Both the position numbers and the translations under genes were made by a program. Shown piece after piece: positions 1 to 64,000 of a stretch of 64,000 nucleotides of DNA; position 1 is the stretch's first letter, and each line of letters opens with the position of its first letter. The notes beneath the pieces are model-generated. The model was not told where the DNA came from and searched no databases. It worked only from the letters and a program-made list of their open reading frames with translations. This DNA comes from Citrobacter sp. On2M (GTDB taxonomy: Bacteria; Pseudomonadota; Gammaproteobacteria; Enterobacterales; Enterobacteriaceae). The stretch covers positions 1,240,001 through 1,304,000 of the forward strand of contig NZ_WPCV01000004.1 in the NCBI RefSeq assembly GCF_018035235.1, given 5' to 3'.

Positions 1-581
1 ACAGCGATGACGTTGAAACGCGCATGATGACCAATTTCACCCTGAAGCGTGAACTGGCTGAATTCGCCGCATCGCTGGTCAGCCCTGGTGAATCCGTATT
101 TATTGAGAACGGCAGCAGCAATGCCCTTCTGGCCAGAACGTTGGCAGAGCAAAAAGATGTCACCATCATTACTGTGAGCAGCTACATTGCTCATTTGCTC
201 AAAGAAACGCCTTGCGAAGTGATTCTTCTCGGTGGCATTTATCAGAAAAAAAGCGAGAGTATGGTCGGTCCCTTAACACGCCAGTTTATCCAGCAGGTAC
301 ACTTCAGCAAGGCCTTTATCGGCATCGATGGCTGGCAAGCTGATACCGGTTTTACCGGACGCGACATGATGCGTTCTGACGTGGTTAACGCGGTGCTGGA
401 AAAAGGCGCAGAAGTTATTGTACTTACCGACAGCTCAAAATTCGAAGCCATTCACCCTTACACGCTGGGTCCGTTAGAGCGATTCAGTCGCGTAGTGACG
501 GACTCTGGACTTAGTGCCAGCGTACAAATGCAGCTCGAGCATTCAGGGTTAACCGTCAATATCATTGATACCCACCCATAA
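1..581 (+). CDS. yciT: YciT, DeoR-family transcriptional regulator (5' part outside window)
   Basis: C-terminal part of a DeoR-type repressor. The reading frame is open from base 3 (SDDVETRMM...), so the true start lies before the window. What remains is the effector-binding domain of DeoR regulators: the segment [15 protein letters not shown], the conserved VGPLTRQ and the FIGIDGW motif, ending in the region that senses a phosphorylated sugar in family members. The N-terminal helix-turn-helix is not in view. The sequence closely follows E. coli YciT, and the downstream neighbour osmB is the same as in E. coli. The natural ligand is not well defined. A hairpin follows the stop codon. Confidence 0.93.
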
Positions 582-588
582 TATCTTC

Positions 589-622
589 AGCAGATGGTTT
601 GTTGACAGGCAAATCATCTGCT
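589..622 (+). terminator. Hairpin after yciT, possible terminator
   Basis: A 13-bp stem (589-601 with 610-622, one G-T wobble) encloses an 8-base loop, 8 bases after the yciT stop codon. No T-run follows, so it may end transcription poorly or protect the 3' end of the message. It sits about 225 bases ahead of osmB. Confidence 0.45.
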
Positions 623-848
623 CTCTGAGAGTTATCTGACAGTCCAATTAAGACTTTTTACCTGTCGTTAACAGGATAAAGTCGTAAAATTAATGTTAGC
701 GATATAACAGGAACGAACATCCAACTTCAGGATAGTGTTTGTATGCCTTCGCTAAACGGTTTCACGGAAATATCTTCGATAGTCTTAATTTAGCGCTATT
801 CTTAAAGAACACTGGATTCCGTGAATCAATAATTCAGGAGAAAGTATT
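623..848 (+). promoter_or_regulatory. osmB upstream region
   Basis: Non-coding stretch ahead of osmB. A CTATTCTT element at 796-803 resembles an extended sigma-S -10 box and lies about 45 bases before the start codon, where the osmotic and stationary-phase promoter of E. coli osmB lies. In E. coli osmB is controlled by RpoS and RcsB. No exact Rcs box was confirmed here. Confidence 0.4.
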
Positions 849-1067
849 ATGTTAGTAACGAGCAAAAAAATGACCGCTGCCATTCTGGCGATTACTCTGG
901 CAATGTCGCTGAGCGCCTGCTCTAACTGGTCCAAACGCGATCGTAACACCGCAATCGGTGCTGGTGCAGGTGCAATAGGTGGTGCAGTCCTGACTGACGG
1001 TAGCACGCTTGGTACGCTGGGTGGTGCTGCAGTAGGTGGTATTATTGGCCACCAGGTGGGTAAATAA
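849..1067 (+). CDS. osmB: Osmotically inducible lipoprotein OsmB
   Basis: Small outer-membrane lipoprotein of 72 residues. The N-terminus is a lipoprotein signal peptide ending in a lipobox, LSAC (cleavage before Cys24). The mature part is a glycine-zipper segment (GAGAGAIGGAVL, then GTLGGAAVGGIIGHQVG), typical of the OsmB/Rick-17kDa surface-antigen repeat. AGGAGA precedes the ATG at a good distance. Length and sequence match E. coli OsmB, which is induced by high osmolarity and in stationary phase. Its precise function is not settled. Confidence 0.96.
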   Translation: MLVTSKKMTAAILAITLAMSLSACSNWSKRDRNTAIGAGAGAIGGAVLTDGSTLGTLGGAAVGGIIGHQVGK

Positions 1068-1140
1068 TCTACGGTTGACTGGCTCGGTATAATAATACGT
1101 TTACTTTTTTCAGGTCATTACGATTAAAATCGTTATTCTT

Positions 1141-1173
1141 AAAAAGCCACGGATCAATACCGTGGCTTTTTTT
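1141..1173. terminator. Bidirectional terminator between osmB and yciH
   Basis: Stem GCCACGG/CCGTGGC (1146-1152 with 1160-1166), flanked by A5 on the left and T7 on the right, so it can stop transcription from both the osmB side and the convergent yciH side. Confidence 0.9.
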
Positions 1174-1174
1174 A

Positions 1175-1501
1175 TTAACCGCCTGCCAGCTTAACTTTCA
1201 TTCCTTTGGCTTCCAGCAGCGATTTAATCAGGTCGCGTTTATCACCCTGTATCTCAATCACGCCATCCTTTACTGCTCCGCCGCAACCACACTTTTTCTT
1301 CAATTCCGCCGCTAATTTGGCCAGTTCGGCATCATCTTGATCAACACCGGTGATCAAACACACCCCCTTGCCTTTGCGCCCACTGGTCTGACGTTGGATA
1401 CGCACAATGCCATCGCCTTTTGGACGCTCAGGCGCCGTTTTCGGTTCATCAATACGCCCGGAATCGGTTGAGTAGACCAGGCGAGAGTTTGAATCATTCA
1501 T
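1175..1501 (-). CDS. yciH: YciH, SUI1/eIF1-like translation factor
   Basis: 108-residue protein of the SUI1 family, the bacterial relative of eukaryotic initiation factor eIF1. The SUI1 fold occupies about residues 30-108, including the segment CGCGGAVKDGVIEIQGDKR, with the usual ending KGMKVKLAGG. E. coli YciH has been linked to fidelity of start-site selection and stress-dependent translation control. The gene starts directly at the pyrF stop codon (pyrF ends at 1502, yciH begins at 1501), so the two are translated from one message. Confidence 0.95.
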   Translation of the reverse strand: MNDSNSRLVYSTDSGRIDEPKTAPERPKGDGIVRIQRQTSGRKGKGVCLITGVDQDDAELAKLAAELKKKCGCGGAVKDGVIEIQGDKRDLIKSLLEAKGMKVKLAGG

Positions 1502-2239
1502 TTATGCACCTCGTTTCAGGGAGGCATTGATCGTCTTCAGCGTCTGAGCTGGGTCGACCGACTGCGTGACCGGACGACCAATCACCATGTAATCCACACC
1601 GGCTAACTGCGCCTGTTCTGGCGTCATAATACGGCGCTGATCGCCCGCCTCGCTACCTTCAGGACGAATTCCCGGCGTCACCAGCTTAAATGCCTGACCA
1701 AAGGCCTGCTTGAATCGTACCGCTTCTTGCGCTGAGCATACGACCCCATCCAGGCCACAGTTTTGAGTGAGACGAGCCAGTCTTTCAGCATGCTCGGCAG
1801 GTGACAACGTCACGCCAAGGTCGGCAAGATCGCTGGCTTCCATACTGGTCAGAACCGTCACCGCAATTAGCAGCGGCGCATCCTTACCAAACGGCGCTAA
1901 AGCTTCACGGGCTGCAGTCATCATACGCGCCCCACCAGAGGCATGAACGTTAACCATCCACACACCAAGATCGGCCGCAGCTGCAACCGCATGGGCGGTG
2001 GTATTGGGAATATCATGGAATTTCAAATCAAGAAAGACGTCAAAACCACGCTGCTGAAGATCGCGGACCAGCTGAGGTCCAAAAAGCGTGAACATCTCTT
2101 TGCCCACTTTCAAACGGCAATCACGAGGATCAATTCTGTCGACAAAAGCTAATGCTTTATCACGATTAGCATAATCGAGAGCGACAACGACAGGAGAATC
2201 AGTAACAGCACGAGAAGAAGATGAAGCAGTAAACGTCAT
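1502..2239 (-). CDS. pyrF: Orotidine-5'-phosphate decarboxylase PyrF
   Basis: Last step of UMP synthesis: decarboxylation of OMP to UMP in the cytosol. The TIM-barrel protein has 245 residues when started at [12 protein letters not shown], as in E. coli. The frame is open 20 codons further upstream, but those residues do not match the family. The catalytic charge network is visible as VALDYAN near the N-terminus and [10 protein letters not shown] near residue 71. The phosphate-binding end is VTPGIRPEG...[13 protein letters not shown] perfect matS site lies inside the gene. Confidence 0.97.
1801..1813. promoter_or_regulatory. matS site (MatP binding) inside pyrF
   Basis: GTGACAACGTCAC fits the MatP-binding consensus GTGACRNYGTCAC at every position. 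MatP organises the terminus macrodomain in Enterobacteria. A second perfect site lies in trpE, 17.6 kb away. Confidence 0.85.
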
Positions 2240-2390
2240 GACCAGACCTTCTTGAAGATGGGCGCCGGCAGTGGCGCAAAATGGGTAAACGGCGTGCATT
2301 CTACCTGCGGTAATAGAAAATTAACAGGCGCGATTACATTTCTGCCAGGCGAATAGGCAGCGGAGGTTGAGGATGGATTTATCATACCTC

Positions 2391-2413
2391 AATTAGTATG
2401 TTGTAACTAAAGT
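2391..2413 (+). other. Replication terminator site, TerA position (Tus binding)
   Basis: The 23-bp site contains the invariant Ter core GTATGTTGTAACTA at 2396-2409, with flanks AATTA and AAGT as I recall for E. coli TerA. It lies in the lapB-pyrF gap, where TerA lies in E. coli. The key G of position 6 is at 2396, so the fork-blocking face points to lower coordinates. Forks moving left to right in this window would be arrested by Tus. Confidence 0.93.
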
Positions 2414-2429
2414 GAGGTTTTTTTAAAAA

Positions 2430-3599
2430 CTACAGCCCATCAAGTCCGCGAATAGGCTTAATGGTTGACCATGAACGGCAGGACGGGCAGTGCCAGTACA
2501 GCGTATATGCAGTAAATCCGCATTTCTGACAGCGGTAGCGTGGTTTGCTGCGCACCTGCTCCCCAACCATATCACGCAAAACCATCAGGCTCTCTTTGGC
2601 ACGCCCTTCTTCTGCTTCGTTGAGATGATAATCCATCAGCTTGTGGAACACGCGCATTGTAGGATGGCGTTGAAGCTGACGCGTGATGTAAACCTGTGCG
2701 GTATCAGTCCCTTCACGTGCTTCAAGGATATCGGCCAACATTAACTCAGCAGCGGCGCCAGTATTCTCCTCAACGGCCCGACGTAAGAACTCTGCCCACT
2801 CATCGTTTTTCCCCAGATGCTGGTAGCAGCTTTGTAGCATTTCCAGCGTTTCGCTGACCAGCTCTTTATCCTGGGAAATCACCCGCTGCAGGCTTTCAAC
2901 CGCCTTGGCGTAATCGCCTTTCACCATATACACGCGGCCCATCATGATGGATACCCGTGCACTGTTTTTGTCTGCCGCGGCCCCTTTTTTCAACAACGTC
3001 ATGGCACGATCCATATCGTCGTTACCCATTTGCTGTAAGGCCAGTTCGCAGTAAAAATGCGCTATCTCAATGCGCTGCTTATCTTTACCAAGCTTCACCA
3101 GACGTTCCGCCACATCAATGGCTTTTTGCCATTCGCTGGTTGCCTGATAAATTTGCAGTAGTTGCTGCAATGCGCCAACGCGAAAGTCTGTTTCATCGGT
3201 AAGCTGATTGAACATGTCTTCAGCTCGGTCGTACAGACCCGCGGCCATGTAGTCGCGCCCCAACTGCTGTACGGCCAGCAAACGCTGCTCGTAGGTCAGT
3301 GAGGCACTTTCCATCAGCGTTTGATGGATGCGGATTGCACGATCGACTTCACCGCGAGAGCGGAACAGGTTTCCGAGGGTGAGATGAGCCTCAACGGTGC
3401 CTGTATCCTCTTTTAGCATATCGAGGAACAAATCCACCGCTTTATCTTGTTGGTTGCTCAGAAGGAAGTTAACCCCAGCGACATAGTCGCGGGAGAGACG
3501 GTTAGCTTCATCCTGCCGGGTTTGTTGCGCACTTCTGCGACCCATATACCACCCATAGGCAGCAGCTACAGGTAAAAGCAGAAACAACAACTCCAACAT
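2430..3599 (-). CDS. lapB: LapB (YciM), TPR protein controlling LPS synthesis
   Basis: 389-residue inner-membrane-anchored protein. One N-terminal membrane helix (about residues 2-15, LELLFLLLPVAAAYGWY) is followed by a long array of tetratricopeptide repeats facing the cytosol. A C-terminal rubredoxin-like metal knuckle carries two CxxC pairs (CQKC and CPSC around residues 358-376). In E. coli LapB recruits LpxC to the protease FtsH and so balances lipopolysaccharide with phospholipid. It is encoded 6 bases behind lapA as a two-gene unit. Length equals that of E. coli LapB. Confidence 0.96.
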   Translation of the reverse strand: MLELLFLLLPVAAAYGWYMGRRSAQQTRQDEANRLSRDYVAGVNFLLSNQQDKAVDLFLDMLKEDTGTVEAHLTLGNLFRSRGEVDRAIRIHQTLMESASLTYEQRLLAVQQLGRDYMAAGLYDRAEDMFNQLTDETDFRVGALQQLLQIYQATSEWQKAIDVAERLVKLGKDKQRIEIAHFYCELALQQMGNDDMDRAMTLLKKGAAADKNSARVSIMMGRVYMVKGDYAKAVESLQRVISQDKELVSETLEMLQSCYQHLGKNDEWAEFLRRAVEENTGAAAELMLADILEAREGTDTAQVYITRQLQRHPTMRVFHKLMDYHLNEAEEGRAKESLMVLRDMVGEQVRSKPRYRCQKCGFTAYTLYWHCPSCRSWSTIKPIRGLDGL

Positions 3600-3605
3600 A
3601 AATAA

Positions 3606-3914
3606 TTATTCCTTCACAACCGACGAATCGGCAGATACCGCAACGTCGGTCGCAGGCGCAAGCTGGTTTTCCAGTCGTTTGGTTTTACGTTCGGCGCGTG
3701 CAAGAGATACACGAACCTTCAGCCAGAACAGGCCGCAAATTAACCAACCAATGGCAAAACCTGCGGCAAACAATACAGCAAGCAGCGTAGAGATACGATA
3801 CTCACCCTGAGCCAACAGGTAATTAAACGTAACCTGTTGATCGTTTTGCGCACCTAATGTCACCGAGATAACAAAAATCGCCAACACCAGTAAGAAAATG
3901 AGTAAATATTTCAC
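3606..3914 (-). CDS. lapA: LapA (YciS), inner-membrane protein, LPS assembly
   Basis: 102 residues with two predicted membrane helices (about residues 3-20 and 43-66), a charged stretch RAERKTKRLENQL after the second, and a short hydrophilic tail. The sequence matches the DUF1049 family member of E. coli that works with LapB in lipopolysaccharide assembly. First gene of the lapAB pair. It begins with ATG, and its mapped heat-shock promoter in E. coli would fall in the 149-base gap upstream. Confidence 0.94.
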   Translation of the reverse strand: MKYLLIFLLVLAIFVISVTLGAQNDQQVTFNYLLAQGEYRISTLLAVLFAAGFAIGWLICGLFWLKVRVSLARAERKTKRLENQLAPATDVAVSADSSVVKE

Positions 3915-4063
3915 ATTACTTCCCGTTATGTGGTTTAAGCGAATAAATCGTGTACAACTTACCGCGTTGAGCCCTTTAAATTACCATTTTCACAACGAGT
4001 GCGAAATGGAAAAGCGCTTTCCGCATTCTGATTTAAGGGCAAAATTTGAAAAATCAATCATAG

Positions 4064-4828
4064 CTAGCTTTCTTGCTCACGTTGCGCGATTTCTTTTGCC
4101 TCCTGCACAGGCGGCGTTAATGGTCCGCATACTCGCTGCGCGAGCCATGTTGCCAGCGTCACCAGCAGCCACGAAATCAGCGTTGCAACGACCAAATCAC
4201 GCGGCCAGTGCATGCCCAACAGCAAACGGCTACCCATAACACCCGTCGCCCAGATAAGCAAAAACACAATCGTCAGCGTACGTCTGCGCGGCCATAACAG
4301 TCCTACGGCCAGTAAAGCCCAACTGGCGGCAAACATCGTATGCCCGGACGGAAAGGCAAAGCCCGTTTCTTTCTGCCAGTGCTTGCGTAAAAACGTTGGA
4401 ATATCCTGTTGTTCAGCCAATTGTTCTTTAACTAAGTGCCCGCGATCTTTACGATTTAAAGTGTAGAACTCATCAACCGGAATATGGTGCGTTTTTTCCA
4501 GCCACACAACAAAGGGTCTTGGCTCTTGCACTCTGTCTTTTACCCAGGACTTCACGCCCTGCCCCACTAAAATTGCCGCCGCCAGGATAGCAAACAGCAT
4601 TATCGCGGCTTTAAGACGAAAACGCAGGCACCAGAGAAACCATACACAGAGCGCAACGTGAGTGATAATTCCCCACGGCTGCGTCACCGTTTCTGTTATC
4701 CAGTACAGGGTTTTTAACCACCAGACATTGTGTCCCGGCTGCCAGTTCCAGCCTGATACCCATACGGTAACCGGCATGATCAGTAGCAGTCCGGCGCCAA
4801 CTGCCGTACGCTTTGCAATTGAAAGCAT
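4064..4828 (-). CDS. pgpB: Phosphatidylglycerophosphatase B PgpB
   Basis: 254-residue integral membrane phosphatase of the PAP2 family. The three family motifs are present: KDRVQEPRP, PSGHTMF and SRLLLGMHWPRDLV, which supply the catalytic His pair, Arg and Asp. It dephosphorylates phosphatidylglycerophosphate and undecaprenyl pyrophosphate on the periplasmic side, serving both phospholipid and peptidoglycan carrier recycling. AGGAGAGG precedes the ATG. It is divergent from ribA, with about 200 bases between them. Confidence 0.96.
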   Translation of the reverse strand: MLSIAKRTAVGAGLLLIMPVTVWVSGWNWQPGHNVWWLKTLYWITETVTQPWGIITHVALCVWFLWCLRFRLKAAIMLFAILAAAILVGQGVKSWVKDRVQEPRPFVVWLEKTHHIPVDEFYTLNRKDRGHLVKEQLAEQQDIPTFLRKHWQKETGFAFPSGHTMFAASWALLAVGLLWPRRRTLTIVFLLIWATGVMGSRLLLGMHWPRDLVVATLISWLLVTLATWLAQRVCGPLTPPVQEAKEIAQREQES

Positions 4829-5030
4829 TGCCTCTCCTTTTGTCGATAAGTCTCACAATCATAACTGAAAAATACGTATGCTGGGAAAATTGACAATTTT
4901 GTGCCATTCCAAAAATGAATCCGTTGCCACGATTAGGTGAACGTCGCTGCCTTATGGCAAAATAGTGCAATACAGAACAGAAGCCGACAGGCGACGGCAC
5001 GACGAGTGCCAGCATAATCTGGAGAATTAC

Positions 5031-5621
5031 ATGCAGCTTAAACGTGTGGCAGAAGCCAAACTGCCGACCCCCTGGGGTGATTTCCTGATGGTGGGATTTG
5101 AAGAACTGGCAACCGGACACGATCATGTCGCCCTGGTTTTTGGCGATATTACAGGCCAAACGCCTGTCCTGGCTCGCGTCCACTCCGAATGTCTGACCGG
5201 CGATGCGTTGTTTAGTCTGCGTTGCGATTGTGGTTTCCAGCTTGAAGCAGCACTCACCCACATTGCTGAAGAAGGGCGTGGTATTCTGCTTTATCACCGT
5301 CAGGAAGGGCGCAACATTGGCCTGCTCAACAAAATTCGCGCTTACGCGTTGCAGGACCAAGGTTATGATACCGTTGAAGCAAATCATCAGTTGGGATTTG
5401 CAGCAGACGAGCGCGATTTCACGCTGTGTGCAGATATGTTCAAACTGCTGGGTGTGGACGAAGTACGTTTACTGACCAATAACCCGAAGAAAGTGGAGAT
5501 TCTGACCGAAGCGGGAATCAATATCGTTGAACGCGTACCGCTAATTGTAGGCCGTAACCCAAACAATGAACATTATCTGGACACTAAAGCCGCCAAGATG
5601 GGACATTTGCTGGGCAAGTAA
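5031..5621 (+). CDS. ribA: GTP cyclohydrolase II RibA
   Basis: First committed step of riboflavin synthesis: GTP to diaminopyrimidine, formate and pyrophosphate. 196 residues starting at [10 protein letters not shown], preceded by GGAGAATTAC. An in-frame extension upstream to 4965 exists but is not family-like. Zinc ligands are seen in [17 protein letters not shown], and the catalytic segment in [20 protein letters not shown]. Length equals E. coli RibA. The roughly 200-base pgpB-ribA gap should hold its promoter, which is SoxRS-inducible in E. coli. Confidence 0.97.
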
Positions 5622-5640
5622 GCGTTGTCACCGCCTGTAA

Positions 5641-5670
5641 AAAAGCCTGCTCTCGCAGGCTTTTTATCTT
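5641..5670. terminator. Bidirectional terminator between ribA and acnA
   Basis: Stem GCCTGC/GCAGGC (5645-5650 with 5655-5660), loop TCTC, flanked by A-run and T-run. It serves the convergent ribA and acnA genes. Confidence 0.9.
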
Positions 5671-8346
5671 TTAATTTAACATGTTACGAATCACATAGTG
5701 CAAAATACCATCGTTCTGGTAATACGTTAGCTCCGTCGCGGTATCAATACGACAGCGGCACTGAATCACCTCTTTGCGCCCATCTGCGCGTACTATATTC
5801 ACTGGAACTGCCGCGCCTGGTTTAATATTTTGTAGCTCCGTGATATCAATCGCTTCCTCACCGGTTAATCCCAGCGTCTTACGCGTGACGCCCTGCGGAA
5901 ATTCCAGCGGCAATATCCCCATGCCAATCAGGTTAGAACGGTGAATTCGCTCAAAAGACTCAGCGATAACCACGCGGACCCCCAGCAAGCGCGGGCCTTT
6001 CGCCGCCCAGTCGCGACTGGAGCCGGAGCCGTACTCTTTACCGGCAATGACCGCCAGCGGAATGTTCTCCTGCTGATATTGCATCGCCGCATCATAGATA
6101 GCCACCACCACTGTTCCAGGTAAATGACGCGTCATGCCGCCTTCTACACCGGGTACCATCTCATTGCGAATGCGAATATTAGCAAACGTACCGCGCATCA
6201 TCACTTCATGGTTCCCACGTCGTGAACCGTAGGAGTTAAAATCTTTACGCTCAACGCCGTGGCTTTGCAGATAGCGACCCGCCGGGCTGTCCGGCTTAAT
6301 ACTACCGGCTGGTGAAATATGGTCGGTGGTGACGGAATCGCCGAGCATAGCCAGAATACGTGCGCCATGGATGTCCTGAACCGGATCCGGCGTAGCCTGC
6401 ATACCATCAAAGAACGGCGACAAGCGAATGTAAGTTGAATCGGACTGCCAGCCATAGGTATCAGCTCTATCAACATCAATAGCTTTCCATTCCGGTGTGC
6501 CCTCAAAAACTTCAGCATATTCTTTATGGAACATGGCGGTAGAGACCTGCTCAACGGCACGGGCGATTTCCTGGGCAGTCGGCCAGATATCTTTCAGATA
6601 CACGGGGTCACCTTTTCGGTCATGACCCAGCGGATCTTTCGTCAGATTGATGTTCATATTCCCCGCCAGGGCGTAGGCCACCACCAGTGGTGGAGACGCC
6701 AACCAGTTGGTCTTCACGAGCGGATGAATACGGCCTTCAAAGTTACGGTTGCCGGAAAGCACCGCCCCAACGGTAAGATCGCCTTTTTTGATGGCTGTCT
6801 CAATAGGGTCGGGTAACGGCCCTGAGTTACCAATGCAGGTGGTGCAACCATAACCCACAAGGTTAAATCCCAGCTCATCAAGGTACGGTGTAAATCCGGC
6901 CTGTGCCAGATAGTCAGAAACCACCTTTGATCCTGGTGCCAGCGAGGCTTTCACCCAGGGCTGACGTTTCAGACCAAGCGTCACTGCTTTTTTCGCCAGT
7001 AGCCCCGCCGCCATCAATACACTGGGGTTAGAGGTGTTCGTACAGGAGGTGATTGCCGCTATCACCACTGCGCCATCAGGCAGTTTATACTGCTGACCGC
7101 TCATGGTGTACTCCACCGGCTGACGGTCTTTCAGCGAGCTATTTACCTCAAGTTCATTACTCGCCGAAAATGCTTTCGGTACATCCGCCAGCGCAACACG
7201 ATCCTGCGGACGCTTCGGTCCGGCAAGGCTTGCTTCTACGCTGCCCATATCCAGTTCCAGCGAGCTGGTAAATACGGGTTCATCGCCAGGGTTTCGCCAC
7301 ATGCCCTGCGCTTTAGCATAGGCACTAACCAGATCAACCTGCTCCTCACTGCGTCCACTCAGACGCATATATTCAAGGGTGATGTCATCGATCGGGAAGA
7401 AGCCGCAGGTTGCACCGTATTCGGGTGACATGTTCGCAATGGTCGCTCGATCGGCCAGCGGTAAGGTGTCCAGACCATCACCGTAAAACTCAACAAATTT
7501 TCCGACCACGCCGTGCTTACGTAGCATCTGGGTGACGGTCAGAACCAGGTCGGTCGCGGTGATGCCTTCCCGCAGTTTGCCCACCAGCTTGAAGCCCACA
7601 ACATCCGGGATAAGCATTGAGACAGGTTGACCCAGCATTGCCGCTTCCGCTTCAATGCCTCCCACCCCCCAGCCCAGCACACCGAGACCATTAATCATTG
7701 TCGTATGGGAGTCAGTACCGACCAGCGTATCGGGGTAAGCCACCCATTCACCGTCCTGTAATTCGCTCCAGACGGCTTTACCGAGGTATTCAAGGTTAAC
7801 CTGGTGGCAAATCCCCGTCCCCGGTGGCACAACGCTGAAGCGACTAAATGCCTGTTGTCCCCATTTCAGGAACACATAACGCTCATGGTTTCGTTCCATT
7901 TCCAGACGAACGTTTTCTTCGAAAGCGTCGTCATCACCAAAACGATCCACCGTTACCGAGTGGTCAATAACAAGGTCCACTGGCGAAAGCGGATTCACTT
8001 TTGCCGTATCCCCGCCCAGACGTTTCACCGCTTCGCGCATGGCGGCCAGATCGACCACTGCCGGCACGCCGGTAAAATCCTGCATCAGAACGCGAGCAGG
8101 TCGATAGGCAATTTCGCGATCCGCATGGGCAGTTTTCAGCCAATGCGCAAGCGCATGAATATCGTCTTCAGTAACTGAATTTTCGTCCTGCCAGCGCAGC
8201 AGGTTTTCCAGCAAAACTTTTAGCGATTTGGGGAGACGGGTGATATCACCCAGTGATTTCGCGGCCAGCGGCAGACTGTAGTAGCGGTAGGTTTTATCTT
8301 TAACCTGCAATGTGTCCTTACTGGCTTCTCGTAGGGTCGACGACAT
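5671..8346 (-). CDS. acnA: Aconitate hydratase A (AcnA)
   Basis: 891-residue aconitase of the stress and stationary-phase type, interconverting citrate and isocitrate in the TCA cycle. The three [4Fe-4S] cysteines are visible in SCTNTSNPS and [13 protein letters not shown], and the swivel domain follows ([17 protein letters not shown], then [13 protein letters not shown]). Length is identical to E. coli AcnA. As an apo-protein, AcnA of E. coli also binds mRNA. A good Shine-Dalgarno (AAGGAGG) lies ahead of the ATG. Confidence 0.98.
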
Positions 8347-8650
8347 AGCTCCTCCTTAAATGACAGGGTTGGATCCCCTGATTTTCCTCAGGGTTAGTAT
8401 TAAAGATAACACAAACAAAATGTAACGCTTTGATAACAACTCAAATTGATAAAAAGCGGAAACAATCTAAAGTGGCAAGTGAAGTAAATGGCGAGAAGAA
8501 GAGTTTAAACGATGAAAGTTAATACGGTGATTGTGTAGCAGGTAATGGCCAATCGATAATACGCTGATTAGCGTGGCTCACGCATGTTCTAGGAATAAAT
8601 TATTAGATATACAAACGACAAAATAATAATAGTTATAAAACAGATATCAA
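8347..8650 (-). promoter_or_regulatory. acnA upstream region
   Basis: About 300 bases without a gene between the yciX-like ORF and acnA, AT-rich in the part next to acnA. In E. coli this interval carries acnA promoters answering to SoxRS, CRP and sigma-S. I could not mark individual boxes with confidence. Confidence 0.4.
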
Positions 8651-8821
8651 TTATTGTTCCTGTTCATCATCTTCCGTAAACAGGTCGATAAACGCCCGTT
8701 GTTCAGGAGTGAGTTCCCAGGACGCAGGAATATTCGGTTTATTCTCTGCGCCACGATGGCTCTCCTGCTCATGGTCATCAGGAGATGGCGTCACGATAGA
8801 ATGCTGTTCCGCTGCGGACAT
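8651..8821 (-). CDS. yciX: Small protein related to YciX (56 residues)
   Basis: An uninterrupted 56-codon frame, MSAAEQHSIV...DDEQEQ, very hydrophilic and acidic, ending in the compact motif WELTPEQRAFIDLFTED. No membrane helix. Its ATG lies 3 bases after the ymiA stop codon, so the two are probably translated together on a message running toward acnA. Position between ymiA and acnA matches the small gene yciX of E. coli. The gene name rests on synteny and on the ending. Function unknown. Confidence 0.7.
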   Translation of the reverse strand: MSAAEQHSIVTPSPDDHEQESHRGAENKPNIPASWELTPEQRAFIDLFTEDDEQEQ

Positions 8822-8824
8822 GAC

Positions 8825-8965
8825 CTACCCCCACACGTTCCACGCCACGAGCGCGACAATAATCCAAAACACGGTAGAGCCAAGAAACACAGCGAACCAG
8901 GCTTTACGTTTCATCGCGGGATCCCGGCGTGCCGGCTGGTTTCCTGAAGGCATCGCTAACCTCAT
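8825..8965 (-). CDS. ymiA: YmiA, small membrane protein (46 residues)
   Basis: 46-residue protein MRLAMPSGNQ...WNVWG. The first 20 residues are basic (ARRDPAMKRKAW), and a single membrane helix follows (FAVFLGSTVFWIIVALVAW). It matches E. coli YmiA nearly residue for residue. The initial MRLAM offers a second possible start four codons in. The Shine-Dalgarno ahead of the first ATG is weak. Downstream it is tightly linked to the yciX-like gene. Function unknown; single-span small proteins often bind larger membrane partners. Confidence 0.85.
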   Translation of the reverse strand: MRLAMPSGNQPARRDPAMKRKAWFAVFLGSTVFWIIVALVAWNVWG

Positions 8966-9209
8966 ACTATCGAAATCACTTATCATTTAGGCACCAAACA
9001 ATCGGTACAATTAATCATTAGATAAGAGGAATCCTAATAAAAAAGGTAAAAAAAAGCCAGTTAATTTTCGTACTCGACCTGATAAATAAATCAATTGTTT
9101 GATCGGTTATAAATATTTGACAGGTATTTTTGGCACGCTGAGTAATTTGAAACTACTTTAGGAAATATTTTCCATAAATAAATTATGGTTAATATAGGGA
9201 GCGGAAATA
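8966..9209. other. Non-coding AT-rich gap ymiA-cysB
   Basis: An AT-rich stretch between ymiA and the small ORF at 9210 without a recognisable gene. It should contain the ymiA promoter on the minus strand and, on the plus strand, whatever drives the 29-codon ORF. No clear motif was assigned. Confidence 0.4.
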
Positions 9210-10278
<1,069 letters not shown>

Positions 10279-10410
10279 TCAAATCATCGTTTCAAAGCAA
10301 GCTGCTAAGCGCTGCTAATACGATTTAATAATAAAAAGTCTGTTAACTATAACCACTATATCATTTCTATGTGATCTGTATAGGCATGATAAAAAATAAT
10401 AGGGCCTAAA

Positions 10411-10437
10411 CAAAAAGGGCCGCTTATGCGACCCTTT
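10411..10437 (-). terminator. topA terminator
   Basis: Read on the minus strand: stem AGGGTCGC/GCGGCCCT (10416-10423 with 10428-10435, one wobble), loop of four, then TTTTTG. It lies 25-50 bases after the topA stop codon. Confidence 0.85.
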
Positions 10438-10462
10438 AAGGAGAAATTCAGCCAAAATACTG

Positions 10463-13060
10463 TTATTTCTTCCCTTCTACCCATTTACCGTCAACGAAGA
10501 ACGCGGACCAGCCGGTCGCCTTACCGTCTTTCTCAGCGGCGACGTACTGCTGCTTGGTTTTACGGCTGAAGCGAACCATGGACTTGTTGCCGTCCGGATC
10601 TGTCTGCGGTGCATCTGCCAAATAGCGCAGTTTTTCCGGTAGACGATCGCGGAAACGGTACAACTCTTCCACCAGCGGCGCACGGGTCTCACGTGATTTC
10701 GGGAACGTATTTGCCGCGAGGAAGATACCTGCAGCACCATCACGTAACACGAAATACGCGTCAGATTTTTCACACGGCAGTTCCGGCAACGGAACCGGAT
10801 CTTCTTTCGGCGGAGCGACTTCACCGTTGCGCAGGATCTTACGGGTATTTTTGCACTCGTCGTTGGTACACGCCATGTACTTGCCAAAACGCCCCATTTT
10901 CAGGTGCATCTCAGAGCCACATTTCTCACACTCAACGATAGGACCGTCATAACCCTTGATGCGGAATTCGCCCTCTTCAATCTCATAGCCATCGCAGGTA
11001 GGGTTATTACCACATACATGCAGCTTGCGCTTAGGATCGATAAGGTAGCTGTCCATCGCCGTGCCGCATTTCTGGCAGCGACGTTTGGCGCGCAGAGCAT
11101 TCGTTTCCGCATCGTCGCCTTCCAGCACGTTCAGTACTTCGTTTTCCGGCACCAGATTAATGGTAGTTTTGCAACGCTCTTTCGGGGAAAGCGCGTAACC
11201 GGAACAACCAAGGAAAACGCCGGTACTGGCGGTACGAATCCCCATCTTGCGTCCGCAGGTCGGACAATCAATGCTGGTCAGCACCATCTGGTTCGGACGC
11301 ATACCGCCCTCTTCAGGATCTTTCTCGGCTTTATCCAGTTGCTGAGTAAAATCAGTGAAGAAGTTGTCGAGCACGCCCTTCCATTCGGCTTCGTGATTCG
11401 CGACCTGATCGAGGCTGTCTTCCATCTGCGCGGTAAAATCGTAGTTCATCAGTTCACGGAAGTTTTCTTCCAGACGATCGGTGACGATTTCACCCATTTT
11501 TTCTGCGTAGAAACGACGGTTTTCCACGCGAACATAACCGCGATCCTGAATCGTAGAAATGATCGACGCATACGTTGATGGACGACCAATGCCACGCTTT
11601 TCAAGCTCTTTAACCAGCGAGGCTTCACTGAAACGTGCAGGCGGTTTAGTAAAGTGCTGTGCTGGCGTCAGTTCGATAAGCGTCAGCGTATCGCCTTTTT
11701 CTACCGCCGGTAAAATGCGGTCTTCATCGCCCTTACGCAGCGCTGGCATTACCTTTGTCCAGCCATCGAAGCGCAGAATACGACCGCGCGCCTTCAGACG
11801 GAAATCACCCGCGTCTACGGTCAACGTGGTTGAGTCGTATTTAGCTGGCGTCATCTGACAGGCAACAAACTGGCGCCAAATCAGTTGATACAGTTTTTGC
11901 GCATCGGCTTCCATGTCTTTCAGCGATTCCGCCTGTACGGCGACATCGGAAGGACGAATAGCTTCATGCGCTTCTTGCGAGTTCTCTTTGCTGGCGTACT
12001 GGTTCGCGCTATCCGGCAAATATTTTTTGCCAAAATTATCGCTGATGTAATCGCGGACCATGTTCACCGCGTCCTGGCTCAGGTTAGTTGAGTCAGTACG
12101 CATGTAAGTGATATAGCCCGCTTCATACAAGCGTTGCGCCATCATCATGGTTTTCTTCACACCGAAACCCAGACGCGTGCTGGCAGCCTGCTGTAGCGTA
12201 GAGGTGATAAACGGCGCGCCCGGCTTGCTGCTGGTCGGCTTATCTTCACGTTCCAGAACGCTGTAGCGCGCTTTTTCCAACAGACTAACGGCGGCAAGCG
12301 TTTGTTCCCGGTTGACCGGACGGAACGGTTTATCATTCTGATGCGTCACCTCGAGCGGTAACGCGTCACCGCCTGGCGTGGTTGTGTTGGCATCAATCTC
12401 CCAGAACTCTTCTGGAACAAATGCTTTGATTTCGCGTTCACGCTCAACCACCAGACGCACAGCAACTGACTGTACGCGACCAGCTGACAGACCACGCGCA
12501 ATTTTTTTCCACAGCAGCGGCGACACCATATAGCCCACAACACGGTCCATAAAGCGGCGCGCCTGTTGCGCATTTACACGGTCGATGTTCAGTTCGCCAG
12601 GTTTTTCAAATGCCTGACGAATAGCGTTTTTGGTAATTTCGTTAAACACCACGCGGCTGTAGCGGGTGTCATCGCCACCGATCACTTCCCGCAGGTGCCA
12701 CGCAATGGCTTCCCCTTCGCGGTCAAGGTCGGTTGCGAGATAGATGTGGTCGGCTTTTTCAGCCAGTTGCTTCAGTTCAGAAACCACTTTCTCTTTACCG
12801 GGCAGCACTTCATAGCGCGCATCCCAGTTGTGCCACGGGTCAACACCCATACGGTTGACGAGAGCGCCACGTTCATCCTTTTTGGGCTTTTTAGCCGTTT
12901 TGGTGGAGGTTGAGTCGGCGCTCTTTTTAGTTGCTGAGCCACTGGTCGGCAAATCACGGATATGACCGACGCTGGATTTCACCACGTAGTCATTACCCAG
13001 ATACTTGTTGATCGTTTTGGCTTTTGCCGGGGACTCAACGATGACAAGAGCTTTACCCAT
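10463..13060 (-). CDS. topA: DNA topoisomerase I TopA
   Basis: 865-residue type IA topoisomerase that relaxes negative supercoils. Start chosen at the ATG of [15 protein letters not shown], preceded by AAGGTG; a GTG two codons earlier is in frame but redundant. Toprim domain at the N-terminus (VIVESPAK...[13 protein letters not shown]), catalytic tyrosine in [10 protein letters not shown] near residue 319, and three C-terminal four-cysteine zinc elements ([26 protein letters not shown]) followed by the zinc-ribbon-like tail. Same size as E. coli TopA. Confidence 0.98.
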
Positions 13061-13458
13061 ATTCACCTTTACCTAATTTGATTCTTCCAGAATGCGTCGC
13101 ACGTTGATTCACCTTCCACTGGCGACGAGACATCGATATGGTCTCTGCGTCGGCGGATATCAACCCCTTAAACTGATTCGCGCTTGCAATGTAACTCTCA
13201 TATAACTGAGTTAACAGGCTTTTTTGCTCACAAACGCTATAGCACGACGAAGTATTGGTCGAATGTCAAGCAAATCTGTTGCCAGATTGACGAAAGCGTC
13301 ACACTGTACCTGATAAAATGCGTTACGCAACTTTATTAGCATGCAAAAACAAATATCGCCAGTTGTAACACCGCCGTAAAACCTTCATTTATGTCAGGGA
13401 ATATTTGCCCATAAGCTGGGCTCAGCGTAGACTAATGTCCTTGTTTAAGGAGTAAATC
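13061..13458. promoter_or_regulatory. Divergent topA-yciN control region
   Basis: About 400 bases between topA (leftward) and yciN (rightward). In E. coli topA has several supercoiling- and heat-responsive promoters in this interval. A long leader is likely here too. I did not find individual boxes that I can defend. A clear AAGGAG lies seven bases ahead of the yciN ATG. Confidence 0.5.
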
Positions 13459-13710
13459 ATGCATAAAGACACTCAACCCATCGATCGCGAAACACTGCTG
13501 ATTGAAGCCAACAAAATCATTCGTGAGCATGAGGACACGCTGGCGGGGATTGTCGCCACCGGAGTTACACAGCGAAATGGTGTACTGGTTTTCAGCGGAG
13601 ATTACTTTTTAGACGAGCAAGGGCTACCGACGCCCAAAAGTACGGCTGTGTTTAATATGTTTAAACACCTGGCGCACGTACTTTCTGAAAAGTATCACTT
13701 GATCGATTAA
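13459..13710 (+). CDS. yciN: YciN, small conserved protein
   Basis: 83-residue soluble protein of the YciN family (DUF2498), nearly identical to E. coli Yci[15 protein letters not shown], then [14 protein letters not shown] and [16 protein letters not shown]. No membrane segment, signal peptide or catalytic motif. Its biochemical role is unknown. It stands alone, divergent from topA and convergent with sohB across a REP element. Confidence 0.95.
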
Positions 13711-13723
13711 CGCGAGAAATCAT

Positions 13724-13810
13724 TTGCCGGATGGCGACTGAGCTTAATCCTGCCTACGTTAGTGCATATCTGTAGGTCGGGTAAGACGCGTTTGCATCGC
13801 CACCCGGCAA
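13724..13810. repeat. REP/BIME element between yciN and sohB
   Basis: Begins with TGCCGGATGGCG and ends with the inverted arm CGCCACCCGGCA. The centre carries TAGGTCGGGTAAG, typical of enterobacterial REP pairs (BIME). It lies between two convergent genes, the usual location. Confidence 0.88.
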
Positions 13811-13817
13811 TGAAGAT

Positions 13818-14864
13818 TTACATCAGAGGTTTCTGTCCCCGCTGCCACCAGCGCATCAGCAAACGGTCAGCGCTCTCCGCCGCACTACCGGTGAAACGAT
13901 CCATCAGTTTTTTACGCTGCAGGTAACGTACGTTTAATACCTCGCGGCCTTCCATCAACCCGAGGATCACCTCATCGCTGGTATTGATCTCATCCACTAA
14001 CCCATTTGCCAGTGCTTGTTGACCAAACCAATGTTCCCCTGTGGCAACCTGCTCAATGTCCAGAGTCGGACGCATGCGCTGCACAAAATCTTTAAACAGA
14101 TGATGCGTTTCGTTCAGATCTTCGCGGAATTTCTGCCGCCCTTCTTCCGTGTTTTCACCGAGTAAAGTCAGCGTACGTTTATACTGTCCGGCGGTATGCA
14201 GCTCGATATCAATATCTTTCCCTTTCAGGAAACGGTTAAAGTTCGGGATCTGCGCGACGACGCCAATAGAGCCGACGATAGCAAACGGCGCCGAGACAAT
14301 TTTATCCGCCACGCAGGCCATCATATATCCGCCGCTGGCAGCGACTTTATCTACCGTGACGGTTAGCGGGATCTGCTTATCGCGCAAGCGTTGTAACTGC
14401 GAGGCGGCCAGACCATAGCCATGTACCACGCCGCCCGGACTTTCAAGACGAACCACCACCTGGTCCTGAGGTTTAACGACCGCCAGCACCGCTGTAACCT
14501 CTTCGCGTAATGCGCTGACCTCATGGGCATCCATACTGCCTTTAAAATCGAGAACCCATACCCGAGGCTTATCAGATAACGTGCTGTCTCCCTGTTTCGC
14601 TTTAGCCTTAGCCGCTTTCGCCTCCAACTTATGTTTCTTTTTCTGCGCCTTGTGCCAAAGTTTTTGCTGATGCCCATCTAACAGGGCCAGCGACAGGTCT
14701 TCCTTCATCTCTTTATATTGATCGCTGAGATTAATAACCCGTAATTCTCCACGCTGACGTTTGCGTTGTGTCGCATTTACAATCAGCATCACCACCACCG
14801 CGATAGCCACGACGACAGTGACAATTTTTGCCAAAAACAGCCCATATTCAGACAACAATTCCAC
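13818..14864 (-). CDS. sohB: SohB, membrane-anchored S49 peptidase
   Basis: 348-residue protease of the SppA/S49 family facing the periplasm. One N-terminal membrane helix (about residues 5-30, LFLAKIVTVVVAIAVVVMLIV) is followed by a charged linker rich in Lys (KAQKKKHKLEAKAAKAKAK) and the S49 domain, with catalytic serine in AASGGYMMACVA. Start taken as the GTG of VELLSEYG, matching E. coli MELLSEYG and preceded by AAGGTGGG; another GTG lies three codons upstream. Multicopy sohB suppresses degP (htrA) loss in E. coli. Confidence 0.95.
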   Translation of the reverse strand: MELLSEYGLFLAKIVTVVVAIAVVVMLIVNATQRKRQRGELRVINLSDQYKEMKEDLSLALLDGHQQKLWHKAQKKKHKLEAKAAKAKAKQGDSTLSDKPRVWVLDFKGSMDAHEVSALREEVTAVLAVVKPQDQVVVRLESPGGVVHGYGLAASQLQRLRDKQIPLTVTVDKVAASGGYMMACVADKIVSAPFAIVGSIGVVAQIPNFNRFLKGKDIDIELHTAGQYKRTLTLLGENTEEGRQKFREDLNETHHLFKDFVQRMRPTLDIEQVATGEHWFGQQALANGLVDEINTSDEVILGLMEGREVLNVRYLQRKKLMDRFTGSAAESADRLLMRWWQRGQKPLM

Positions 14865-15083
14865 AAGACCCACCTTGGTTAAACAACGCTACTTTTGCTC
14901 AGTGTACAACAGCCTTGTTAACCCGTCTTGCTTCTCCATCCAGTGAGGAACCAGCAAAAAGCATGACAACGCGTTCATTTTGCGGTGTTATTGCCTTTGG
15001 CTGATTGAAAAAGAACAGGGTTTAAGGCATAAAGCCCAAAAGTTATCGCGAACGAGATGGCCAGACGTCGCCGAGGAGTAGCC

Positions 15084-15845
15084 GTGCATTATCAACCTAA
15101 ACAAGACCTTCTACAGGACCGCATTATTCTGGTCACCGGAGCCAGCGACGGCATCGGGCGTGAGGCCGCTCAGACCTATGCGCGTTACGGCGCGACCGTT
15201 ATTCTGCTTGGACGCAACGAAGAGAAACTGCGCCGGGTTGCCCGCACCATCGCCGATGAAAACGGTACGCAACCACACTGGTTTACGCTGGATCTGCTCA
15301 ACTGCACATCCACTGAATGCCACCAGCTCGCACAACGCATTGCCGCGCATTTCCCGCGTCTGGATGGTGTACTGCATAATGCCGGGTTGCTCGGCGATAT
15401 TTGCCCGATGAGCGAACAAAACCCGCAGGTCTGGCAGGACGTGATGCAAGTAAACGTCAATGCGACCTTTATGCTGACACAGGCATTGCTGCCGTTGTTG
15501 CTCAAATCTGATGCCGGCTCGCTGGTCTTCACCTCCTCCAGCGTCGGTCGCCAGGGGCGCGCCAACTGGGGGGCATATGCCGTCTCCAAATTTGCTACCG
15601 AAGGAATGATGCAGGTTCTGGCAGATGAATATCAGAACCGCCACCTGCGCGTAAACTGTATCAATCCTGGCGGTACACGTACCGACATGCGAGCCAGCGC
15701 ATTCCCGACCGAAGATCCGCAAAAATTGAAAACGCCCGCCGATATCATGCCGCTCTATCTGTGGCTGATGGGCGATGACAGCCGCCGTAAAACCGGTATG
15801 ACTTTCGATGCCCAGCCGGGCCGTAAACCAGGAATAGCCCAATGA
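15084..15845 (+). CDS. yciK: YciK, short-chain dehydrogenase/reductase
   Basis: 253-residue classical SDR enzyme. NAD(P)-binding glycine motif TGASDGIG near the N-terminus, NAG motif HNAGLLGD, and active-site Ser (FTSSSVG) plus YAVSK. GTG start chosen because it is preceded by GAGGAG and matches E. coli YciK (MHYQPKQDLL); upstream in-frame codons are arginine-rich and unlike the family. The physiological substrate is unknown. Its last four bases overlap the start of btuR (ATGA), so the two genes form a translationally coupled pair. Confidence 0.95.
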   Translation: MHYQPKQDLLQDRIILVTGASDGIGREAAQTYARYGATVILLGRNEEKLRRVARTIADENGTQPHWFTLDLLNCTSTECHQLAQRIAAHFPRLDGVLHNAGLLGDICPMSEQNPQVWQDVMQVNVNATFMLTQALLPLLLKSDAGSLVFTSSSVGRQGRANWGAYAVSKFATEGMMQVLADEYQNRHLRVNCINPGGTRTDMRASAFPTEDPQKLKTPADIMPLYLWLMGDDSRRKTGMTFDAQPGRKPGIAQ

Positions 15846-16432
15846 GTGAAGAACGCTATCAACAGCGCCAGCAGCGCGTAAAAGACCGGGTTGATGCCCG
15901 TGTTGCCGCAGCGAAAGATGAGCGCGGGATTATCATCGTGTTCACCGGTAATGGTAAGGGAAAAACCACCGCCGCGTTCGGTACCGCCACCCGCGCAGTA
16001 GGTCACGGTAAAAAAGTCGGCGTGGTGCAATTTATTAAGGGCACATGGCCAAACGGGGAACGTAACTTACTCGAACCTCACGGCGTAGAGTTTCAGGTCA
16101 TGGCAACAGGATTTACCTGGGAAACGCAGAACCGCGAGTCCGACACCGCTGCCTGTATGGCCGTGTGGGAACACGGTAAGCGGATGCTGGCCGATGCTGA
16201 GCTGGATATGGTGATACTGGACGAACTGACCTACATGGTGGCTTACGACTACCTGCCGCTTGAAGAGGTCATCAATGCCCTGAACGCGCGCCCAGCCCAT
16301 CAAACGGTCATTATCACTGGGCGTGGATGTCATCGCGATATTCTGGAGTTAGCTGACACGGTCAGCGAGCTGCGCCCGGTCAAGCATGCGTTTGAAGCGG
16401 GCGTGAAAGCCCAGCCAGGGATCGATTACTAA
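15842..16432 (+). CDS. btuR: Cob(I)alamin adenosyltransferase BtuR (CobA)
   Basis: 196-residue ATP:corrinoid adenosyltransferase that adds the adenosyl group to cobalamin and cobinamide. P-loop near the N-terminus is GNGKGKTTAAFG; the strand with VILDELTYM and the end region IITGRGCHRD are typical of the CobA type. Length matches E. coli BtuR. Coupled to yciK through an ATGA overlap. It serves salvage or de novo cobalamin use. Confidence 0.97.
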   Translation: MSEERYQQRQQRVKDRVDARVAAAKDERGIIIVFTGNGKGKTTAAFGTATRAVGHGKKVGVVQFIKGTWPNGERNLLEPHGVEFQVMATGFTWETQNRESDTAACMAVWEHGKRMLADAELDMVILDELTYMVAYDYLPLEEVINALNARPAHQTVIITGRGCHRDILELADTVSELRPVKHAFEAGVKAQPGIDY

Positions 16433-16455
16433 AAAAGGGCCCACTGGGCCCTTTT
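16433..16455. terminator. Bidirectional terminator between btuR and rluB
   Basis: Perfect 10-bp stem AAAAGGGCCC/GGGCCCTTTT with a three-base loop ACT, directly at the btuR stop codon. It serves both convergent genes. Confidence 0.92.
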
Positions 16456-16474
16456 GATCTCTACGACAGCAAAA

Positions 16475-17350
16475 TTAACCGTTGTTGCTGCGACCGCCCG
16501 GACGACGGCTGCTGCCGACCTGAGAGTGACGCTTTACCGCACGACGGATCTGGTTTGCCTTCATGCGGCGACGATCTTTCTCGACGGCCACTTTGGAGGT
16601 CGTTTCTGGTTTCAGCTCCACCAGTTCACGCAGATAGTTGGTCTGAGCAAGATCAAGCTCTGTCCAGCCACCACGCGGCAGGCCTTTCGGCAGCGGGATA
16701 TCACCGTAACGGACACGGATCAAACGGCTTACCTGCACACCTACGGCTTCCCACAGGCGACGGACTTCACGGTTACGCCCTTCGGTCAGCGTGACGTTAT
16801 ACCACTGGTTGATCCCTTCACCGCCGCTGAACTTGATCGTTTTAAACGCAGCCGGACCATCTTCCAGCTGCACGCCACGACTCAGATCGCGCAGTTTCGC
16901 GTCATCAACCTGGCCAAACACACGCACCGCATATTCACGTTCAACTTCGCGGCTTGGGTGCATCAAACGGTTCGCGAGCTCACCGTCGGTGGTGAACAAC
17001 AGTAAACCACAGGTATTCACGTCCAGGCGCCCCACAGCAATCCAGCGCGCGTCGCGCAGTTTTGGCAGACGATCAAATACGGTCGGACGACCTTCCGGAT
17101 CGTTACGGGTACACAGTTCACCTTCTGGCTTGTAGTAGGCCAGAACGCGGCAGATTTGCTCCGCAGGCTCTTTAACCGAAATCAGATGACCGTCGATACG
17201 GATTTTCAGACCCGGCGTGACTTCAACGCGATCGCCGAGCGTGGCAATTTTGCCATCAACGCTCACGCGACCCGCGGCAATAATAGATTCAATTTCACGG
17301 CGAGAACCGTGGCCAGCGCGCGCCAGCACTTTTTGTAACTTTTCGCTCAT
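16475..17350 (-). CDS. rluB: 23S rRNA pseudouridine 2605 synthase RluB
   Basis: 291-residue pseudouridine synthase of the RsuA family, modifying U2605 of 23S rRNA. S4 RNA-binding domain at residues 1-60 ([19 protein letters not shown]), catalytic aspartate in [14 protein letters not shown], and a basic C-terminal tail ([17 protein letters not shown], then [12 protein letters not shown]). Start at MSEKLQKVL, preceded by AGGAAG. An upstream in-frame ATG is not family-like. Confidence 0.97.
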
Positions 17351-17450
17351 AGAGCTTCCTTTAGATGTCGCCTTCACAGGCGTCGAACAGGAGAATCAAC
17401 GGCGCCAGTCAGCGCCATTTTAAGGCCGCGTAGTATAGCGGTTCGCGCCC

Positions 17451-18071
17451 TTATAAGAAAGGTTTAACATCGCCGACGCCTTCCCGCAGCACCACCGGAG
17501 AATCGTCGGTTAAATCGATAACCGTGGTCGGCTGCTGGCCAAGATAACCACCGTGGATAATCAAATCCACCTGTTTCTCCAGACGGTCTTTTATTTCTTC
17601 CGGATCTGACTCGGTAAATTCACTGCCCGGCAGCATCAGTGACGTGGAGAGCATCGGCTCGCCCAGCGCTTCAAGCAGCGCCAGTGCTATCGGGTTCGAG
17701 GGCACACGCAGGCCAATAGTTTTACGCTTTTCCTGCAACAAACGGCGCGGAACCTCTTTCGTCCCTTTCAGAATGAAGGTGTAGTTGCCCGGCGTGTTGT
17801 TTTTGATCAAACGAAAGGCCACGTTGTCGACAAAGGAATAGGTCGACAATTCAGACAGGTCACGGCACATCAGCGTAAAGTTGTGCCCGTCCGGCAGGTG
17901 GCGGATACGGCAAATGCGCTCCATTGCACCTTTATCTTCAATTTTACAACCCAACGCGTAGCCGGAATCAGTTGGATAGACGATCACCCCACCTTTCCGC
18001 ACGATATCAACGGCCTGATTGATCAGTCGCTGCTGCGGGTTATCAGGATGAATATAAAAAAACTGGCTCAT
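17451..18071 (-). CDS. yciO: YciO, Sua5/YciO/YrdC-family protein
   Basis: 206-residue protein with the YrdC-type RNA/nucleotide-binding fold: KGGVIVYPTDSGYALGC, KNNTPGNYTFILKGT and GLRVPSNPIAL are the family signatures. Relatives (TsaC, Sua5) make threonylcarbamoyl-AMP for the t6A tRNA modification; YciO itself is a paralogue with only weak or unclear activity of that kind. Start at MSQFFYIHP, preceded by GAGGAAAG. The start overlaps the end of rnm by four bases. Confidence 0.95.
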   Translation of the reverse strand: MSQFFYIHPDNPQQRLINQAVDIVRKGGVIVYPTDSGYALGCKIEDKGAMERICRIRHLPDGHNFTLMCRDLSELSTYSFVDNVAFRLIKNNTPGNYTFILKGTKEVPRRLLQEKRKTIGLRVPSNPIALALLEALGEPMLSTSLMLPGSEFTESDPEEIKDRLEKQVDLIIHGGYLGQQPTTVIDLTDDSPVVLREGVGDVKPFL

Positions 18072-18946
18072 ACTTTCCTCTCTGTGATCTCGGGCTGCTC
18101 CCAAAGTTCCCAGACGCCTTCTACGCCTGCGGGCAACCAGAGTTTACGCCCCAGTTCAATCCACGGGCAGGGTAGATGAAAATCCGACCCTTGCGATGCC
18201 CACAGTTGATGCTGACGCGCAAGCGTTGCCAGATGGGTTCGTTCATTGGGAGACTGCTGGCACTGTGCCACCTCCATCGCGTCGCCGCGGTGTTCAGCAA
18301 AATGCGCAACCAGTCTTTTCAGCCACTTAGCGCTAAGATCGTACCGACCTGGATGAGCCAGAACTGCCTTACCGCCAGAATGATGAATGACATCAATAGC
18401 TTGTTCTATTGTACACCACTGTGGCGGAACGTAACCGGTTTTCCCACGGGCAAGATATTTTTTAAAGACATCCGCCATGGTTGCGGCTTTGCCACATTCC
18501 ACCAGGTAACGCGCAAAATGCCCCCGTGTAACCGCCCCGCCATCAGCCAGTCGCAGCGCCCCTTCCCATGCACCGGGAATGTTCGCTTTGCCGAGCCGCT
18601 CAGCAATCAGGCGCGCGCGCTGCTGGCGACGTTCCGTCTGTTGCGCCAGAAACTCGCGCATCATCGGATGAGCGATATCAATGTTCAGACCCACTATATG
18701 GATCTCATGGTTTTCCCAGACCGTTGATATCTCAACGCCAGAAATCAAATTTAACGCTAAACCTGAACGTGAAATTTCTTCTCTTGCCGCCGCAATGCCC
18801 GCTGTGGTGTCATGATCGGTGATCGCCAGTGTACCGACTCGCATCTCTACCGCACGGTGTACTAAGGCTTCTGGCGTTAACCGCCCATCAGAAGCTGTAG
18901 TATGGCTGTGCAGGTCATAAATCACTGCGTAATTCGTGTCGCTCAA
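18068..18946 (-). CDS. rnm: Rnm (YciV), PHP-domain RNase that matures rRNA 5' ends
   Basis: 292-residue PHP-superfamily phosphoesterase. Metal-binding motifs DLHSHTTASDG (near residue 11), ITDHDT and GSDFH are in place, with KAVLAHPGRY in the middle. The E. coli orthologue (also called TrpH/YciV) is a 5'-3' exonuclease acting on 3',5'-bisphosphate nucleotides and on 5' ends of ribosomal RNAs. It lies divergent from the trp operon, and yciO follows with a four-base overlap. Confidence 0.95.
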   Translation of the reverse strand: MSDTNYAVIYDLHSHTTASDGRLTPEALVHRAVEMRVGTLAITDHDTTAGIAAAREEISRSGLALNLISGVEISTVWENHEIHIVGLNIDIAHPMMREFLAQQTERRQQRARLIAERLGKANIPGAWEGALRLADGGAVTRGHFARYLVECGKAATMADVFKKYLARGKTGYVPPQWCTIEQAIDVIHHSGGKAVLAHPGRYDLSAKWLKRLVAHFAEHRGDAMEVAQCQQSPNERTHLATLARQHQLWASQGSDFHLPCPWIELGRKLWLPAGVEGVWELWEQPEITERKV

Positions 18947-19019
18947 GGCGGCTCCCGTTTCAATAAATGTCGTAACACGCCCATCATAACGGTTTCGACA
19001 AATATACTGAAATCAGGTG

Positions 19020-19060
19020 TTGACTTTACTCCATCGAACTAGTTAACTAGTACGCAAGTT
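19020..19060 (+). promoter_or_regulatory. trp promoter and TrpR operator
   Basis: -35 box TTGACT at 19020-19025, 17-base spacer, -10 box TTAACT at 19043-19048. The near-palindrome CGAACTAGTTAACTAGTACG (19035-19054), the TrpR operator, covers the -10 box, so tryptophan-loaded TrpR blocks RNA polymerase directly. Confidence 0.95.
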
Positions 19061-19081
19061 CACATGAAGAAGGTATCTGAG

Positions 19082-19126
19082 ATGAAAGCAACATTTATCC
19101 TGCACGGTTGGTGGCGCACTTCCTGA
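19082..19126 (+). CDS. trpL: trp operon leader peptide TrpL
   Basis: 14-residue leader peptide MKATFILHGWWRTS with the two adjacent tryptophan codons that sense charged tRNA-Trp. Stalling of the ribosome on these codons favours the antiterminator. It differs from E. coli ([14 protein letters not shown]) at three positions. AGAAGGT lies ahead of the ATG. Confidence 0.97.
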   Translation: MKATFILHGWWRTS

Positions 19127-19129
19127 TTT

Positions 19130-19198
19130 CGGGCAGTGTCTTACGTCTGCAATATGCAACCAGATACCCGGCCCGCCAAATGAGCGGGCTTTTTTTTG
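19130..19198 (+). terminator. trp attenuator
   Basis: Terminator stem 3:4 is GCCCGC (19171-19176) with GCGGGC (19184-19189), followed by T8 at 19190-19197. Upstream segment 2 (around 19130-19150) can pair with segment 3 to form the antiterminator when the ribosome stalls in trpL. Confidence 0.93.
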
Positions 19199-19220
19199 AA
19201 CAAAATTAATGAGAATAACG

Positions 19221-20783
19221 ATGCAAACACAAAAACCGACGCTCGAATTGCTTGCCTGCGATGCCGCCTACCGTGAGAATCCAACAGCACTGTTTCATCA
19301 GGTTTGCGGCGCACGTCCGGCAACGCTGTTGTTGGAATCTGCAGATATCGACAGCAAAGACGATCTGAAGAGTCTGCTGCTGGTCGACAGCGCATTGCGT
19401 ATTACTGCCATCGGTGACACTGTCACTATTCAGGCATTATCCGCAAACGGCGCATCGCTGCTGCCCCTGCTGGATGCGGCCCTGCCAGCTGGCGTTGACA
19501 ACGAACAACAGCCGAATGGACGTCATCTGCGATTCCCTGCCGTCAGCCCACTGCTGGATGAAGACGCCCGTTTATGTTCCCTTTCTGTATTTGATGCGTT
19601 CCGTTTATTGCAAGGGCTGGTTAATGTTCCTGCGCAAGAACGTGAAGCGATGTTCTTCGGCGGTCTGTTTTCCTACGATCTGGTTGCCGGTTTCGAAGAT
19701 TTACCTCAGCTTGAAGCGGGCAACCGTTGCCCTGACTACTGCTTCTATCTGGCAGAAACGCTGATGGTCATCGACCACCAGAAAAAAAGCACCCGCATTC
19801 AGGCCAGCGTTTTTACCCCCAACGATGCAGAAAGACAGCGTCTTAATGCCCGTCTGGCGCAACTGAGCCAACAGCTTACCGAACCTGCGCCGCCGCTGCC
19901 CGTCACTGAAGTCCCGCAGATGCGCTGCGAATGCAATCAGAGTGATGAAGAGTTTGGTGCAGTGGTCCGTGGGATGCAAAAGGCCATTCGCGCGGGTGAA
20001 ATTTTCCAGGTGGTACCATCCCGCCGTTTCTCGCTACCCTGCCCTTCGCCGCTGGCTGCCTACTATGTACTGAAGAAAAGTAACCCCAGCCCGTATATGT
20101 TTTTCATGCAGGACGACGAGTTCACGCTGTTTGGTGCTTCACCAGAAAGCTCGTTGAAATACGATGCCTCCAGCCGCCAGATTGAAATCTATCCCATTGC
20201 CGGGACTCGCCCACGCGGCCGTCGGGCGGACGGTTCGCTTGACCGCGATCTCGACAGTCGTATTGAGCTGGAGATGCGTACCGATCATAAAGAGCTTTCA
20301 GAGCATCTGATGTTGGTTGACCTGGCGCGTAACGATCTGGCGCGCATCTGTACGCCGGGCAGCCGCTACGTTGCTGATCTGACCAAAGTGGATCGGTACT
20401 CCTTCGTGATGCACCTGGTTTCTCGCGTTGTCGGCGAACTGCGTAGCGATCTGGATGTGCTGCATGCGTACCGCGCCTGTATGAATATGGGCACGCTAAG
20501 CGGCGCGCCGAAAGTTCGCGCCATGCAACTTATCGCCGAGGCAGAAGGTCGACGCCGTGGCAGCTATGGCGGCGCCGTAGGTTACTTCACCGCCCATGGC
20601 GATCTGGATACCTGCATTGTGATTCGTTCCGCCCTCGTGGAAGACGGTATTGCCACCGTACAAGCCGGTGCCGGGATTGTTCTGGATTCTGTTCCGCAGT
20701 CTGAAGCCGATGAAACCCGTAATAAAGCGCGTGCGGTTCTGCGTGCTATCGCCACCGCACACCACGCACAGGAGACTTTCTGA
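19221..20783 (+). CDS. trpE: Anthranilate synthase component I TrpE
   Basis: 520 residues; makes anthranilate from chorismate with ammonia supplied by the TrpG domain of the next gene. The N-terminal feedback motif LLLESADID (tryptophan binding) and the chorismate-binding C-terminal half ([40 protein letters not shown]) are intact. Start at [10 protein letters not shown], 23 bases after the attenuator T-run. The stop codon overlaps the trpD start (TGATG), the classic coupling. A matS site lies in the 5' third. Confidence 0.98.
19414..19426. promoter_or_regulatory. matS site (MatP binding) inside trpE
   Basis: GTGACACTGTCAC fits the MatP consensus GTGACRNYGTCAC at every position. Its partner is in pyrF at 1801-1813. 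Confidence 0.85.
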
Positions 20784-22378
20784 TGGCTGACATTCTGCTG
20801 CTCGATAATATCGACTCTTTTACCTATAACCTGGCAGATCAGTTGCGGACTAACGGTCACAACGTGGTGATTTATCGTAACCATATTCCGGCACAGACGT
20901 TAATTGACCGCTTAGCGACTATGAAAAATCCGGTGCTGATGCTCTCTCCCGGTCCTGGTGCGCCAAGCGAAGCGGGCTGCATGCCGGAGCTGTTAACCCG
21001 CCTGCGCGGCAAGCTGCCAATCATCGGTATTTGTCTGGGGCATCAGGCCATTGTTGAGGCCTATGGTGGATATGTGGGACAGGCCGGGGAAATCCTGCAT
21101 GGTAAAGCGTCCAGCATTGAACACGACGGCCAGGCGATGTTCGCCGGTCTGGCAAATCCGCTACCGGTAGCACGCTATCACTCTCTGGTTGGTAGCAACG
21201 TTCCGGCCGGTTTGACCATCAACGCCCATTTTAACGGCATGGTGATGGCGGTGCGTCACGATACCGATCGCGTGTGCGGCTTCCAGTTCCATCCGGAGTC
21301 CATTCTGACCACCCAGGGTGCGCGTCTGCTGGAGCAAACGCTGGCCTGGGCGCAACAGAAGCTTGAACAGACCAATACGCTGCAACCTATTCTGGAGAAA
21401 CTGTATCAGGCGCAGACGCTGTCTCAGCAGGAAAGCCACCAGCTGTTCTCCGCCGTGGTCCGCGGTGAACTGAAACCCGAACAACTGGCAGCGGCGCTGG
21501 TGAGCATGAAAATTCGTGGCGAGCATCCGCATGAAATTGCCGGTGCGGCAACCGCGCTGCTGGAAAATGCTGCCCCGTTCCCACGACCTGATTATCTGTT
21601 TGCCGATATTGTCGGTACCGGCGGCGACGGCAGCAACAGTATCAATATTTCCACCGCCAGCGCCTTTGTTGCAGCGGCTTGCGGGCTGAAAGTGGCCAAA
21701 CACGGTAACCGCAGTGTCTCCAGCAAATCGGGATCTTCGGATCTGTTAGCGGCATTTGGCATCAATCTGGATATGAACGCCGATAAATCCCGCCAGGCGC
21801 TTGACGATCTCGGCGTGTGTTTCCTGTTTGCACCGAAATACCACACCGGTTTTCGCCATGCCATGCCGGTACGCCAACAGTTGAAAACCCGCACGCTGTT
21901 TAACGTACTCGGCCCGTTGATTAACCCGGCGCATCCGCCGCTGGCGCTGATTGGCGTTTACAGTCCGGAACTGGTGCTGCCGATTGCCGAAACGCTACGC
22001 GTGCTTGGATATCAGCGAGCAGCCGTGGTGCACAGCGGTGGAATGGATGAAGTTTCATTGCATGCGCCGACCATTGTGGCAGAGCTGCATGATGGCGAAA
22101 TTAAGAGCTATCAACTGACGGCGGAAGACTTTGGCCTGACGCCTTACCACCAGGAACAGCTGGCTGGCGGCACGCCGGAAGAAAACCGTGACATTCTTAG
22201 TCGCTTGTTACAAGGTAAAGGTGAAGCCGCTCATGAAGCTGCTGTGGCCGCGAATGTCGCCATGTTAATGCGCTTGCACGGTGAAGAAGATTTAAAAGCC
22301 AATGCGCAAACCGTGATTAATGTACTGCGTAGCGGTGCGGCCTATGACCGTGTCACTGCACTGGCAGCAAGAGGGTAA
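20783..22378 (+). CDS. trpD: TrpGD: anthranilate synthase component II / anthranilate phosphoribosyltransferase
   Basis: 531-residue fused enzyme, as in E. coli. Residues 1 to about 195 form a class I glutamine amidotransferase with catalytic cysteine in GICLGHQA and the His-Glu pair in FQFHPESIL. The rest is the phosphoribosyltransferase, with the glycine loop [14 protein letters not shown] and [13 protein letters not shown]. It supplies ammonia to TrpE and then adds phosphoribose to anthranilate. One-base overlap with trpE. The next gene begins immediately after its stop codon. Confidence 0.98.
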
Positions 22379-23740
22379 ATGATGCAAACCGTTTTAGCGA
22401 AAATTGTCGCAGACAAGGCGATTTGGGTAGAAGCCCGCAAACAGCAACAACCGCTGGCCAGCTTTCAAAATGATGTTCAACCCAGCTCTCGTGATTTCTA
22501 CGATGCGCTGCGAGGTGCGCGCACCGCCTTTATTCTGGAATGCAAAAAAGCATCGCCATCAAAAGGCGTGATCCGTGATGACTTCGATCCGGCACAGATT
22601 GCGGGCGTATATAAACATTATGCTTCCGCGATTTCCGTGCTGACCGATGAGAAATATTTCCAGGGCAGCTTTGATTTCCTGCCTATCGTCAGCCGCATCG
22701 CGCCACAACCTATTCTGTGTAAGGACTTTATTATCGATCCTTACCAGATTTACCTGGCGCGTTTCAACCAGGCGGACGCCTGTCTGCTGATGTTGTCGGT
22801 ACTTGATGATGAGCAATACCGTCAACTTGCCGCCGTCGCCCACAGTCTGAAAATGGGCGTACTGACCGAAGTCAGTAACGAAGAAGAGTTGGAGCGCGCT
22901 ATCGCACTGGGCGCCAAAGTCGTCGGCATCAATAACCGTGATTTACGCGACTTGTCGATTGATCTGAATCGTACCCGCCAGTTGGCGCCGCGCCTGGGCC
23001 ACGGCGTTACCGTCATCAGCGAGTCAGGCATCAATACCTATGGACAGGTGCGCGAACTCAGCCACTTCGCTAACGGTTTTCTGATTGGCTCCGCACTGAT
23101 GTCGCATGATGATCTGCATGCCGCCGTGCGTCGCGTACTGCTCGGCGAGAATAAAGTCTGCGGTTTAACCCGGGCTCAGGATGCCAACGCGGCGTATAAA
23201 TCCGGCGCGATTTATGGCGGACTGATTTTTGTACCCACATCGCCACGCGCGGTCAGCGTTGATCAGGCGCGAGAGGTCATGACCGGCGCGCCGCTGCAAT
23301 ACGTCGGGGTGTTTCGCAACACAGAAATTAGCGACGTGCGTGATACAGCGGCTGCTCTGGGACTCACTGCAGTGCAACTGCATGGTAGTGAAGACCAGGC
23401 CTACGTAGACGCGCTACGCAATGCGCTACCCGCACAGGTACAAATCTGGAAGGCGCTGAGCGTCAGCGAGACGTTGCCAGCCCGTGATTATCAGTATGTC
23501 GATAAATACGTATTCGACAACGGTCAGGGCGGCAGCGGACAACGCTTCGACTGGTCTCTCTTAGGCGGACAATCGCTGGATAACGTATTACTGGCTGGCG
23601 GACTTGGCGCAGATAACTGCGTTGACGCGGCAAAAGCCGGCTGTGCCGGTCTCGATTTCAATTCTGGCGTAGAGTCACAGCCGGGCATCAAGGATGCACG
23701 TCTTTTGGCTTCGGTATTTCAGACGCTGCGCGCATATTAA
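22379..23740 (+). CDS. trpC: TrpCF: indole-3-glycerol-phosphate synthase / phosphoribosylanthranilate isomerase
   Basis: 453-residue bifunctional protein made of two TIM barrels. The N-terminal half is IGP synthase ([44 protein letters not shown]). The C-terminal half is the isomerase ([31 protein letters not shown]). Two consecutive ATG codons open the frame, as in E. coli. It starts directly after the trpD stop codon and ends ten bases ahead of trpB. Confidence 0.98.
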
Positions 23741-23750
23741 GGAAAAGGAC

Positions 23751-24944
23751 ATGACAACATTACTCAATCCGTACTTTGGTGAATTTGGCGGTATGTATGT
23801 GCCACAGATTCTGATGCCTGCCCTGCGCCAACTGGAAGAAGCTTTTGTTAGCGCACAAAAGGATCCTGAATTTCAGGCGCAGTTTACAGACCTGCTAAAA
23901 AACTATGCTGGCCGCCCAACGGCGCTGACCAAATGCCAGAACATTACTCAAGGCACCAACACCACGTTGTACCTTAAACGTGAAGATTTACTGCACGGCG
24001 GCGCGCACAAAACCAACCAGGTTCTGGGTCAGGCGTTGCTGGCGAAGCGTATGGGTAAAACCGAGATCATCGCCGAAACCGGTGCGGGTCAGCACGGCGT
24101 GGCGTCTGCCCTTGCCAGCGCCCTGTTGGGACTGAAATGCCGTATTTATATGGGTGCGAAAGACGTTGAACGTCAGTCGCCTAACGTTTTCCGTATGCGT
24201 CTGATGGGCGCTGAAGTGATCCCGGTTCACAGCGGTTCCGCAACGCTGAAAGATGCCTGTAATGAAGCGCTGCGCGACTGGTCTGGCAGCTACGATACTG
24301 CGCACTATATGCTCGGGACGGCGGCAGGTCCGCACCCCTTCCCGACCATTGTGCGTGAATTCCAACGCATGATCGGTGAAGAAACCAAAGCACAAATCCT
24401 TGAAAAAGAGGGGCGCCTGCCGGATGCCGTTATCGCCTGCGTGGGCGGCGGTTCTAACGCTATCGGTATGTTCGCCGACTTTATTAATGAAACCAGCGTC
24501 GGGCTGATCGGCGTAGAGCCTGGCGGTCACGGGATTGAGTCTGGGGAACATGGCGCGCCGTTGAAACATGGTCGTGTTGGGATTTACTTCGGCATGAAGT
24601 CCCCGATGATGCAAACCGAAGAAGGACAAATTGAAGAGTCTTACTCTATTTCCGCCGGGCTGGACTTCCCATCGGTCGGGCCACAGCATGCGTATCTGAA
24701 CAGCATTGGTCGCGCCGATTATGTTTCGATCACCGACGATGAAGCGCTGGAAGCCTTCAAAACACTGTGTCTGCACGAGGGGATAATTCCGGCACTAGAG
24801 TCCTCTCACGCCCTGGCGCACGCGTTGAAAATGATGCGTGAAACCCCTGAAAAAGAGCAGCTACTGGTGGTTAATCTCTCCGGTCGCGGCGACAAAGACA
24901 TTTTCACCGTACACGATATTCTGAAAGCGCGAGGGGAAATCTGA
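23751..24944 (+). CDS. trpB: Tryptophan synthase beta chain TrpB
   Basis: 397-residue PLP enzyme condensing indole with serine. PLP-binding lysine lies in GGAHKTNQ near residue 87, and the phosphate loop is [12 protein letters not shown]. Start at [14 protein letters not shown], preceded by AAGGAAAAGG. A longer in-frame extension into trpC is not used. The stop codon overlaps trpA (TGATG). Confidence 0.98.
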
Positions 24945-25750
24945 TGGAACGTTACGAAAACCTGTTTGCACAGCTGAAGGACCGCAAGGAAGGTGCTTTT
25001 GTCCCCTTCGTCACCCTGGGCGATCCGTCTGTTGAACAGTCACTGAAAATCATAGATACGCTGATTGAAGCCGGTGCCGACGCACTTGAGCTCGGCATTC
25101 CATTCTCCGATCCGCTGGCTGATGGTCCAACCATTCAGGAGGCTACACTGCGTGCGTTTGCCGCAGGCGTTACGCCGTCACAATGCTTTGAAATGCTGGC
25201 CCTGATTCGCCAGAAGCACCCGACGATTCCCATTGGCTTGCTGATGTATGCCAACCTGGTGTTTAGCAAGGGCATTGACGAGTTTTACGCTCAGTGTGAA
25301 AAAGTGGGTGTAGATTCTGTATTAGTGGCCGATGTTCCCGTTGAGGAGTCCGCGCCATTCAGAACGGCGGCACTACGTCATAGCATCGCACCCATTTTCA
25401 TTTGCCCACCGAATGCCGATGAAGAGCTACTGCGTCAGATTGCCTCTTATGGCCGAGGTTATACCTACCTGCTTTCACGAGCAGGAGTGACCGGTGCAGA
25501 AAACCGTGCGGCACTACCCCTGCATCATTTAGTCGAAAAACTGAAAGAATATAATGCTCCGCCTTCTTTACAAGGCTTCGGTATTTCTGCGCCTGAACAG
25601 GTAGCCGGTGCAATTGAAGCTGGCGCTGCTGGCGCGATTTCCGGCTCGGCGATTGTGAAAATCATTGAGAAGAATGTTGCGGCACCAGAACAGATGCTGG
25701 CTGAGCTGAAAGCGTTTGTCAGCGCGATGAAAGCCGCTACCCTACAGTAA
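24944..25750 (+). CDS. trpA: Tryptophan synthase alpha chain TrpA
   Basis: 268-residue TIM-barrel lyase that splits indole-3-glycerol phosphate and channels indole to TrpB. Catalytic Glu and Asp are in [16 protein letters not shown] (about residues 47-62); the phosphate site is near GFGIS and [10 protein letters not shown]. One-base overlap with trpB, last gene of the operon. Confidence 0.98.
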
Positions 25751-25757
25751 GTTAATT

Positions 25758-25785
25758 AAACCGCCAGAGGCTTCTGGCGGTTTTA
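25758..25785. terminator. trp operon terminator, shared with convergent gene
   Basis: Stem CCGCCAGA/TCTGGCGG (25761-25768 with 25773-25780), flanked by AAA and TTTT. The right edge overlaps the stop codon of the convergent diguanylate cyclase gene. Confidence 0.9.
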
Positions 25786-27252
25786 CTCCCTGGCCTGCTT
25801 CATTTTGTACATGGCCGTATCCGCATTCTGGATTGCCGCATCCAGATCACCCTTCACCTCTGCAATCCCCCACGACACTGACAAGGGTATAGTATTGCCT
25901 TCCACTACAAATACATGGCTGGTCACCTGTCCACTTATACGCTCCGCAATTGCGACCGCATCACTGGCCTGAGAGCGAAACAGCAGGATCATAAATTCAT
26001 CTCCGCCGGTGCGAATCACAAGATCGTGGCTGGTACGGGTGTTAGACAACATTCTGTTGGCGATAATTTGCAGCGCACGATCCCCTGCTGCGTGCCCCCA
26101 GGTATCATTGACGGCCTTAAACTTATTGCAATCCAGTAACACTACCGAGCAATGTGATAAATCCCGGCGTTTGATAATGTCGAGAATTCGGCGATTAAAA
26201 CAGCTGGTCAGCGTATCAATATAAACTTTCAGGTCGCTTTCATTCAGCCATGATTTTAGCGAGAAAGTAATGATGATGAAAAAGAACGGCGCCAGCAGAA
26301 TAACAATACCGGCTTGCGTATCGCGCGCCATGAAACGGCCTAATGATATCGAATAGTGCAGCGCATATTTTTCTGAAAAATTGCGCACCAAATAGCTGGA
26401 TTGTCCCGCACATTTGCCGGATAAGCAGAGGCTCTCTTTGTTGGTCAGATTCACCAACTCAACGTTCAATCCGGGAAGAATTTGATTATCAAACGCCTCT
26501 GCCAACGCTTCCTTCAGCTCGGGTTTCGAATGATCATAGACCAGATAGGCCACGATTTGATCTGATATCTCTTTACCAGAAAGATCGTAAATATAGCTCA
26601 CCACGCTGTAGGCTTTTTCACCAGTAATTTTATCGGTATAGAAGTTTGTTGAACTTAGGGCTTTATTTTTGACGTTTTTTTGCAACAACCGGGTATAGAA
26701 ATCGACGGGAGGATAGAAAAAATGAGTAATATCCATCGCCATTTCGGAGTCAGAAAAACTAAAATTGCGCGAGTCGGAAGCCATAAACCAGTAAAAATAA
26801 TCTGAATTGCTGGCGATAATGTAACGGTGCGCATCGAAACTGCCTGGATTTAGCTCATTAACCATTCCACGAATGAACTCCGCTGCAGCATACATACACA
26901 GCGCATTATGGCTGGGTTGCTGAGCAATAATCGTCCCTGTTGCAGAATGAACCCGCTTTGGGTCGGCGTTAATTCCCCATTCATCTTTATTTCGTGGAAC
27001 AAACTGTGCCATAACACCACACTGTTCGCCGGTTTTGATGTGGTAGTAACGCTCGCCAATCGCATCGGCAATCAGTTCATTATCGTTAAAAATATCCAAC
27101 ATGTGAGCTTGCAGGCGGCTAACGCCTTCACTGGCGGCCGCCATACGCTGTTCATAAATGATAAACAGAAACAACGAGGTAAAAACCAACGTAATGAGCC
27201 CAGATACCAGCAGAGCCTGCCTGTTTCGGAGCTTATCCTGCACAATCTTCAC
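25783..27252 (-). CDS. Membrane-anchored diguanylate cyclase (GGDEF domain)
   Basis: 489 residues. A membrane helix (about residues 14-34), a roughly 275-residue periplasmic sensor of unknown ligand, a second helix (about 313-331), then a GGDEF domain from about 340. The active loop reads RTGGDEF (416-420) and the metal/substrate segment LDCNKFKAVNDTWGHAAGD is intact, so c-di-GMP synthesis from two GTP is expected. The inhibitory I-site RxxD is replaced by TSHD (407-410), suggesting loss of product inhibition. The periplasmic part contains several cysteines (C78, C119, C276, C281). GTG start after GGGGGGA. The layout resembles E. coli DgcJ/DgcI, but the sensor does not match them. It stands where E. 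coli has yciGFE. Confidence 0.88.
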   Translation of the reverse strand: MKIVQDKLRNRQALLVSGLITLVFTSLFLFIIYEQRMAAASEGVSRLQAHMLDIFNDNELIADAIGERYYHIKTGEQCGVMAQFVPRNKDEWGINADPKRVHSATGTIIAQQPSHNALCMYAAAEFIRGMVNELNPGSFDAHRYIIASNSDYFYWFMASDSRNFSFSDSEMAMDITHFFYPPVDFYTRLLQKNVKNKALSSTNFYTDKITGEKAYSVVSYIYDLSGKEISDQIVAYLVYDHSKPELKEALAEAFDNQILPGLNVELVNLTNKESLCLSGKCAGQSSYLVRNFSEKYALHYSISLGRFMARDTQAGIVILLAPFFFIIITFSLKSWLNESDLKVYIDTLTSCFNRRILDIIKRRDLSHCSVVLLDCNKFKAVNDTWGHAAGDRALQIIANRMLSNTRTSHDLVIRTGGDEFMILLFRSQASDAVAIAERISGQVTSHVFVVEGNTIPLSVSWGIAEVKGDLDAAIQNADTAMYKMKQARE

Positions 27253-27438
27253 GAGTCCCCCCGATAGTTAACAGTATCACCAAACCGGTTACCCGTTTAT
27301 GTTGTTGCATAACAGCGTTGTACTTGGATAAAAATGTTAACTATCCAGAGACTAATGAGTTGAAATAGTAAGCGCACTCGTGCACGAAAGTTACAGGTTT
27401 ATACAATAAAAGAACATTTTTGTTAACATAAATGCAAA
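27253..27438. other. AT-rich gap ahead of the diguanylate cyclase
   Basis: 186 bases between the two leftward genes, with AT-rich sequence likely holding the cyclase promoter. No assignable motif or gene. Confidence 0.4.
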
Positions 27439-27714
27439 CTAATCATCACCTTCAATCGGATACCCTGCACGACGAATGGCCTCACGACAGTCGCTCACGC
27501 CTGCGGCATAGCCCGCCTCAATCTCGCAAACCGGACTGGCGCTGCAGTAAGGCAGCGTGATCGTTACGGCAAGGCTCTTCTCTAGAATTTCAACCTTGTT
27601 CATGTATTTCAATAACTCGCGCGCAGCATACACGGCAAACTCTGCCGTATCATCGTTTATGGATGCTTCCAGAAGGGAAATTTTGTGTTGCAGCTGGTGA
27701 CGGGTCAACCTCAT
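27439..27714 (-). CDS. Hypothetical protein, 91 residues
   Basis: Not recognised. Start chosen at MRLTRHQLQHKIS because AAGGGGA lies six bases ahead of it; the frame is open 15 codons further up, but those would cover that ribosome site. The N-terminal half is helical and charged with heptad-like leucines (HKISLLEASINDD, then RELLKYMNKVEILEK). The second half contains CEIEAGYAAGVSDCREAIRRAGYP, with three cysteines. No membrane helix. It lies 129 bases outside the 34-bp duplication that bounds a prophage scar, and phage or accessory origin is possible but not shown. Confidence 0.6.
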   Translation of the reverse strand: MRLTRHQLQHKISLLEASINDDTAEFAVYAARELLKYMNKVEILEKSLAVTITLPYCSASPVCEIEAGYAAGVSDCREAIRRAGYPIEGDD

Positions 27715-27792
27715 CGTCAATCCCCTTAAAGCCAGTTTGCTTAAAGAGTAGCATCTCATCGAATTGAGGAAAGGCAGGGAGTGAAAACGGAC

Positions 27793-27836
27793 AATAAAAA
27801 AGCTTACCAGGAAGCGATCAGCCTTTCAGCTTTTGA
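27793..27836 (-). terminator. Possible ancestral ompW terminator
   Basis: Read on the minus strand, AAAAGCT and AGCTTTTTT bracket a short loop and end in a T-run, just beyond the first copy of the ompW 3' end. Before the prophage inserted, this would have followed ompW. The inner stem is weak. Confidence 0.35.
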
Positions 27837-27842
27837 ATCACT

Positions 27843-27876
27843 AACTTAGAAACGATAACCCGCAGAGAACATAAAC
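27843..27876. repeat. 34-bp direct repeat of ompW 3' end, copy 1 (probable att site)
   Basis: 33 of 34 bases match 28858-28891. On the minus strand it still encodes the last residues of OmpW (FMFSAGYRF and stop), although no ompW reading frame precedes it. This is the mark of a phage or island that inserted into the 3' end of ompW and restored it with its own copy. Confidence 0.85.
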
Positions 27877-28048
27877 CTCCGCTTTGGGCTGTGAGTTTTT
27901 CGTTTCATTGCAAATGTCTCCCTTGATTAAGGACAGCGTTGCATCTTTATAAGTGGGGAAGCTCTGGGGAAATAATGGGGAGAAACACCGCCCAAATACA
28001 GAATTTGCCAGACATGGTAGCTGCTGTGTGTAGTCGATGATGAAAAAC

Positions 28049-28078
28049 CGGGTGCCTGCTGACATCCACAGACACCCG
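28049..28078 (-). terminator. Terminator-like hairpin in the prophage remnant
   Basis: On the minus strand a 10-bp stem with one mismatch (28069-28078 with 28049-28058) and a 10-base loop is followed by GTTTTT. No recognisable gene precedes it on that strand; a 77-codon frame (27927-28160) that spans it shows no family resemblance. Confidence 0.55.
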
Positions 28079-28258
28079 TAATCACACAGCAGTGCATATT
28101 GGATACGCTATATCCGTAGCGAGTGGGTAGATTTATAGTCATTTCGAAGCCGGTTGTCATTAAATCTTTGTGATTGATATCTAATATTTTTAACTAAAAT
28201 AACAGGTGGGGCTGAGGGCGATTTCGGTATCGCTTGATCCTGAATTCCCCGACAAGCA

Positions 28259-28405
28259 ATGTTCGTGGAACGGGTTTATGACAAAAAGAATTTTGATGGT
28301 CTGCCAGATGCAAAAGATATCATTCTGGGCGAGTTGACTGAGAGGATTCACCGGATCTTCCCCGATGCTGATGTTCGGGTTACACCGCCTTTTAGCATTA
28401 TCTGA
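28259..28405 (+). pseudogene. Truncated DinI/MsgA-like protein gene
   Basis: 48-codon frame starting MFVERVYDKKNFDGLP and continuing ELTERIHRIFPDADVRV. This is the N-terminal half of the DinI/MsgA family (usually about 80 residues), small proteins of phages and enterobacteria that modulate RecA and the SOS response. After DADVRV the frame departs (TPPFSII) and stops, so the C-terminal helix is missing. No good ribosome-binding site is seen. It lies in the prophage scar. Confidence 0.8.
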
Positions 28406-28569
28406 AAGTGCAGGCAGCCCCGTCATACATGGCTGAATTATTGATATTTATCATATATGTTCCCTCCTGCTCATGACATAAAGAATGGGCATCAGGAACA
28501 GTAGTGGTGCTAAGCCTGGTGAAACACGCCTTTCTTGATTGGATCATAATTGCTTTGACTCATATTCGG

Positions 28570-28692
28570 GCTGTGTGTGGCCCATTTTTTTAGTGTTATT
28601 TGTGGAGTTTACCTACCCGTAAATTCCCTGAATAACAATAAAAAGTTGAATAACATGCAAGCATTGGGGCGTCTTATCGCAGCCCCTTTTTT
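28570..28692 (+). terminator. Two terminator-like sequences in the prophage remnant
   Basis: GGGC...GCCC followed by ATTTTTTT (about 28570-28592), and GGGGC...GCCCC (28666-28686) followed by T9. Short stems, but both have strong T-runs on the plus strand. Confidence 0.45.
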
Positions 28693-28702
28693 TTTATAAT
28701 GA

Positions 28703-28864
28703 TTTGCGAAAGGTATCCAGAGTATCTTCAGGGAGCAAGATGTCGACACACAAATTTTGTTGGGCCATAGCAGTAAAGTTATGACCGATCGCTACAACGA
28801 CACGCGTGTAAAAAAATGGAAAAAAAACTGGTCATTTGATGACCAGTTTTGCAGAGGAACTTAA
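28703..28864 (+). pseudogene. Phage integrase, C-terminal remnant
   Basis: A frame without start codon that reads FREQDVDTQILLGHSS then KVMTDRYNDTRVKKW. LLGHSS followed by MTDRY is the conserved end of tyrosine recombinases, with the catalytic tyrosine in DRY. Everything upstream of about 50 residues is lost. The frame ends inside the 34-bp repeat, as integrase genes often do next to their attachment site. Confidence 0.85.
28823..28853. terminator. Terminator after ompW
   Basis: Stem ACTGGTCA/TGACCAGT with a five-base loop. On the minus strand it is followed by eight T residues, so it ends ompW transcription. The sequence is inside the integrase relic, i.e. brought by the prophage. Confidence 0.85.
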
Positions 28865-28891
28865 AAACGATAACCCGCAGAGAACATAAAC
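28858..28891. repeat. 34-bp direct repeat, copy 2, forming the present ompW 3' end
   Basis: Matches 27843-27876 at 33 of 34 positions and encodes the current C-terminus of OmpW. With copy 1 it defines the attachment-site duplication. Confidence 0.85.
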
Positions 28892-29514
28892 ACCCACGGA
28901 TCGAGGCGTACACTGTCGCTATAACGGGCTTGCGGCAGAACAGCACCATTAGATTTGTACTTCGCAGTAGTATCGATATCCATGTACCAGACTGACATAT
29001 TAATCAACCAGTCGCGGTTGATCAGATAATCCATACCAACTTGCCCTGCTGCACCCCAGGAATCTTTCAGGCTCAGATCCGATAAACCGATTTCTTTACC
29101 GTTATTGTTAAAACCTTCATCGAAGAAAGTGGTGTAGTTCACCCCGACACCAACGTAAGGACGCAGTTTGCTGCTGGAATCACCGAAATACCACTGTGCC
29201 ATTAAGGTTGGCGGTAAGTGGTGAACGGTCGCAATATCACCTGTTGCGGCAGTGCCAATCTTATGGCGGAACGGCGTAGCGGCCAGGAGTTCTACACCGA
29301 TATTGTCGGTTGCCATATAGGTAAATGTCAGCCCCAACTGGGTGTTATTGCTGACATTGAAGCCACCCAGACTACCCAGCGTGCCACCTGCGCCTTCCGT
29401 CGGTCTGACGGTGGCAGAACCCGCACGAATAAAGAACTCTCCGGCTTCATGCGCAAATGCGTTACCAGAGAGAAGAGTTGTTAAAGCCAATGCTGCAACT
29501 GTTAATTTTTTCAT
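28861..29514 (-). CDS. ompW: Outer membrane protein OmpW
   Basis: 217-residue eight-stranded beta-barrel. Signal peptide MKKLTVAALALTTLLSGNAFA, then HEAGEFFIRAGSATV; the last residue is the aromatic Phe required for barrel assembly. OmpW forms a narrow hydrophobic channel and is a colicin S4 receptor in E. coli. Start at MKKLTV, preceded by GAGCGG. Two FNR-like sites upstream fit its known induction without oxygen. Its extreme 3' end lies in a prophage attachment repeat. Confidence 0.97.
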   Translation of the reverse strand: MKKLTVAALALTTLLSGNAFAHEAGEFFIRAGSATVRPTEGAGGTLGSLGGFNVSNNTQLGLTFTYMATDNIGVELLAATPFRHKIGTAATGDIATVHHLPPTLMAQWYFGDSSSKLRPYVGVGVNYTTFFDEGFNNNGKEIGLSDLSLKDSWGAAGQVGMDYLINRDWLINMSVWYMDIDTTAKYKSNGAVLPQARYSDSVRLDPWVFMFSAGYRF

Positions 29515-29617
29515 GTCCGCTCCATCGTTATGGTTATAAAAGCGGAACGAATATACCCACATTGGAGTAATAAGTGATCAAACCTGGATCACATTGACTT
29601 TGATAATTTAACATTTA

Positions 29618-29631
29618 TTGATCCAGATTAA
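29618..29631. promoter_or_regulatory. FNR-like site upstream of ompW, proximal
   Basis: TTGATCCAGATTAA matches TTGAT-N4-ATCAA at nine of ten positions. It lies about 110 bases from the ompW ATG, and 45 bases from a second such site. Confidence 0.65.
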
Positions 29632-29662
29632 GTTAGAACTTGCATTCAAAATCCTGGTTAAA

Positions 29663-29676
29663 TTAATTCAGATCAA
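29663..29676. promoter_or_regulatory. FNR-like site upstream of ompW, distal
   Basis: TTAATTCAGATCAA (reverse TTGATCTGAATTAA), nine of ten positions. Its centre is exactly 45 bases from the proximal site, which fits the two FNR sites described for E. coli ompW. Confidence 0.62.
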
Positions 29677-29856
29677 TTTTGATATATTTTCACCTCGCAA
29701 ATACCCCTCGCATTTTTGCCTTTCAGACGATGTTTTTTGGTCGCGATGCGCAAATAACACACAGCGCTCTGGCATGATGCTGAACGGATAGTCGAAAATT
29801 ACCAGGGCTTTACAAAGATATGCTTTTCCATACATCGCGTGATGCTGCCACTGTAG

Positions 29857-30657
<801 letters not shown>

Positions 30658-30711
30658 ACCCTGAACGCATACCGGGCTTGTACCCGGTGCTTTTGATGAC
30701 GGAATCGAAGA

Positions 30712-31251
30712 ATGAAGCAGTTTCTTGATTTTTTACCGCTGGTTGTCTTTTTTGCTTTTTATAAGCTTTACGACATCTATGCGGCAACCTCGGCACTGAT
30801 TGTCGCGACGGCTGTGGTTTTGATTTACAGTTGGGTTCGCTATCGTAAGGTCGAGAAGATGGCATTAATCACCTTTATTCTGGTAGCCGTGTTCGGTGGC
30901 CTGACTATCTTCTTCCACAATGATGAATTCATTAAATGGAAAGTGACGGTGATTTACGGGCTATTTGCCGGTGCGCTGCTGGTTAGCCAGTGGGTGATGA
31001 AAAAGCCGCTCATTCAGCGCATGTTAGGTAAAGAGCTTTCCCTGCCGCAGCCGGTATGGTCAAAGCTTAATTTAGCCTGGGCCGTTTTCTTCATCCTGTG
31101 CGGTCTGGCAAACATCTATATCGCGTTTTGGCTGCCGCAGAACATTTGGGTCAACTTCAAGGTATTCGGCCTGACCGCCCTGACCTTACTCTTTACGTTG
31201 CTGAGCGGAGTTTATATTTACCGCCACCTTCCACAGGAAGATAAATCGTAA
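30712..31251 (+). CDS. yciB: YciB, inner membrane protein of envelope integrity (IspZ family)
   Basis: 179-residue inner-membrane protein with five predicted helices, family of intracellular septation protein A. Conserved [18 protein letters not shown] start and [16 protein letters not shown] region. In E. coli it interacts with cell elongation and division proteins and with DcrB in envelope homeostasis. It follows yciC in the same direction. Confidence 0.95.
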
Positions 31252-31257
31252 TTAATG

Positions 31258-31288
31258 TTCGCCAGATCTACGGATCTGGCGAATTTTT
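31258..31288 (+). terminator. Terminator after yciB
   Basis: 11-bp perfect stem TTCGCCAGATC/GATCTGGCGAA with tetraloop TACG, followed by TTTTT. Confidence 0.92.
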
Positions 31289-31416
31289 ATCCCCTCGCGT
31301 TCCTTGTTGCTATAAACCCGGCTCACATCCGCTGCGCACGCCGTATCCCCTCTGTTCTCAGCACGTAAATTCTAGTAGCATCGCGCCTGTAATCTTTCTC
31401 TATAGTCGGTTCTACA

Positions 31417-31818
31417 ATGACAACAACGAATAACACTCCCCAGGGCGAACTGGTTTTACGCACTCTGGCTATGCCTGCCGATACCAACGCGAACGGCGAT
31501 ATTTTTGGTGGCTGGCTGATGTCACAAATGGATATAGGTGGCGCTATTCAGGCCAAAGAGATCGCACACGGTCGTGTCGTAACAGTGCGGGTTGAAGGAA
31601 TGAGCTTTTTGCGCCCGGTTGCCGTAGGCGACGTAGTGTGTTGCTATGCGCGCTGCGTAAAACGCGGGACGACCTCGATCAGCATTAATATTGAAGTCTG
31701 GGTGAAGAAAGTTGCTTCTGAACCTATCGGCCAGCGCTATAAAGCTACCGAAGCCCTGTTTATCTACGTGGCTGTTGATAAAGACGGTAAACCGCGTCCG
31801 ATCCCAACCTTGTCCTGA
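31417..31818 (+). CDS. yciA: Acyl-CoA thioesterase YciA
   Basis: 133-residue hotdog-fold thioesterase acting on a wide range of acyl-CoA substrates. The family motif NANGDIFGGWLMSQMDIGG carries the catalytic Asn-Asp region; a second block is VRVEGMSFLRPVAVGDVV. Length matches E. coli YciA. It stands alone, convergent with tonB across a REP sequence. Confidence 0.96.
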   Translation: MTTTNNTPQGELVLRTLAMPADTNANGDIFGGWLMSQMDIGGAIQAKEIAHGRVVTVRVEGMSFLRPVAVGDVVCCYARCVKRGTTSISINIEVWVKKVASEPIGQRYKATEALFIYVAVDKDGKPRPIPTLS

Positions 31819-31833
31819 CAGTACGCATTAGCA

Positions 31834-31905
31834 GCGCCATCCAGTAGTATTTCAATCTTTCGCTCATTGCCGGATGGCGGCGTACCACCAAATCCGGCAT
31901 GATGC
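31834..31905. repeat. REP-like element between yciA and tonB
   Basis: TGCCGGATGGCGG followed by inverted ATCCGGCA (stem GCCGGAT/ATCCGGC), and an outer GCCATCC/GGATGGC pairing. Position between convergent genes is typical for REP, and it probably ends or protects both messages. Confidence 0.78.
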
Positions 31906-32631
31906 TTACTCGATCTGCGTTGTGCCGTTCAGGCGGAAAACGATATTCACCACCAGGCCAGAACCTGGCTTACCGGCCTCATAGCGCCATCTGCGCATCG
32001 CATTTTTCACTTCACGTTCAAACATATTTGCAGGCTGCGCGGACAGAACTTCCACATTTTCGACCCGACCATCTGGGGTCACGTCAAATTTGACCTTAAC
32101 ACGACCTTCAATACGCAGCGCCTGGGCACGCGCAGGATACTGTGGCTGATTACGACTTAAGGCGCGCGGCCCGGAAGGCGCGCTTACCGCTGGCTTAGTG
32201 GCTGCCGGAGCAGCACTGGTCATTGGACGCGCAGGTGCCGTATTTTCAAACGGAGACGACGGACGCGGTTCTGCGGGCTTCACATCGCGTTTCGGTTTCT
32301 CTTCAACCTTTTTCACCGGTTTTGGCTTCGGCTTAGGTTTGGGCTTCGGTTTCTCAATCACTACCGGTGCTTCTTTTGGCTGCTCCGGGATCGGCTCTGG
32401 CTCGACGACGGGTTCAGGCGGTGGCTGAACCGCCTGAGGCGGTGGCTGAACCGCCTGAGGCGGTTCAAGATCGGCAGGCGCGACCATCGTAACGGAAATA
32501 GGCTGCGCTGGTGCAGGCAGTTCAATAACCTGATGTACCGAGGTATACAGCAAACCTGCCACTACAGCACCGTGAATGCCGACAGAAAGTAACGTTGGCC
32601 AGGGAAAGCGACGAGGTAAATCAAGGGTCAT
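31906..32631 (-). CDS. tonB: TonB, energy transducer to outer-membrane receptors
   Basis: 241-residue periplasm-spanning protein. The N-terminal anchor (MTLDLPRRFPWPTLLSVGIHG, with the essential SH residues in SVGIHG) works with ExbBD. A long Pro-rich rod follows, containing (QAVQPPP)x2, EPVVEPEPIPEQP and the KPKPKP run. The C-terminal domain (RALSRNQPQYPARAQ, then VKFDVTPDGRVENVEV) grips the TonB box of receptors. Start at MTLDLPRR; MTSM three codons upstream is possible. The QAVQPPP unit is duplicated compared with E. coli. Confidence 0.96.
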   Translation of the reverse strand: MTLDLPRRFPWPTLLSVGIHGAVVAGLLYTSVHQVIELPAPAQPISVTMVAPADLEPPQAVQPPPQAVQPPPEPVVEPEPIPEQPKEAPVVIEKPKPKPKPKPKPVKKVEEKPKRDVKPAEPRPSSPFENTAPARPMTSAAPAATKPAVSAPSGPRALSRNQPQYPARAQALRIEGRVKVKFDVTPDGRVENVEVLSAQPANMFEREVKNAMRRWRYEAGKPGSGLVVNIVFRLNGTTQIE

Positions 32632-32760
32632 TGAAGTCATAATCGTTTCAGTAAAAAAACCAGGCCTCGATTTTAAATGCAAATAGCAATCATATTCAAT
32701 AAGACCGTGAAGGTAACTCAGATTTAAAACGCGATTTTATGAAAAATAACCATTTTCGGA
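32632..32760 (-). promoter_or_regulatory. tonB promoter region with Fur-like box
   Basis: On the minus strand the stretch ATGATTGCTATTTGCATTT (about 32675-32695) lies where the Fur operator of E. coli tonB lies and matches its sequence closely. Iron control of tonB is therefore likely. Confidence 0.6.
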
Positions 32761-32854
32761 GTGTGGCCTTAACATATCAGCAATCTTTCCGTTGCAGTTA
32801 CCGGGCCTTTCCAATAACGTAAATATGACTTTTACCGTTCAAGGAGCTCTACCC

Positions 32855-33151
32855 GTGCTGTACGTTATTTACGCTCAAGATATCGCAGATTCTCTCGAAA
32901 AACGTCTTTCCGTACGCCCTGCTCATCTGGCCCGTCTGCAACTTCTTCATGATGAAGGCCGTTTGCTCACGGCAGGTCCTATGCCAGCGGTTGACAGTAA
33001 TGAGCCAGGCGCTGCGGGCTTTACCGGCTCGACGGTGATTGCTGAATTTGAATCTTTAGAAGCCGCACAGGCGTGGGCAGAAGCCGATCCGTATGTGGCG
33101 GCAGGCGTTTATGCACAGGTTTCAGTAAAACCGTATAAGAAAGTATTTTAA
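32855..33151 (+). CDS. yciI: YciI, YCII-family protein
   Basis: 98-residue dimeric ferredoxin-like-fold protein of the YCII family; conserved [15 protein letters not shown] and GPMPAVDS contain the putative active His-Asp pair. GTG start preceded by AAGGAG, matching E. coli MLYVIYAQD; upstream in-frame ATGs would add family-unlike residues. Catalytic activity is not established. Confidence 0.94.
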
Positions 33152-33176
33152 AAACAGAACAAAAAGCTGAGACTTT

Positions 33177-33200
33177 GGGCACCGCCAGCGGTGCCCTTTT
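33177..33200. terminator. Terminator after yciI, shared with yciY
   Basis: Nine-base stem GGGCACCGC/GCGGTGCCC, two-base loop, then TTTT. Confidence 0.85.
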
Positions 33201-33203
33201 AGA

Positions 33204-33377
33204 TCAGATATTGTGGATCGCAAACAGCAACGAGTTACGTTGATGGTTGAGGATGCACTTTCTGATGGTGTGGATGCGCATATTACGACGCGATTGCCCT
33301 TCAAGCCAACGTGCTTTACGACGGCTCGCCTGACGCAGCATCCGCCAGCGTCCCACTTCCGTTCTACTACGCTTCAT
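33204..33377 (-). CDS. yciY: YciY, very basic small protein
   Basis: 57 residues, with start MKRSRTEVGRWRM; 14 or more Arg/Lys. It matches E. coli YciY nearly throughout (RRNMRIHTIRKCILN, then LLFAIHNI). The frame is open upstream to 33422, but the added residues are not conserved. Function unknown. It is convergent with yciI. Confidence 0.85.
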   Translation of the reverse strand: MKRSRTEVGRWRMLRQASRRKARWLEGQSRRNMRIHTIRKCILNHQRNSLLFAIHNI

Positions 33378-33519
33378 GTTTACTACTCTTTCAGTCACTG
33401 AGCGGCCATTATAACGCCACACCGCATGCAGACCAGTGGTTTTCCCGTGTTTTTATTTGCCAGATGAATCCTGATGCGTAAACTCTTAACAATACGCTTT
33501 CAAAAGGATTTTTAAATTT

Positions 33520-35344
<1,825 letters not shown>

Positions 35345-35350
35345 TCAAAC

Positions 35351-35376
35351 AAAAAAGCTGCTCTCGCAGCTTTTTT
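35351..35376. terminator. Bidirectional terminator after yciU
   Basis: AAAAAAGCTGC/GCAGCTTTTTT with loop TCTC. It serves yciU and the convergent channel gene. Confidence 0.92.
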
Positions 35377-35381
35377 CATTT

Positions 35382-36218
35382 TTAACCCGGCAGTTTACTT
35401 CCACAGCGGTTACAAAACTGCGCACTATGTTCATGCTGGCCTTGCTGACACTGCGGACATTTACGTAAATTCTGGCGATTCTGAAACGCGCTGCTCATAT
35501 GTGTGGTAATCAATCCAGTCGGTATCGCAATCACAGAGTAACCAATCAGGATAAGCAAAGACGCGACCATGCGCCCCAATGGCGTGTGTGGCGTGATATC
35601 GCCATAGCCAACAGTAGTGACCGTGACAATGGCCCAATACACCGACGCATTTAGCGTGGTAAAACCATATTTTGGTCCTTCGATCAGGTACATCAACGCA
35701 CCGAAAACAATCATCAGAATGGCAATAAAGGAATAGAACAGTATGAGCTGATGGCGGGCGCTTTTGATGGCGTTCCAGAACACTCGCAGGGAAGGCATAA
35801 AGCGCAGCAACTTCAGAATACGCAGCACACGTAGAACGCGCATCGCGCGCCAGGCGAAGACATAACTCAGACTGATTTCAGGCCACAACCACATTACATA
35901 CAGCGGCAAAATGGTGGCAAGATCGATTATTCCCCAGAAGCTAAACACATACTTTGCGGGATTGGCCCAGCAGCATAAACGTAGAAAGTATTCGAGGGTA
36001 AAGACCAGAGTAATAAAGACCTCCAGCCAGATAAAAATATGCCATTCATCATACGTTAAATGGTATTGCGTCCCTACTCCGGACTCAATGAAGATAACAA
36101 TAACGCTAAGCAATGCGAACAGCGCGCACATACCTTCAAAGCGACGCCCCGAACGGGTGTTTAAATCGAATAATTTGCGATAGAGCCCACGGCGGACAGA
36201 AGAGACTAGACCTGGCAC
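35382..36218 (-). CDS. Voltage-gated-type potassium channel with C-terminal zinc ribbon
   Basis: 278 residues with the six-helix voltage-gated cation channel plan. S4-like helix has regularly spaced arginines (R124, R127, R130, R133, R139 in FAWRAMRVLRVLRILKLLRF). The selectivity filter TVGYGD (202-207) indicates potassium. After S6 a short tail carries two CxxC pairs (C254, C257, C269, C272), a zinc-ribbon pattern, instead of the RCK domain of E. coli Kch. E. coli has kch between yciI and clsA; here the channel sits between yciU and oppF, so this is a different gene. GTG start after GAGG. Ligand or voltage control is unknown. Confidence 0.88.
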   Translation of the reverse strand: MPGLVSSVRRGLYRKLFDLNTRSGRRFEGMCALFALLSVIVIFIESGVGTQYHLTYDEWHIFIWLEVFITLVFTLEYFLRLCCWANPAKYVFSFWGIIDLATILPLYVMWLWPEISLSYVFAWRAMRVLRVLRILKLLRFMPSLRVFWNAIKSARHQLILFYSFIAILMIVFGALMYLIEGPKYGFTTLNASVYWAIVTVTTVGYGDITPHTPLGRMVASLLILIGYSVIAIPTGLITTHMSSAFQNRQNLRKCPQCQQGQHEHSAQFCNRCGSKLPG

Positions 36219-36228
36219 AAATACCTCA

Positions 36229-36259
36229 CCAAAAAGAAGGGCTGACCTTTGTCAGCCCT
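36229..36259 (-). terminator. opp operon terminator
   Basis: Nine-base stem AGGGCTGAC/GTCAGCCCT with a four-base loop, then TTCTTTTT on the minus strand, 6 bases beyond the oppF stop. Confidence 0.88.
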
Positions 36260-36264
36260 CAGGA

Positions 36265-37269
36265 TTATAGCGGGTCTACTTTCAGGCAGGAAACAGCGTG
36301 TCGGAAACTTCCTTCAAGAACCGGGCGCGTTTTTGCACATTCCGGCCCGGCAATCGGACAGCGCGTACGAAACACGCAGCCGGAAGGAGGATTAATAGGC
36401 GACGGCAATTCGCCTTCCAGCAACTGGATAACCTTGTTCCTTTCCTGGTCAGGGTCGGGAATGGGTACCGCAGACATCAGGGCTTTGGTATAAGGGTGCA
36501 ACGGATTATGGTACACCTCATCATAGGTCCCTAATTCCACCGCGTGTCCAAGATACATGACCAGCACGCGGTCGGAGATGTGTTTAACCACCGCCAGGTC
36601 GTGAGCAATGAAGATGAGCGATAATCCCATTTCACGCTGTAACTGTTGCAGCAGGTTCACCACCTGAGCCTGAATTGATACGTCCAACGCGGAAACCGGT
36701 TCATCGCAAATAATCAATTTAGGCTCAAGGATCAGCGCGCGGGCAATACCAATACGCTGACACTGACCACCGGAAAACTCATGGGGGTAGCGGTTAATCA
36801 GATTCGGTAGCAAGCCAACTTTCATCATCATCGCCTTCACACGGTCACGGACCTCCTGACCAGGCAGATTCGGATGATAAGTCCGCAGCGGTTCGGCAAT
36901 AATTTCACCAATGGTCATGCGCGGGTTTAATGATGCCAGCGGATCCTGGAAAATCATCTGGATATCACTACGCACTTCCCGCCATTCATCGGGTTTCATG
37001 CCCAGCAAATCTTTACCCAACCAGGCAACCTTTCCATCGGTGGCTTTCACCAGGCCGATAATCGCACGGGCAAAGGTCGATTTACCACAACCTGATTCGC
37101 CGACCACGCCCAGGGTTTCACCTTCATACAGCCGTAGGGTCACGCCATCAACTGCTTTCAGGGTTTTAGCCGGCTGCCAGAACCACTGCTTGCCGTCTTT
37201 AATGTCGAAATGGACTTTAAGATCGGCAATTTCAAGGAGCACTTTTCGTTGTTCGGTCACCGCAGTCAT
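36265..37269 (-). CDS. oppF: Oligopeptide ABC transporter ATPase OppF
   Basis: 334-residue ABC ATPase. Walker A GESGCGKST, signature EFSGGQCQRIGIARAL, Walker B LIICDEPVSALD, then the C-terminal oligopeptide-transporter extension with Cys-rich GCVFRTRCPIAGPECAKTRP. Pairs with OppD to drive peptide import through OppBC. Overlaps oppD by four bases. Same length as the E. coli protein. Confidence 0.98.
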   Translation of the reverse strand: MTAVTEQRKVLLEIADLKVHFDIKDGKQWFWQPAKTLKAVDGVTLRLYEGETLGVVGESGCGKSTFARAIIGLVKATDGKVAWLGKDLLGMKPDEWREVRSDIQMIFQDPLASLNPRMTIGEIIAEPLRTYHPNLPGQEVRDRVKAMMMKVGLLPNLINRYPHEFSGGQCQRIGIARALILEPKLIICDEPVSALDVSIQAQVVNLLQQLQREMGLSLIFIAHDLAVVKHISDRVLVMYLGHAVELGTYDEVYHNPLHPYTKALMSAVPIPDPDQERNKVIQLLEGELPSPINPPSGCVFRTRCPIAGPECAKTRPVLEGSFRHAVSCLKVDPL

Positions 37270-38279
37270 ACCAGTTCCTCCACCGGTTTAAAGCAGGCGC
37301 GCAGGCGGCCCGGACTAAACTCCTCCAGTGGCGGAGCACTGCTACAGATTTCCATCGCATGCGGGCAACGCGGCTGGAATGGACAACCTTTTGGCAAACG
37401 CAGAAGGTTCGGCGGGTTGCCCGGGATAGTCAGCATCTCTTCCCCTTCGGCATCCAGACGAGGTACAGCGTTCAGCAACCCAATCGAATACGGATGAACG
37501 GGCTTATAAAACACATCCCGCGCACTACCATATTCCATGGTACGTCCGGCGTACATCACCAGAACTTTATCGCAAATACCAGCCACAACGCCAAGGTCGT
37601 GGGTGATCATGATAATCGCCGTGTTGAATTCGCTTTTCAGTTCATTCAGTAGCGTCATAATTTGCGCCTGTACCGTCACATCGAGCGCGGTAGTCGGCTC
37701 ATCGGCTATCAGTAGTTTTGGCCTGCACAGCAGCGCCATGGCGATCATGACGCGCTGGCGCATCCCGCCTGAGAATTCATGCGGGTACATTTTCATACGC
37801 TTACGCGCTTCCGGCATCTTCACCGCATCCAGCATTCTGACCGATTCTTCAAAAGCTTCCGCTTTGCTCATGCCTTTATGCAGCATCAGAACTTCCATCA
37901 ACTGCTCGCCGACCCGCATGTACGGATTAAGAGACGTCATCGGATCCTGGAAAATCATCGAAATTTGCTCGGCACGTAGTTTGTTCAGTTCGCGTTCCGG
38001 TAAATTCAGAATTTCACGCCCGTTGAAGGTTGCAGAGCCCCCGATACGGCCATTCGCCGCCAGCAGGCCCATCAGGGCAAAGGCTGTTTGCGATTTACCG
38101 GAACCGGATTCCCCAACAATACCCAGCGTTTCTCCTGCTCGAAGAGAAAAGTTTAAATCGTTAACCGCGGTCACATCGCCATCGGGGGTAGCAAACGTCA
38201 CGCGCAGATCTTTTACATTCAGCAGTGCGTTAGCCTGTTGTTGCGCGAGCGGTGCGGTTGAGGTTTCAATTACGCTCAT
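37266..38279 (-). CDS. oppD: Oligopeptide ABC transporter ATPase OppD
   Basis: 337-residue ABC ATPase. Walker A GESGSGKSQ, signature EFSGGMRQRVMIAMAL, Walker B LLIADEPTTALD, and the C-terminal GCPFQPRCPHAMEICSS. It works with OppF. It lies 11 bases after oppC. Confidence 0.98.
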   Translation of the reverse strand: MSVIETSTAPLAQQQANALLNVKDLRVTFATPDGDVTAVNDLNFSLRAGETLGIVGESGSGKSQTAFALMGLLAANGRIGGSATFNGREILNLPERELNKLRAEQISMIFQDPMTSLNPYMRVGEQLMEVLMLHKGMSKAEAFEESVRMLDAVKMPEARKRMKMYPHEFSGGMRQRVMIAMALLCRPKLLIADEPTTALDVTVQAQIMTLLNELKSEFNTAIIMITHDLGVVAGICDKVLVMYAGRTMEYGSARDVFYKPVHPYSIGLLNAVPRLDAEGEEMLTIPGNPPNLLRLPKGCPFQPRCPHAMEICSSAPPLEEFSPGRLRACFKPVEELV

Positions 38280-38290
38280 GGCTGCACTCC

Positions 38291-39199
38291 TTAACGGTCT
38301 TTCGGGTCGAGGGCGTCACGCAGGCCATCGCCAATAAAGTTAAAACAGAATAAAGTTACCACCAGGAAACCTGCCGGGAACAGCAGCAGCCATGGCGAGA
38401 CTTCCATCGAGTTGGCACCATCACTCAGCAGTGCACCCCAGCTACTTAATGGCTCCTGTGTACCTAATCCCAGGAAGCTCAGGAAGGATTCAAACAGGAT
38501 CATGCTGGGCACCAGCAATGAAGCGTAGACCACCACCACGCCCAGTACGTTCGGCACAATATGGCGGATAACGATGCGCACGGTAGAGACCCCTCCCACT
38601 TGCGCCGCTTCAATAAACTCTTTGCGCTTGAGACTCAGCGTTTGTCCACGCACGATACGCGCCATATCCAGCCAGGAGACCATCCCAATAGCAACAAAAA
38701 TCAGCAGGATGTTTTGCCCAAAGAAGGTAACCAGCAGGATCACGAAGAACATGAACGGGAAGGAGTTGAGGATTTCCAGCAGACGCATCATTACCGAGTC
38801 GACTTTGCCGCCGAGATAGCCCGACAAAGAGCCGTATAGTGTACCGACGACTACCGCCACCAGCGCTGCGGCAATACCGACCATCAGCGAGATACGTCCG
38901 CCAATCGCCACGCGAACCAACAAGTCGCGACCCGACGAATCGGTGCCGAAATAGTGTCCTGATTCCATGTCCGGCGCGCTGGACATCATGCCCCAGTCGG
39001 TATCGAAGTAGGTAAACTGCGACAGCATTGGTGCCAGCGTCACGAACAGCGCAATAATCACTAACACCACCAGGCTTGCGACCGCAGCGCGGTTATGCAT
39101 GAAGCGTCGACGCGCATCCTGCCACAGACTGCGGCCTTCGACCTCCAGCTTTTCACTGAAATTCTCCAGCGCTTCGCTGTTTTTCTTACTTAACATCAT
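38291..39199 (-). CDS. oppC: Oligopeptide ABC transporter permease OppC
   Basis: 302-residue permease with about six membrane helices and the EAA-type coupling loop (EAAQVGGVSTVRIVIRHIVPN). Forms the membrane channel with OppB. 14 bases separate it from oppB. Confidence 0.97.
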   Translation of the reverse strand: MMLSKKNSEALENFSEKLEVEGRSLWQDARRRFMHNRAAVASLVVLVIIALFVTLAPMLSQFTYFDTDWGMMSSAPDMESGHYFGTDSSGRDLLVRVAIGGRISLMVGIAAALVAVVVGTLYGSLSGYLGGKVDSVMMRLLEILNSFPFMFFVILLVTFFGQNILLIFVAIGMVSWLDMARIVRGQTLSLKRKEFIEAAQVGGVSTVRIVIRHIVPNVLGVVVVYASLLVPSMILFESFLSFLGLGTQEPLSSWGALLSDGANSMEVSPWLLLFPAGFLVVTLFCFNFIGDGLRDALDPKDR

Positions 39200-39213
39200 A
39201 GCGAGCTCCAGTA

Positions 39214-40134
39214 TCAGTAACGAATTTTTGGGTCGATAACGGCATACAGCACGTCGACAATCGCGTTAAACACGATGGTCAGCGTACCCACCAGAATGGT
39301 CAGACTCAGAACCAGCGAATAGTCGCGGTTTAAGGCACCATTGACGAATAGCTGGCCAATGCCCGGCAAGCCGTAAATGGTCTCAATAACCATTGAACCG
39401 GTGATAATGCCGACAAATGCCGGTCCCATATAGGACAGGACGGGCAACAGCGCCGGCTTTAACGCATGGCGGAAAATAATCCGCCGCATCGGCAGCCCTT
39501 TTGCGCGCGCAGTGCGAATAAAGTTAGAGTGCAGCACTTCAATCATCGAACCACGGGTAATACGGGCGATACTGGCGATATAGGCCAGTGACAACGCCAC
39601 CATCGGCAGGATCATAAATTTCAGCGCCCCGCCGTTCCAGCCCCCGCCAGGCAACCATTTCAAGGTTATGGCAAATATCATGACCAACAATGGAGCGACT
39701 ACAAAGCTGGGGATAACGACCCCGGTCATTGCTACTCCCATCACCGTGTAGTCCCAGCGCGTATTTTGCTTCAGCGCGGCTATCACCCCAGCGCTTACAC
39801 CGACGAGTACCGCCAGAATAAAGGCTGCCGCACCCAGCTTCGCTGAAACCGGAAAGCTCGAGGCAACGAGATCGTTGACAGTGTAGTCTTTGTATTTGAA
39901 GGAGGGCCCAAAATCGCCATGTGCCAGCTGCTTCAGATAGCTGAAGTACTGCGTTGAGATAGGATCGTTAAGATGATATTTCGCTTCAATATTTGCCAGT
40001 ACCTCTGGCGGTAACGCGCGTTCTCCGGTAAATGGGCTTCCCGGCGCAAGGCGCATCATAAAGAATGAAATCGTAATAAGGATAAATAGCGTCGGAATCG
40101 CTTCCAGACAGCGACGTAGTATGAATTTTAACAT
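39214..40134 (-). CDS. oppB: Oligopeptide ABC transporter permease OppB
   Basis: 306-residue permease; starts MLKFILRRCLEAIPTLFIL, EAA-type loop RTARAKGLPMRRIIFRHA, six membrane helices. It is separated from oppA by 121 bases that contain a strong hairpin, a usual device to keep OppA in excess over the membrane parts. Confidence 0.97.
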   Translation of the reverse strand: MLKFILRRCLEAIPTLFILITISFFMMRLAPGSPFTGERALPPEVLANIEAKYHLNDPISTQYFSYLKQLAHGDFGPSFKYKDYTVNDLVASSFPVSAKLGAAAFILAVLVGVSAGVIAALKQNTRWDYTVMGVAMTGVVIPSFVVAPLLVMIFAITLKWLPGGGWNGGALKFMILPMVALSLAYIASIARITRGSMIEVLHSNFIRTARAKGLPMRRIIFRHALKPALLPVLSYMGPAFVGIITGSMVIETIYGLPGIGQLFVNGALNRDYSLVLSLTILVGTLTIVFNAIVDVLYAVIDPKIRY

Positions 40135-40223
40135 TGCCCGTACCTTCTGGCGTGTGCCTTTATACCCCTTCTACCCCGACCTTCAGGTAAAGCGGTATTA
40201 ATAGTTCGAAGAAAAAAGACACT

Positions 40224-40246
40224 GTGGGGCAATAAAAATGCCCCAC
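40224..40246 (-). terminator. oppA-oppB intercistronic hairpin
   Basis: Eight-base stem GTGGGGCA/TGCCCCAC with a seven-base loop, 10 bases beyond the oppA stop codon. The downstream sequence has only a distant T-rich run, so it probably attenuates or protects the abundant oppA message. Confidence 0.75.
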
Positions 40247-40255
40247 GTCTTGCCA

Positions 40256-41887
40256 TTAATGCTTGATAATATACAAGTCTTTAACGTGGATATTATCCAT
40301 CGGGTCTTTACCAGAGTATCCGCCAACCCACGGTTTCACCAGACGGGCGTTAACATAGTAATAAACCGGTACAATCGCAGAATCTTTATCCAATTGCTGT
40401 TCCGCTTTTGAATACAGTTCGCTGCGCTGTGCTTCATCAGTCACTTTCAGGGTATCGGCAATCAGCTTATCAAACGCTGGGCTCTTATAGTGCACAGTGT
40501 TGTTGGAGCTGTCGGACAGCACCATGTTCAGGAAGGATGTTGGTTCGTTGTAATCCGCACACCAACCCGCACGCGAAACATCATAGTTACCCTGATGGCG
40601 CGTATCGAGGAATGTTTTCCACTCCTGATTTTCCAGCTTCACGTTAGCACCCAGATTTTTCTTCCAGATGGATGCCGCTGCGATGGCCAGCTTCTTATGC
40701 AGGTCTGAGGTGTTATACAGCAGGTCAAAGGTCAACGGCTTTTCAGCGGTGAAGCCTGCTTCAGCCAGCAGTTTTTTCGCTTCTTCATTACGTTTTTCCT
40801 GAGACCATTTGAACCATTCTGGTTCAACCAATTTTGCCCCATCGGTGTAAGGAGGAGTAAAGCTATATGCAGGCAGGTCGCCCTGGTTTTTCACTTTATT
40901 GACGATAATGTCACGATCCAACGCCAGTTTCAGGGCAGTACGAACGCGAACATCGTTGAACGGTGCTTTCTGATTGTTGATTTCGTAATAATAGGTGCAC
41001 AGGTACGGGTCAACGTGAACTTCGTTCGGGATCTCTTTTTTCAGTTTCTGGAATAACTCGATCGGCATGTTGTTATAGGTCATGTCGATTTCACCGCTGC
41101 GATAGCGGTTCACGTCAGTCACTTCAGAAGCAATTGGCAAATAGGTAACCTGGTTTATAACGGTTTTCGCGTTGTCCCAGTAGTTAGTATTACGCTCAAG
41201 CACAATGCGCTCGTTGACAACCCAGTCTTTCAGTTTATAAGCACCGTTAGTGACGATGTTAGCTGGCTGAGTCCACTTCTCACCGTATTTTTCAACTGCG
41301 GCTTTAGGAACCGGTGAAACGGATGAGTGCACAAGCAGTTTGTAGAAATAAGGAACCGGCTCGCTCAGGGTGACTTCAAATGTATGATCGTCGAGAGCTT
41401 TAACGCCGAGATCGGTGACCGGCTTTTTACCGGCGATAATATCATCAATATTGACGATGTGGCCGTACTGCAAATAGCTGGCGTACGGTGACGCGGTATT
41501 TGGGTTAGCCAGGCGCTGCCAGCTATACACGAAATCTTGCGCGGTGACTGGCGTACCGTCAGACCACTTTGCATCTTTACGCAGATGGAATGTCCAGACT
41601 TTAAAGTCTTTATTTTCCCATTTTTCAGCTACGCCTGGTGATGGTTTGCCATCAACATCACTGATTAATAAACCTTCAAACAGGTCACGGTTGATGTTGG
41701 ATTCAGGCACACCTTCGATTTTATGTGGATCGAGCGACTGAACTTCCGAACCGTTATTACGCACCAGAGTCTGCTTTTCAGCAAGCTGCACACCGGCTGG
41801 CACAACTGCTGCTGTGGCAGTATTTCCAGCGACTAGCGCAGTTAGGATCCCCGCAGCTACTAAACTTTTTTTAGTGATGTTAGTCAT
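40256..41887 (-). CDS. oppA: Periplasmic oligopeptide-binding protein OppA
   Basis: 543-residue type 5 solute-binding protein. Signal peptide MTNITKKSLVAAGILTALVAGNTATA; mature part begins with AAVVPAGVQLAEKQTLVRNN. Binds peptides of about two to five residues regardless of sequence and hands them to OppBC. Segments YSWQRLANPNTASPYASY and RAGWCADYNEPTSFLN match the E. coli protein. First and most expressed gene of the opp operon. Confidence 0.98.
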   Translation of the reverse strand: MTNITKKSLVAAGILTALVAGNTATAAVVPAGVQLAEKQTLVRNNGSEVQSLDPHKIEGVPESNINRDLFEGLLISDVDGKPSPGVAEKWENKDFKVWTFHLRKDAKWSDGTPVTAQDFVYSWQRLANPNTASPYASYLQYGHIVNIDDIIAGKKPVTDLGVKALDDHTFEVTLSEPVPYFYKLLVHSSVSPVPKAAVEKYGEKWTQPANIVTNGAYKLKDWVVNERIVLERNTNYWDNAKTVINQVTYLPIASEVTDVNRYRSGEIDMTYNNMPIELFQKLKKEIPNEVHVDPYLCTYYYEINNQKAPFNDVRVRTALKLALDRDIIVNKVKNQGDLPAYSFTPPYTDGAKLVEPEWFKWSQEKRNEEAKKLLAEAGFTAEKPLTFDLLYNTSDLHKKLAIAAASIWKKNLGANVKLENQEWKTFLDTRHQGNYDVSRAGWCADYNEPTSFLNMVLSDSSNNTVHYKSPAFDKLIADTLKVTDEAQRSELYSKAEQQLDKDSAIVPVYYYVNARLVKPWVGGYSGKDPMDNIHVKDLYIIKH

Positions 41888-41904
41888 TGTGTTTGTACTC
41901 CCTC
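41888..41904 (-). promoter_or_regulatory. oppA ribosome site with CA-rich GcvB target
   Basis: On the minus strand GAGGGAGT is followed by ACAAACACA and the ATG. In Salmonella and E. coli the sRNA GcvB pairs with exactly such a CA-rich stretch to repress oppA. Presence of gcvB cannot be seen in this window. Confidence 0.6.
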
Positions 41905-42616
41905 ATTATTATGGCTGGCTTTTTAACCAGACTGTTAATCCTGTCAGGATCCCTGTACGGCATCGGAGATTTTCTGCCGTCAGGTGGTTTATTGTTTTAC
42001 TGCTTGCTATCACCGACTCTATTTATTCTGGCGATTCGTACGACCGCCTTGCGTCGATTATCGATCGTGTTTCCCCTGCCGGAAACACGCTGTTACCCTG
42101 TTGAGAGAAATCAATTGAAAATGATTCTCATCAACGTGAAATCTTCTGCAAAATACCTGGCCGGAAAGTATCAAATGCGTTTCTTAACCGCCAATACATT
42201 TTACAAATTTGTTAACCAATTCTCTTTTATTGAAAATAAATCTCAGTAGAAAAGTCTTTCGAATGAAGATTTATCACAAAAAACCATTAAAAATCATAAC
42301 ATTGAACATCAAGCATTGTTAACTACCCTGTCCGGTATCAACACCGCGCTCAAATACACATTAATTTAACAATTGGTTATTAATTAGCACATTCATCTAA
42401 AAAAAACGCTGAAATAACTAATAACATTTCGATAATCCTACAGCAAGCCCCAGAGTATGATGTTACTAAAATAACAGCGACACTTGGCCACCACAGGCGG
42501 ACTGTTGAGAGTTATATCTATAAATTCAATGAATAACAAAAGAGCTAAACATAAGTTTTTATTATTTTTGTTGTGCTACTTTTCAACTTTAGTGAGAAGT
42601 TTTACTGATAATGAAA
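41905..42616. promoter_or_regulatory. Long AT-rich oppA upstream region
   Basis: Over 700 bases between oppA and the end of ychE without a credible gene. The part beyond 42250 is very AT-rich with many A/T tracts, which would suit Lrp or H-NS binding. A Fur-like 19-mer lies at 42117-42135. A 120-codon plus-strand frame (41887-42249) has no family resemblance and poor start context. Confidence 0.5.
42117..42135. promoter_or_regulatory. Fur-box-like sequence upstream of oppA
   Basis: GAAAATGATTCTCATCAAC matches about 14 of 19 positions of the Fur consensus GATAATGATAATCATTATC. It is about 230 bases from the oppA ATG. Function not shown. Confidence 0.4.
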
Positions 42617-42617
42617 G

Positions 42618-42645
42618 GAAACGGAGCCGATAGTGGCTCCGTTGA
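42618..42645 (-). terminator. ychE terminator
   Basis: Nine-base stem AACGGAGCC/GGCTCCGTT with a six-base loop, then TTCCTTT on the minus strand, just after the ychE stop codon. Confidence 0.8.
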
Positions 42646-42660
42646 TGCAAAAGAGGGATA

Positions 42661-43308
42661 TCAGGCAAGCAAACCGGGGAAAATAGACTTGATTCCAGTA
42701 ACAATGAACTCAATCCCCAGAGCCATTAACAGCAATCCCATAATACGCGTAATGACGTTGATGCCCGTTTGGCCCAGCAGGCGAACTAACCATGGCGCCA
42801 TACGGAACAGCCCCCAACAGCACAGGGCAAACAGTGCAATTGCCACAAAAAAACCAAACAGGTTAATCGCACTATGATACCGCGTGCCCCAAACGATAGT
42901 TGAGCTTATCGCCCCCGGCCCCGCCATCAGAGGCAAGGCCAGTGGCACAACACCGATGCTTTCGCGAATAGCGGTTTCTGATTTTTCCTGTTTATTTTGC
43001 TTATCTTCGCCAAGTTTTCCGCTAATCATCGACATCGCAATAGTCACCACCAGGATGCCGCCGGCAATCCTGAACGAGTCTATCGAGATACCGAAAAGTT
43101 GCAGAATACCGTCACCAAGGAACAGCGAAGTCCACAGGATGATGGCAACCGAAAGGTTTGCCGTAAGGTTGGTTTTGTTGCGCGCTGCAGCCGTTTGGTA
43201 GCTGGTCATGCTGATAAAGACAGGGATAATCCCCACCGGGTTGACCAACGCAAATAACCCAATGAAAAATTTAAAATAGACAGGAAAATCAAATAGCGTT
43301 TGGATCAC
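42661..43308 (-). CDS. ychE: YchE, MarC-family inner membrane protein
   Basis: 215-residue membrane protein with six predicted helices, MarC/UPF0056 family. FIGLFALVNPVGIIPVFISMT and PLALPLMAGPGAIS are the repeated family motifs. Transport or other function has not been shown. Divergent from adhE. Confidence 0.95.
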   Translation of the reverse strand: MIQTLFDFPVYFKFFIGLFALVNPVGIIPVFISMTSYQTAAARNKTNLTANLSVAIILWTSLFLGDGILQLFGISIDSFRIAGGILVVTIAMSMISGKLGEDKQNKQEKSETAIRESIGVVPLALPLMAGPGAISSTIVWGTRYHSAINLFGFFVAIALFALCCWGLFRMAPWLVRLLGQTGINVITRIMGLLLMALGIEFIVTGIKSIFPGLLA

Positions 43309-43797
43309 GGTTAGCTCCGAAGCGTTAGCCGGATAAAATGAGTCATAAAAAAATTGATAAAATCCGCGCTGAAGATACGCTTTTTGTCAGCATACTTCAC
43401 CTTCTATCTGCGTTTATCTACGTAAATACGCTACCAATAGTGAGTGTTATTAATATGTATTGAATATGCTAATGTCATTGGAATTCATCACATCAATTCA
43501 TTAACACTTACCGATAAACGCTAAAAGGGCCTGCTGAAAGGTGTCAGCTTTGCGAAATCTTGATCCAGATCACGCAATTACTACTCAGAAGTGAGTAATC
43601 TTGCTTACGCCACCTGGAGGTAACGCGTTAGAGTTAACTGACGCTAACGCATAAGCTCTTTTAGTAAATCAAGGTAAAACGGACGTTAATTAACCGTTTG
43701 ATTTTCAAAACGTTACACAAATTTTCGTCGATCTGTCTATACTCTCGTATCGAGCAGATGATTTACTAAAAAAGTTTAACATTATCAGGAGAGCATT
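43309..43797 (+). promoter_or_regulatory. adhE control region
   Basis: 490 bases between ychE and adhE. GCTGAAAGGTGTCAGC at 43533-43548 is a palindromic Cra (FruR)-like operator, where Cra acts on E. coli adhE. The stretch close to the gene forms a long leader with the ribosome site AGGAGAG ahead of ATG. In E. coli this leader needs RNase III processing to open. Confidence 0.6.
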
Positions 43798-46476
43798 ATG
43801 GCTGTTACTAATGTCGCTGAACTTAACGCACTTGTAGAGCGCGTAAAAAAAGCCCAGCGTGAATATGCCAGTTTCACTCAAGAACAGGTTGACAAAATCT
43901 TCCGTGCCGCCGCTCTGGCTGCCGCAGACGCTCGAATCCCTCTCGCGAAAATGGCCGTTGCCGAATCCGGCATGGGCATCGTCGAAGATAAAGTGATTAA
44001 AAACCACTTCGCTTCAGAATACATCTATAACGCATATAAAGATGAAAAGACCTGTGGTGTGCTGTCTGAGGACGACACTTTCGGTACCATTACCATCGCT
44101 GAACCGATTGGTATTATCTGCGGTATCGTTCCAACCACTAACCCAACTTCTACTGCCATCTTCAAATCGCTGATCAGCCTGAAGACGCGTAACGCCATCA
44201 TCTTCTCTCCGCATCCGCGTGCTAAAGATGCGACCAATAAAGCCGCTGATATCGTTCTGCAGGCAGCCATCGCTGCTGGCGCGCCGAAAGATCTGATCGG
44301 CTGGATCGATCAACCTTCCGTAGAACTGTCTAACGCGCTGATGCACCACCCGGACATCAACCTGATCCTTGCGACTGGTGGTCCAGGCATGGTGAAAGCT
44401 GCATACAGCTCCGGTAAACCAGCTATCGGCGTAGGCGCAGGTAACACCCCGGTTGTCATCGATGAAACCGCAGATATCAAGCGTGCTGTTGCCTCCGTTC
44501 TGATGTCTAAAACCTTCGATAACGGCGTAATCTGTGCTTCTGAACAGTCTGTTGTTGTTGTTGACTCTGTATATGACGCAGTACGTGAGCGTTTCGCGAC
44601 TCACGGTGGCTACATGCTGCAGGGTAAAGAGCTGAAAGCTGTTCAGGACGTTATCCTGAAAAATGGCGCGCTGAACGCGGCCATCGTTGGTCAGCCGGCA
44701 TACAAAATTGCTGAACTGGCAGGCTTCTCCGTACCAGAAACCACCAAGATTCTGATCGGCGAAGTGAAGGTTGTTGACGAAAGCGAACCGTTTGCTCACG
44801 AAAAACTGTCTCCGACGCTGGCGATGTACCGTGCGAAAGACTTTGAAGACGCCGTTAATAAAGCTGAAAAACTGGTTGCGATGGGCGGTATCGGTCATAC
44901 CTCTTGCCTGTACACCGACCAGGACAACCAGCCAGAACGCGTTGCTTACTTCGGCCAGATGATGAAAACCGCACGTATCCTGATTAACACCCCTGCATCT
45001 CAGGGTGGTATCGGTGACCTGTACAACTTCAAACTCGCACCTTCCCTGACTCTGGGTTGTGGTTCATGGGGTGGTAACTCCATCTCTGAAAACGTTGGTC
45101 CTAAGCACCTGATCAACAAGAAAACCGTTGCTAAGCGAGCTGAAAACATGTTGTGGCACAAACTTCCGAAATCTATCTACTTCCGTCGTGGCTCTCTGCC
45201 AATCGCACTGGATGAAGTGATTACCGATGGTCACAAACGTGCGCTGATCGTGACCGACCGCTTCCTGTTTAACAACGGTTATGCTGATCAAATCACTTCC
45301 GTGCTGAAAGCTGCTGGCGTTGAAACTGAAGTGTTCTTTGAAGTCGAAGCTGACCCAACTCTGACCGTTGTACGCAAAGGTGCTGAGCTGGCTAACTCTT
45401 TCAAACCAGACGTGATCATTGCGCTGGGTGGTGGTTCCCCGATGGACGCCGCGAAAATTATGTGGGTTATGTACGAGCATCCGGAAACTCACTTTGAAGA
45501 ACTGGCGCTGCGCTTTATGGACATCCGTAAACGTATCTACAAGTTCCCGAAAATGGGCGTCAAAGCGAAGATGGTTGCCGTTACCACCACTTCCGGTACC
45601 GGTTCTGAAGTGACTCCGTTTGCTGTTGTTACTGACGATGCAACCGGGCAGAAATACCCGCTGGCAGACTATGCGCTGACTCCGGATATGGCGATTGTTG
45701 ATGCTAACCTGGTCATGGATATGCCGAAGTCCCTGTGTGCGTTCGGTGGTCTTGATGCCGTAACTCACGCTTTGGAAGCTTACGTTTCCGTACTGGCTTC
45801 TGAGTTCTCTGACGGTCAGGCTCTGCAGGCGCTGAAACTGCTGAAAGAAAACCTGCCGGCGTCCTACCATGAAGGTTCTAAGAACCCGGTAGCTCGTGAA
45901 CGTGTACACAGTGCAGCAACCATCGCCGGTATCGCGTTTGCTAACGCCTTCCTGGGTGTATGTCACTCAATGGCGCACAAGCTGGGTTCTCAGTTCCACA
46001 TTCCTCACGGTCTGGCGAACGCCCTGCTGATCAGCAACGTTATTCGTTATAACGCCAACGACAACCCGACTAAACAGACTGCATTCAGCCAGTATGACCG
46101 CCCACAAGCTCGTCGTCGCTATGCTGAAATCGCAGATCATCTGGGTTTGAGCGCACCGGGCGACCGCACTGCTGCGAAAATCCAGAAACTGCTGGGCTGG
46201 CTTGAAGAAATCAAAGCTGAACTGGGTATTCCTAAGTCTATCCGTGAAGCTGGCGTTCAGGAAGCTGACTTCCTGGCACACGTGGACAAACTGTCTGAAG
46301 ATGCGTTTGATGACCAGTGTACTGGTGCTAACCCGCGTTACCCGCTGATTTCTGAACTGAAACAGATCCTGCTGGATACCTACTACGGTCGTGAGTACAG
46401 CGAAGGCCAGGCCGCAGCTAAGACTGAAACAGTAGCAGCACCGAAAGCTGAGAAAAAAGCGAAGAAATCCGCTTAA
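43798..46476 (+). CDS. adhE: Bifunctional aldehyde/alcohol dehydrogenase AdhE
   Basis: 892-residue fermentative enzyme turning acetyl-CoA to ethanol with two NADH. N-terminal CoA-acylating aldehyde dehydrogenase with catalytic cysteine in NGVICASEQS. C-terminal iron-dependent alcohol dehydrogenase with GGGSPMDAAKIMW and the metal region HSMAHKLGSQFHIPHGLANA. It assembles into long helical spirosomes. Usual family length, ending in a Lys-Ala tail (PKAEKKAKKSA). Highly biased, expression-optimised codons. Confidence 0.98.
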   Translation: MAVTNVAELNALVERVKKAQREYASFTQEQVDKIFRAAALAAADARIPLAKMAVAESGMGIVEDKVIKNHFASEYIYNAYKDEKTCGVLSEDDTFGTITIAEPIGIICGIVPTTNPTSTAIFKSLISLKTRNAIIFSPHPRAKDATNKAADIVLQAAIAAGAPKDLIGWIDQPSVELSNALMHHPDINLILATGGPGMVKAAYSSGKPAIGVGAGNTPVVIDETADIKRAVASVLMSKTFDNGVICASEQSVVVVDSVYDAVRERFATHGGYMLQGKELKAVQDVILKNGALNAAIVGQPAYKIAELAGFSVPETTKILIGEVKVVDESEPFAHEKLSPTLAMYRAKDFEDAVNKAEKLVAMGGIGHTSCLYTDQDNQPERVAYFGQMMKTARILINTPASQGGIGDLYNFKLAPSLTLGCGSWGGNSISENVGPKHLINKKTVAKRAENMLWHKLPKSIYFRRGSLPIALDEVITDGHKRALIVTDRFLFNNGYADQITSVLKAAGVETEVFFEVEADPTLTVVRKGAELANSFKPDVIIALGGGSPMDAAKIMWVMYEHPETHFEELALRFMDIRKRIYKFPKMGVKAKMVAVTTTSGTGSEVTPFAVVTDDATGQKYPLADYALTPDMAIVDANLVMDMPKSLCAFGGLDAVTHALEAYVSVLASEFSDGQALQALKLLKENLPASYHEGSKNPVARERVHSAATIAGIAFANAFLGVCHSMAHKLGSQFHIPHGLANALLISNVIRYNANDNPTKQTAFSQYDRPQARRRYAEIADHLGLSAPGDRTAAKIQKLLGWLEEIKAELGIPKSIREAGVQEADFLAHVDKLSEDAFDDQCTGANPRYPLISELKQILLDTYYGREYSEGQAAAKTETVAAPKAEKKAKKSA

Positions 46477-46505
46477 TTCGACCAGATAAGTTTTAGTTTC
46501 ACTCT

Positions 46506-46534
46506 AAACGGCCCCACATTGGGGCCGTTTTTTT
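46506..46534 (+). terminator. adhE terminator
   Basis: Stem AACGGCCCC/GGGGCCGTT, loop ACATT, followed by T5 or more. Confidence 0.93.
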
Positions 46535-46644
46535 ATGTCCTACTCTATCGGAACAGGCATATACGTAATTCAGAGGCGTATAGAGGATGGTTCTGTTGGA
46601 GTGGGGCCAGTACGGTGTAAGAATTGCGTCAGAGAGAACCTGAC

Positions 46645-46683
46645 AGGGTAGAGAACATTGTCGAATGTCGCGGCCTACCCTGC
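46645..46683. repeat. Nested inverted repeat between adhE and tdk
   Basis: Outer stem CAGGGTAG/CTACCCTG (46645-46652 with 46676-46683) encloses an inner ACATT-GTCG-AATGT hairpin. No T-run on either side. It lies beyond the adhE terminator and just past the tdk stop. Confidence 0.5.
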
Positions 46684-46711
46684 GTGACTAAGCGCGCGTA
46701 AGCGCTAAGGG

Positions 46712-47329
46712 TTAATCGTGGCTGTGTCGCTCTTGTATCGCCGTCAGAGAGCCCTCAGACTGCGCTTGTTTATAATGTTTACGACAAACCGAGACATAAC
46801 GTTCATTCCCGCCAATAACGACCTGCTCGCCCTCGTTATAGGGTCTTCCAGCCTGATCAAGACGTAAAACCATACTGGCCTTACGCCCACAGAAACAAAT
46901 GGTTTTTAATTCAACCAGCTTATCAGACCATGCAAGCAGGTATTCGCTGCCGCCAAATAATTCACCACGGAAATCTGTGCGTAAACCATAGCACAACACG
47001 GGAATATCCAGCCGATCGACTACTTCAGATAATTCATAAACCTGTTGCCGAGTCAGAAACTGCGACTCATCAACCAGTACACAGTGAATTCTTTGCAGCT
47101 CGTTTTCAGCACGAATCTCTTCGAACAATGATGAATTTTGGTTAAACAATTTTGCAGGTGACGACAGACCTATACGTGAACTTACTTTTCCAGCGCCAAA
47201 ACGGTCATCAATTTCCGCTGTATATACAACAGCACGCATCCCACGTTCCTGATAATTGTACGAAGATTGCAGCAATGCAGTCGACTTACCGGCATTCATT
47301 GCAGAATAGTAAAAATATAGCTGTGCCAT
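46712..47329 (-). CDS. tdk: Thymidine kinase Tdk
   Basis: 205-residue type II thymidine kinase for deoxynucleoside salvage. P-loop [18 protein letters not shown] motif (LVDESQFLT), and zinc-binding cysteines in CFCGRKA and VCRKH. Start at [14 protein letters not shown]; the in-frame upstream ATG adds unmatched residues. Length equals E. coli Tdk. Confidence 0.97.
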
Positions 47330-47951
47330 TGACCGAAGGCCCTCACCTGGGGAAATAAATATGGGCGGGATTGTATCATATTTCACGAAAGTGTCGGCGT
47401 AGCGTTGCTCCCAAAGGCGTATAAATGCGCATACAGGCGCGCTCAGTGTCGCCTTAATAACCAGTTTTTTAAGTTACATGAGAGCATGAGTACACTCTGC
47501 CATAGCCCAGATAACCTGAAACTGGATGTGTATATACATACTCTTTCACAAATAGTGCTCATGAAATTTATCCATGCGGTTTTTCATCCTGTGGCAATAA
47601 AGAAACCCTTTCCTTATTGTTATTGAATCTACCCACAGTCGCCATGTATTAGTGAATTCACGTAAGCAAAACTAATACAAAAGGTTGAAATCACTGCAAA
47701 GAGATACTATTTGTACACCATAAAATGTGACCTGAATCTTGAATTTTTACTCTCAACTGCTGAGAAGCCCCCTCACCAATAAGCCTTTTTTATGCCCAAC
47801 AGCACGTGGAATTTATGACAGAAGAATTAATTCTGATACTAAATAAAGCGCAATTTTGAATTCCTTACATTCCTGGCTATTGCACAACTGAATTTATCGC
47901 TCTATTATTAGCTCAACAAACCACCCCCAATATAAGTTTGAGATTACTACA
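47330..47951. promoter_or_regulatory. tdk-hns intergenic region
   Basis: About 620 bases between divergent tdk and hns. AT-rich, with many short A/T tracts toward hns, fitting autoregulation by H-NS on curved DNA. No gene or named motif recognised apart from the hns leader just before 47952. Confidence 0.5.
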
Positions 47952-48365
47952 ATGAGCGAAGCACTTAAAATTCTGAACAACATCCGTACTCTTCGTGCGC
48001 AGGCAAGAGAATGTACTCTGGAAACGCTTGAAGAAATGCTGGAAAAATTAGAAGTTGTAGTTAGCGAGCGCCGTGAAGAAGAAAGCGCTGCCGCTGCTGA
48101 AGTTGAAGAACGTACTCGTAAACTGCAACAATATCGTGAAATGCTGATCGCTGACGGCATTGATCCGAACGAACTGCTGAATAGCATGGCTGCTGTTAAA
48201 TCTGGCACCAAAGCTAAACGTGCTGCGCGTCCGGCTAAATATAGCTATGTTGACGAAAACGGTGAAACTAAAACCTGGACTGGCCAGGGTCGTACACCGG
48301 CTGTGATCAAAAAAGCGATGGAAGAACAAGGTAAACAACTGGATGACTTCCTGATCAAGGAATAA
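47952..48365 (+). CDS. hns: Nucleoid-associated protein H-NS
   Basis: 137-residue global silencer of AT-rich DNA. N-terminal coiled-coil oligomerisation domain ([19 protein letters not shown] to about residue 80), linker with [20 protein letters not shown], and C-terminal DNA-binding domain with the minor-groove motif [16 protein letters not shown]. Nearly identical to the E. coli protein. Confidence 0.98.
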
Positions 48366-48383
48366 TTCAGAATTACGCTGTTC

Positions 48384-48412
48384 AAAATCCCGCCAATGGC
48401 GGGATTTTTTTT
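48384..48412 (+). terminator. hns terminator
   Basis: Stem ATCCCGCC/GGCGGGAT, loop AAT, then T7. Confidence 0.93.
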
Positions 48413-48448
48413 GCCGCTACTTCGCTCTGTCCATACCTGGATTAGGTA

Positions 48449-48481
48449 TAAAAAAACGGCGCTGGGTTAACAGCGCCGTTC
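48449..48481 (-). terminator. galU terminator
   Basis: Stem ACGGCGCTG/CAGCGCCGT with a six-base loop; on the minus strand it is followed by TTTTTT. It lies 22 bases after the galU stop codon. Confidence 0.92.
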
Positions 48482-48502
48482 TTACCTGGTAATACCTGGA
48501 GG

Positions 48503-49411
48503 TTACTTCTTAATACCCATCTCTTCTTCCAGCCAGGCTTTAAATTCAGCACCCAGTGTATTATGGCGAATACCATATTCTACGAACGCTTGCATATAAC
48601 CCAGCTTATTACCACAGTCATGGCTTTTGCCCTTCATGTGATAAGCTTCAACCGTTTCTTTTTCAATCAGCATATCAATAGCATCAGTCAGCTGAATTTC
48701 ATCACCCGCTCCCGGAGGGGTTTTAGCCAGCAGAGGCCAAATATCTGCGCTCAGCACGTAACGCCCCACAACGGCCAAATTAGATGGCGCTACATCGGCC
48801 TTCGGCTTTTCAACAACGCCAACCATCGGTACGCTTTCGCCAGGAGCTAATTCAACGCCCTTACAATCAACAACACCATAAGCGGTAACATCTTCTACCG
48901 GCTCAACCATAATCTGGCTACTGCCTGTTTCATCAAAACGATGAATCATTTCGGCAAGGTTGTCGCGTGATAAATCAGATTCGTATTCATCAAGAATTAC
49001 GTCCGGCAGGATAACCGCAACTGGTTCATCACCCACTACCGGATGTGCGCACAATACCGCGTGACCCAGACCTTTGGCCAGCCCCTGACGCACCTGCATA
49101 ATAGTGACATGCGGTGGACAAATAGACTGCACTTCTTCCAGAAGCTGACGTTTTACACGTTTTTCCAGCATAGCTTCAAGTTCAAAGCTGGTATCAAAGT
49201 GGTTCTCAATCGAATTTTTAGACGAGTGAGTAACAAGCACAATTTCAGTGATGCCCGCAGCAATACATTCGTTTACGACGTACTGAATTAATGGCTTATC
49301 AACCAACGGTAGCATCTCTTTCGGGATAGCTTTCGTAGCCGGTAACATCCTGGTTCCTAATCCCGCTACCGGGATAACGGCCTTTTTGACTTTCGAATTA
49401 AGGGCAGCCAT
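48503..49411 (-). CDS. galU: UTP-glucose-1-phosphate uridylyltransferase GalU
   Basis: 302-residue nucleotidyltransferase making UDP-glucose for LPS, trehalose and galactose metabolism. Signature [18 protein letters not shown] at the N-terminus, LPDVILDEY in the middle and [14 protein letters not shown] for the sugar site. Same length as E. coli GalU. Confidence 0.98.
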
Positions 49412-49615
49412 TTAAAACTCTCCTGGACTGTTCATGTATTGAACGTGTTCATCAATCTGTATCGCATCCCAGTATATCAGTACAGCGACAAGCTTCTGGT
49501 CTGAAAAGGACGCGCGTCGGTATAATTAAGATAAATACGAATAAATCTGGCGCTGATAGTAGCACCCGCAGCATGAGAGAGGTGAACCAATTTGATTCCC
49601 ACACCTGTCAATTGT

Positions 49616-50629
49616 TCATTCCGCAGACAACATCAGGCGCAAACGACCACCAGCCCCCCAAATTTGGCATTGCCAGGACTCGCAGCGTTGACTTAGTTGA
49701 TTAAGATACGCATTACCTAAAGTGCCCAGCGGAACGCCATTACTGATTTGTACGTTGTGGGAACCCGTATTTAATGTCGCATTCAGCCCTGCAGATACCA
49801 AAATCAGGTTTTTTAATTCGCTGTGGTAATAGCCCACCAGCAAGGGAAACTGTCCAGGCAAATTAGCCTGGCGCAGTAAATGGTTTACCTGCTTCAATAA
49901 CGCACCGAGCTCCGGTAACCGTTGATTTTGATGTGCCAACTGTTCCTGTAACAAACCGTTAAATAGCGCACGCAGTAATAATGCTGCCAGGACACCGTTA
50001 TCCCCTGCCCTTGTCACATCCAGGCAATAAAACGCAAGGTCATGGTCCGAGAGCGGCGCAATATCCAGTACTAGCCCCGGCTGATCGGCGGCCACTAACT
50101 GGCGATAATTGATTCGACAGTGTGAAATCACTTGTGACACCGGAGGCTGTAATTCTTGTAACAGCTTTGCCGCAGCAGCCGGATCGCCGACCATCGCATC
50201 CCAGTCGCGAAACAGCCGTTCTTCTTCTTCCACGCGTGAATTAAACATATTGGGATACAAGCACGCAAAGACGGTTTCACGTAGTCGGTTAAGGTCCTTT
50301 ACTGGTTTCAGTAGCACATCATCCACCCCCAAGCGCAGCGCTTTAGCGATGTCGGACATGTTTTCCGTTGCGGAGATCACCAGTATCGGGGTCTGATCGC
50401 CACGATTACGCAGATACTCCACCAGTTTGAGGCCGTTCATTCTTGGCATAGCCAGATCGCAGATCATCAAGTCTGGGTTAAAGTGTCCGAGTAATTCCAG
50501 AGCTTCAAGCCCATCGCCAGCTACCGCTGTTGTCGCCCCCAAAGAGGAAAACCATGAGTCCATGAGTGAGCGAAATACCGGCTCATCCTCAACGATAAGA
50601 ATCTGTTTTCCGACCAATGGCTGCGTCAT
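49616..50629 (-). CDS. rssB: RssB, response-regulator adaptor for sigma-S proteolysis
   Basis: 337 residues. Receiver domain at 1-125 with acidic pocket and phospho-acceptor aspartate in DLMICDLAMPRMNG (about residue 58) and conserved lysine in DDVLLKPV. C-terminal half is a degenerate PP2C-type domain (ALLLRALFNGLLQEQL, SHDLAFYCLDVTRAGDNG). RssB delivers RpoS to ClpXP. 90 bases separate it from rssA. Confidence 0.97.
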   Translation of the reverse strand: MTQPLVGKQILIVEDEPVFRSLMDSWFSSLGATTAVAGDGLEALELLGHFNPDLMICDLAMPRMNGLKLVEYLRNRGDQTPILVISATENMSDIAKALRLGVDDVLLKPVKDLNRLRETVFACLYPNMFNSRVEEEERLFRDWDAMVGDPAAAAKLLQELQPPVSQVISHCRINYRQLVAADQPGLVLDIAPLSDHDLAFYCLDVTRAGDNGVLAALLLRALFNGLLQEQLAHQNQRLPELGALLKQVNHLLRQANLPGQFPLLVGYYHSELKNLILVSAGLNATLNTGSHNVQISNGVPLGTLGNAYLNQLSQRCESWQCQIWGAGGRLRLMLSAE

Positions 50630-50719
50630 ATTCTCCCCCCTGACTGGCTTTAGTAAATAGTGGCATGCTATTGCTACTCACGCCTGTCAGAATTTGCTTA
50701 AGTGTTGATAAAAAATGCG

Positions 50720-51631
50720 TTAGACGTTGGTTTTCACCAAGGGTAGAAGTTCATCCATTTTCTTCTCGACCGCCAGTTGTCCGGCAGCAATTGCTGCGCT
50801 AGCGCGGTGGAAATCCAACGTGGATATTTGCGGACAAAACGGCTGAATCAGAATATCCGGCGGGTCGCCAGCCATGCGGTTACGTTTCAGACGGTTTTCC
50901 AGAACCTGAATAGAGGTCGTCATGATTTCCATCGCCGTCGGTGCGGTGACCGCACGCCTGGCCGTAATGTTGCTCAAACGCTCTTTCAGGCGGGCACGCC
51001 AGGAAAGCTCGTCAGTGTCACCACTCAATTCGCTATCACTGCTGACGTTGAAGGAGAGTAAATCTTGCTGCATAAGATGCGCATCGTGTTGCAGATCGAC
51101 GGCAATAACGATGTCAGCACCCAGCGCGCGGGTCAGGGACACAGGTACGGGATTCACCACTGCACCATCGACCAACCAGTAACCATTATGCGCCACGGGA
51201 GACATCAGACCGGGAATACTGCAGGAGGCTCGGACAGCGAGATGCAAATCACCTTCGGTGAACCATAGCTCCCGACCCGTGCTCAGGTTTGTGGCAACCG
51301 TTGCGAAACGACGTGAGCATTGTTCAATAGCTTCTACCGGCATGACATTACGATACTGATTGAATACACGTTCACCGCGCAGCAATCCACCTCTACGCCA
51401 CGAGAGATCCATCAGGCGTAAAACATCCCAATAGCTGAATGAGCAAACCCACTGCTCAAGGGCAGGTAATTTATTGCAGGCATAAGCGGCGCCCACCAAC
51501 GAGCCGATAGAACAACCCGCAACGATATCAATATCAATGCCCATGTGTTTCAGGGCTTTAATCACACCAATATGCGACCAGCCTCGCGCTGCGCCGGAAC
51601 CTAGCGCCAGCCCAATTTTTATTTTTCTCAT
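50720..51631 (-). CDS. rssA: RssA, patatin-like phospholipase-family protein
   Basis: 303-residue patatin-like protein. Oxyanion GSGAARGWSHIG, nucleophile elbow GCSIGSLVG, and catalytic aspartate in DGAVVNPVPV are all intact, so hydrolase activity is plausible although its substrate is unknown. Located upstream of rssB in the same direction, as in E. coli, but loss of rssA does not affect sigma-S turnover there. Confidence 0.96.
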   Translation of the reverse strand: MRKIKIGLALGSGAARGWSHIGVIKALKHMGIDIDIVAGCSIGSLVGAAYACNKLPALEQWVCSFSYWDVLRLMDLSWRRGGLLRGERVFNQYRNVMPVEAIEQCSRRFATVATNLSTGRELWFTEGDLHLAVRASCSIPGLMSPVAHNGYWLVDGAVVNPVPVSLTRALGADIVIAVDLQHDAHLMQQDLLSFNVSSDSELSGDTDELSWRARLKERLSNITARRAVTAPTAMEIMTTSIQVLENRLKRNRMAGDPPDILIQPFCPQISTLDFHRASAAIAAGQLAVEKKMDELLPLVKTNV

Positions 51632-51742
51632 TGTACCTACAGACTTCCCCTGGCTTGCAGACGTAGCAACATCACTACGGCTCAGTTAACATAGTGCCAC
51701 CGTGGCGTTTTTACGCCGTTTTTTTATTCCAGGGAGTATTTT

Positions 51743-52198
51743 GTGTCTCAGGTTTGTCCCTGTGGTAGCGCTGTCGAGTATAGCCTATGTTGCTACCGTT
51801 ATGTGTCTGGCGAACAAGTAGCACCTACGCCGTCACACCTCATGCGTTCTCGCTACTGCGCTTTTGTGATGAAGGACGCAGATTACCTGATCAAAACCTG
51901 GCATCCAGACTGTCATGCAACCGCGTTTCGCGACGACATTATCGCAGGATTTAGCCATACCGAATGGCTCGGACTGACCGTTTTTGAACAAGAGACGACA
52001 GACGCAGAAAATACCGGCTATGTCAGCTTTGTCGCACGGTTTACAGAACAAGGTAAAACAGGCGTAATTATCGAGCGCTCTCGTTTTCTAAAAGAAAACG
52101 GTCAGTGGTACTATATAGACGGTACACGCCCTCAAATTGGACGAAACGATACCTGCCCTTGTGGCTCCGGTAAAAAATTTAAAAAGTGCTGCGGCTAG
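51743..52198 (+). CDS. ychJ: YchJ, SEC-C motif protein (UPF0225)
   Basis: 151 residues with two zinc-binding elements: [13 protein letters not shown] at the N-terminus and the SEC-C motif [13 protein letters not shown] at the C-terminus. The middle is an NTF2-like fold ([20 protein letters not shown]). GTG start after AGGGAG. SEC-C elements contact ribosomes or SecB in other proteins; the role of YchJ is unknown. Confidence 0.95.
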
Positions 52199-52253
52199 TC
52201 AACGCCCGACAGTATCAATTTTGCAAACATTCTCAACAGGATCACCGCTGCAA

Positions 52254-53096
52254 ATGCATTCATTACAACGAAAAGTACTGCGTACTATTTGCCCGGACCA
52301 AAAAGGTCTGATCGCACGCATTACGAATATCTGTTACAAACACGAGCTGAATATCGTGCAAAACAATGAGTTCGTGGACCACCGTACCGGGCGTTTTTTT
52401 ATGCGTACCGAACTGGAGGGTATTTTTAACGACGTCACGCTGCTTGCCGATCTGGATAGCGCCTTACCCGAAGGCTCCATTCGTGAATTAACGCCAGCAG
52501 GCCGCCGTCGCATCGTCATTTTGGTCACTAAAGAAGCTCATTGTTTGGGCGATCTGTTAATGAAGGCCAATTATGGCGGACTGGATGTTGAAATCGCTGC
52601 GGTGATCGGCAACCACGAGACGCTGCGCTCCTTGGTTGAGCGATTCGATATTCCGTTTGAGCTGGTCAGCCATGAAGGTTTAACGCGTGACGAGCATGAC
52701 CAGAAAATGGCCGACGCTATCGACGCGCACCAACCGGACTATGTCGTGCTGGCAAAATACATGCGCGTTCTGACACCTACATTTGTTTCCCGCTTCCCGA
52801 ATAAGATTATCAATATCCACCATTCATTCCTGCCAGCGTTTATTGGTGCTCGCCCTTACCATCAAGCCTATGAGCGCGGCGTGAAGATCATCGGTGCGAC
52901 GGCGCATTATGTGAATGATAATCTCGATGAAGGTCCAATTATTATGCAGGACGTGATTCATGTGGATCACACCTACAGTGCAGAAGATATGATGCGCGCA
53001 GGTCGTGACGTTGAGAAAAATGTATTAAGCCGCGCGCTGTATCAGGTTCTGGCTCAACGCGTCTTTGTTTACGGTAACCGAACGATTATTCTGTAA
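52254..53096 (+). CDS. purU: Formyltetrahydrofolate deformylase PurU
   Basis: 280 residues, start MHSLQRKVLRTICPDQ as in E. coli; the frame is open further upstream through the end of ychJ. N-terminal ACT domain senses glycine and methionine. The C-terminal formyltransferase fold has the catalytic Asn-His-Asp (IINIHHSFLPAF, GATAHYVNDNLDEGP). Releases formate for purine synthesis from 10-formyl-THF. Confidence 0.97.
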   Translation: MHSLQRKVLRTICPDQKGLIARITNICYKHELNIVQNNEFVDHRTGRFFMRTELEGIFNDVTLLADLDSALPEGSIRELTPAGRRRIVILVTKEAHCLGDLLMKANYGGLDVEIAAVIGNHETLRSLVERFDIPFELVSHEGLTRDEHDQKMADAIDAHQPDYVVLAKYMRVLTPTFVSRFPNKIINIHHSFLPAFIGARPYHQAYERGVKIIGATAHYVNDNLDEGPIIMQDVIHVDHTYSAEDMMRAGRDVEKNVLSRALYQVLAQRVFVYGNRTIIL

Positions 53097-53177
53097 TCAC
53101 CAATAATATGAATTGATTAGCTTTACTGCGTTACGGATGAAAAGTACGCAAACAGTTCATGTTAAGCAAAGGAATGC
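53097..53177. other. purU-tyr gap
   Basis: Non-coding AT-rich stretch before the tRNA promoter. In E. coli Fis binds upstream of the equivalent promoter; individual Fis sites were not assigned. Confidence 0.35.
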
Positions 53178-53212
53178 TTTACAGCGGCGCATCATTTGAT
53201 ATGATGCGCCCC
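53178..53212 (+). promoter_or_regulatory. tRNA-Tyr promoter with stringent discriminator
   Basis: -35 TTTACA (53178-53183), 16-base spacer, -10 TATGAT (53200-53205), then GCGCCCC, the GC-rich discriminator typical of stringently controlled stable-RNA promoters. It closely follows the E. coli tyrT promoter. Confidence 0.92.
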
Positions 53213-53251
53213 GCTTCCAACGGAAGCAGGCCAGTAAAAGCATTACCCCGT

Positions 53252-53336
<85 letters not shown>

Positions 53337-53370
53337 TTATTCAGCTAGTTCACAAAATCAGTATACCCCA

Positions 53371-53455
<85 letters not shown>

Positions 53456-53501
53456 TCATTTCATATAGCACCAACACCGAATTCATCTGTAGTGCCCCAT
53501 G

Positions 53502-53634
53502 CACCTTCCCAATAGGGAAGGATGAGAAGCTTCGACTAAGGTTCGATTCGAGCGTAGCGAGAAAGCGTTGCCGCAGACAACGACCCGAAGGGCGAAGCGC
53601 GCAGCACTGAGTAATCCTTCCCCACCACCTACTT
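53502..53634 (+). repeat. Degenerate tRNA-Tyr 3'-end repeat (rtT-like)
   Basis: After the tRNAs: a perfect hairpin CCTTCCC-AATA-GGGAAGG, then CTTCGACTAAGGTTCGATTC, which resembles the tRNA T-arm, and after about 60 bases AATCCTTCCCCACCACC, which resembles the tRNA 3' end. This fits the rtT/tpr repeats behind E. coli tyrTV, here as one broken copy. Confidence 0.65.
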
Positions 53635-53679
53635 CTCCAGTAACACTTCAGCTAAATACATCTTCTTGCAAACAACCAT

Positions 53680-53706
53680 AAAAAAACCCCGCCGAAGCAG
53701 GGTTTG
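53680..53706 (-). terminator. narI terminator
   Basis: On the minus strand a nine-base stem with two wobbles closes a stable TTCG tetraloop (AAACCCTGC/GCGGGGTTT) and runs into TTTTTT. It lies about 20 bases beyond the narI stop. Confidence 0.88.
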
Positions 53707-53724
53707 TCTTATACAGATAACCGA

Positions 53725-54402
53725 TTAGTGACGCGCTCGTACAATCTGGTATTTACGCGTCAGGTACTCGACCGGAACGCTCCAGATGTGCACCAGGCGC
53801 GAGAATGGGAACAACAGGAACAGCGTCATCCCCAACACCAGGTGCATACGGAAAATAAACGCGACACCATCCAGATATTGAGACGCTCCGCCTTGGAAAG
53901 TCACCACAGACTGTGCCCAGTTCACCAGCTTCATCATCTCGCTGCCGTCCATATGCTGGGCAGAGAACGGAATGGTCAACAGGCCCAGCGCACACTGAAC
54001 CACCAGCAGGGAAAGAATCAAAATATCTGCTGCAGTCGTGGTTGCACGCACACGTGGGCTGAACAGACGGCGTTTAAGCAGTAAAACGCCACCAACCAGG
54101 CACATCACGCCGGATGCCCCGCCCGCAAACATCGCCATCTTCTGCTTCACTTCGAGCGGCAGCCACGCTTCATACATCCAGTGCGGCGTTAACATACCAA
54201 GGAAGTGACCGGCAAAAATACCCAGAATCCCGATATGAAACAGGTTTGACGCCATGTTCATCCCTTTACGATCCAGCATCTGGCTGGACGCCGCACGCCA
54301 GGTGTACTGTCCGTAGTCATAACGCAGCCAGCTGCCGATCAGAAAGACTGAACCTGCAATGTACGGATAGATGTCAAAGAAGAACGTATTCAGGAAGTGC
54401 AT
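53725..54402 (-). CDS. narI: Nitrate reductase gamma subunit NarI (cytochrome b)
   Basis: 225-residue diheme membrane subunit with five helices that takes electrons from quinol on the periplasmic side and passes them to NarH. Start [15 protein letters not shown], adjoining the narJ stop (TAATG). Histidines in [17 protein letters not shown] and [10 protein letters not shown] serve as haem ligands. A long in-frame upstream extension belongs to narJ. Confidence 0.97.
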
Positions 54403-55112
54403 TATTGCTGTCCTCCGGTGGTGATATTCAGATACTGCGGCGCAACGGCCCCGGCAAAACGACGCTGATAAGCGGTGATTTCCGACTCGCCACACCCCTG
54501 ATCGGCGAAGAATTTCACTTGCTCTTCTTCCCAAACTGCATCCAGCGCTTGTGGGGTATCATCACGCGCTTCATCCGCAATCTTTTCAGCCACTTTATCG
54601 CTGTCGATAACGGTATTCGCCAGTTTTAACAGCAGATCAAACAGCACCGCATAACGGCTTTCACGCTGTTGCAAACGTGCGCTGAGCAGCGCCAGAATTG
54701 GTGCTATATCCTGTAATCCAGCTAACGCTTCGCTTTTCGGCAGTTGCGCAAGGTATTCCAGATACAGCGGAAGATGATCGGGAAGCTCGCGGCTGTCGAG
54801 CTGCAAACCGTGCTGCTCATACTGCGACATCAGATCGACCATCGCCTGACCACGATCGCGGGACTCGCCGTGTACATGTTCAAACAACAGCAGCGAGGTG
54901 GCGCGACCACGGTCAAACAGTTCGCTATAGCTTGCCTGCACATCCAGCATGTCCTGCGCAGTGAGATCGCGCAGGAAAACGCCCAGGGTCTGGGCATCCT
55001 CTTTATCCAGGTTTTCAGATGACGCGAGTGCATCGAAAAGTTCCTGCTGATGCTGCCATAAGGCAGCATCCGGGTACTCGAGCAGACGCGAAACAATGAC
55101 GAGTTCAATCAT
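54402..55112 (-). CDS. narJ: Nitrate reductase assembly chaperone NarJ
   Basis: 236-residue dedicated chaperone of the TorD/NarJ family that binds NarG during molybdenum cofactor insertion and holds the NarGH complex until it joins NarI. Conserved [16 protein letters not shown] and [13 protein letters not shown]. Overlaps narH by four bases and narI by one. Not part of the final enzyme. Confidence 0.97.
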
Positions 55113-56647
55113 TGGTGCGGCTCCGTTTTGCTGGTCACATCAACAGCGTCGATGCGGCGGCTGTTGAACAGATTGAATTTAGTATCAGAACCGTGGCAAC
55201 CGTCACCGAAGGTAAAGCCGCAACCGCTTTTCTCCGGGAATGCCTCACGCGCCAGTTCACGATGACTGCTCGGTACCACGAAACGATCTTCGTAGTTAGC
55301 AATCGCCAGATAACGATACATTTCCTGTGCCTGCGCTTCGCTTAATCCCACCTCTTCCAGCGCACGGGTATCAACTTTACCGTCAACGGTTTCCGCACGT
55401 TTGTAGTGACGCATCGCCAGCATACGTTTCAGCGCCAATAGTACCGGCTGTGTGTCGCCTGCGGTGAGCAGGTTCGCCAGGTATTGAACCGGGATACGCA
55501 AACTCTCAACGTCCGGCAGAATACCGTTGCTACCAAGCGTACCCGCGTCCGCGGCAGACTGAATCGGTGACAAAGGCGGCACATACCAGACCATCGGTAG
55601 CGTGCGGTATTCCGGATGCAGCGGCAGCGCCAGCTTCCAGTCCATCGCCATTTTGTAAACCGGAGACTGTTGTGCAGCGTCAATGACGCTCAGCGGAATA
55701 CCATCTTTCAGCGCCTGTTCAATAACCGCTGGATCGTTCGGATCGAGGAACACGTCCAGTTGACGCTGGTACAGATCCTTTTCGTGCTCGGTGCTGGCCG
55801 CGCTTTCGATCGCATCTGCGTCATACAGCAGTACGCCGAGATAACGGATACGACCAACACAGGTTTCGGAGCAAACGGTCGGTTGACCCGCTTCGATACG
55901 CGGATAGCAGAAGATGCACTTCTCGGACTTCCCGCTCTTCCAGTTGAAGTAAATCTTCTTGTACGGGCAGCCGGTGATGCACATACGCCAGCCACGGCAC
56001 TTGTCCTGGTCGATCAGCACGATGCCATCTTCTTCACGCTTGTAGATAGCGCCACTCGGGCAGGTCGCCACACACGCCGGGTTAAGGCAGTGCTCACACA
56101 GGCGCGGCAAATACATCATGAAGGTGTTTTCGAACTGGCCGTACATTGCCTTCTGCATGTTTTCGAAGTTCTGGTCTTTGGCGCGTTTTTCGAACTCGCC
56201 GCCCAGAATTTCTTCCCAGTTAGGACCGCTGGTAATTTTGTCCATCCGCTGACCGGTGATCAGCGAGCGCGGACGGGCAATCGGCTGCGCTTTGCTGCCT
56301 TCAGGTGCGGTGTGCAGATTCTGATAGTCGAAATCAAACGGCTCGTAGTAGTCATCCATGCCCGGTAGATGCGGGTTAGCAAAGATTTTACCCAGCAGCA
56401 GCGCACGGTTACCCATGCGCGGTTGCAACTTACCGTTGATTTTACGGATCCAACCGCCCTTCCATTTTTCCTGATTTTCCCAGTCATTCGGGAAACCAAC
56501 ACCAGGCTTACTTTCGACGTTATTGAACCAGGCGTATTCCATACCTTCGCGGCTGGTCCAGACGTTTTTACAGGTCACTGAACAGGTGTGGCAGCCGATG
56601 CACTTATCGAGATTCAGCACCATGCCGACTTGTGAACGAATTTTCAT
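55109..56647 (-). CDS. narH: Nitrate reductase beta subunit NarH
   Basis: 512-residue iron-sulfur subunit carrying three [4Fe-4S] clusters and one [3Fe-4S]. Cysteine groups CIGCHTCSVTCKNVW, CEHCLNPACVATCPSG, CRGWRMCITGCPYKK (tryptophan replacing a Cys) and CIFCYPRIEAGQPTVCSETC. It relays electrons from NarI haem to NarG. Start overlaps narG by four bases. Confidence 0.98.
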   Translation of the reverse strand: MKIRSQVGMVLNLDKCIGCHTCSVTCKNVWTSREGMEYAWFNNVESKPGVGFPNDWENQEKWKGGWIRKINGKLQPRMGNRALLLGKIFANPHLPGMDDYYEPFDFDYQNLHTAPEGSKAQPIARPRSLITGQRMDKITSGPNWEEILGGEFEKRAKDQNFENMQKAMYGQFENTFMMYLPRLCEHCLNPACVATCPSGAIYKREEDGIVLIDQDKCRGWRMCITGCPYKKIYFNWKSGKSEKCIFCYPRIEAGQPTVCSETCVGRIRYLGVLLYDADAIESAASTEHEKDLYQRQLDVFLDPNDPAVIEQALKDGIPLSVIDAAQQSPVYKMAMDWKLALPLHPEYRTLPMVWYVPPLSPIQSAADAGTLGSNGILPDVESLRIPVQYLANLLTAGDTQPVLLALKRMLAMRHYKRAETVDGKVDTRALEEVGLSEAQAQEMYRYLAIANYEDRFVVPSSHRELAREAFPEKSGCGFTFGDGCHGSDTKFNLFNSRRIDAVDVTSKTEPHQ

Positions 56648-59600
56648 TTTACGCTCTCCTGTACCTGGTCATTGCCTTCGCCATCCAACCAGTTAATGTT
56701 CTTCATCTTACGTACAACTACGAACTCATCGCGGTTTGAACCGACGGTACCGTAGTAGTTAAAACCGTATGCCAGTTGCGCATAGCCGCCGATCATGTGG
56801 GTCGGTTTCGGCGTAATACGGGTCACCGAGTTATGGATCCCGCCGCGCTGCTGGGTGATTTCTGAACCCGGCAGGTTAACGATGCGTTCCTGCGCGTGGT
56901 ACATCATGGTCATCCCGGCCGGCACACGCTGGCTGACAACCGCACGTGCGGTCAGCGCACCGTTGCTGTTGAAAACTTCGATCCAGTCGTTATCTTCGAT
57001 ACCCAGTTCTTTCGCATCGACTTCACTCATCCACACGATCGGACCACCGCGTGACAATGTCAGCATCAGCAGGTTGTCGCTGTAGGTGGAGTGGATACCC
57101 CATTTCTGGTGCGGCGTCAGGAAGTTAAGCGCTTTTTCCGGGTTACCGTTAGACTTCTCACCCATCACCTCTTTCACTGAACGAGTGTCAATAGGTGGGC
57201 GGTAAACCAACAGGCTTTCACCGAAATCACGCATCCATTGATGATCCTGATACAACTGCTGGCGACCGGAAAGCGTACGCCATGGGATCAGTTCGTGAAC
57301 GTTGGTATAACCGGCGTTATAAGACACATGTTCATCTTCCAGACCAGACCAGGTCGGGCTGGAAATAATTTTTCGCGGCTGCGCCTGAATGTCACGGAAA
57401 CGAATTTTTTCGTCTTCTTTATTCAACGCCAAATGTGCATGGTCACGTCCGGTAAATTCACTCAACGCTTTCCAGGCTTTCACTGCGACCTGACCATTGG
57501 TTTCAGGGGCCAGTGTCAGGATCATCTCAGCGGCATCAATAGCCGTGTTTAGACAAGGCTGTCCTTTCGCCGGGCCTTCCGCCTTGGTGTAGTTGAGCTT
57601 ACGCAGCAGATCCATTTCGCTCTGGGTGTTCCAGGCAATACCTTTACCGCCGTTACCGATTTTTTCCATCAAAGGACCGATAGAAGTAAAGCGCTCATAG
57701 GTTGCCGGATAGTCACGCTCAACGGTCATGATGTGCGGCGCGGTAACCCCCGGAATCAGGTCGCACTCGCCTTTTTTCCAGTCTTTTACATCCAGCGGTT
57801 GCGCCAGTTCGGCGGCAGAATCGTGCTGGATTGGCAGCGTAACGACGTCGGTTTCTTTCCCGAGGTGGCCTACGCAGACTTCAGAAAATGTCTTCGCGAT
57901 GCCTTTGTAGATTTCCCAGTCGCTTTTCGACTCCCAGGCTGGGTCAACGGCGGCAGAAAGCGGATGAATAAACGGATGCATATCCGAGGTATTCATATCA
58001 TCTTTTTCATACCAGGTTGCGGTAGGCAGCACGATGTCGGAATACAGACAGGTGCTCGACAGACGGAAGTCCAGCGTCACCACCAGATCCAGTTTGCCGT
58101 CCAGTCCGTTGTCATGCCATTCCACTTCTTCTGGCTTCACGCCGTTCTGCTGGCCCAAATCCATCCCCTGAATACCGTGCTCGGTACCCAGCAGGTACTT
58201 CAGCATGTACTCATGTCCTTTACCTGAAGAACCGAGCAGGTTAGAACGCCAGATGAACAGGTTACGCGGATGGTTTTTACCGTTTTCAGGTTGTTCCGCC
58301 GCAAAGCGAATCGAGCCTTCTTTCAGGGATTTCACGGTGTAATCCACCGGTGTCATACCTGCATTCTGCGCTTCTTGCGCGATATACAGCGGGTTGGTAC
58401 CCAACTGCGGCGCAGATGGTAGCCAGCCCATACGTTCAGCGCGAACGTTAAAATCAATCAGGTGGCCGCTATAGCGGGATTTATCTGCCAGCGGAGACAG
58501 CAGTTCCTGCGCGGTGACCGTCTCATACCGCCACTGACTGGAGTGATTATAGAAGTAGGAGGTGCTGTTCATGTGACGCGCCGGACGCTGCCAGTCAAGG
58601 GCAAACGCCAGCGGCTGCCAGCCGGTCTGAGGGCGCAGTTTCTCTTGGCCGACATAGTGTGCCCAGCCGCCACCACTCTGACCCACACAACCGCAGAAAA
58701 TCAGCATATTGATCAGGCCGCGATAGTTCATATCGAGGTGGTACCAGTGGTTCAGGCCCGCACCGACGATAATCATCGAACGACCGTGCGTCTTGTCGGC
58801 ATTATCCGCAAATTCACGGGCGATGCGCACAATCTGAGCACGTGATACGCCGGTAATTTTCTCTGCCCATGCTGGGGTATACGCTTTCACGTCATCGTAG
58901 CTGGTCGCGCAATTTTCATCGTTCAGACCACGTTCCAGACCGTAGTTGGCCATGGTCAGGTCGTAAACGGTGGTCACCAGTGCGGTAGAACCATCGGCCA
59001 GTTGCAGACGTTTAACCGGCAATTTATGCAGCAGAATGTTTTCCAGTTCTACTTTGCTGAAATGTTCAGTACCTTCACCGCCAAAGTATGGGAAACCTAC
59101 TTCAGCGATGTCATCCTGACTCCCCAGCAGACTGAGCTGCAGTTCGGTTTCATCACCAGATGTGCCGTCACGCTGCTCAAGGTTCCATTTGCCTTTTTCG
59201 CCCCAACGGAAACCAATTGAACCGTTTGGCGCAACCATTTCGCCGTTGCTGTTGATAGCAACAGTTTTCCATTCTGGATTGTTTTCCTGGCCCAGAGCAT
59301 CAACCAAATCCGCCGCACGCAGCATACGACCAGCAGCATAGTAGCCGTCGCGCTCTTCCAGCATCACCAGCATTGGCATGTCGGTATAGCGACGTACGTA
59401 GTCGGTGAAGTACTGGCTCGGATTATCGAGGTGGAACTCGCGCAGCATGACGTGGCCCATCGCCATCGCCATCGCCGCATCGGTCCCTTGTTTCGGTGCC
59501 AGCCACAGGTCGCACAGTTTGGCAATTTCTGCATAGTCCGGCGTAATTGCTACCGTTTTGGTGCCTTTATACCGAACTTCAGTGAAGAAGTGCGCATCCG

Positions 59601-60387
59601 GGGTACGGGTCTGAGGTACGTTGGATCCCCAGGCAATAATATAGCTGGAGTTGTACCAGTCGGCGGATTCAGGTACGTCTGTTTGCTCACCCCAGGTTTG
59701 CGGAGATGCTGGCGGTAAGTCGCAATACCAGTCGTAGAAGCTCAGGCAGGTACCGCCGATCAGCGACAGGTAGCGCGCGCCAGAAGCGTAAGAGACCATG
59801 GACATTGCCGGGATGGGCGAGAAGCCAGCGACGCGGTCAGGACCATAGGTCTTGATGGTATACACGTTAGACGCAGCAATCAGTTCGTTCACTTCCTGCC
59901 AGGAAGAACGAACGAAACCACCACGACCGCGCGCTTGTTTGAAGCTCTTTGCTTTGTCGGCGTCTTCGATAATAGACGCCCAGGCATCTACCGGATCGCT
60001 GTGTAATCTTTTTGCTTCACGCCACATCTTCATCAGACGTTTACGCATCAGCGGGTACTTCAGACGGTTAGCGCTGTAGAGATACCAGGAGTAGCTTGCA
60101 CCGCGCGGGCAGCCGCGAGGCTCGTGGTTTGGCATATCCGGACGAGTGCGAGGATAGTCAGTTTGCTGGGTTTCCCAGGTTACCAGACCATTTTTGACGT
60201 AGATTTTCCAGCTGCATGAGCCGGTGCAGTTTACCCCGTGGGTTGAACGCACGATTTTGTCATGCTGCCAACGCTGGCGATATCCATCCTCCCAGTCCCT
60301 GTTAGTATTGAGAAGCTGGCCGTGCCCATCGGCAAAGGTTTCGCCCTTCTGCTTGAAGTAGCGAAACCGGTCCAGGAATTTACTCAT
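56644..60387 (-). CDS. narG: Nitrate reductase alpha subunit NarG (molybdenum catalytic)
   Basis: 1247-residue catalytic subunit on the cytoplasmic side, reducing nitrate to nitrite at a bis-MGD molybdenum centre. The N-terminal [4Fe-4S] region HGVNCTGSCSWKIYVKNG has the His ligand of NarG. The aspartate ligating molybdenum lies in the NSSYIIAWGSN neighbourhood. C-terminal molybdopterin-binding segment is intact (NDWIEVFNSNGALTARAVV). Same length as E. coli NarG. First gene of narGHJI. Confidence 0.98.
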   Translation of the reverse strand: MSKFLDRFRYFKQKGETFADGHGQLLNTNRDWEDGYRQRWQHDKIVRSTHGVNCTGSCSWKIYVKNGLVTWETQQTDYPRTRPDMPNHEPRGCPRGASYSWYLYSANRLKYPLMRKRLMKMWREAKRLHSDPVDAWASIIEDADKAKSFKQARGRGGFVRSSWQEVNELIAASNVYTIKTYGPDRVAGFSPIPAMSMVSYASGARYLSLIGGTCLSFYDWYCDLPPASPQTWGEQTDVPESADWYNSSYIIAWGSNVPQTRTPDAHFFTEVRYKGTKTVAITPDYAEIAKLCDLWLAPKQGTDAAMAMAMGHVMLREFHLDNPSQYFTDYVRRYTDMPMLVMLEERDGYYAAGRMLRAADLVDALGQENNPEWKTVAINSNGEMVAPNGSIGFRWGEKGKWNLEQRDGTSGDETELQLSLLGSQDDIAEVGFPYFGGEGTEHFSKVELENILLHKLPVKRLQLADGSTALVTTVYDLTMANYGLERGLNDENCATSYDDVKAYTPAWAEKITGVSRAQIVRIAREFADNADKTHGRSMIIVGAGLNHWYHLDMNYRGLINMLIFCGCVGQSGGGWAHYVGQEKLRPQTGWQPLAFALDWQRPARHMNSTSYFYNHSSQWRYETVTAQELLSPLADKSRYSGHLIDFNVRAERMGWLPSAPQLGTNPLYIAQEAQNAGMTPVDYTVKSLKEGSIRFAAEQPENGKNHPRNLFIWRSNLLGSSGKGHEYMLKYLLGTEHGIQGMDLGQQNGVKPEEVEWHDNGLDGKLDLVVTLDFRLSSTCLYSDIVLPTATWYEKDDMNTSDMHPFIHPLSAAVDPAWESKSDWEIYKGIAKTFSEVCVGHLGKETDVVTLPIQHDSAAELAQPLDVKDWKKGECDLIPGVTAPHIMTVERDYPATYERFTSIGPLMEKIGNGGKGIAWNTQSEMDLLRKLNYTKAEGPAKGQPCLNTAIDAAEMILTLAPETNGQVAVKAWKALSEFTGRDHAHLALNKEDEKIRFRDIQAQPRKIISSPTWSGLEDEHVSYNAGYTNVHELIPWRTLSGRQQLYQDHQWMRDFGESLLVYRPPIDTRSVKEVMGEKSNGNPEKALNFLTPHQKWGIHSTYSDNLLMLTLSRGGPIVWMSEVDAKELGIEDNDWIEVFNSNGALTARAVVSQRVPAGMTMMYHAQERIVNLPGSEITQQRGGIHNSVTRITPKPTHMIGGYAQLAYGFNYYGTVGSNRDEFVVVRKMKNINWLDGEGNDQVQESVK

Positions 60388-60699
60388 CGGTTTTCTCCTG
60401 TAGGAGCCTGACGGCTCTCTGATAAATCGACATTGCTTGATTGAGAGCGAAGGTAACGCTCTGAAAGGACGTAAGAATTGATAACGATCAAGGCAGACAG
60501 GGATGAAAAATGAGGGACAATTTTCACATACCCCCTTAGTGGGATATCTATAAATCAGTCAACTAACTGAATTATAATATTTTTTTTAAATACACTTATC
60601 ATACAAATGTTAAATTCTTTATAAGTGGGTATTAAGGGGTATCCCCCCTGCCTGGCATCGTGAAAGCACCATACTCACAGGCAGTTGTTGTGCCCCCAT
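60388..60699 (-). promoter_or_regulatory. narG control region
   Basis: About 310 bases between narG and the Ter site. It contains a perfect FNR box (60478-60491) and several NarL-type heptamer-like TACCCCT/TACCNNT sequences around 60528-60545 and 60630-60650. In E. coli IHF bends this region to bring distal NarL sites to the promoter. Confidence 0.65.
60478..60491. promoter_or_regulatory. FNR box of narGHJI
   Basis: TTGATAACGATCAA is a perfect match to TTGAT-N4-ATCAA. Its centre is 97 bases from the narG ATG, which fits activation at -41.5 with a leader of about 55 bases. Confidence 0.93.
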
Positions 60700-60722
60700 G
60701 ATAAGTATGTTGTAACTAATGA
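60700..60722 (+). other. Replication terminator site, TerD position (Tus binding)
   Basis: Core GTATGTTGTAACTA at 60705-60718 with the key G at 60705, flanked by GATAA and ATGA. It lies in the narK-narG gap, the place of TerD in E. coli, in the same orientation as the site at 2391. Forks moving toward higher coordinates would be blocked. Confidence 0.9.
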
Positions 60723-60726
60723 TAAG

Positions 60727-60755
60727 CAAAAAAAAGCGCGGTCTAACGCCGCGCA
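60727..60755 (-). terminator. narK terminator
   Basis: On the minus strand stem GCGCGG/CCGCGC (60736-60741 with 60749-60754), then T8. About 25 bases beyond the narK stop. Confidence 0.9.
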
Positions 60756-60781
60756 ATGGATAATCAACAGTTACTGCTTTT

Positions 60782-62173
60782 TTACTTTTTAGAATGACGT
60801 CCGTATACCGCCCAGGTGATAACCACACAAGCGACATAGAAGATCAAAAAGACTTTCATCGCACCGACCGGAGAACCGGTTAATGCCAGGGATGTACCAA
60901 ATGCTTTCGGAATAAAGAAGCCGCCGATCGCACCAATAGCAGAGATAAAGCCCAACGCCGCCGCCGTATCGGTTGCTGCTTCACGCATCGCTTTCTCTTC
61001 TGAACCGCCTTCAGCTTTTACTCTGTCCATCGTCAGTTTACGGAAGATAACGGAGATCATCTGGAAGGTTGAACCACTCCCCAGCCCGGCCGTCAGGAAC
61101 AGCGCCAGGAACACTGCGAAGAAAGCAATGAAGTTGCCTCCGACACCATTTGATGGCAGCGTCAGGAACAATAAGGCACTGAAAATAGCCATCAGCACGA
61201 AGTTCACCAGTGTGACACGGGTTCCGCCCAGACGGTCAGAGATTGCTCCACCTGCAGAACGCGCCAAAGCACCAATGAACGGGCCAAAGAAGGCGTAATG
61301 CAGGATCTGCACCTCAGGGAATTGCGTTTTCGACAGCATCGCAAATCCAGCTGAGAAACCGATAAAGGAACCGAAGGTCGCCAGATACAGCAGGCTCATA
61401 ATCCACAAATGCCCGCGTTTCAGCACTGGTAATTGCTCTTTCAGCGAGGCTTTGGAGGTTGCCAGTTCGTTCATACCGAACCATGCGGCCAGCGTGAAAA
61501 TAGCGAGGAATGGCACCCAAATCCATGCGGCATTTGCCAGATACAACTGCGTGCCATCCGGTTGTGCAACGCCGTGGCTACCGAACGCGGCAAAGATTGA
61601 CAGTGAAACCACCAGCGGAGCGACCAACTGCATCACGCTGACACCCATGTTGCCCAGGCCACCGTTCAGCCCCAGCGCGCCACCCTGTTTCTGTTTTGGA
61701 AAGAAGAAACTGATATTTGCCATGCTGGAAGCAAAGTTCGCGCCGGCAAAACCGCACAACAGAGAGATAATTATAAAGGTACTAAATGGCGTGGAGGTAT
61801 CCTGCACCGCAAAGCCTAACCATACACAAGGAATGATCAGGATACCGGTACTGAATGCCGTCCAGCGACGGCCACCAAACAGGGGAACCATGAAGGAATA
61901 CGGTACACGCAGCAACGCGCCGGACACCGAGGGTAATGCCGTCAACATGAACAGTTGTTCGGTAGTGAAATCAAATCCAACTTTCGGTAAATTCACCGCC
62001 ACGGCGCTAAATAACATCCACACACAAAACGCCAGCAGCAAGCAAGGAACGGAAATCCACAGGTTACGGCTGGCGATTCGTTGACCACGCTGTTGCCAGA
62101 AGGCGGGATCTTCCGGCCGCCATTCGGTAATTACAGCTCCAGATGCCCTTTCCGGGGCAGATGAGTGACTCAT
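60782..62173 (-). CDS. narK: Nitrate/nitrite antiporter NarK
   Basis: 463-residue major facilitator with 12 helices. Nitrate-signature motifs GLNGGLGNMGVSVMQL and GLGSGSTFQMISVIFR, and two substrate arginines in the helices (LLRVPYSF, LARSAGG). Exchanges nitrate for nitrite across the inner membrane. Start MSHSSAPERASG, preceded by GAGGTG; 12 upstream in-frame codons are not conserved. Confidence 0.97.
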   Translation of the reverse strand: MSHSSAPERASGAVITEWRPEDPAFWQQRGQRIASRNLWISVPCLLLAFCVWMLFSAVAVNLPKVGFDFTTEQLFMLTALPSVSGALLRVPYSFMVPLFGGRRWTAFSTGILIIPCVWLGFAVQDTSTPFSTFIIISLLCGFAGANFASSMANISFFFPKQKQGGALGLNGGLGNMGVSVMQLVAPLVVSLSIFAAFGSHGVAQPDGTQLYLANAAWIWVPFLAIFTLAAWFGMNELATSKASLKEQLPVLKRGHLWIMSLLYLATFGSFIGFSAGFAMLSKTQFPEVQILHYAFFGPFIGALARSAGGAISDRLGGTRVTLVNFVLMAIFSALLFLTLPSNGVGGNFIAFFAVFLALFLTAGLGSGSTFQMISVIFRKLTMDRVKAEGGSEEKAMREAATDTAAALGFISAIGAIGGFFIPKAFGTSLALTGSPVGAMKVFLIFYVACVVITWAVYGRHSKK

Positions 62174-62509
62174 AGACACCTCTGATACTTGTTTCGATGC
62201 CTGCAACATTAGGGTTTACAGCTGGAGGTAAGTTGATATAAATCAAAGGAAAAGGTGTCATTATTCAGGCCTAAAATTTGTCATTACCCTAAGTGAGTAC
62301 ATAACTTAGGTAAAAAATATGTGGTTTTTCACGCCTCTGCCGTCCCCTACTCCCCCTCGTCCATGAACACTCCCCCTGACGGCAATTAAGAGGTAGCCCG
62401 TTTGAGGTATGGGTATACTCCAGTGTATCGTCGAGAATAACGCCACTGCCTGCAGCATCGTCATTCAATAAGGTTTTCTGTTCTGTGAAATCCGAAGGAA
62501 CAAGTCACC
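62174..62509. promoter_or_regulatory. Divergent narK-narX control region
   Basis: About 335 bases holding the narK promoter (leftward) and the narXL promoter (rightward). A perfect FNR box is at 62233-62246. Several TACYNNT-like heptamers around 62285-62300 and near 62345-62370 are candidates for NarL. AAGGAAC precedes the narX ATG. Confidence 0.7.
62233..62246. promoter_or_regulatory. FNR box of narK
   Basis: TTGATATAAATCAA is a perfect match to the FNR consensus. Its centre is 66 bases from the narK ATG, fitting a site at -41.5 with a leader of about 25 bases. Confidence 0.92.
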
Positions 62510-64000
62510 ATGTTTAAACGTTGTCTCTCTCCGCTGACGCTGGTCAACCAGGTGGCGCTGATTGTTTTGTTGTCCACTGCCATCGGCGTGGCAGGTATGG
62601 CTGTCTCCGGCTGGCTGGTTCAGGGCGTTCAGGGTAGCGCGCATGCAATCAACAAAGCAGGCTCGCTACGTATGCAAAGCTATCGCCTGCTGGCAGCTAT
62701 CCCGTTGGATGCTAATGATCAACCGCTACTGGATGAAATGGAGAAAACGGCGTTTAGTCCGGAATTGACGCGTGCTGCTGAGCGCGACGGACAGCAAACG
62801 CAGTTAAAAGCATTACAGGATTACTGGCATACCGAACTGGCACCGGGGCTTTTACATGCGCAGACACCTGATGCGGTCGCGCAGGATGTTACGCGCTTTG
62901 TGGTTGGACTGGATAAACTGGTTACCGCCTTTGATCATACTACCGAATTACGTATTGAACGCGTCGTCCTGCTGCATCGCCTGATGGCCATATTTATGGC
63001 ATTGCTGCTGGTCTTCACTATTATCTGGCTGCGGGTGCGTCTGTTACAGCCCTGGAAACAGCTGCTGATAATGGCGCGAGCGGTCAGCCAGCGTGATTTT
63101 ACCCAACGCGCGCATATTAGCGGGCGTAATGAGATGGCGGCTCTGGGTTCGGCACTGAATAACATGTCGGAAGAACTGGCTGAGAGTTATGCCGTGCTGG
63201 AACAACGCGTACAGGAGAAAACGGCGGGGCTGGAGCATAAAAATCAGATCCTCTCTTTCCTGTGGCAAGCCAACCGCCGTCTGCACTCACAGGTGCCGTT
63301 ATGCGAACGCCTCTCCCCGGTATTGAACGGCCTGCAAAATTTAACCCTGCTGCATGATATAGAACTGCGGGTCTATGACCTGGAAGATGAAGATAACCAC
63401 CAGGAATTTACCTGTCAGTCCGATGCCAGTTGTGATGAGAAAGGCTGTCATTTGTGTCCACGTGGGACGCTACCTGCCATTGACGGCGGTATCACACTGA
63501 AATGGCGTCTGACCGATACACATACACAATATGGTATTCTGCTCGCCACGTTGCCGTACGGACGCCATCTCAGCCACGATCAACAGCAGCTGGTCGATAC
63601 GCTGGTTGAGCAACTGACCGCAACGCTTGCACTCGACAGGCATCAGGAGCGTCAGCAGCAGTTGATCGTGATGGAAGAGCGTGCCACCATTGCGCGCGAA
63701 CTTCATGATTCTATTGCACAATCGCTCTCCTGTATGAAGATGCAGGTTAGCTGTTTGCAGATGCAGGGCGATGCGCTTTCAGATAACTGCCGCGAGCTGC
63801 TCAGCCAAATTCGTAATGAGCTGAATGCTTCGTGGGCGCAACTGCGTGAGCTGTTGACGACCTTCCGTTTACAGCTGACGGAACCTGGATTGCGACCCGC
63901 GCTGGAAGCCAGCTGTCAGGAATACAGCGCCCGTTTTGGATTTACGGTTAAGCTGGATTATCAGTTGCCGCCGCGTCTGGTCCCTTCACATCAGGCGATT
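62510..64000 (+). CDS. narX: Nitrate/nitrite sensor kinase NarX (3' end outside window)
   Basis: First 497 codons of about 598; the frame is intact to the window end. Two membrane helices (about residues 15-37 and 152-175) bracket the periplasmic sensor, which contains the P-box INKAGSLRMQSYRL that binds nitrate. HAMP-type linker follows, then the cysteine cluster CQSDASCDEKGCHLC, and the H-box RATIARELHDSIAQSL with phospho-acceptor His399. The ATPase domain is cut off. NarX phosphorylates NarL, which activates narGHJI and narK. Confidence 0.97.
   Translation, partial: MFKRCLSPLTLVNQVALIVLLSTAIGVAGMAVSGWLVQGVQGSAHAINKAGSLRMQSYRLLAAIPLDANDQPLLDEMEKTAFSPELTRAAERDGQQTQLKALQDYWHTELAPGLLHAQTPDAVAQDVTRFVVGLDKLVTAFDHTTELRIERVVLLHRLMAIFMALLLVFTIIWLRVRLLQPWKQLLIMARAVSQRDFTQRAHISGRNEMAALGSALNNMSEELAESYAVLEQRVQEKTAGLEHKNQILSFLWQANRRLHSQVPLCERLSPVLNGLQNLTLLHDIELRVYDLEDEDNHQEFTCQSDASCDEKGCHLCPRGTLPAIDGGITLKWRLTDTHTQYGILLATLPYGRHLSHDQQQLVDTLVEQLTATLALDRHQERQQQLIVMEERATIARELHDSIAQSLSCMKMQVSCLQMQGDALSDNCRELLSQIRNELNASWAQLRELLTTFRLQLTEPGLRPALEASCQEYSARFGFTVKLDYQLPPRLVPSHQAI

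Follow-up and report, generated by a model that had tools for sequence, protein, structure and literature searches.

The gene ompW is a published phage attachment site in Escherichia coli (PMC8112680). In the available text of that paper, the ompW prophages of E. coli are bounded by attL and attR of 121 bp, and the phage-borne copy is 81% identical to the E. coli ompW. The window, by which we mean the whole 64,000-nucleotide stretch of Citrobacter sp. On2M DNA that was analysed, resembles the PPompW prophages as described in that text (PMC8112680) in the attachment gene, the kind of integrase, the duplicated ompW 3' end and the hairpin at the end of the integrase gene. It differs from them in that the element is a remnant of about 1 kb, the host is a Citrobacter, and 34 bp of the repeat are left. 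The scar in the window is a further case at a known attachment site, and the site itself is not new.

The main text of PMC8112680 does not contain the terms 'amino acid', 'C-terminal' or 'OmpW protein', so the paper apparently does not take up the change in the protein. The nearest precedent found for an attachment segment that supplies codons is e14 in icd of E. coli K-12, for which the available text of PMC11148124 describes an exchange that makes two conservative replacements in the enzyme. The ompW case is unlike e14 in icd, since here an extracellular loop of an outer-membrane receptor is replaced, with a change of length in some alleles. No description of a prophage-altered OmpW end was found in the titles and abstract openings searched, a literature from which subscription papers were mostly absent.

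The ompW site and the element remnant in Citrobacter

A search for direct repeats in positions 27000-30000 recovered the two copies listed in Table 1, which match at 33 of 34 nt (97%), as a model had reported from the letters alone (hereafter, the sequence-only reading), and have a start-to-start distance of 1015 nt; the three remaining families in this interval were all of 13-20 nt. Both copies encode FMFSAGYRF and a stop codon on the minus strand, their sole mismatch being a synonymous Phe codon, and the right copy alone lies at the end of a complete ompW (PF03922), again in agreement with that reading. Its main proposal, a prophage scar that identifies the 3' end of ompW as an attachment site, is now supported by empty sites, by prophages and by relatives of the integrase.

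Positions 27400-29600 were used as query against 17 Citrobacter genomes, including the one that contains the window (G000, contig C5). In 9/17 genomes (G002, G003, G004, G005, G008, G009, G010, G012 and G016) query parts 1-477 and 1460-2201 abutted with an overlap of 31-33 bp and a single repeat copy, which is the arrangement that had been predicted for uninvaded relatives, that is, one copy followed by the sequence now found left of 27843. The sites of the other eight (G000, G001, G006, G007, G011, G013, G014 and G015) were occupied, with extra DNA between the flanks amounting to about 1 kb in the window, 1.7-2.5 kb in G001, G007, G011, G013 and G015, 12.5 kb in G006 and 72 kb in G014. Among these eight, the left repeat copy was present in G000 and G011 only; it was not found, at up to nine substitutions, in the stretches fetched from G001, G006, G007, G013, G014 and G015.

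Prophages with two copies of the repeat at ompW, also predicted, were found as well, in E. coli (PPompW), in G014 and in G294, a genome of a different genus of the same family; the latter two regions were read in parts. In G014 a second copy lies 52 kb from ompW and has its own integrase remnant and hairpin. In G294 two cores lie 42.2 kb apart and an open integrase frame of the ompW-phage type adjoins ompW, an arrangement that, judged from the two ends read, would fit an intact prophage. In a draw of 392 genomes from the family, the core pattern occurred in 57 and the hairpin-plus-core pattern in 6. The hairpin-and-core matches of Enterobacter cloacae (L057) and Lelliottia (L055), which are without GTTTTGCAG-type repeats, were judged to be native terminators and set aside, so that not all of the 10 hairpin-and-core matches are elements.

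The interval between the repeats, of about 1 kb, is a decayed lambdoid prophage, in which an eroded right arm is joined to the end of the integrase gene (Table 1). Among the ORFs scanned there, an integrase end and a DinI piece were the only ones recovered, and none corresponded to the structural, replication or lysis genes of an intact prophage. The counterparts of the right arm in locus L035 of G001 lie at 12750-13003, 13213-13264 and 13778-14253, and the segment was taken for a phage right arm because the neighbouring ORFs in G001, as judged by eye, are tail-fibre-like, UmuD-like and otherwise phage-like. The half DinI-like gene had been recognized from the letters alone, and its identity was upheld by the PHROG match, while against PF06183 it reached 22.3 bits, below the gathering threshold of 24.2, over profile positions 4-28 of 63. 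Its truncation, as a part of the scar, was rejected: DinI is cut at the identical point in another phage-like region of G001, so that the loss predates the scar.

The integrase remnant consists of the last ~100 nt of the gene. Its frame, 28703-28861, reads ...FREQDVDTQILLGHSSKVMTDRYNDTR..., and it shares 29/36 residues with the C-terminus of the full-length integrase that adjoins ompW in G014 and carries PF09003 and PF00589; the comparison with phage integrases suggested by the sequence-only reading thus returned clear relatives. The fragment itself had no Pfam match, and its PHROG matches were weak for integrase (E 0.004 and 0.009), with a family of unknown function at 1e-6. The tyrosine-integrase end was correctly identified from the letters, and its run into the repeat has a different origin: intact integrases beside ompW (G014, G294 and E. 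coli) stop inside the hairpin, and in the window a frameshift in the A-run that precedes the hairpin carries the frame on into the repeat. At six of the eight occupied Citrobacter sites, no more than ~100 nt of the integrase gene are left ahead of the hairpin. In the window both prophage ends appear to survive, with the middle lost.

Several smaller observations were made around the remnant. A stretch of about 50 bp to the right of the left repeat copy (27893-27945), not obviously coding, recurs at 83-87% identity at another place in the genome (C5:554989-555038) and in several relatives. The elements carry one to three GTTTTGCAG-like repeats between hairpin and core, of which the window keeps one (28846-28854); these are possibly arm-type sites of the integrase. 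Between trpA and ompW the window has a gene for a GGDEF diguanylate cyclase (25783-27252, minus strand) and a small ORF, and E. coli DH5alpha has yciGFE there. No Rfam family was found across 25700-30000, and the tRNAs of the window lie only at 53252-53455.

Table 1. Features at the ompW site, in coordinates of the window
Feature	Position	Strand	Basis or remark
Host flank gene, small conserved ORF	27439-27759	-	Joined directly to ompW at uninvaded sites
Orphaned ancestral ompW terminator region	27770-27842	-	Apparently weakened
Left repeat copy; attR-side duplicate, of which 34 bp survive	27843-27876		Relatives have ~113-121 bp
Eroded lambdoid prophage right arm	27946-28729		85-91% identity, same order, to L035 (G001)
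Half DinI-like gene	28259-28405	+	phrog_189, E 2.8e-7
Deletion junction, right arm to integrase end	~28720-28729		G001 homology ends at 28729, integrase homology starts at 28721
3' remnant of lambda-Arm type tyrosine integrase gene, frameshifted	28721-28823	+	Integrase homology
Element-derived terminator behind ompW	28820-28850	-	Inverted repeat and folds
Right repeat copy, within ompW	28858-28891		Repeat search
ompW, 217 aa, probably chimeric	28861-29514	-	PF03922, E 2.6e-76, profile 1-195 of 195
Loop 4, +5-residue type, codons A184-S201	28912-28965	-	Alignments
Likely strand-exchange site	28967-28990		GTAGTATCG-ATATCC-ATGTACCAG, imperfect inverted arms; assigned by homology

Position of the exchange and loop 4 of OmpW

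The 34 bp had been proposed as the core shared by prophages at ompW, and this claim was not sustained, since the repeat of the relatives is of ~113-121 bp and the exchange takes place at its far end. Counted from the start of the aligned core, the two copies of G014 agree up to position 113 and diverge from 114, and those of G294 show two differences up to position 113 and diverge from 114. In PPompW_132418, attL compared with the K-12-type ompW (DH5alpha) has 26 differences at positions 13-85 and none at 86-169, whereas attR has 2 differences up to 113 and diverges from 114. This pattern of attL, attR and attB places the exchange between positions 86 and 113, inside ompW. The exchange block of E. 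coli reads ..TATCGATATCCATGTACCACACTG, with short inverted arms; the exchange position was derived from attL, attR and attB of the E. coli PPompW, from G294 and from G014, and the corresponding site in the window was found by its sequence. The 34 bp are the far end of the duplicate, the remainder of the left copy being gone, and a full repeat of ~113-121 bp with its exchange site is not present in the window, where the left copy stops after 34 bp. With attR truncated in this way, excision from the scar is not expected.

The view that today's OmpW C-terminus and terminator were supplied by the element was retained in the present analysis and widened, as the element probably supplied about 40 codons, including the extracellular loop 4. 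The window ompW is ~80% identical to that of E. coli, and its product matched the E. coli OmpW structures (PDB 2f1t, 2f1v and 2mhl) at E about 1e-115, the two proteins belonging to the same barrel family and differing in the last loop, which is five residues longer in the window. In the best of five models (mean pLDDT 74) two strands, 180-188 and 196-204, are joined by a turn at 189-195. By the established topology of the OmpW barrel, the turn between strands 7 and 8 is extracellular.

Loop 4 of the window, TAKYKSNGAVLPQARYSDSVRL, was found in 0/16 other Citrobacter genomes, whose loop is TASYK[L/M][A/G]G[A/V]QQ[H/R]D[S/N]VRL, five residues shorter. In length and at both ends it agrees with TAKYKSDGRKLAKGSYSDNVRL, a phage allele of E. 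coli. Compared with two empty sites, ompW of the window was 86-94% identical in the body and 61-63% in the loop; against the empty site of G002 alone, the values were 90-94% for the body and 63%, with a 15-nt gap, for the loop. We infer that loop 4 of the window probably came with the phage. The displaced host loop is unreadable in the window, where only 34 bp of the left copy remain.

The relation between loop and prophage was surveyed in 5,426 complete E. coli genomes, a junction being called at a probe coverage of at least 80%. The probe that joins integrase end, hairpin and ompW identified 1,697 genomes, and the probe that joins the native left flank to ompW identified 3,406; 5,107 genomes were matched, and the two classes together account for 5,103, leaving 323 in neither. 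OmpW ends were read at 12 E. coli loci, a non-random set picked from listings that comprised eight junction genomes, three uninvaded ones and one with an insertion sequence. The eight junction genomes carried three phage loops, AKYKSGVTTVKDSVRL (P1), AKYKSDGRKLAKGSYSDNVRL (P2) and ASYKFNGTPVKDAVRL (P3), and the three uninvaded loci carried the loop ANYKLGGAQQHDSVRL; a fourth phage loop, KASYKLNGAPVKDSVRL, was found on a viral contig. In strain 200112 the ompW body (531 nt aligned) is identical to that of DH5alpha, while the rest is 75% identical and has 15 extra nt, and in PPompW_132418 the host loop is still present, beyond the opposite end of the prophage.

With probes joining a loop to the ompW body, the host loop was recovered at a minimum of 95% in 3,437 records, P1 in 1,037 (with another 639 at 90-95%) and P2 in 270. 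Exceptions on the lysogen side were sought with a probe joining the integrase end to the host loop, which gave, among the matches listed, five full-length records at 96.4% or more; the next in rank, at 94.2%, had the value of known P1 carriers, and further host-loop junction genomes could hide where the integrase end or the ompW body is more divergent. The difference between 3,437 and 3,406, about 31, is a rough upper bound for junction genomes with the host loop, provided that all native junctions carry that loop. On the native side, the flank was joined to the two phage loops covered by this test, P1 and P2, and no full-length match was found among the 3,406 native-junction genomes; the best full-length rows, annotated yciE and ompW, stood at 93.5% and 91.3%, respectively. 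As these ranked first, the records at 95% or above obtained with the same probes (385+9 for P1 and 100+28 for P2) cannot be full-length, and they were taken as lysogens matched over ompW only. The host-loop probe hit 5,971 places in 4,694 records, as would be expected if many genomes carry a displaced second copy. By these counts, lysogeny at ompW in E. coli usually rewrites a surface loop of a known phage receptor.

Of 303 integrase loci, 80 were kept, and most of these end just past the integrase gene, with ompW out of view. Two further kinds of ompW allele were seen in E. coli: in strain KCJ3K291 (L086) a copy of ISKpn26 interrupts the gene within the loop-4 region, and in strains 4/4 and CCUG 73778 (L081 and L082) ompW is a mosaic of a strongly diverged body and the phage loop P1.

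A reading in which the prophage scar is real, and loop 4 of the window nevertheless derives from homologous recombination with another genus or from an old polymorphism, is unlikely. Loops of a similar +5 type are native in three genomes of the family (G076, G140 and G154), and an ordinary host-type loop is present at 7/8 occupied Citrobacter sites, as it is in G294. Against this reading, the loop change falls inside the very segment that the att exchange replaces, the body upstream of the loop keeps its 86-94% identity to the compared Citrobacter empty sites, and in E. coli the loop type closely tracks the prophage junction. The DNA of the window loop is 76% identical to that of G076, 71% to that of G140 and 79% to the E. 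coli phage allele, so that no donor was found among these three (71-79% only), and the loop peptide was not found in the scan of viral contigs. Loops were counted by loci, several of which are overlapping fetches of one genome, and the ompW-body criterion of this count missed two native loci with other loops, L225 and L227; L199 is attR-like.

Acquisition of loop 4 with the phage remains the preferred origin for the window. Given the host-type loops at the Citrobacter sites just mentioned, in G294 and in at least five E. coli junction genomes, arrival of the phage does not necessarily mean a new loop; the change is frequent in E. coli but falls short of a rule. In another host group, the two copies on viral contigs are nearly alike, with only a few residues different (EVKFKAAGEQQNISTRL vs EVRFKAGDQQQNINTRL), and phages may ferry ompW ends between genera.

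The hairpin behind ompW

The hairpin of the window has perfect 12-nt arms (28839-28850 and 28824-28835) and, on the ompW strand, a run of eight U (28827-28820), four of which can pair within the arm; hairpin and U-run, placed after the ompW stop, together form a predicted intrinsic terminator. The hairpin lies beside the core at 8/8 occupied Citrobacter sites, and in G001, G015 and G011 the match to the element DNA of the window begins at the hairpin. The orphaned terminator region on the other side of the scar folds to -13.3 kcal/mol (87 nt), and the 90 nt that follow the stop codon in the nine empty sites fold to between -17.5 and -25.6 kcal/mol.

Twelve distinct hairpins from Citrobacter, Escherichia, Kluyvera, Buttiauxella, G294 and viral contigs were compared. 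Their 96 stem pairs, read on the ompW strand, comprised 87 Watson-Crick pairs, 7 G-U pairs, no A-C pair and 2 other mismatches. Since a G-U pair on the ompW strand is an A-C pair on the integrase strand, seven of the nine imperfect pairs leave the ompW hairpin intact and disrupt the one on the integrase strand, although these seven are non-independent, four of them being at one position and possibly sharing ancestry. The two mismatches disrupt the hairpin of either strand, and none of the nine imperfect pairs favours the integrase strand over the ompW strand.

The hairpin overlaps the end of the integrase gene and, in most variants, folds about equally on both strands, as would be the case if it were the terminator of the integrase gene itself and had persisted by chance, not through its use by ompW. 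We consider this improbable, because the U-run is longer on the ompW side, the G-U pairs stand at 7 to 0 for the ompW strand, and the hairpin is kept where the integrase is gone. From its pattern of conservation we infer that the hairpin was probably retained because ompW needs a terminator, and the comparison suggests that terminators of phage origin can persist after the phage is lost, because the host gene has come to rely on them.

Cargo at the site, proposed history and consequences for OmpW

The trpA-ompW interval is a small hotspot, with cargo that differs by species. In Citrobacter sp. FP75 (G011, L038) an arsR-arsB-arsC operon lies between two ompW repeat copies (1334-1367 and 3791-3824 of the reversed locus), with no integrase frame remaining and only the hairpin left on the integrase side, forming a cargo islet bracketed by att sites. 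A PF00884 membrane protein is the cargo in G001 (L035), and a similar ORF was seen by eye in C. werkmanii (G015, L037); the protein of G001 presumably resembles phosphoethanolamine transferases. The cargo is a YebC-domain protein in C. portucalensis (G007, L036) and a UmuDC-like pair in G013 (L039).

Some occupied sites, rather than being eroded prophages, could be small islets between att sites that a phage integrase mobilized in trans; G011 is an example, having cores at both ends, arsR, arsB and arsC between them and the hairpin alone on the integrase side. That the window is another such islet is quite improbable, since it retains pieces resembling both phage ends, in prophage order, and has a clear deletion junction. 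A 34-bp duplication without any phage, through local duplication or another mobile element, has next to nothing to recommend it: no supporting point was found, the integrase end is identical at 29/36 residues to an integrase at the same site, and the empty sites and the prophages with the same repeat contradict it.

That insertion of a phage at ompW, followed by decay, left a phage-type OmpW end and a terminator in the window is, in our judgement, highly probable. This history takes as observed the repeat, the empty sites, the integrase end, the hairpin, the decay, the loop difference and the exchange position in E. coli, and would run as follows. A temperate lambdoid phage with a lambda-Arm type integrase would have integrated into ompW of a Citrobacter ancestor, the exchange falling within the codons of beta-strand 7 (VWYMDID). 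The attP would thereby have replaced the end of the gene, that is, the extracellular loop 4, strand 8, the stop codon and the terminator, the latter supplied as a hairpin that overlaps the integrase stop and is oriented for ompW, and the host's own ompW 3' end would have been displaced beyond the far end of the prophage. Subsequent deletions would have removed nearly all of the prophage and most of the displaced end, of which 34 bp are left, and would have fixed the phage-type OmpW end.

As regards the possible advantage of a changed loop, OmpW is needed for adsorption of the T4-like phage LC53 in Serratia, according to the available text of PMC10132071, and that of PMC12578640 suggests it as a secondary receptor of an Enterobacter phage. 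Colicin S4 also uses OmpW, with contacts at Asp116, His117 and Glu120 in the available text of PMC5755745; in our own numbering these residues fall outside loop 4, and protection from colicin S4 as the role of the loop swap was weakened by the location of the contacts elsewhere. We propose that a changed loop 4 may reduce the adsorption of competing phages. A more far-reaching idea, which we put forward tentatively and hold to be somewhat short of probable, is that the ompW phages might perform receptor conversion through their choice of site: with the exchange point immediately ahead of the last extracellular loop, lysogeny would swap loop 4 for a version encoded by the phage and add a terminator, and excision would bring back the host loop. 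If this is true, ~31% of complete E. coli genomes (1,697/5,426), bar a few with host-type loops, would be in a phage-written state, and scars like that of the window would represent lineages in which that state was made permanent.

Attachment sites in gene ends are usually called harmless, as the phage restores the gene. At ompW, the end supplied by the phage is often different, and the difference falls precisely on the part exposed to the outside, in a protein that phages and colicin S4 use as a receptor. The scar itself is ordinary, and its value is as a pointer to a loop-swapping attachment site that was not found described in the literature searched. One prophage junction divides most complete E. 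coli genomes into those with a host-loop and those with a phage-loop OmpW, which is relevant to typing and to phage therapy wherever these treat OmpW as invariant.
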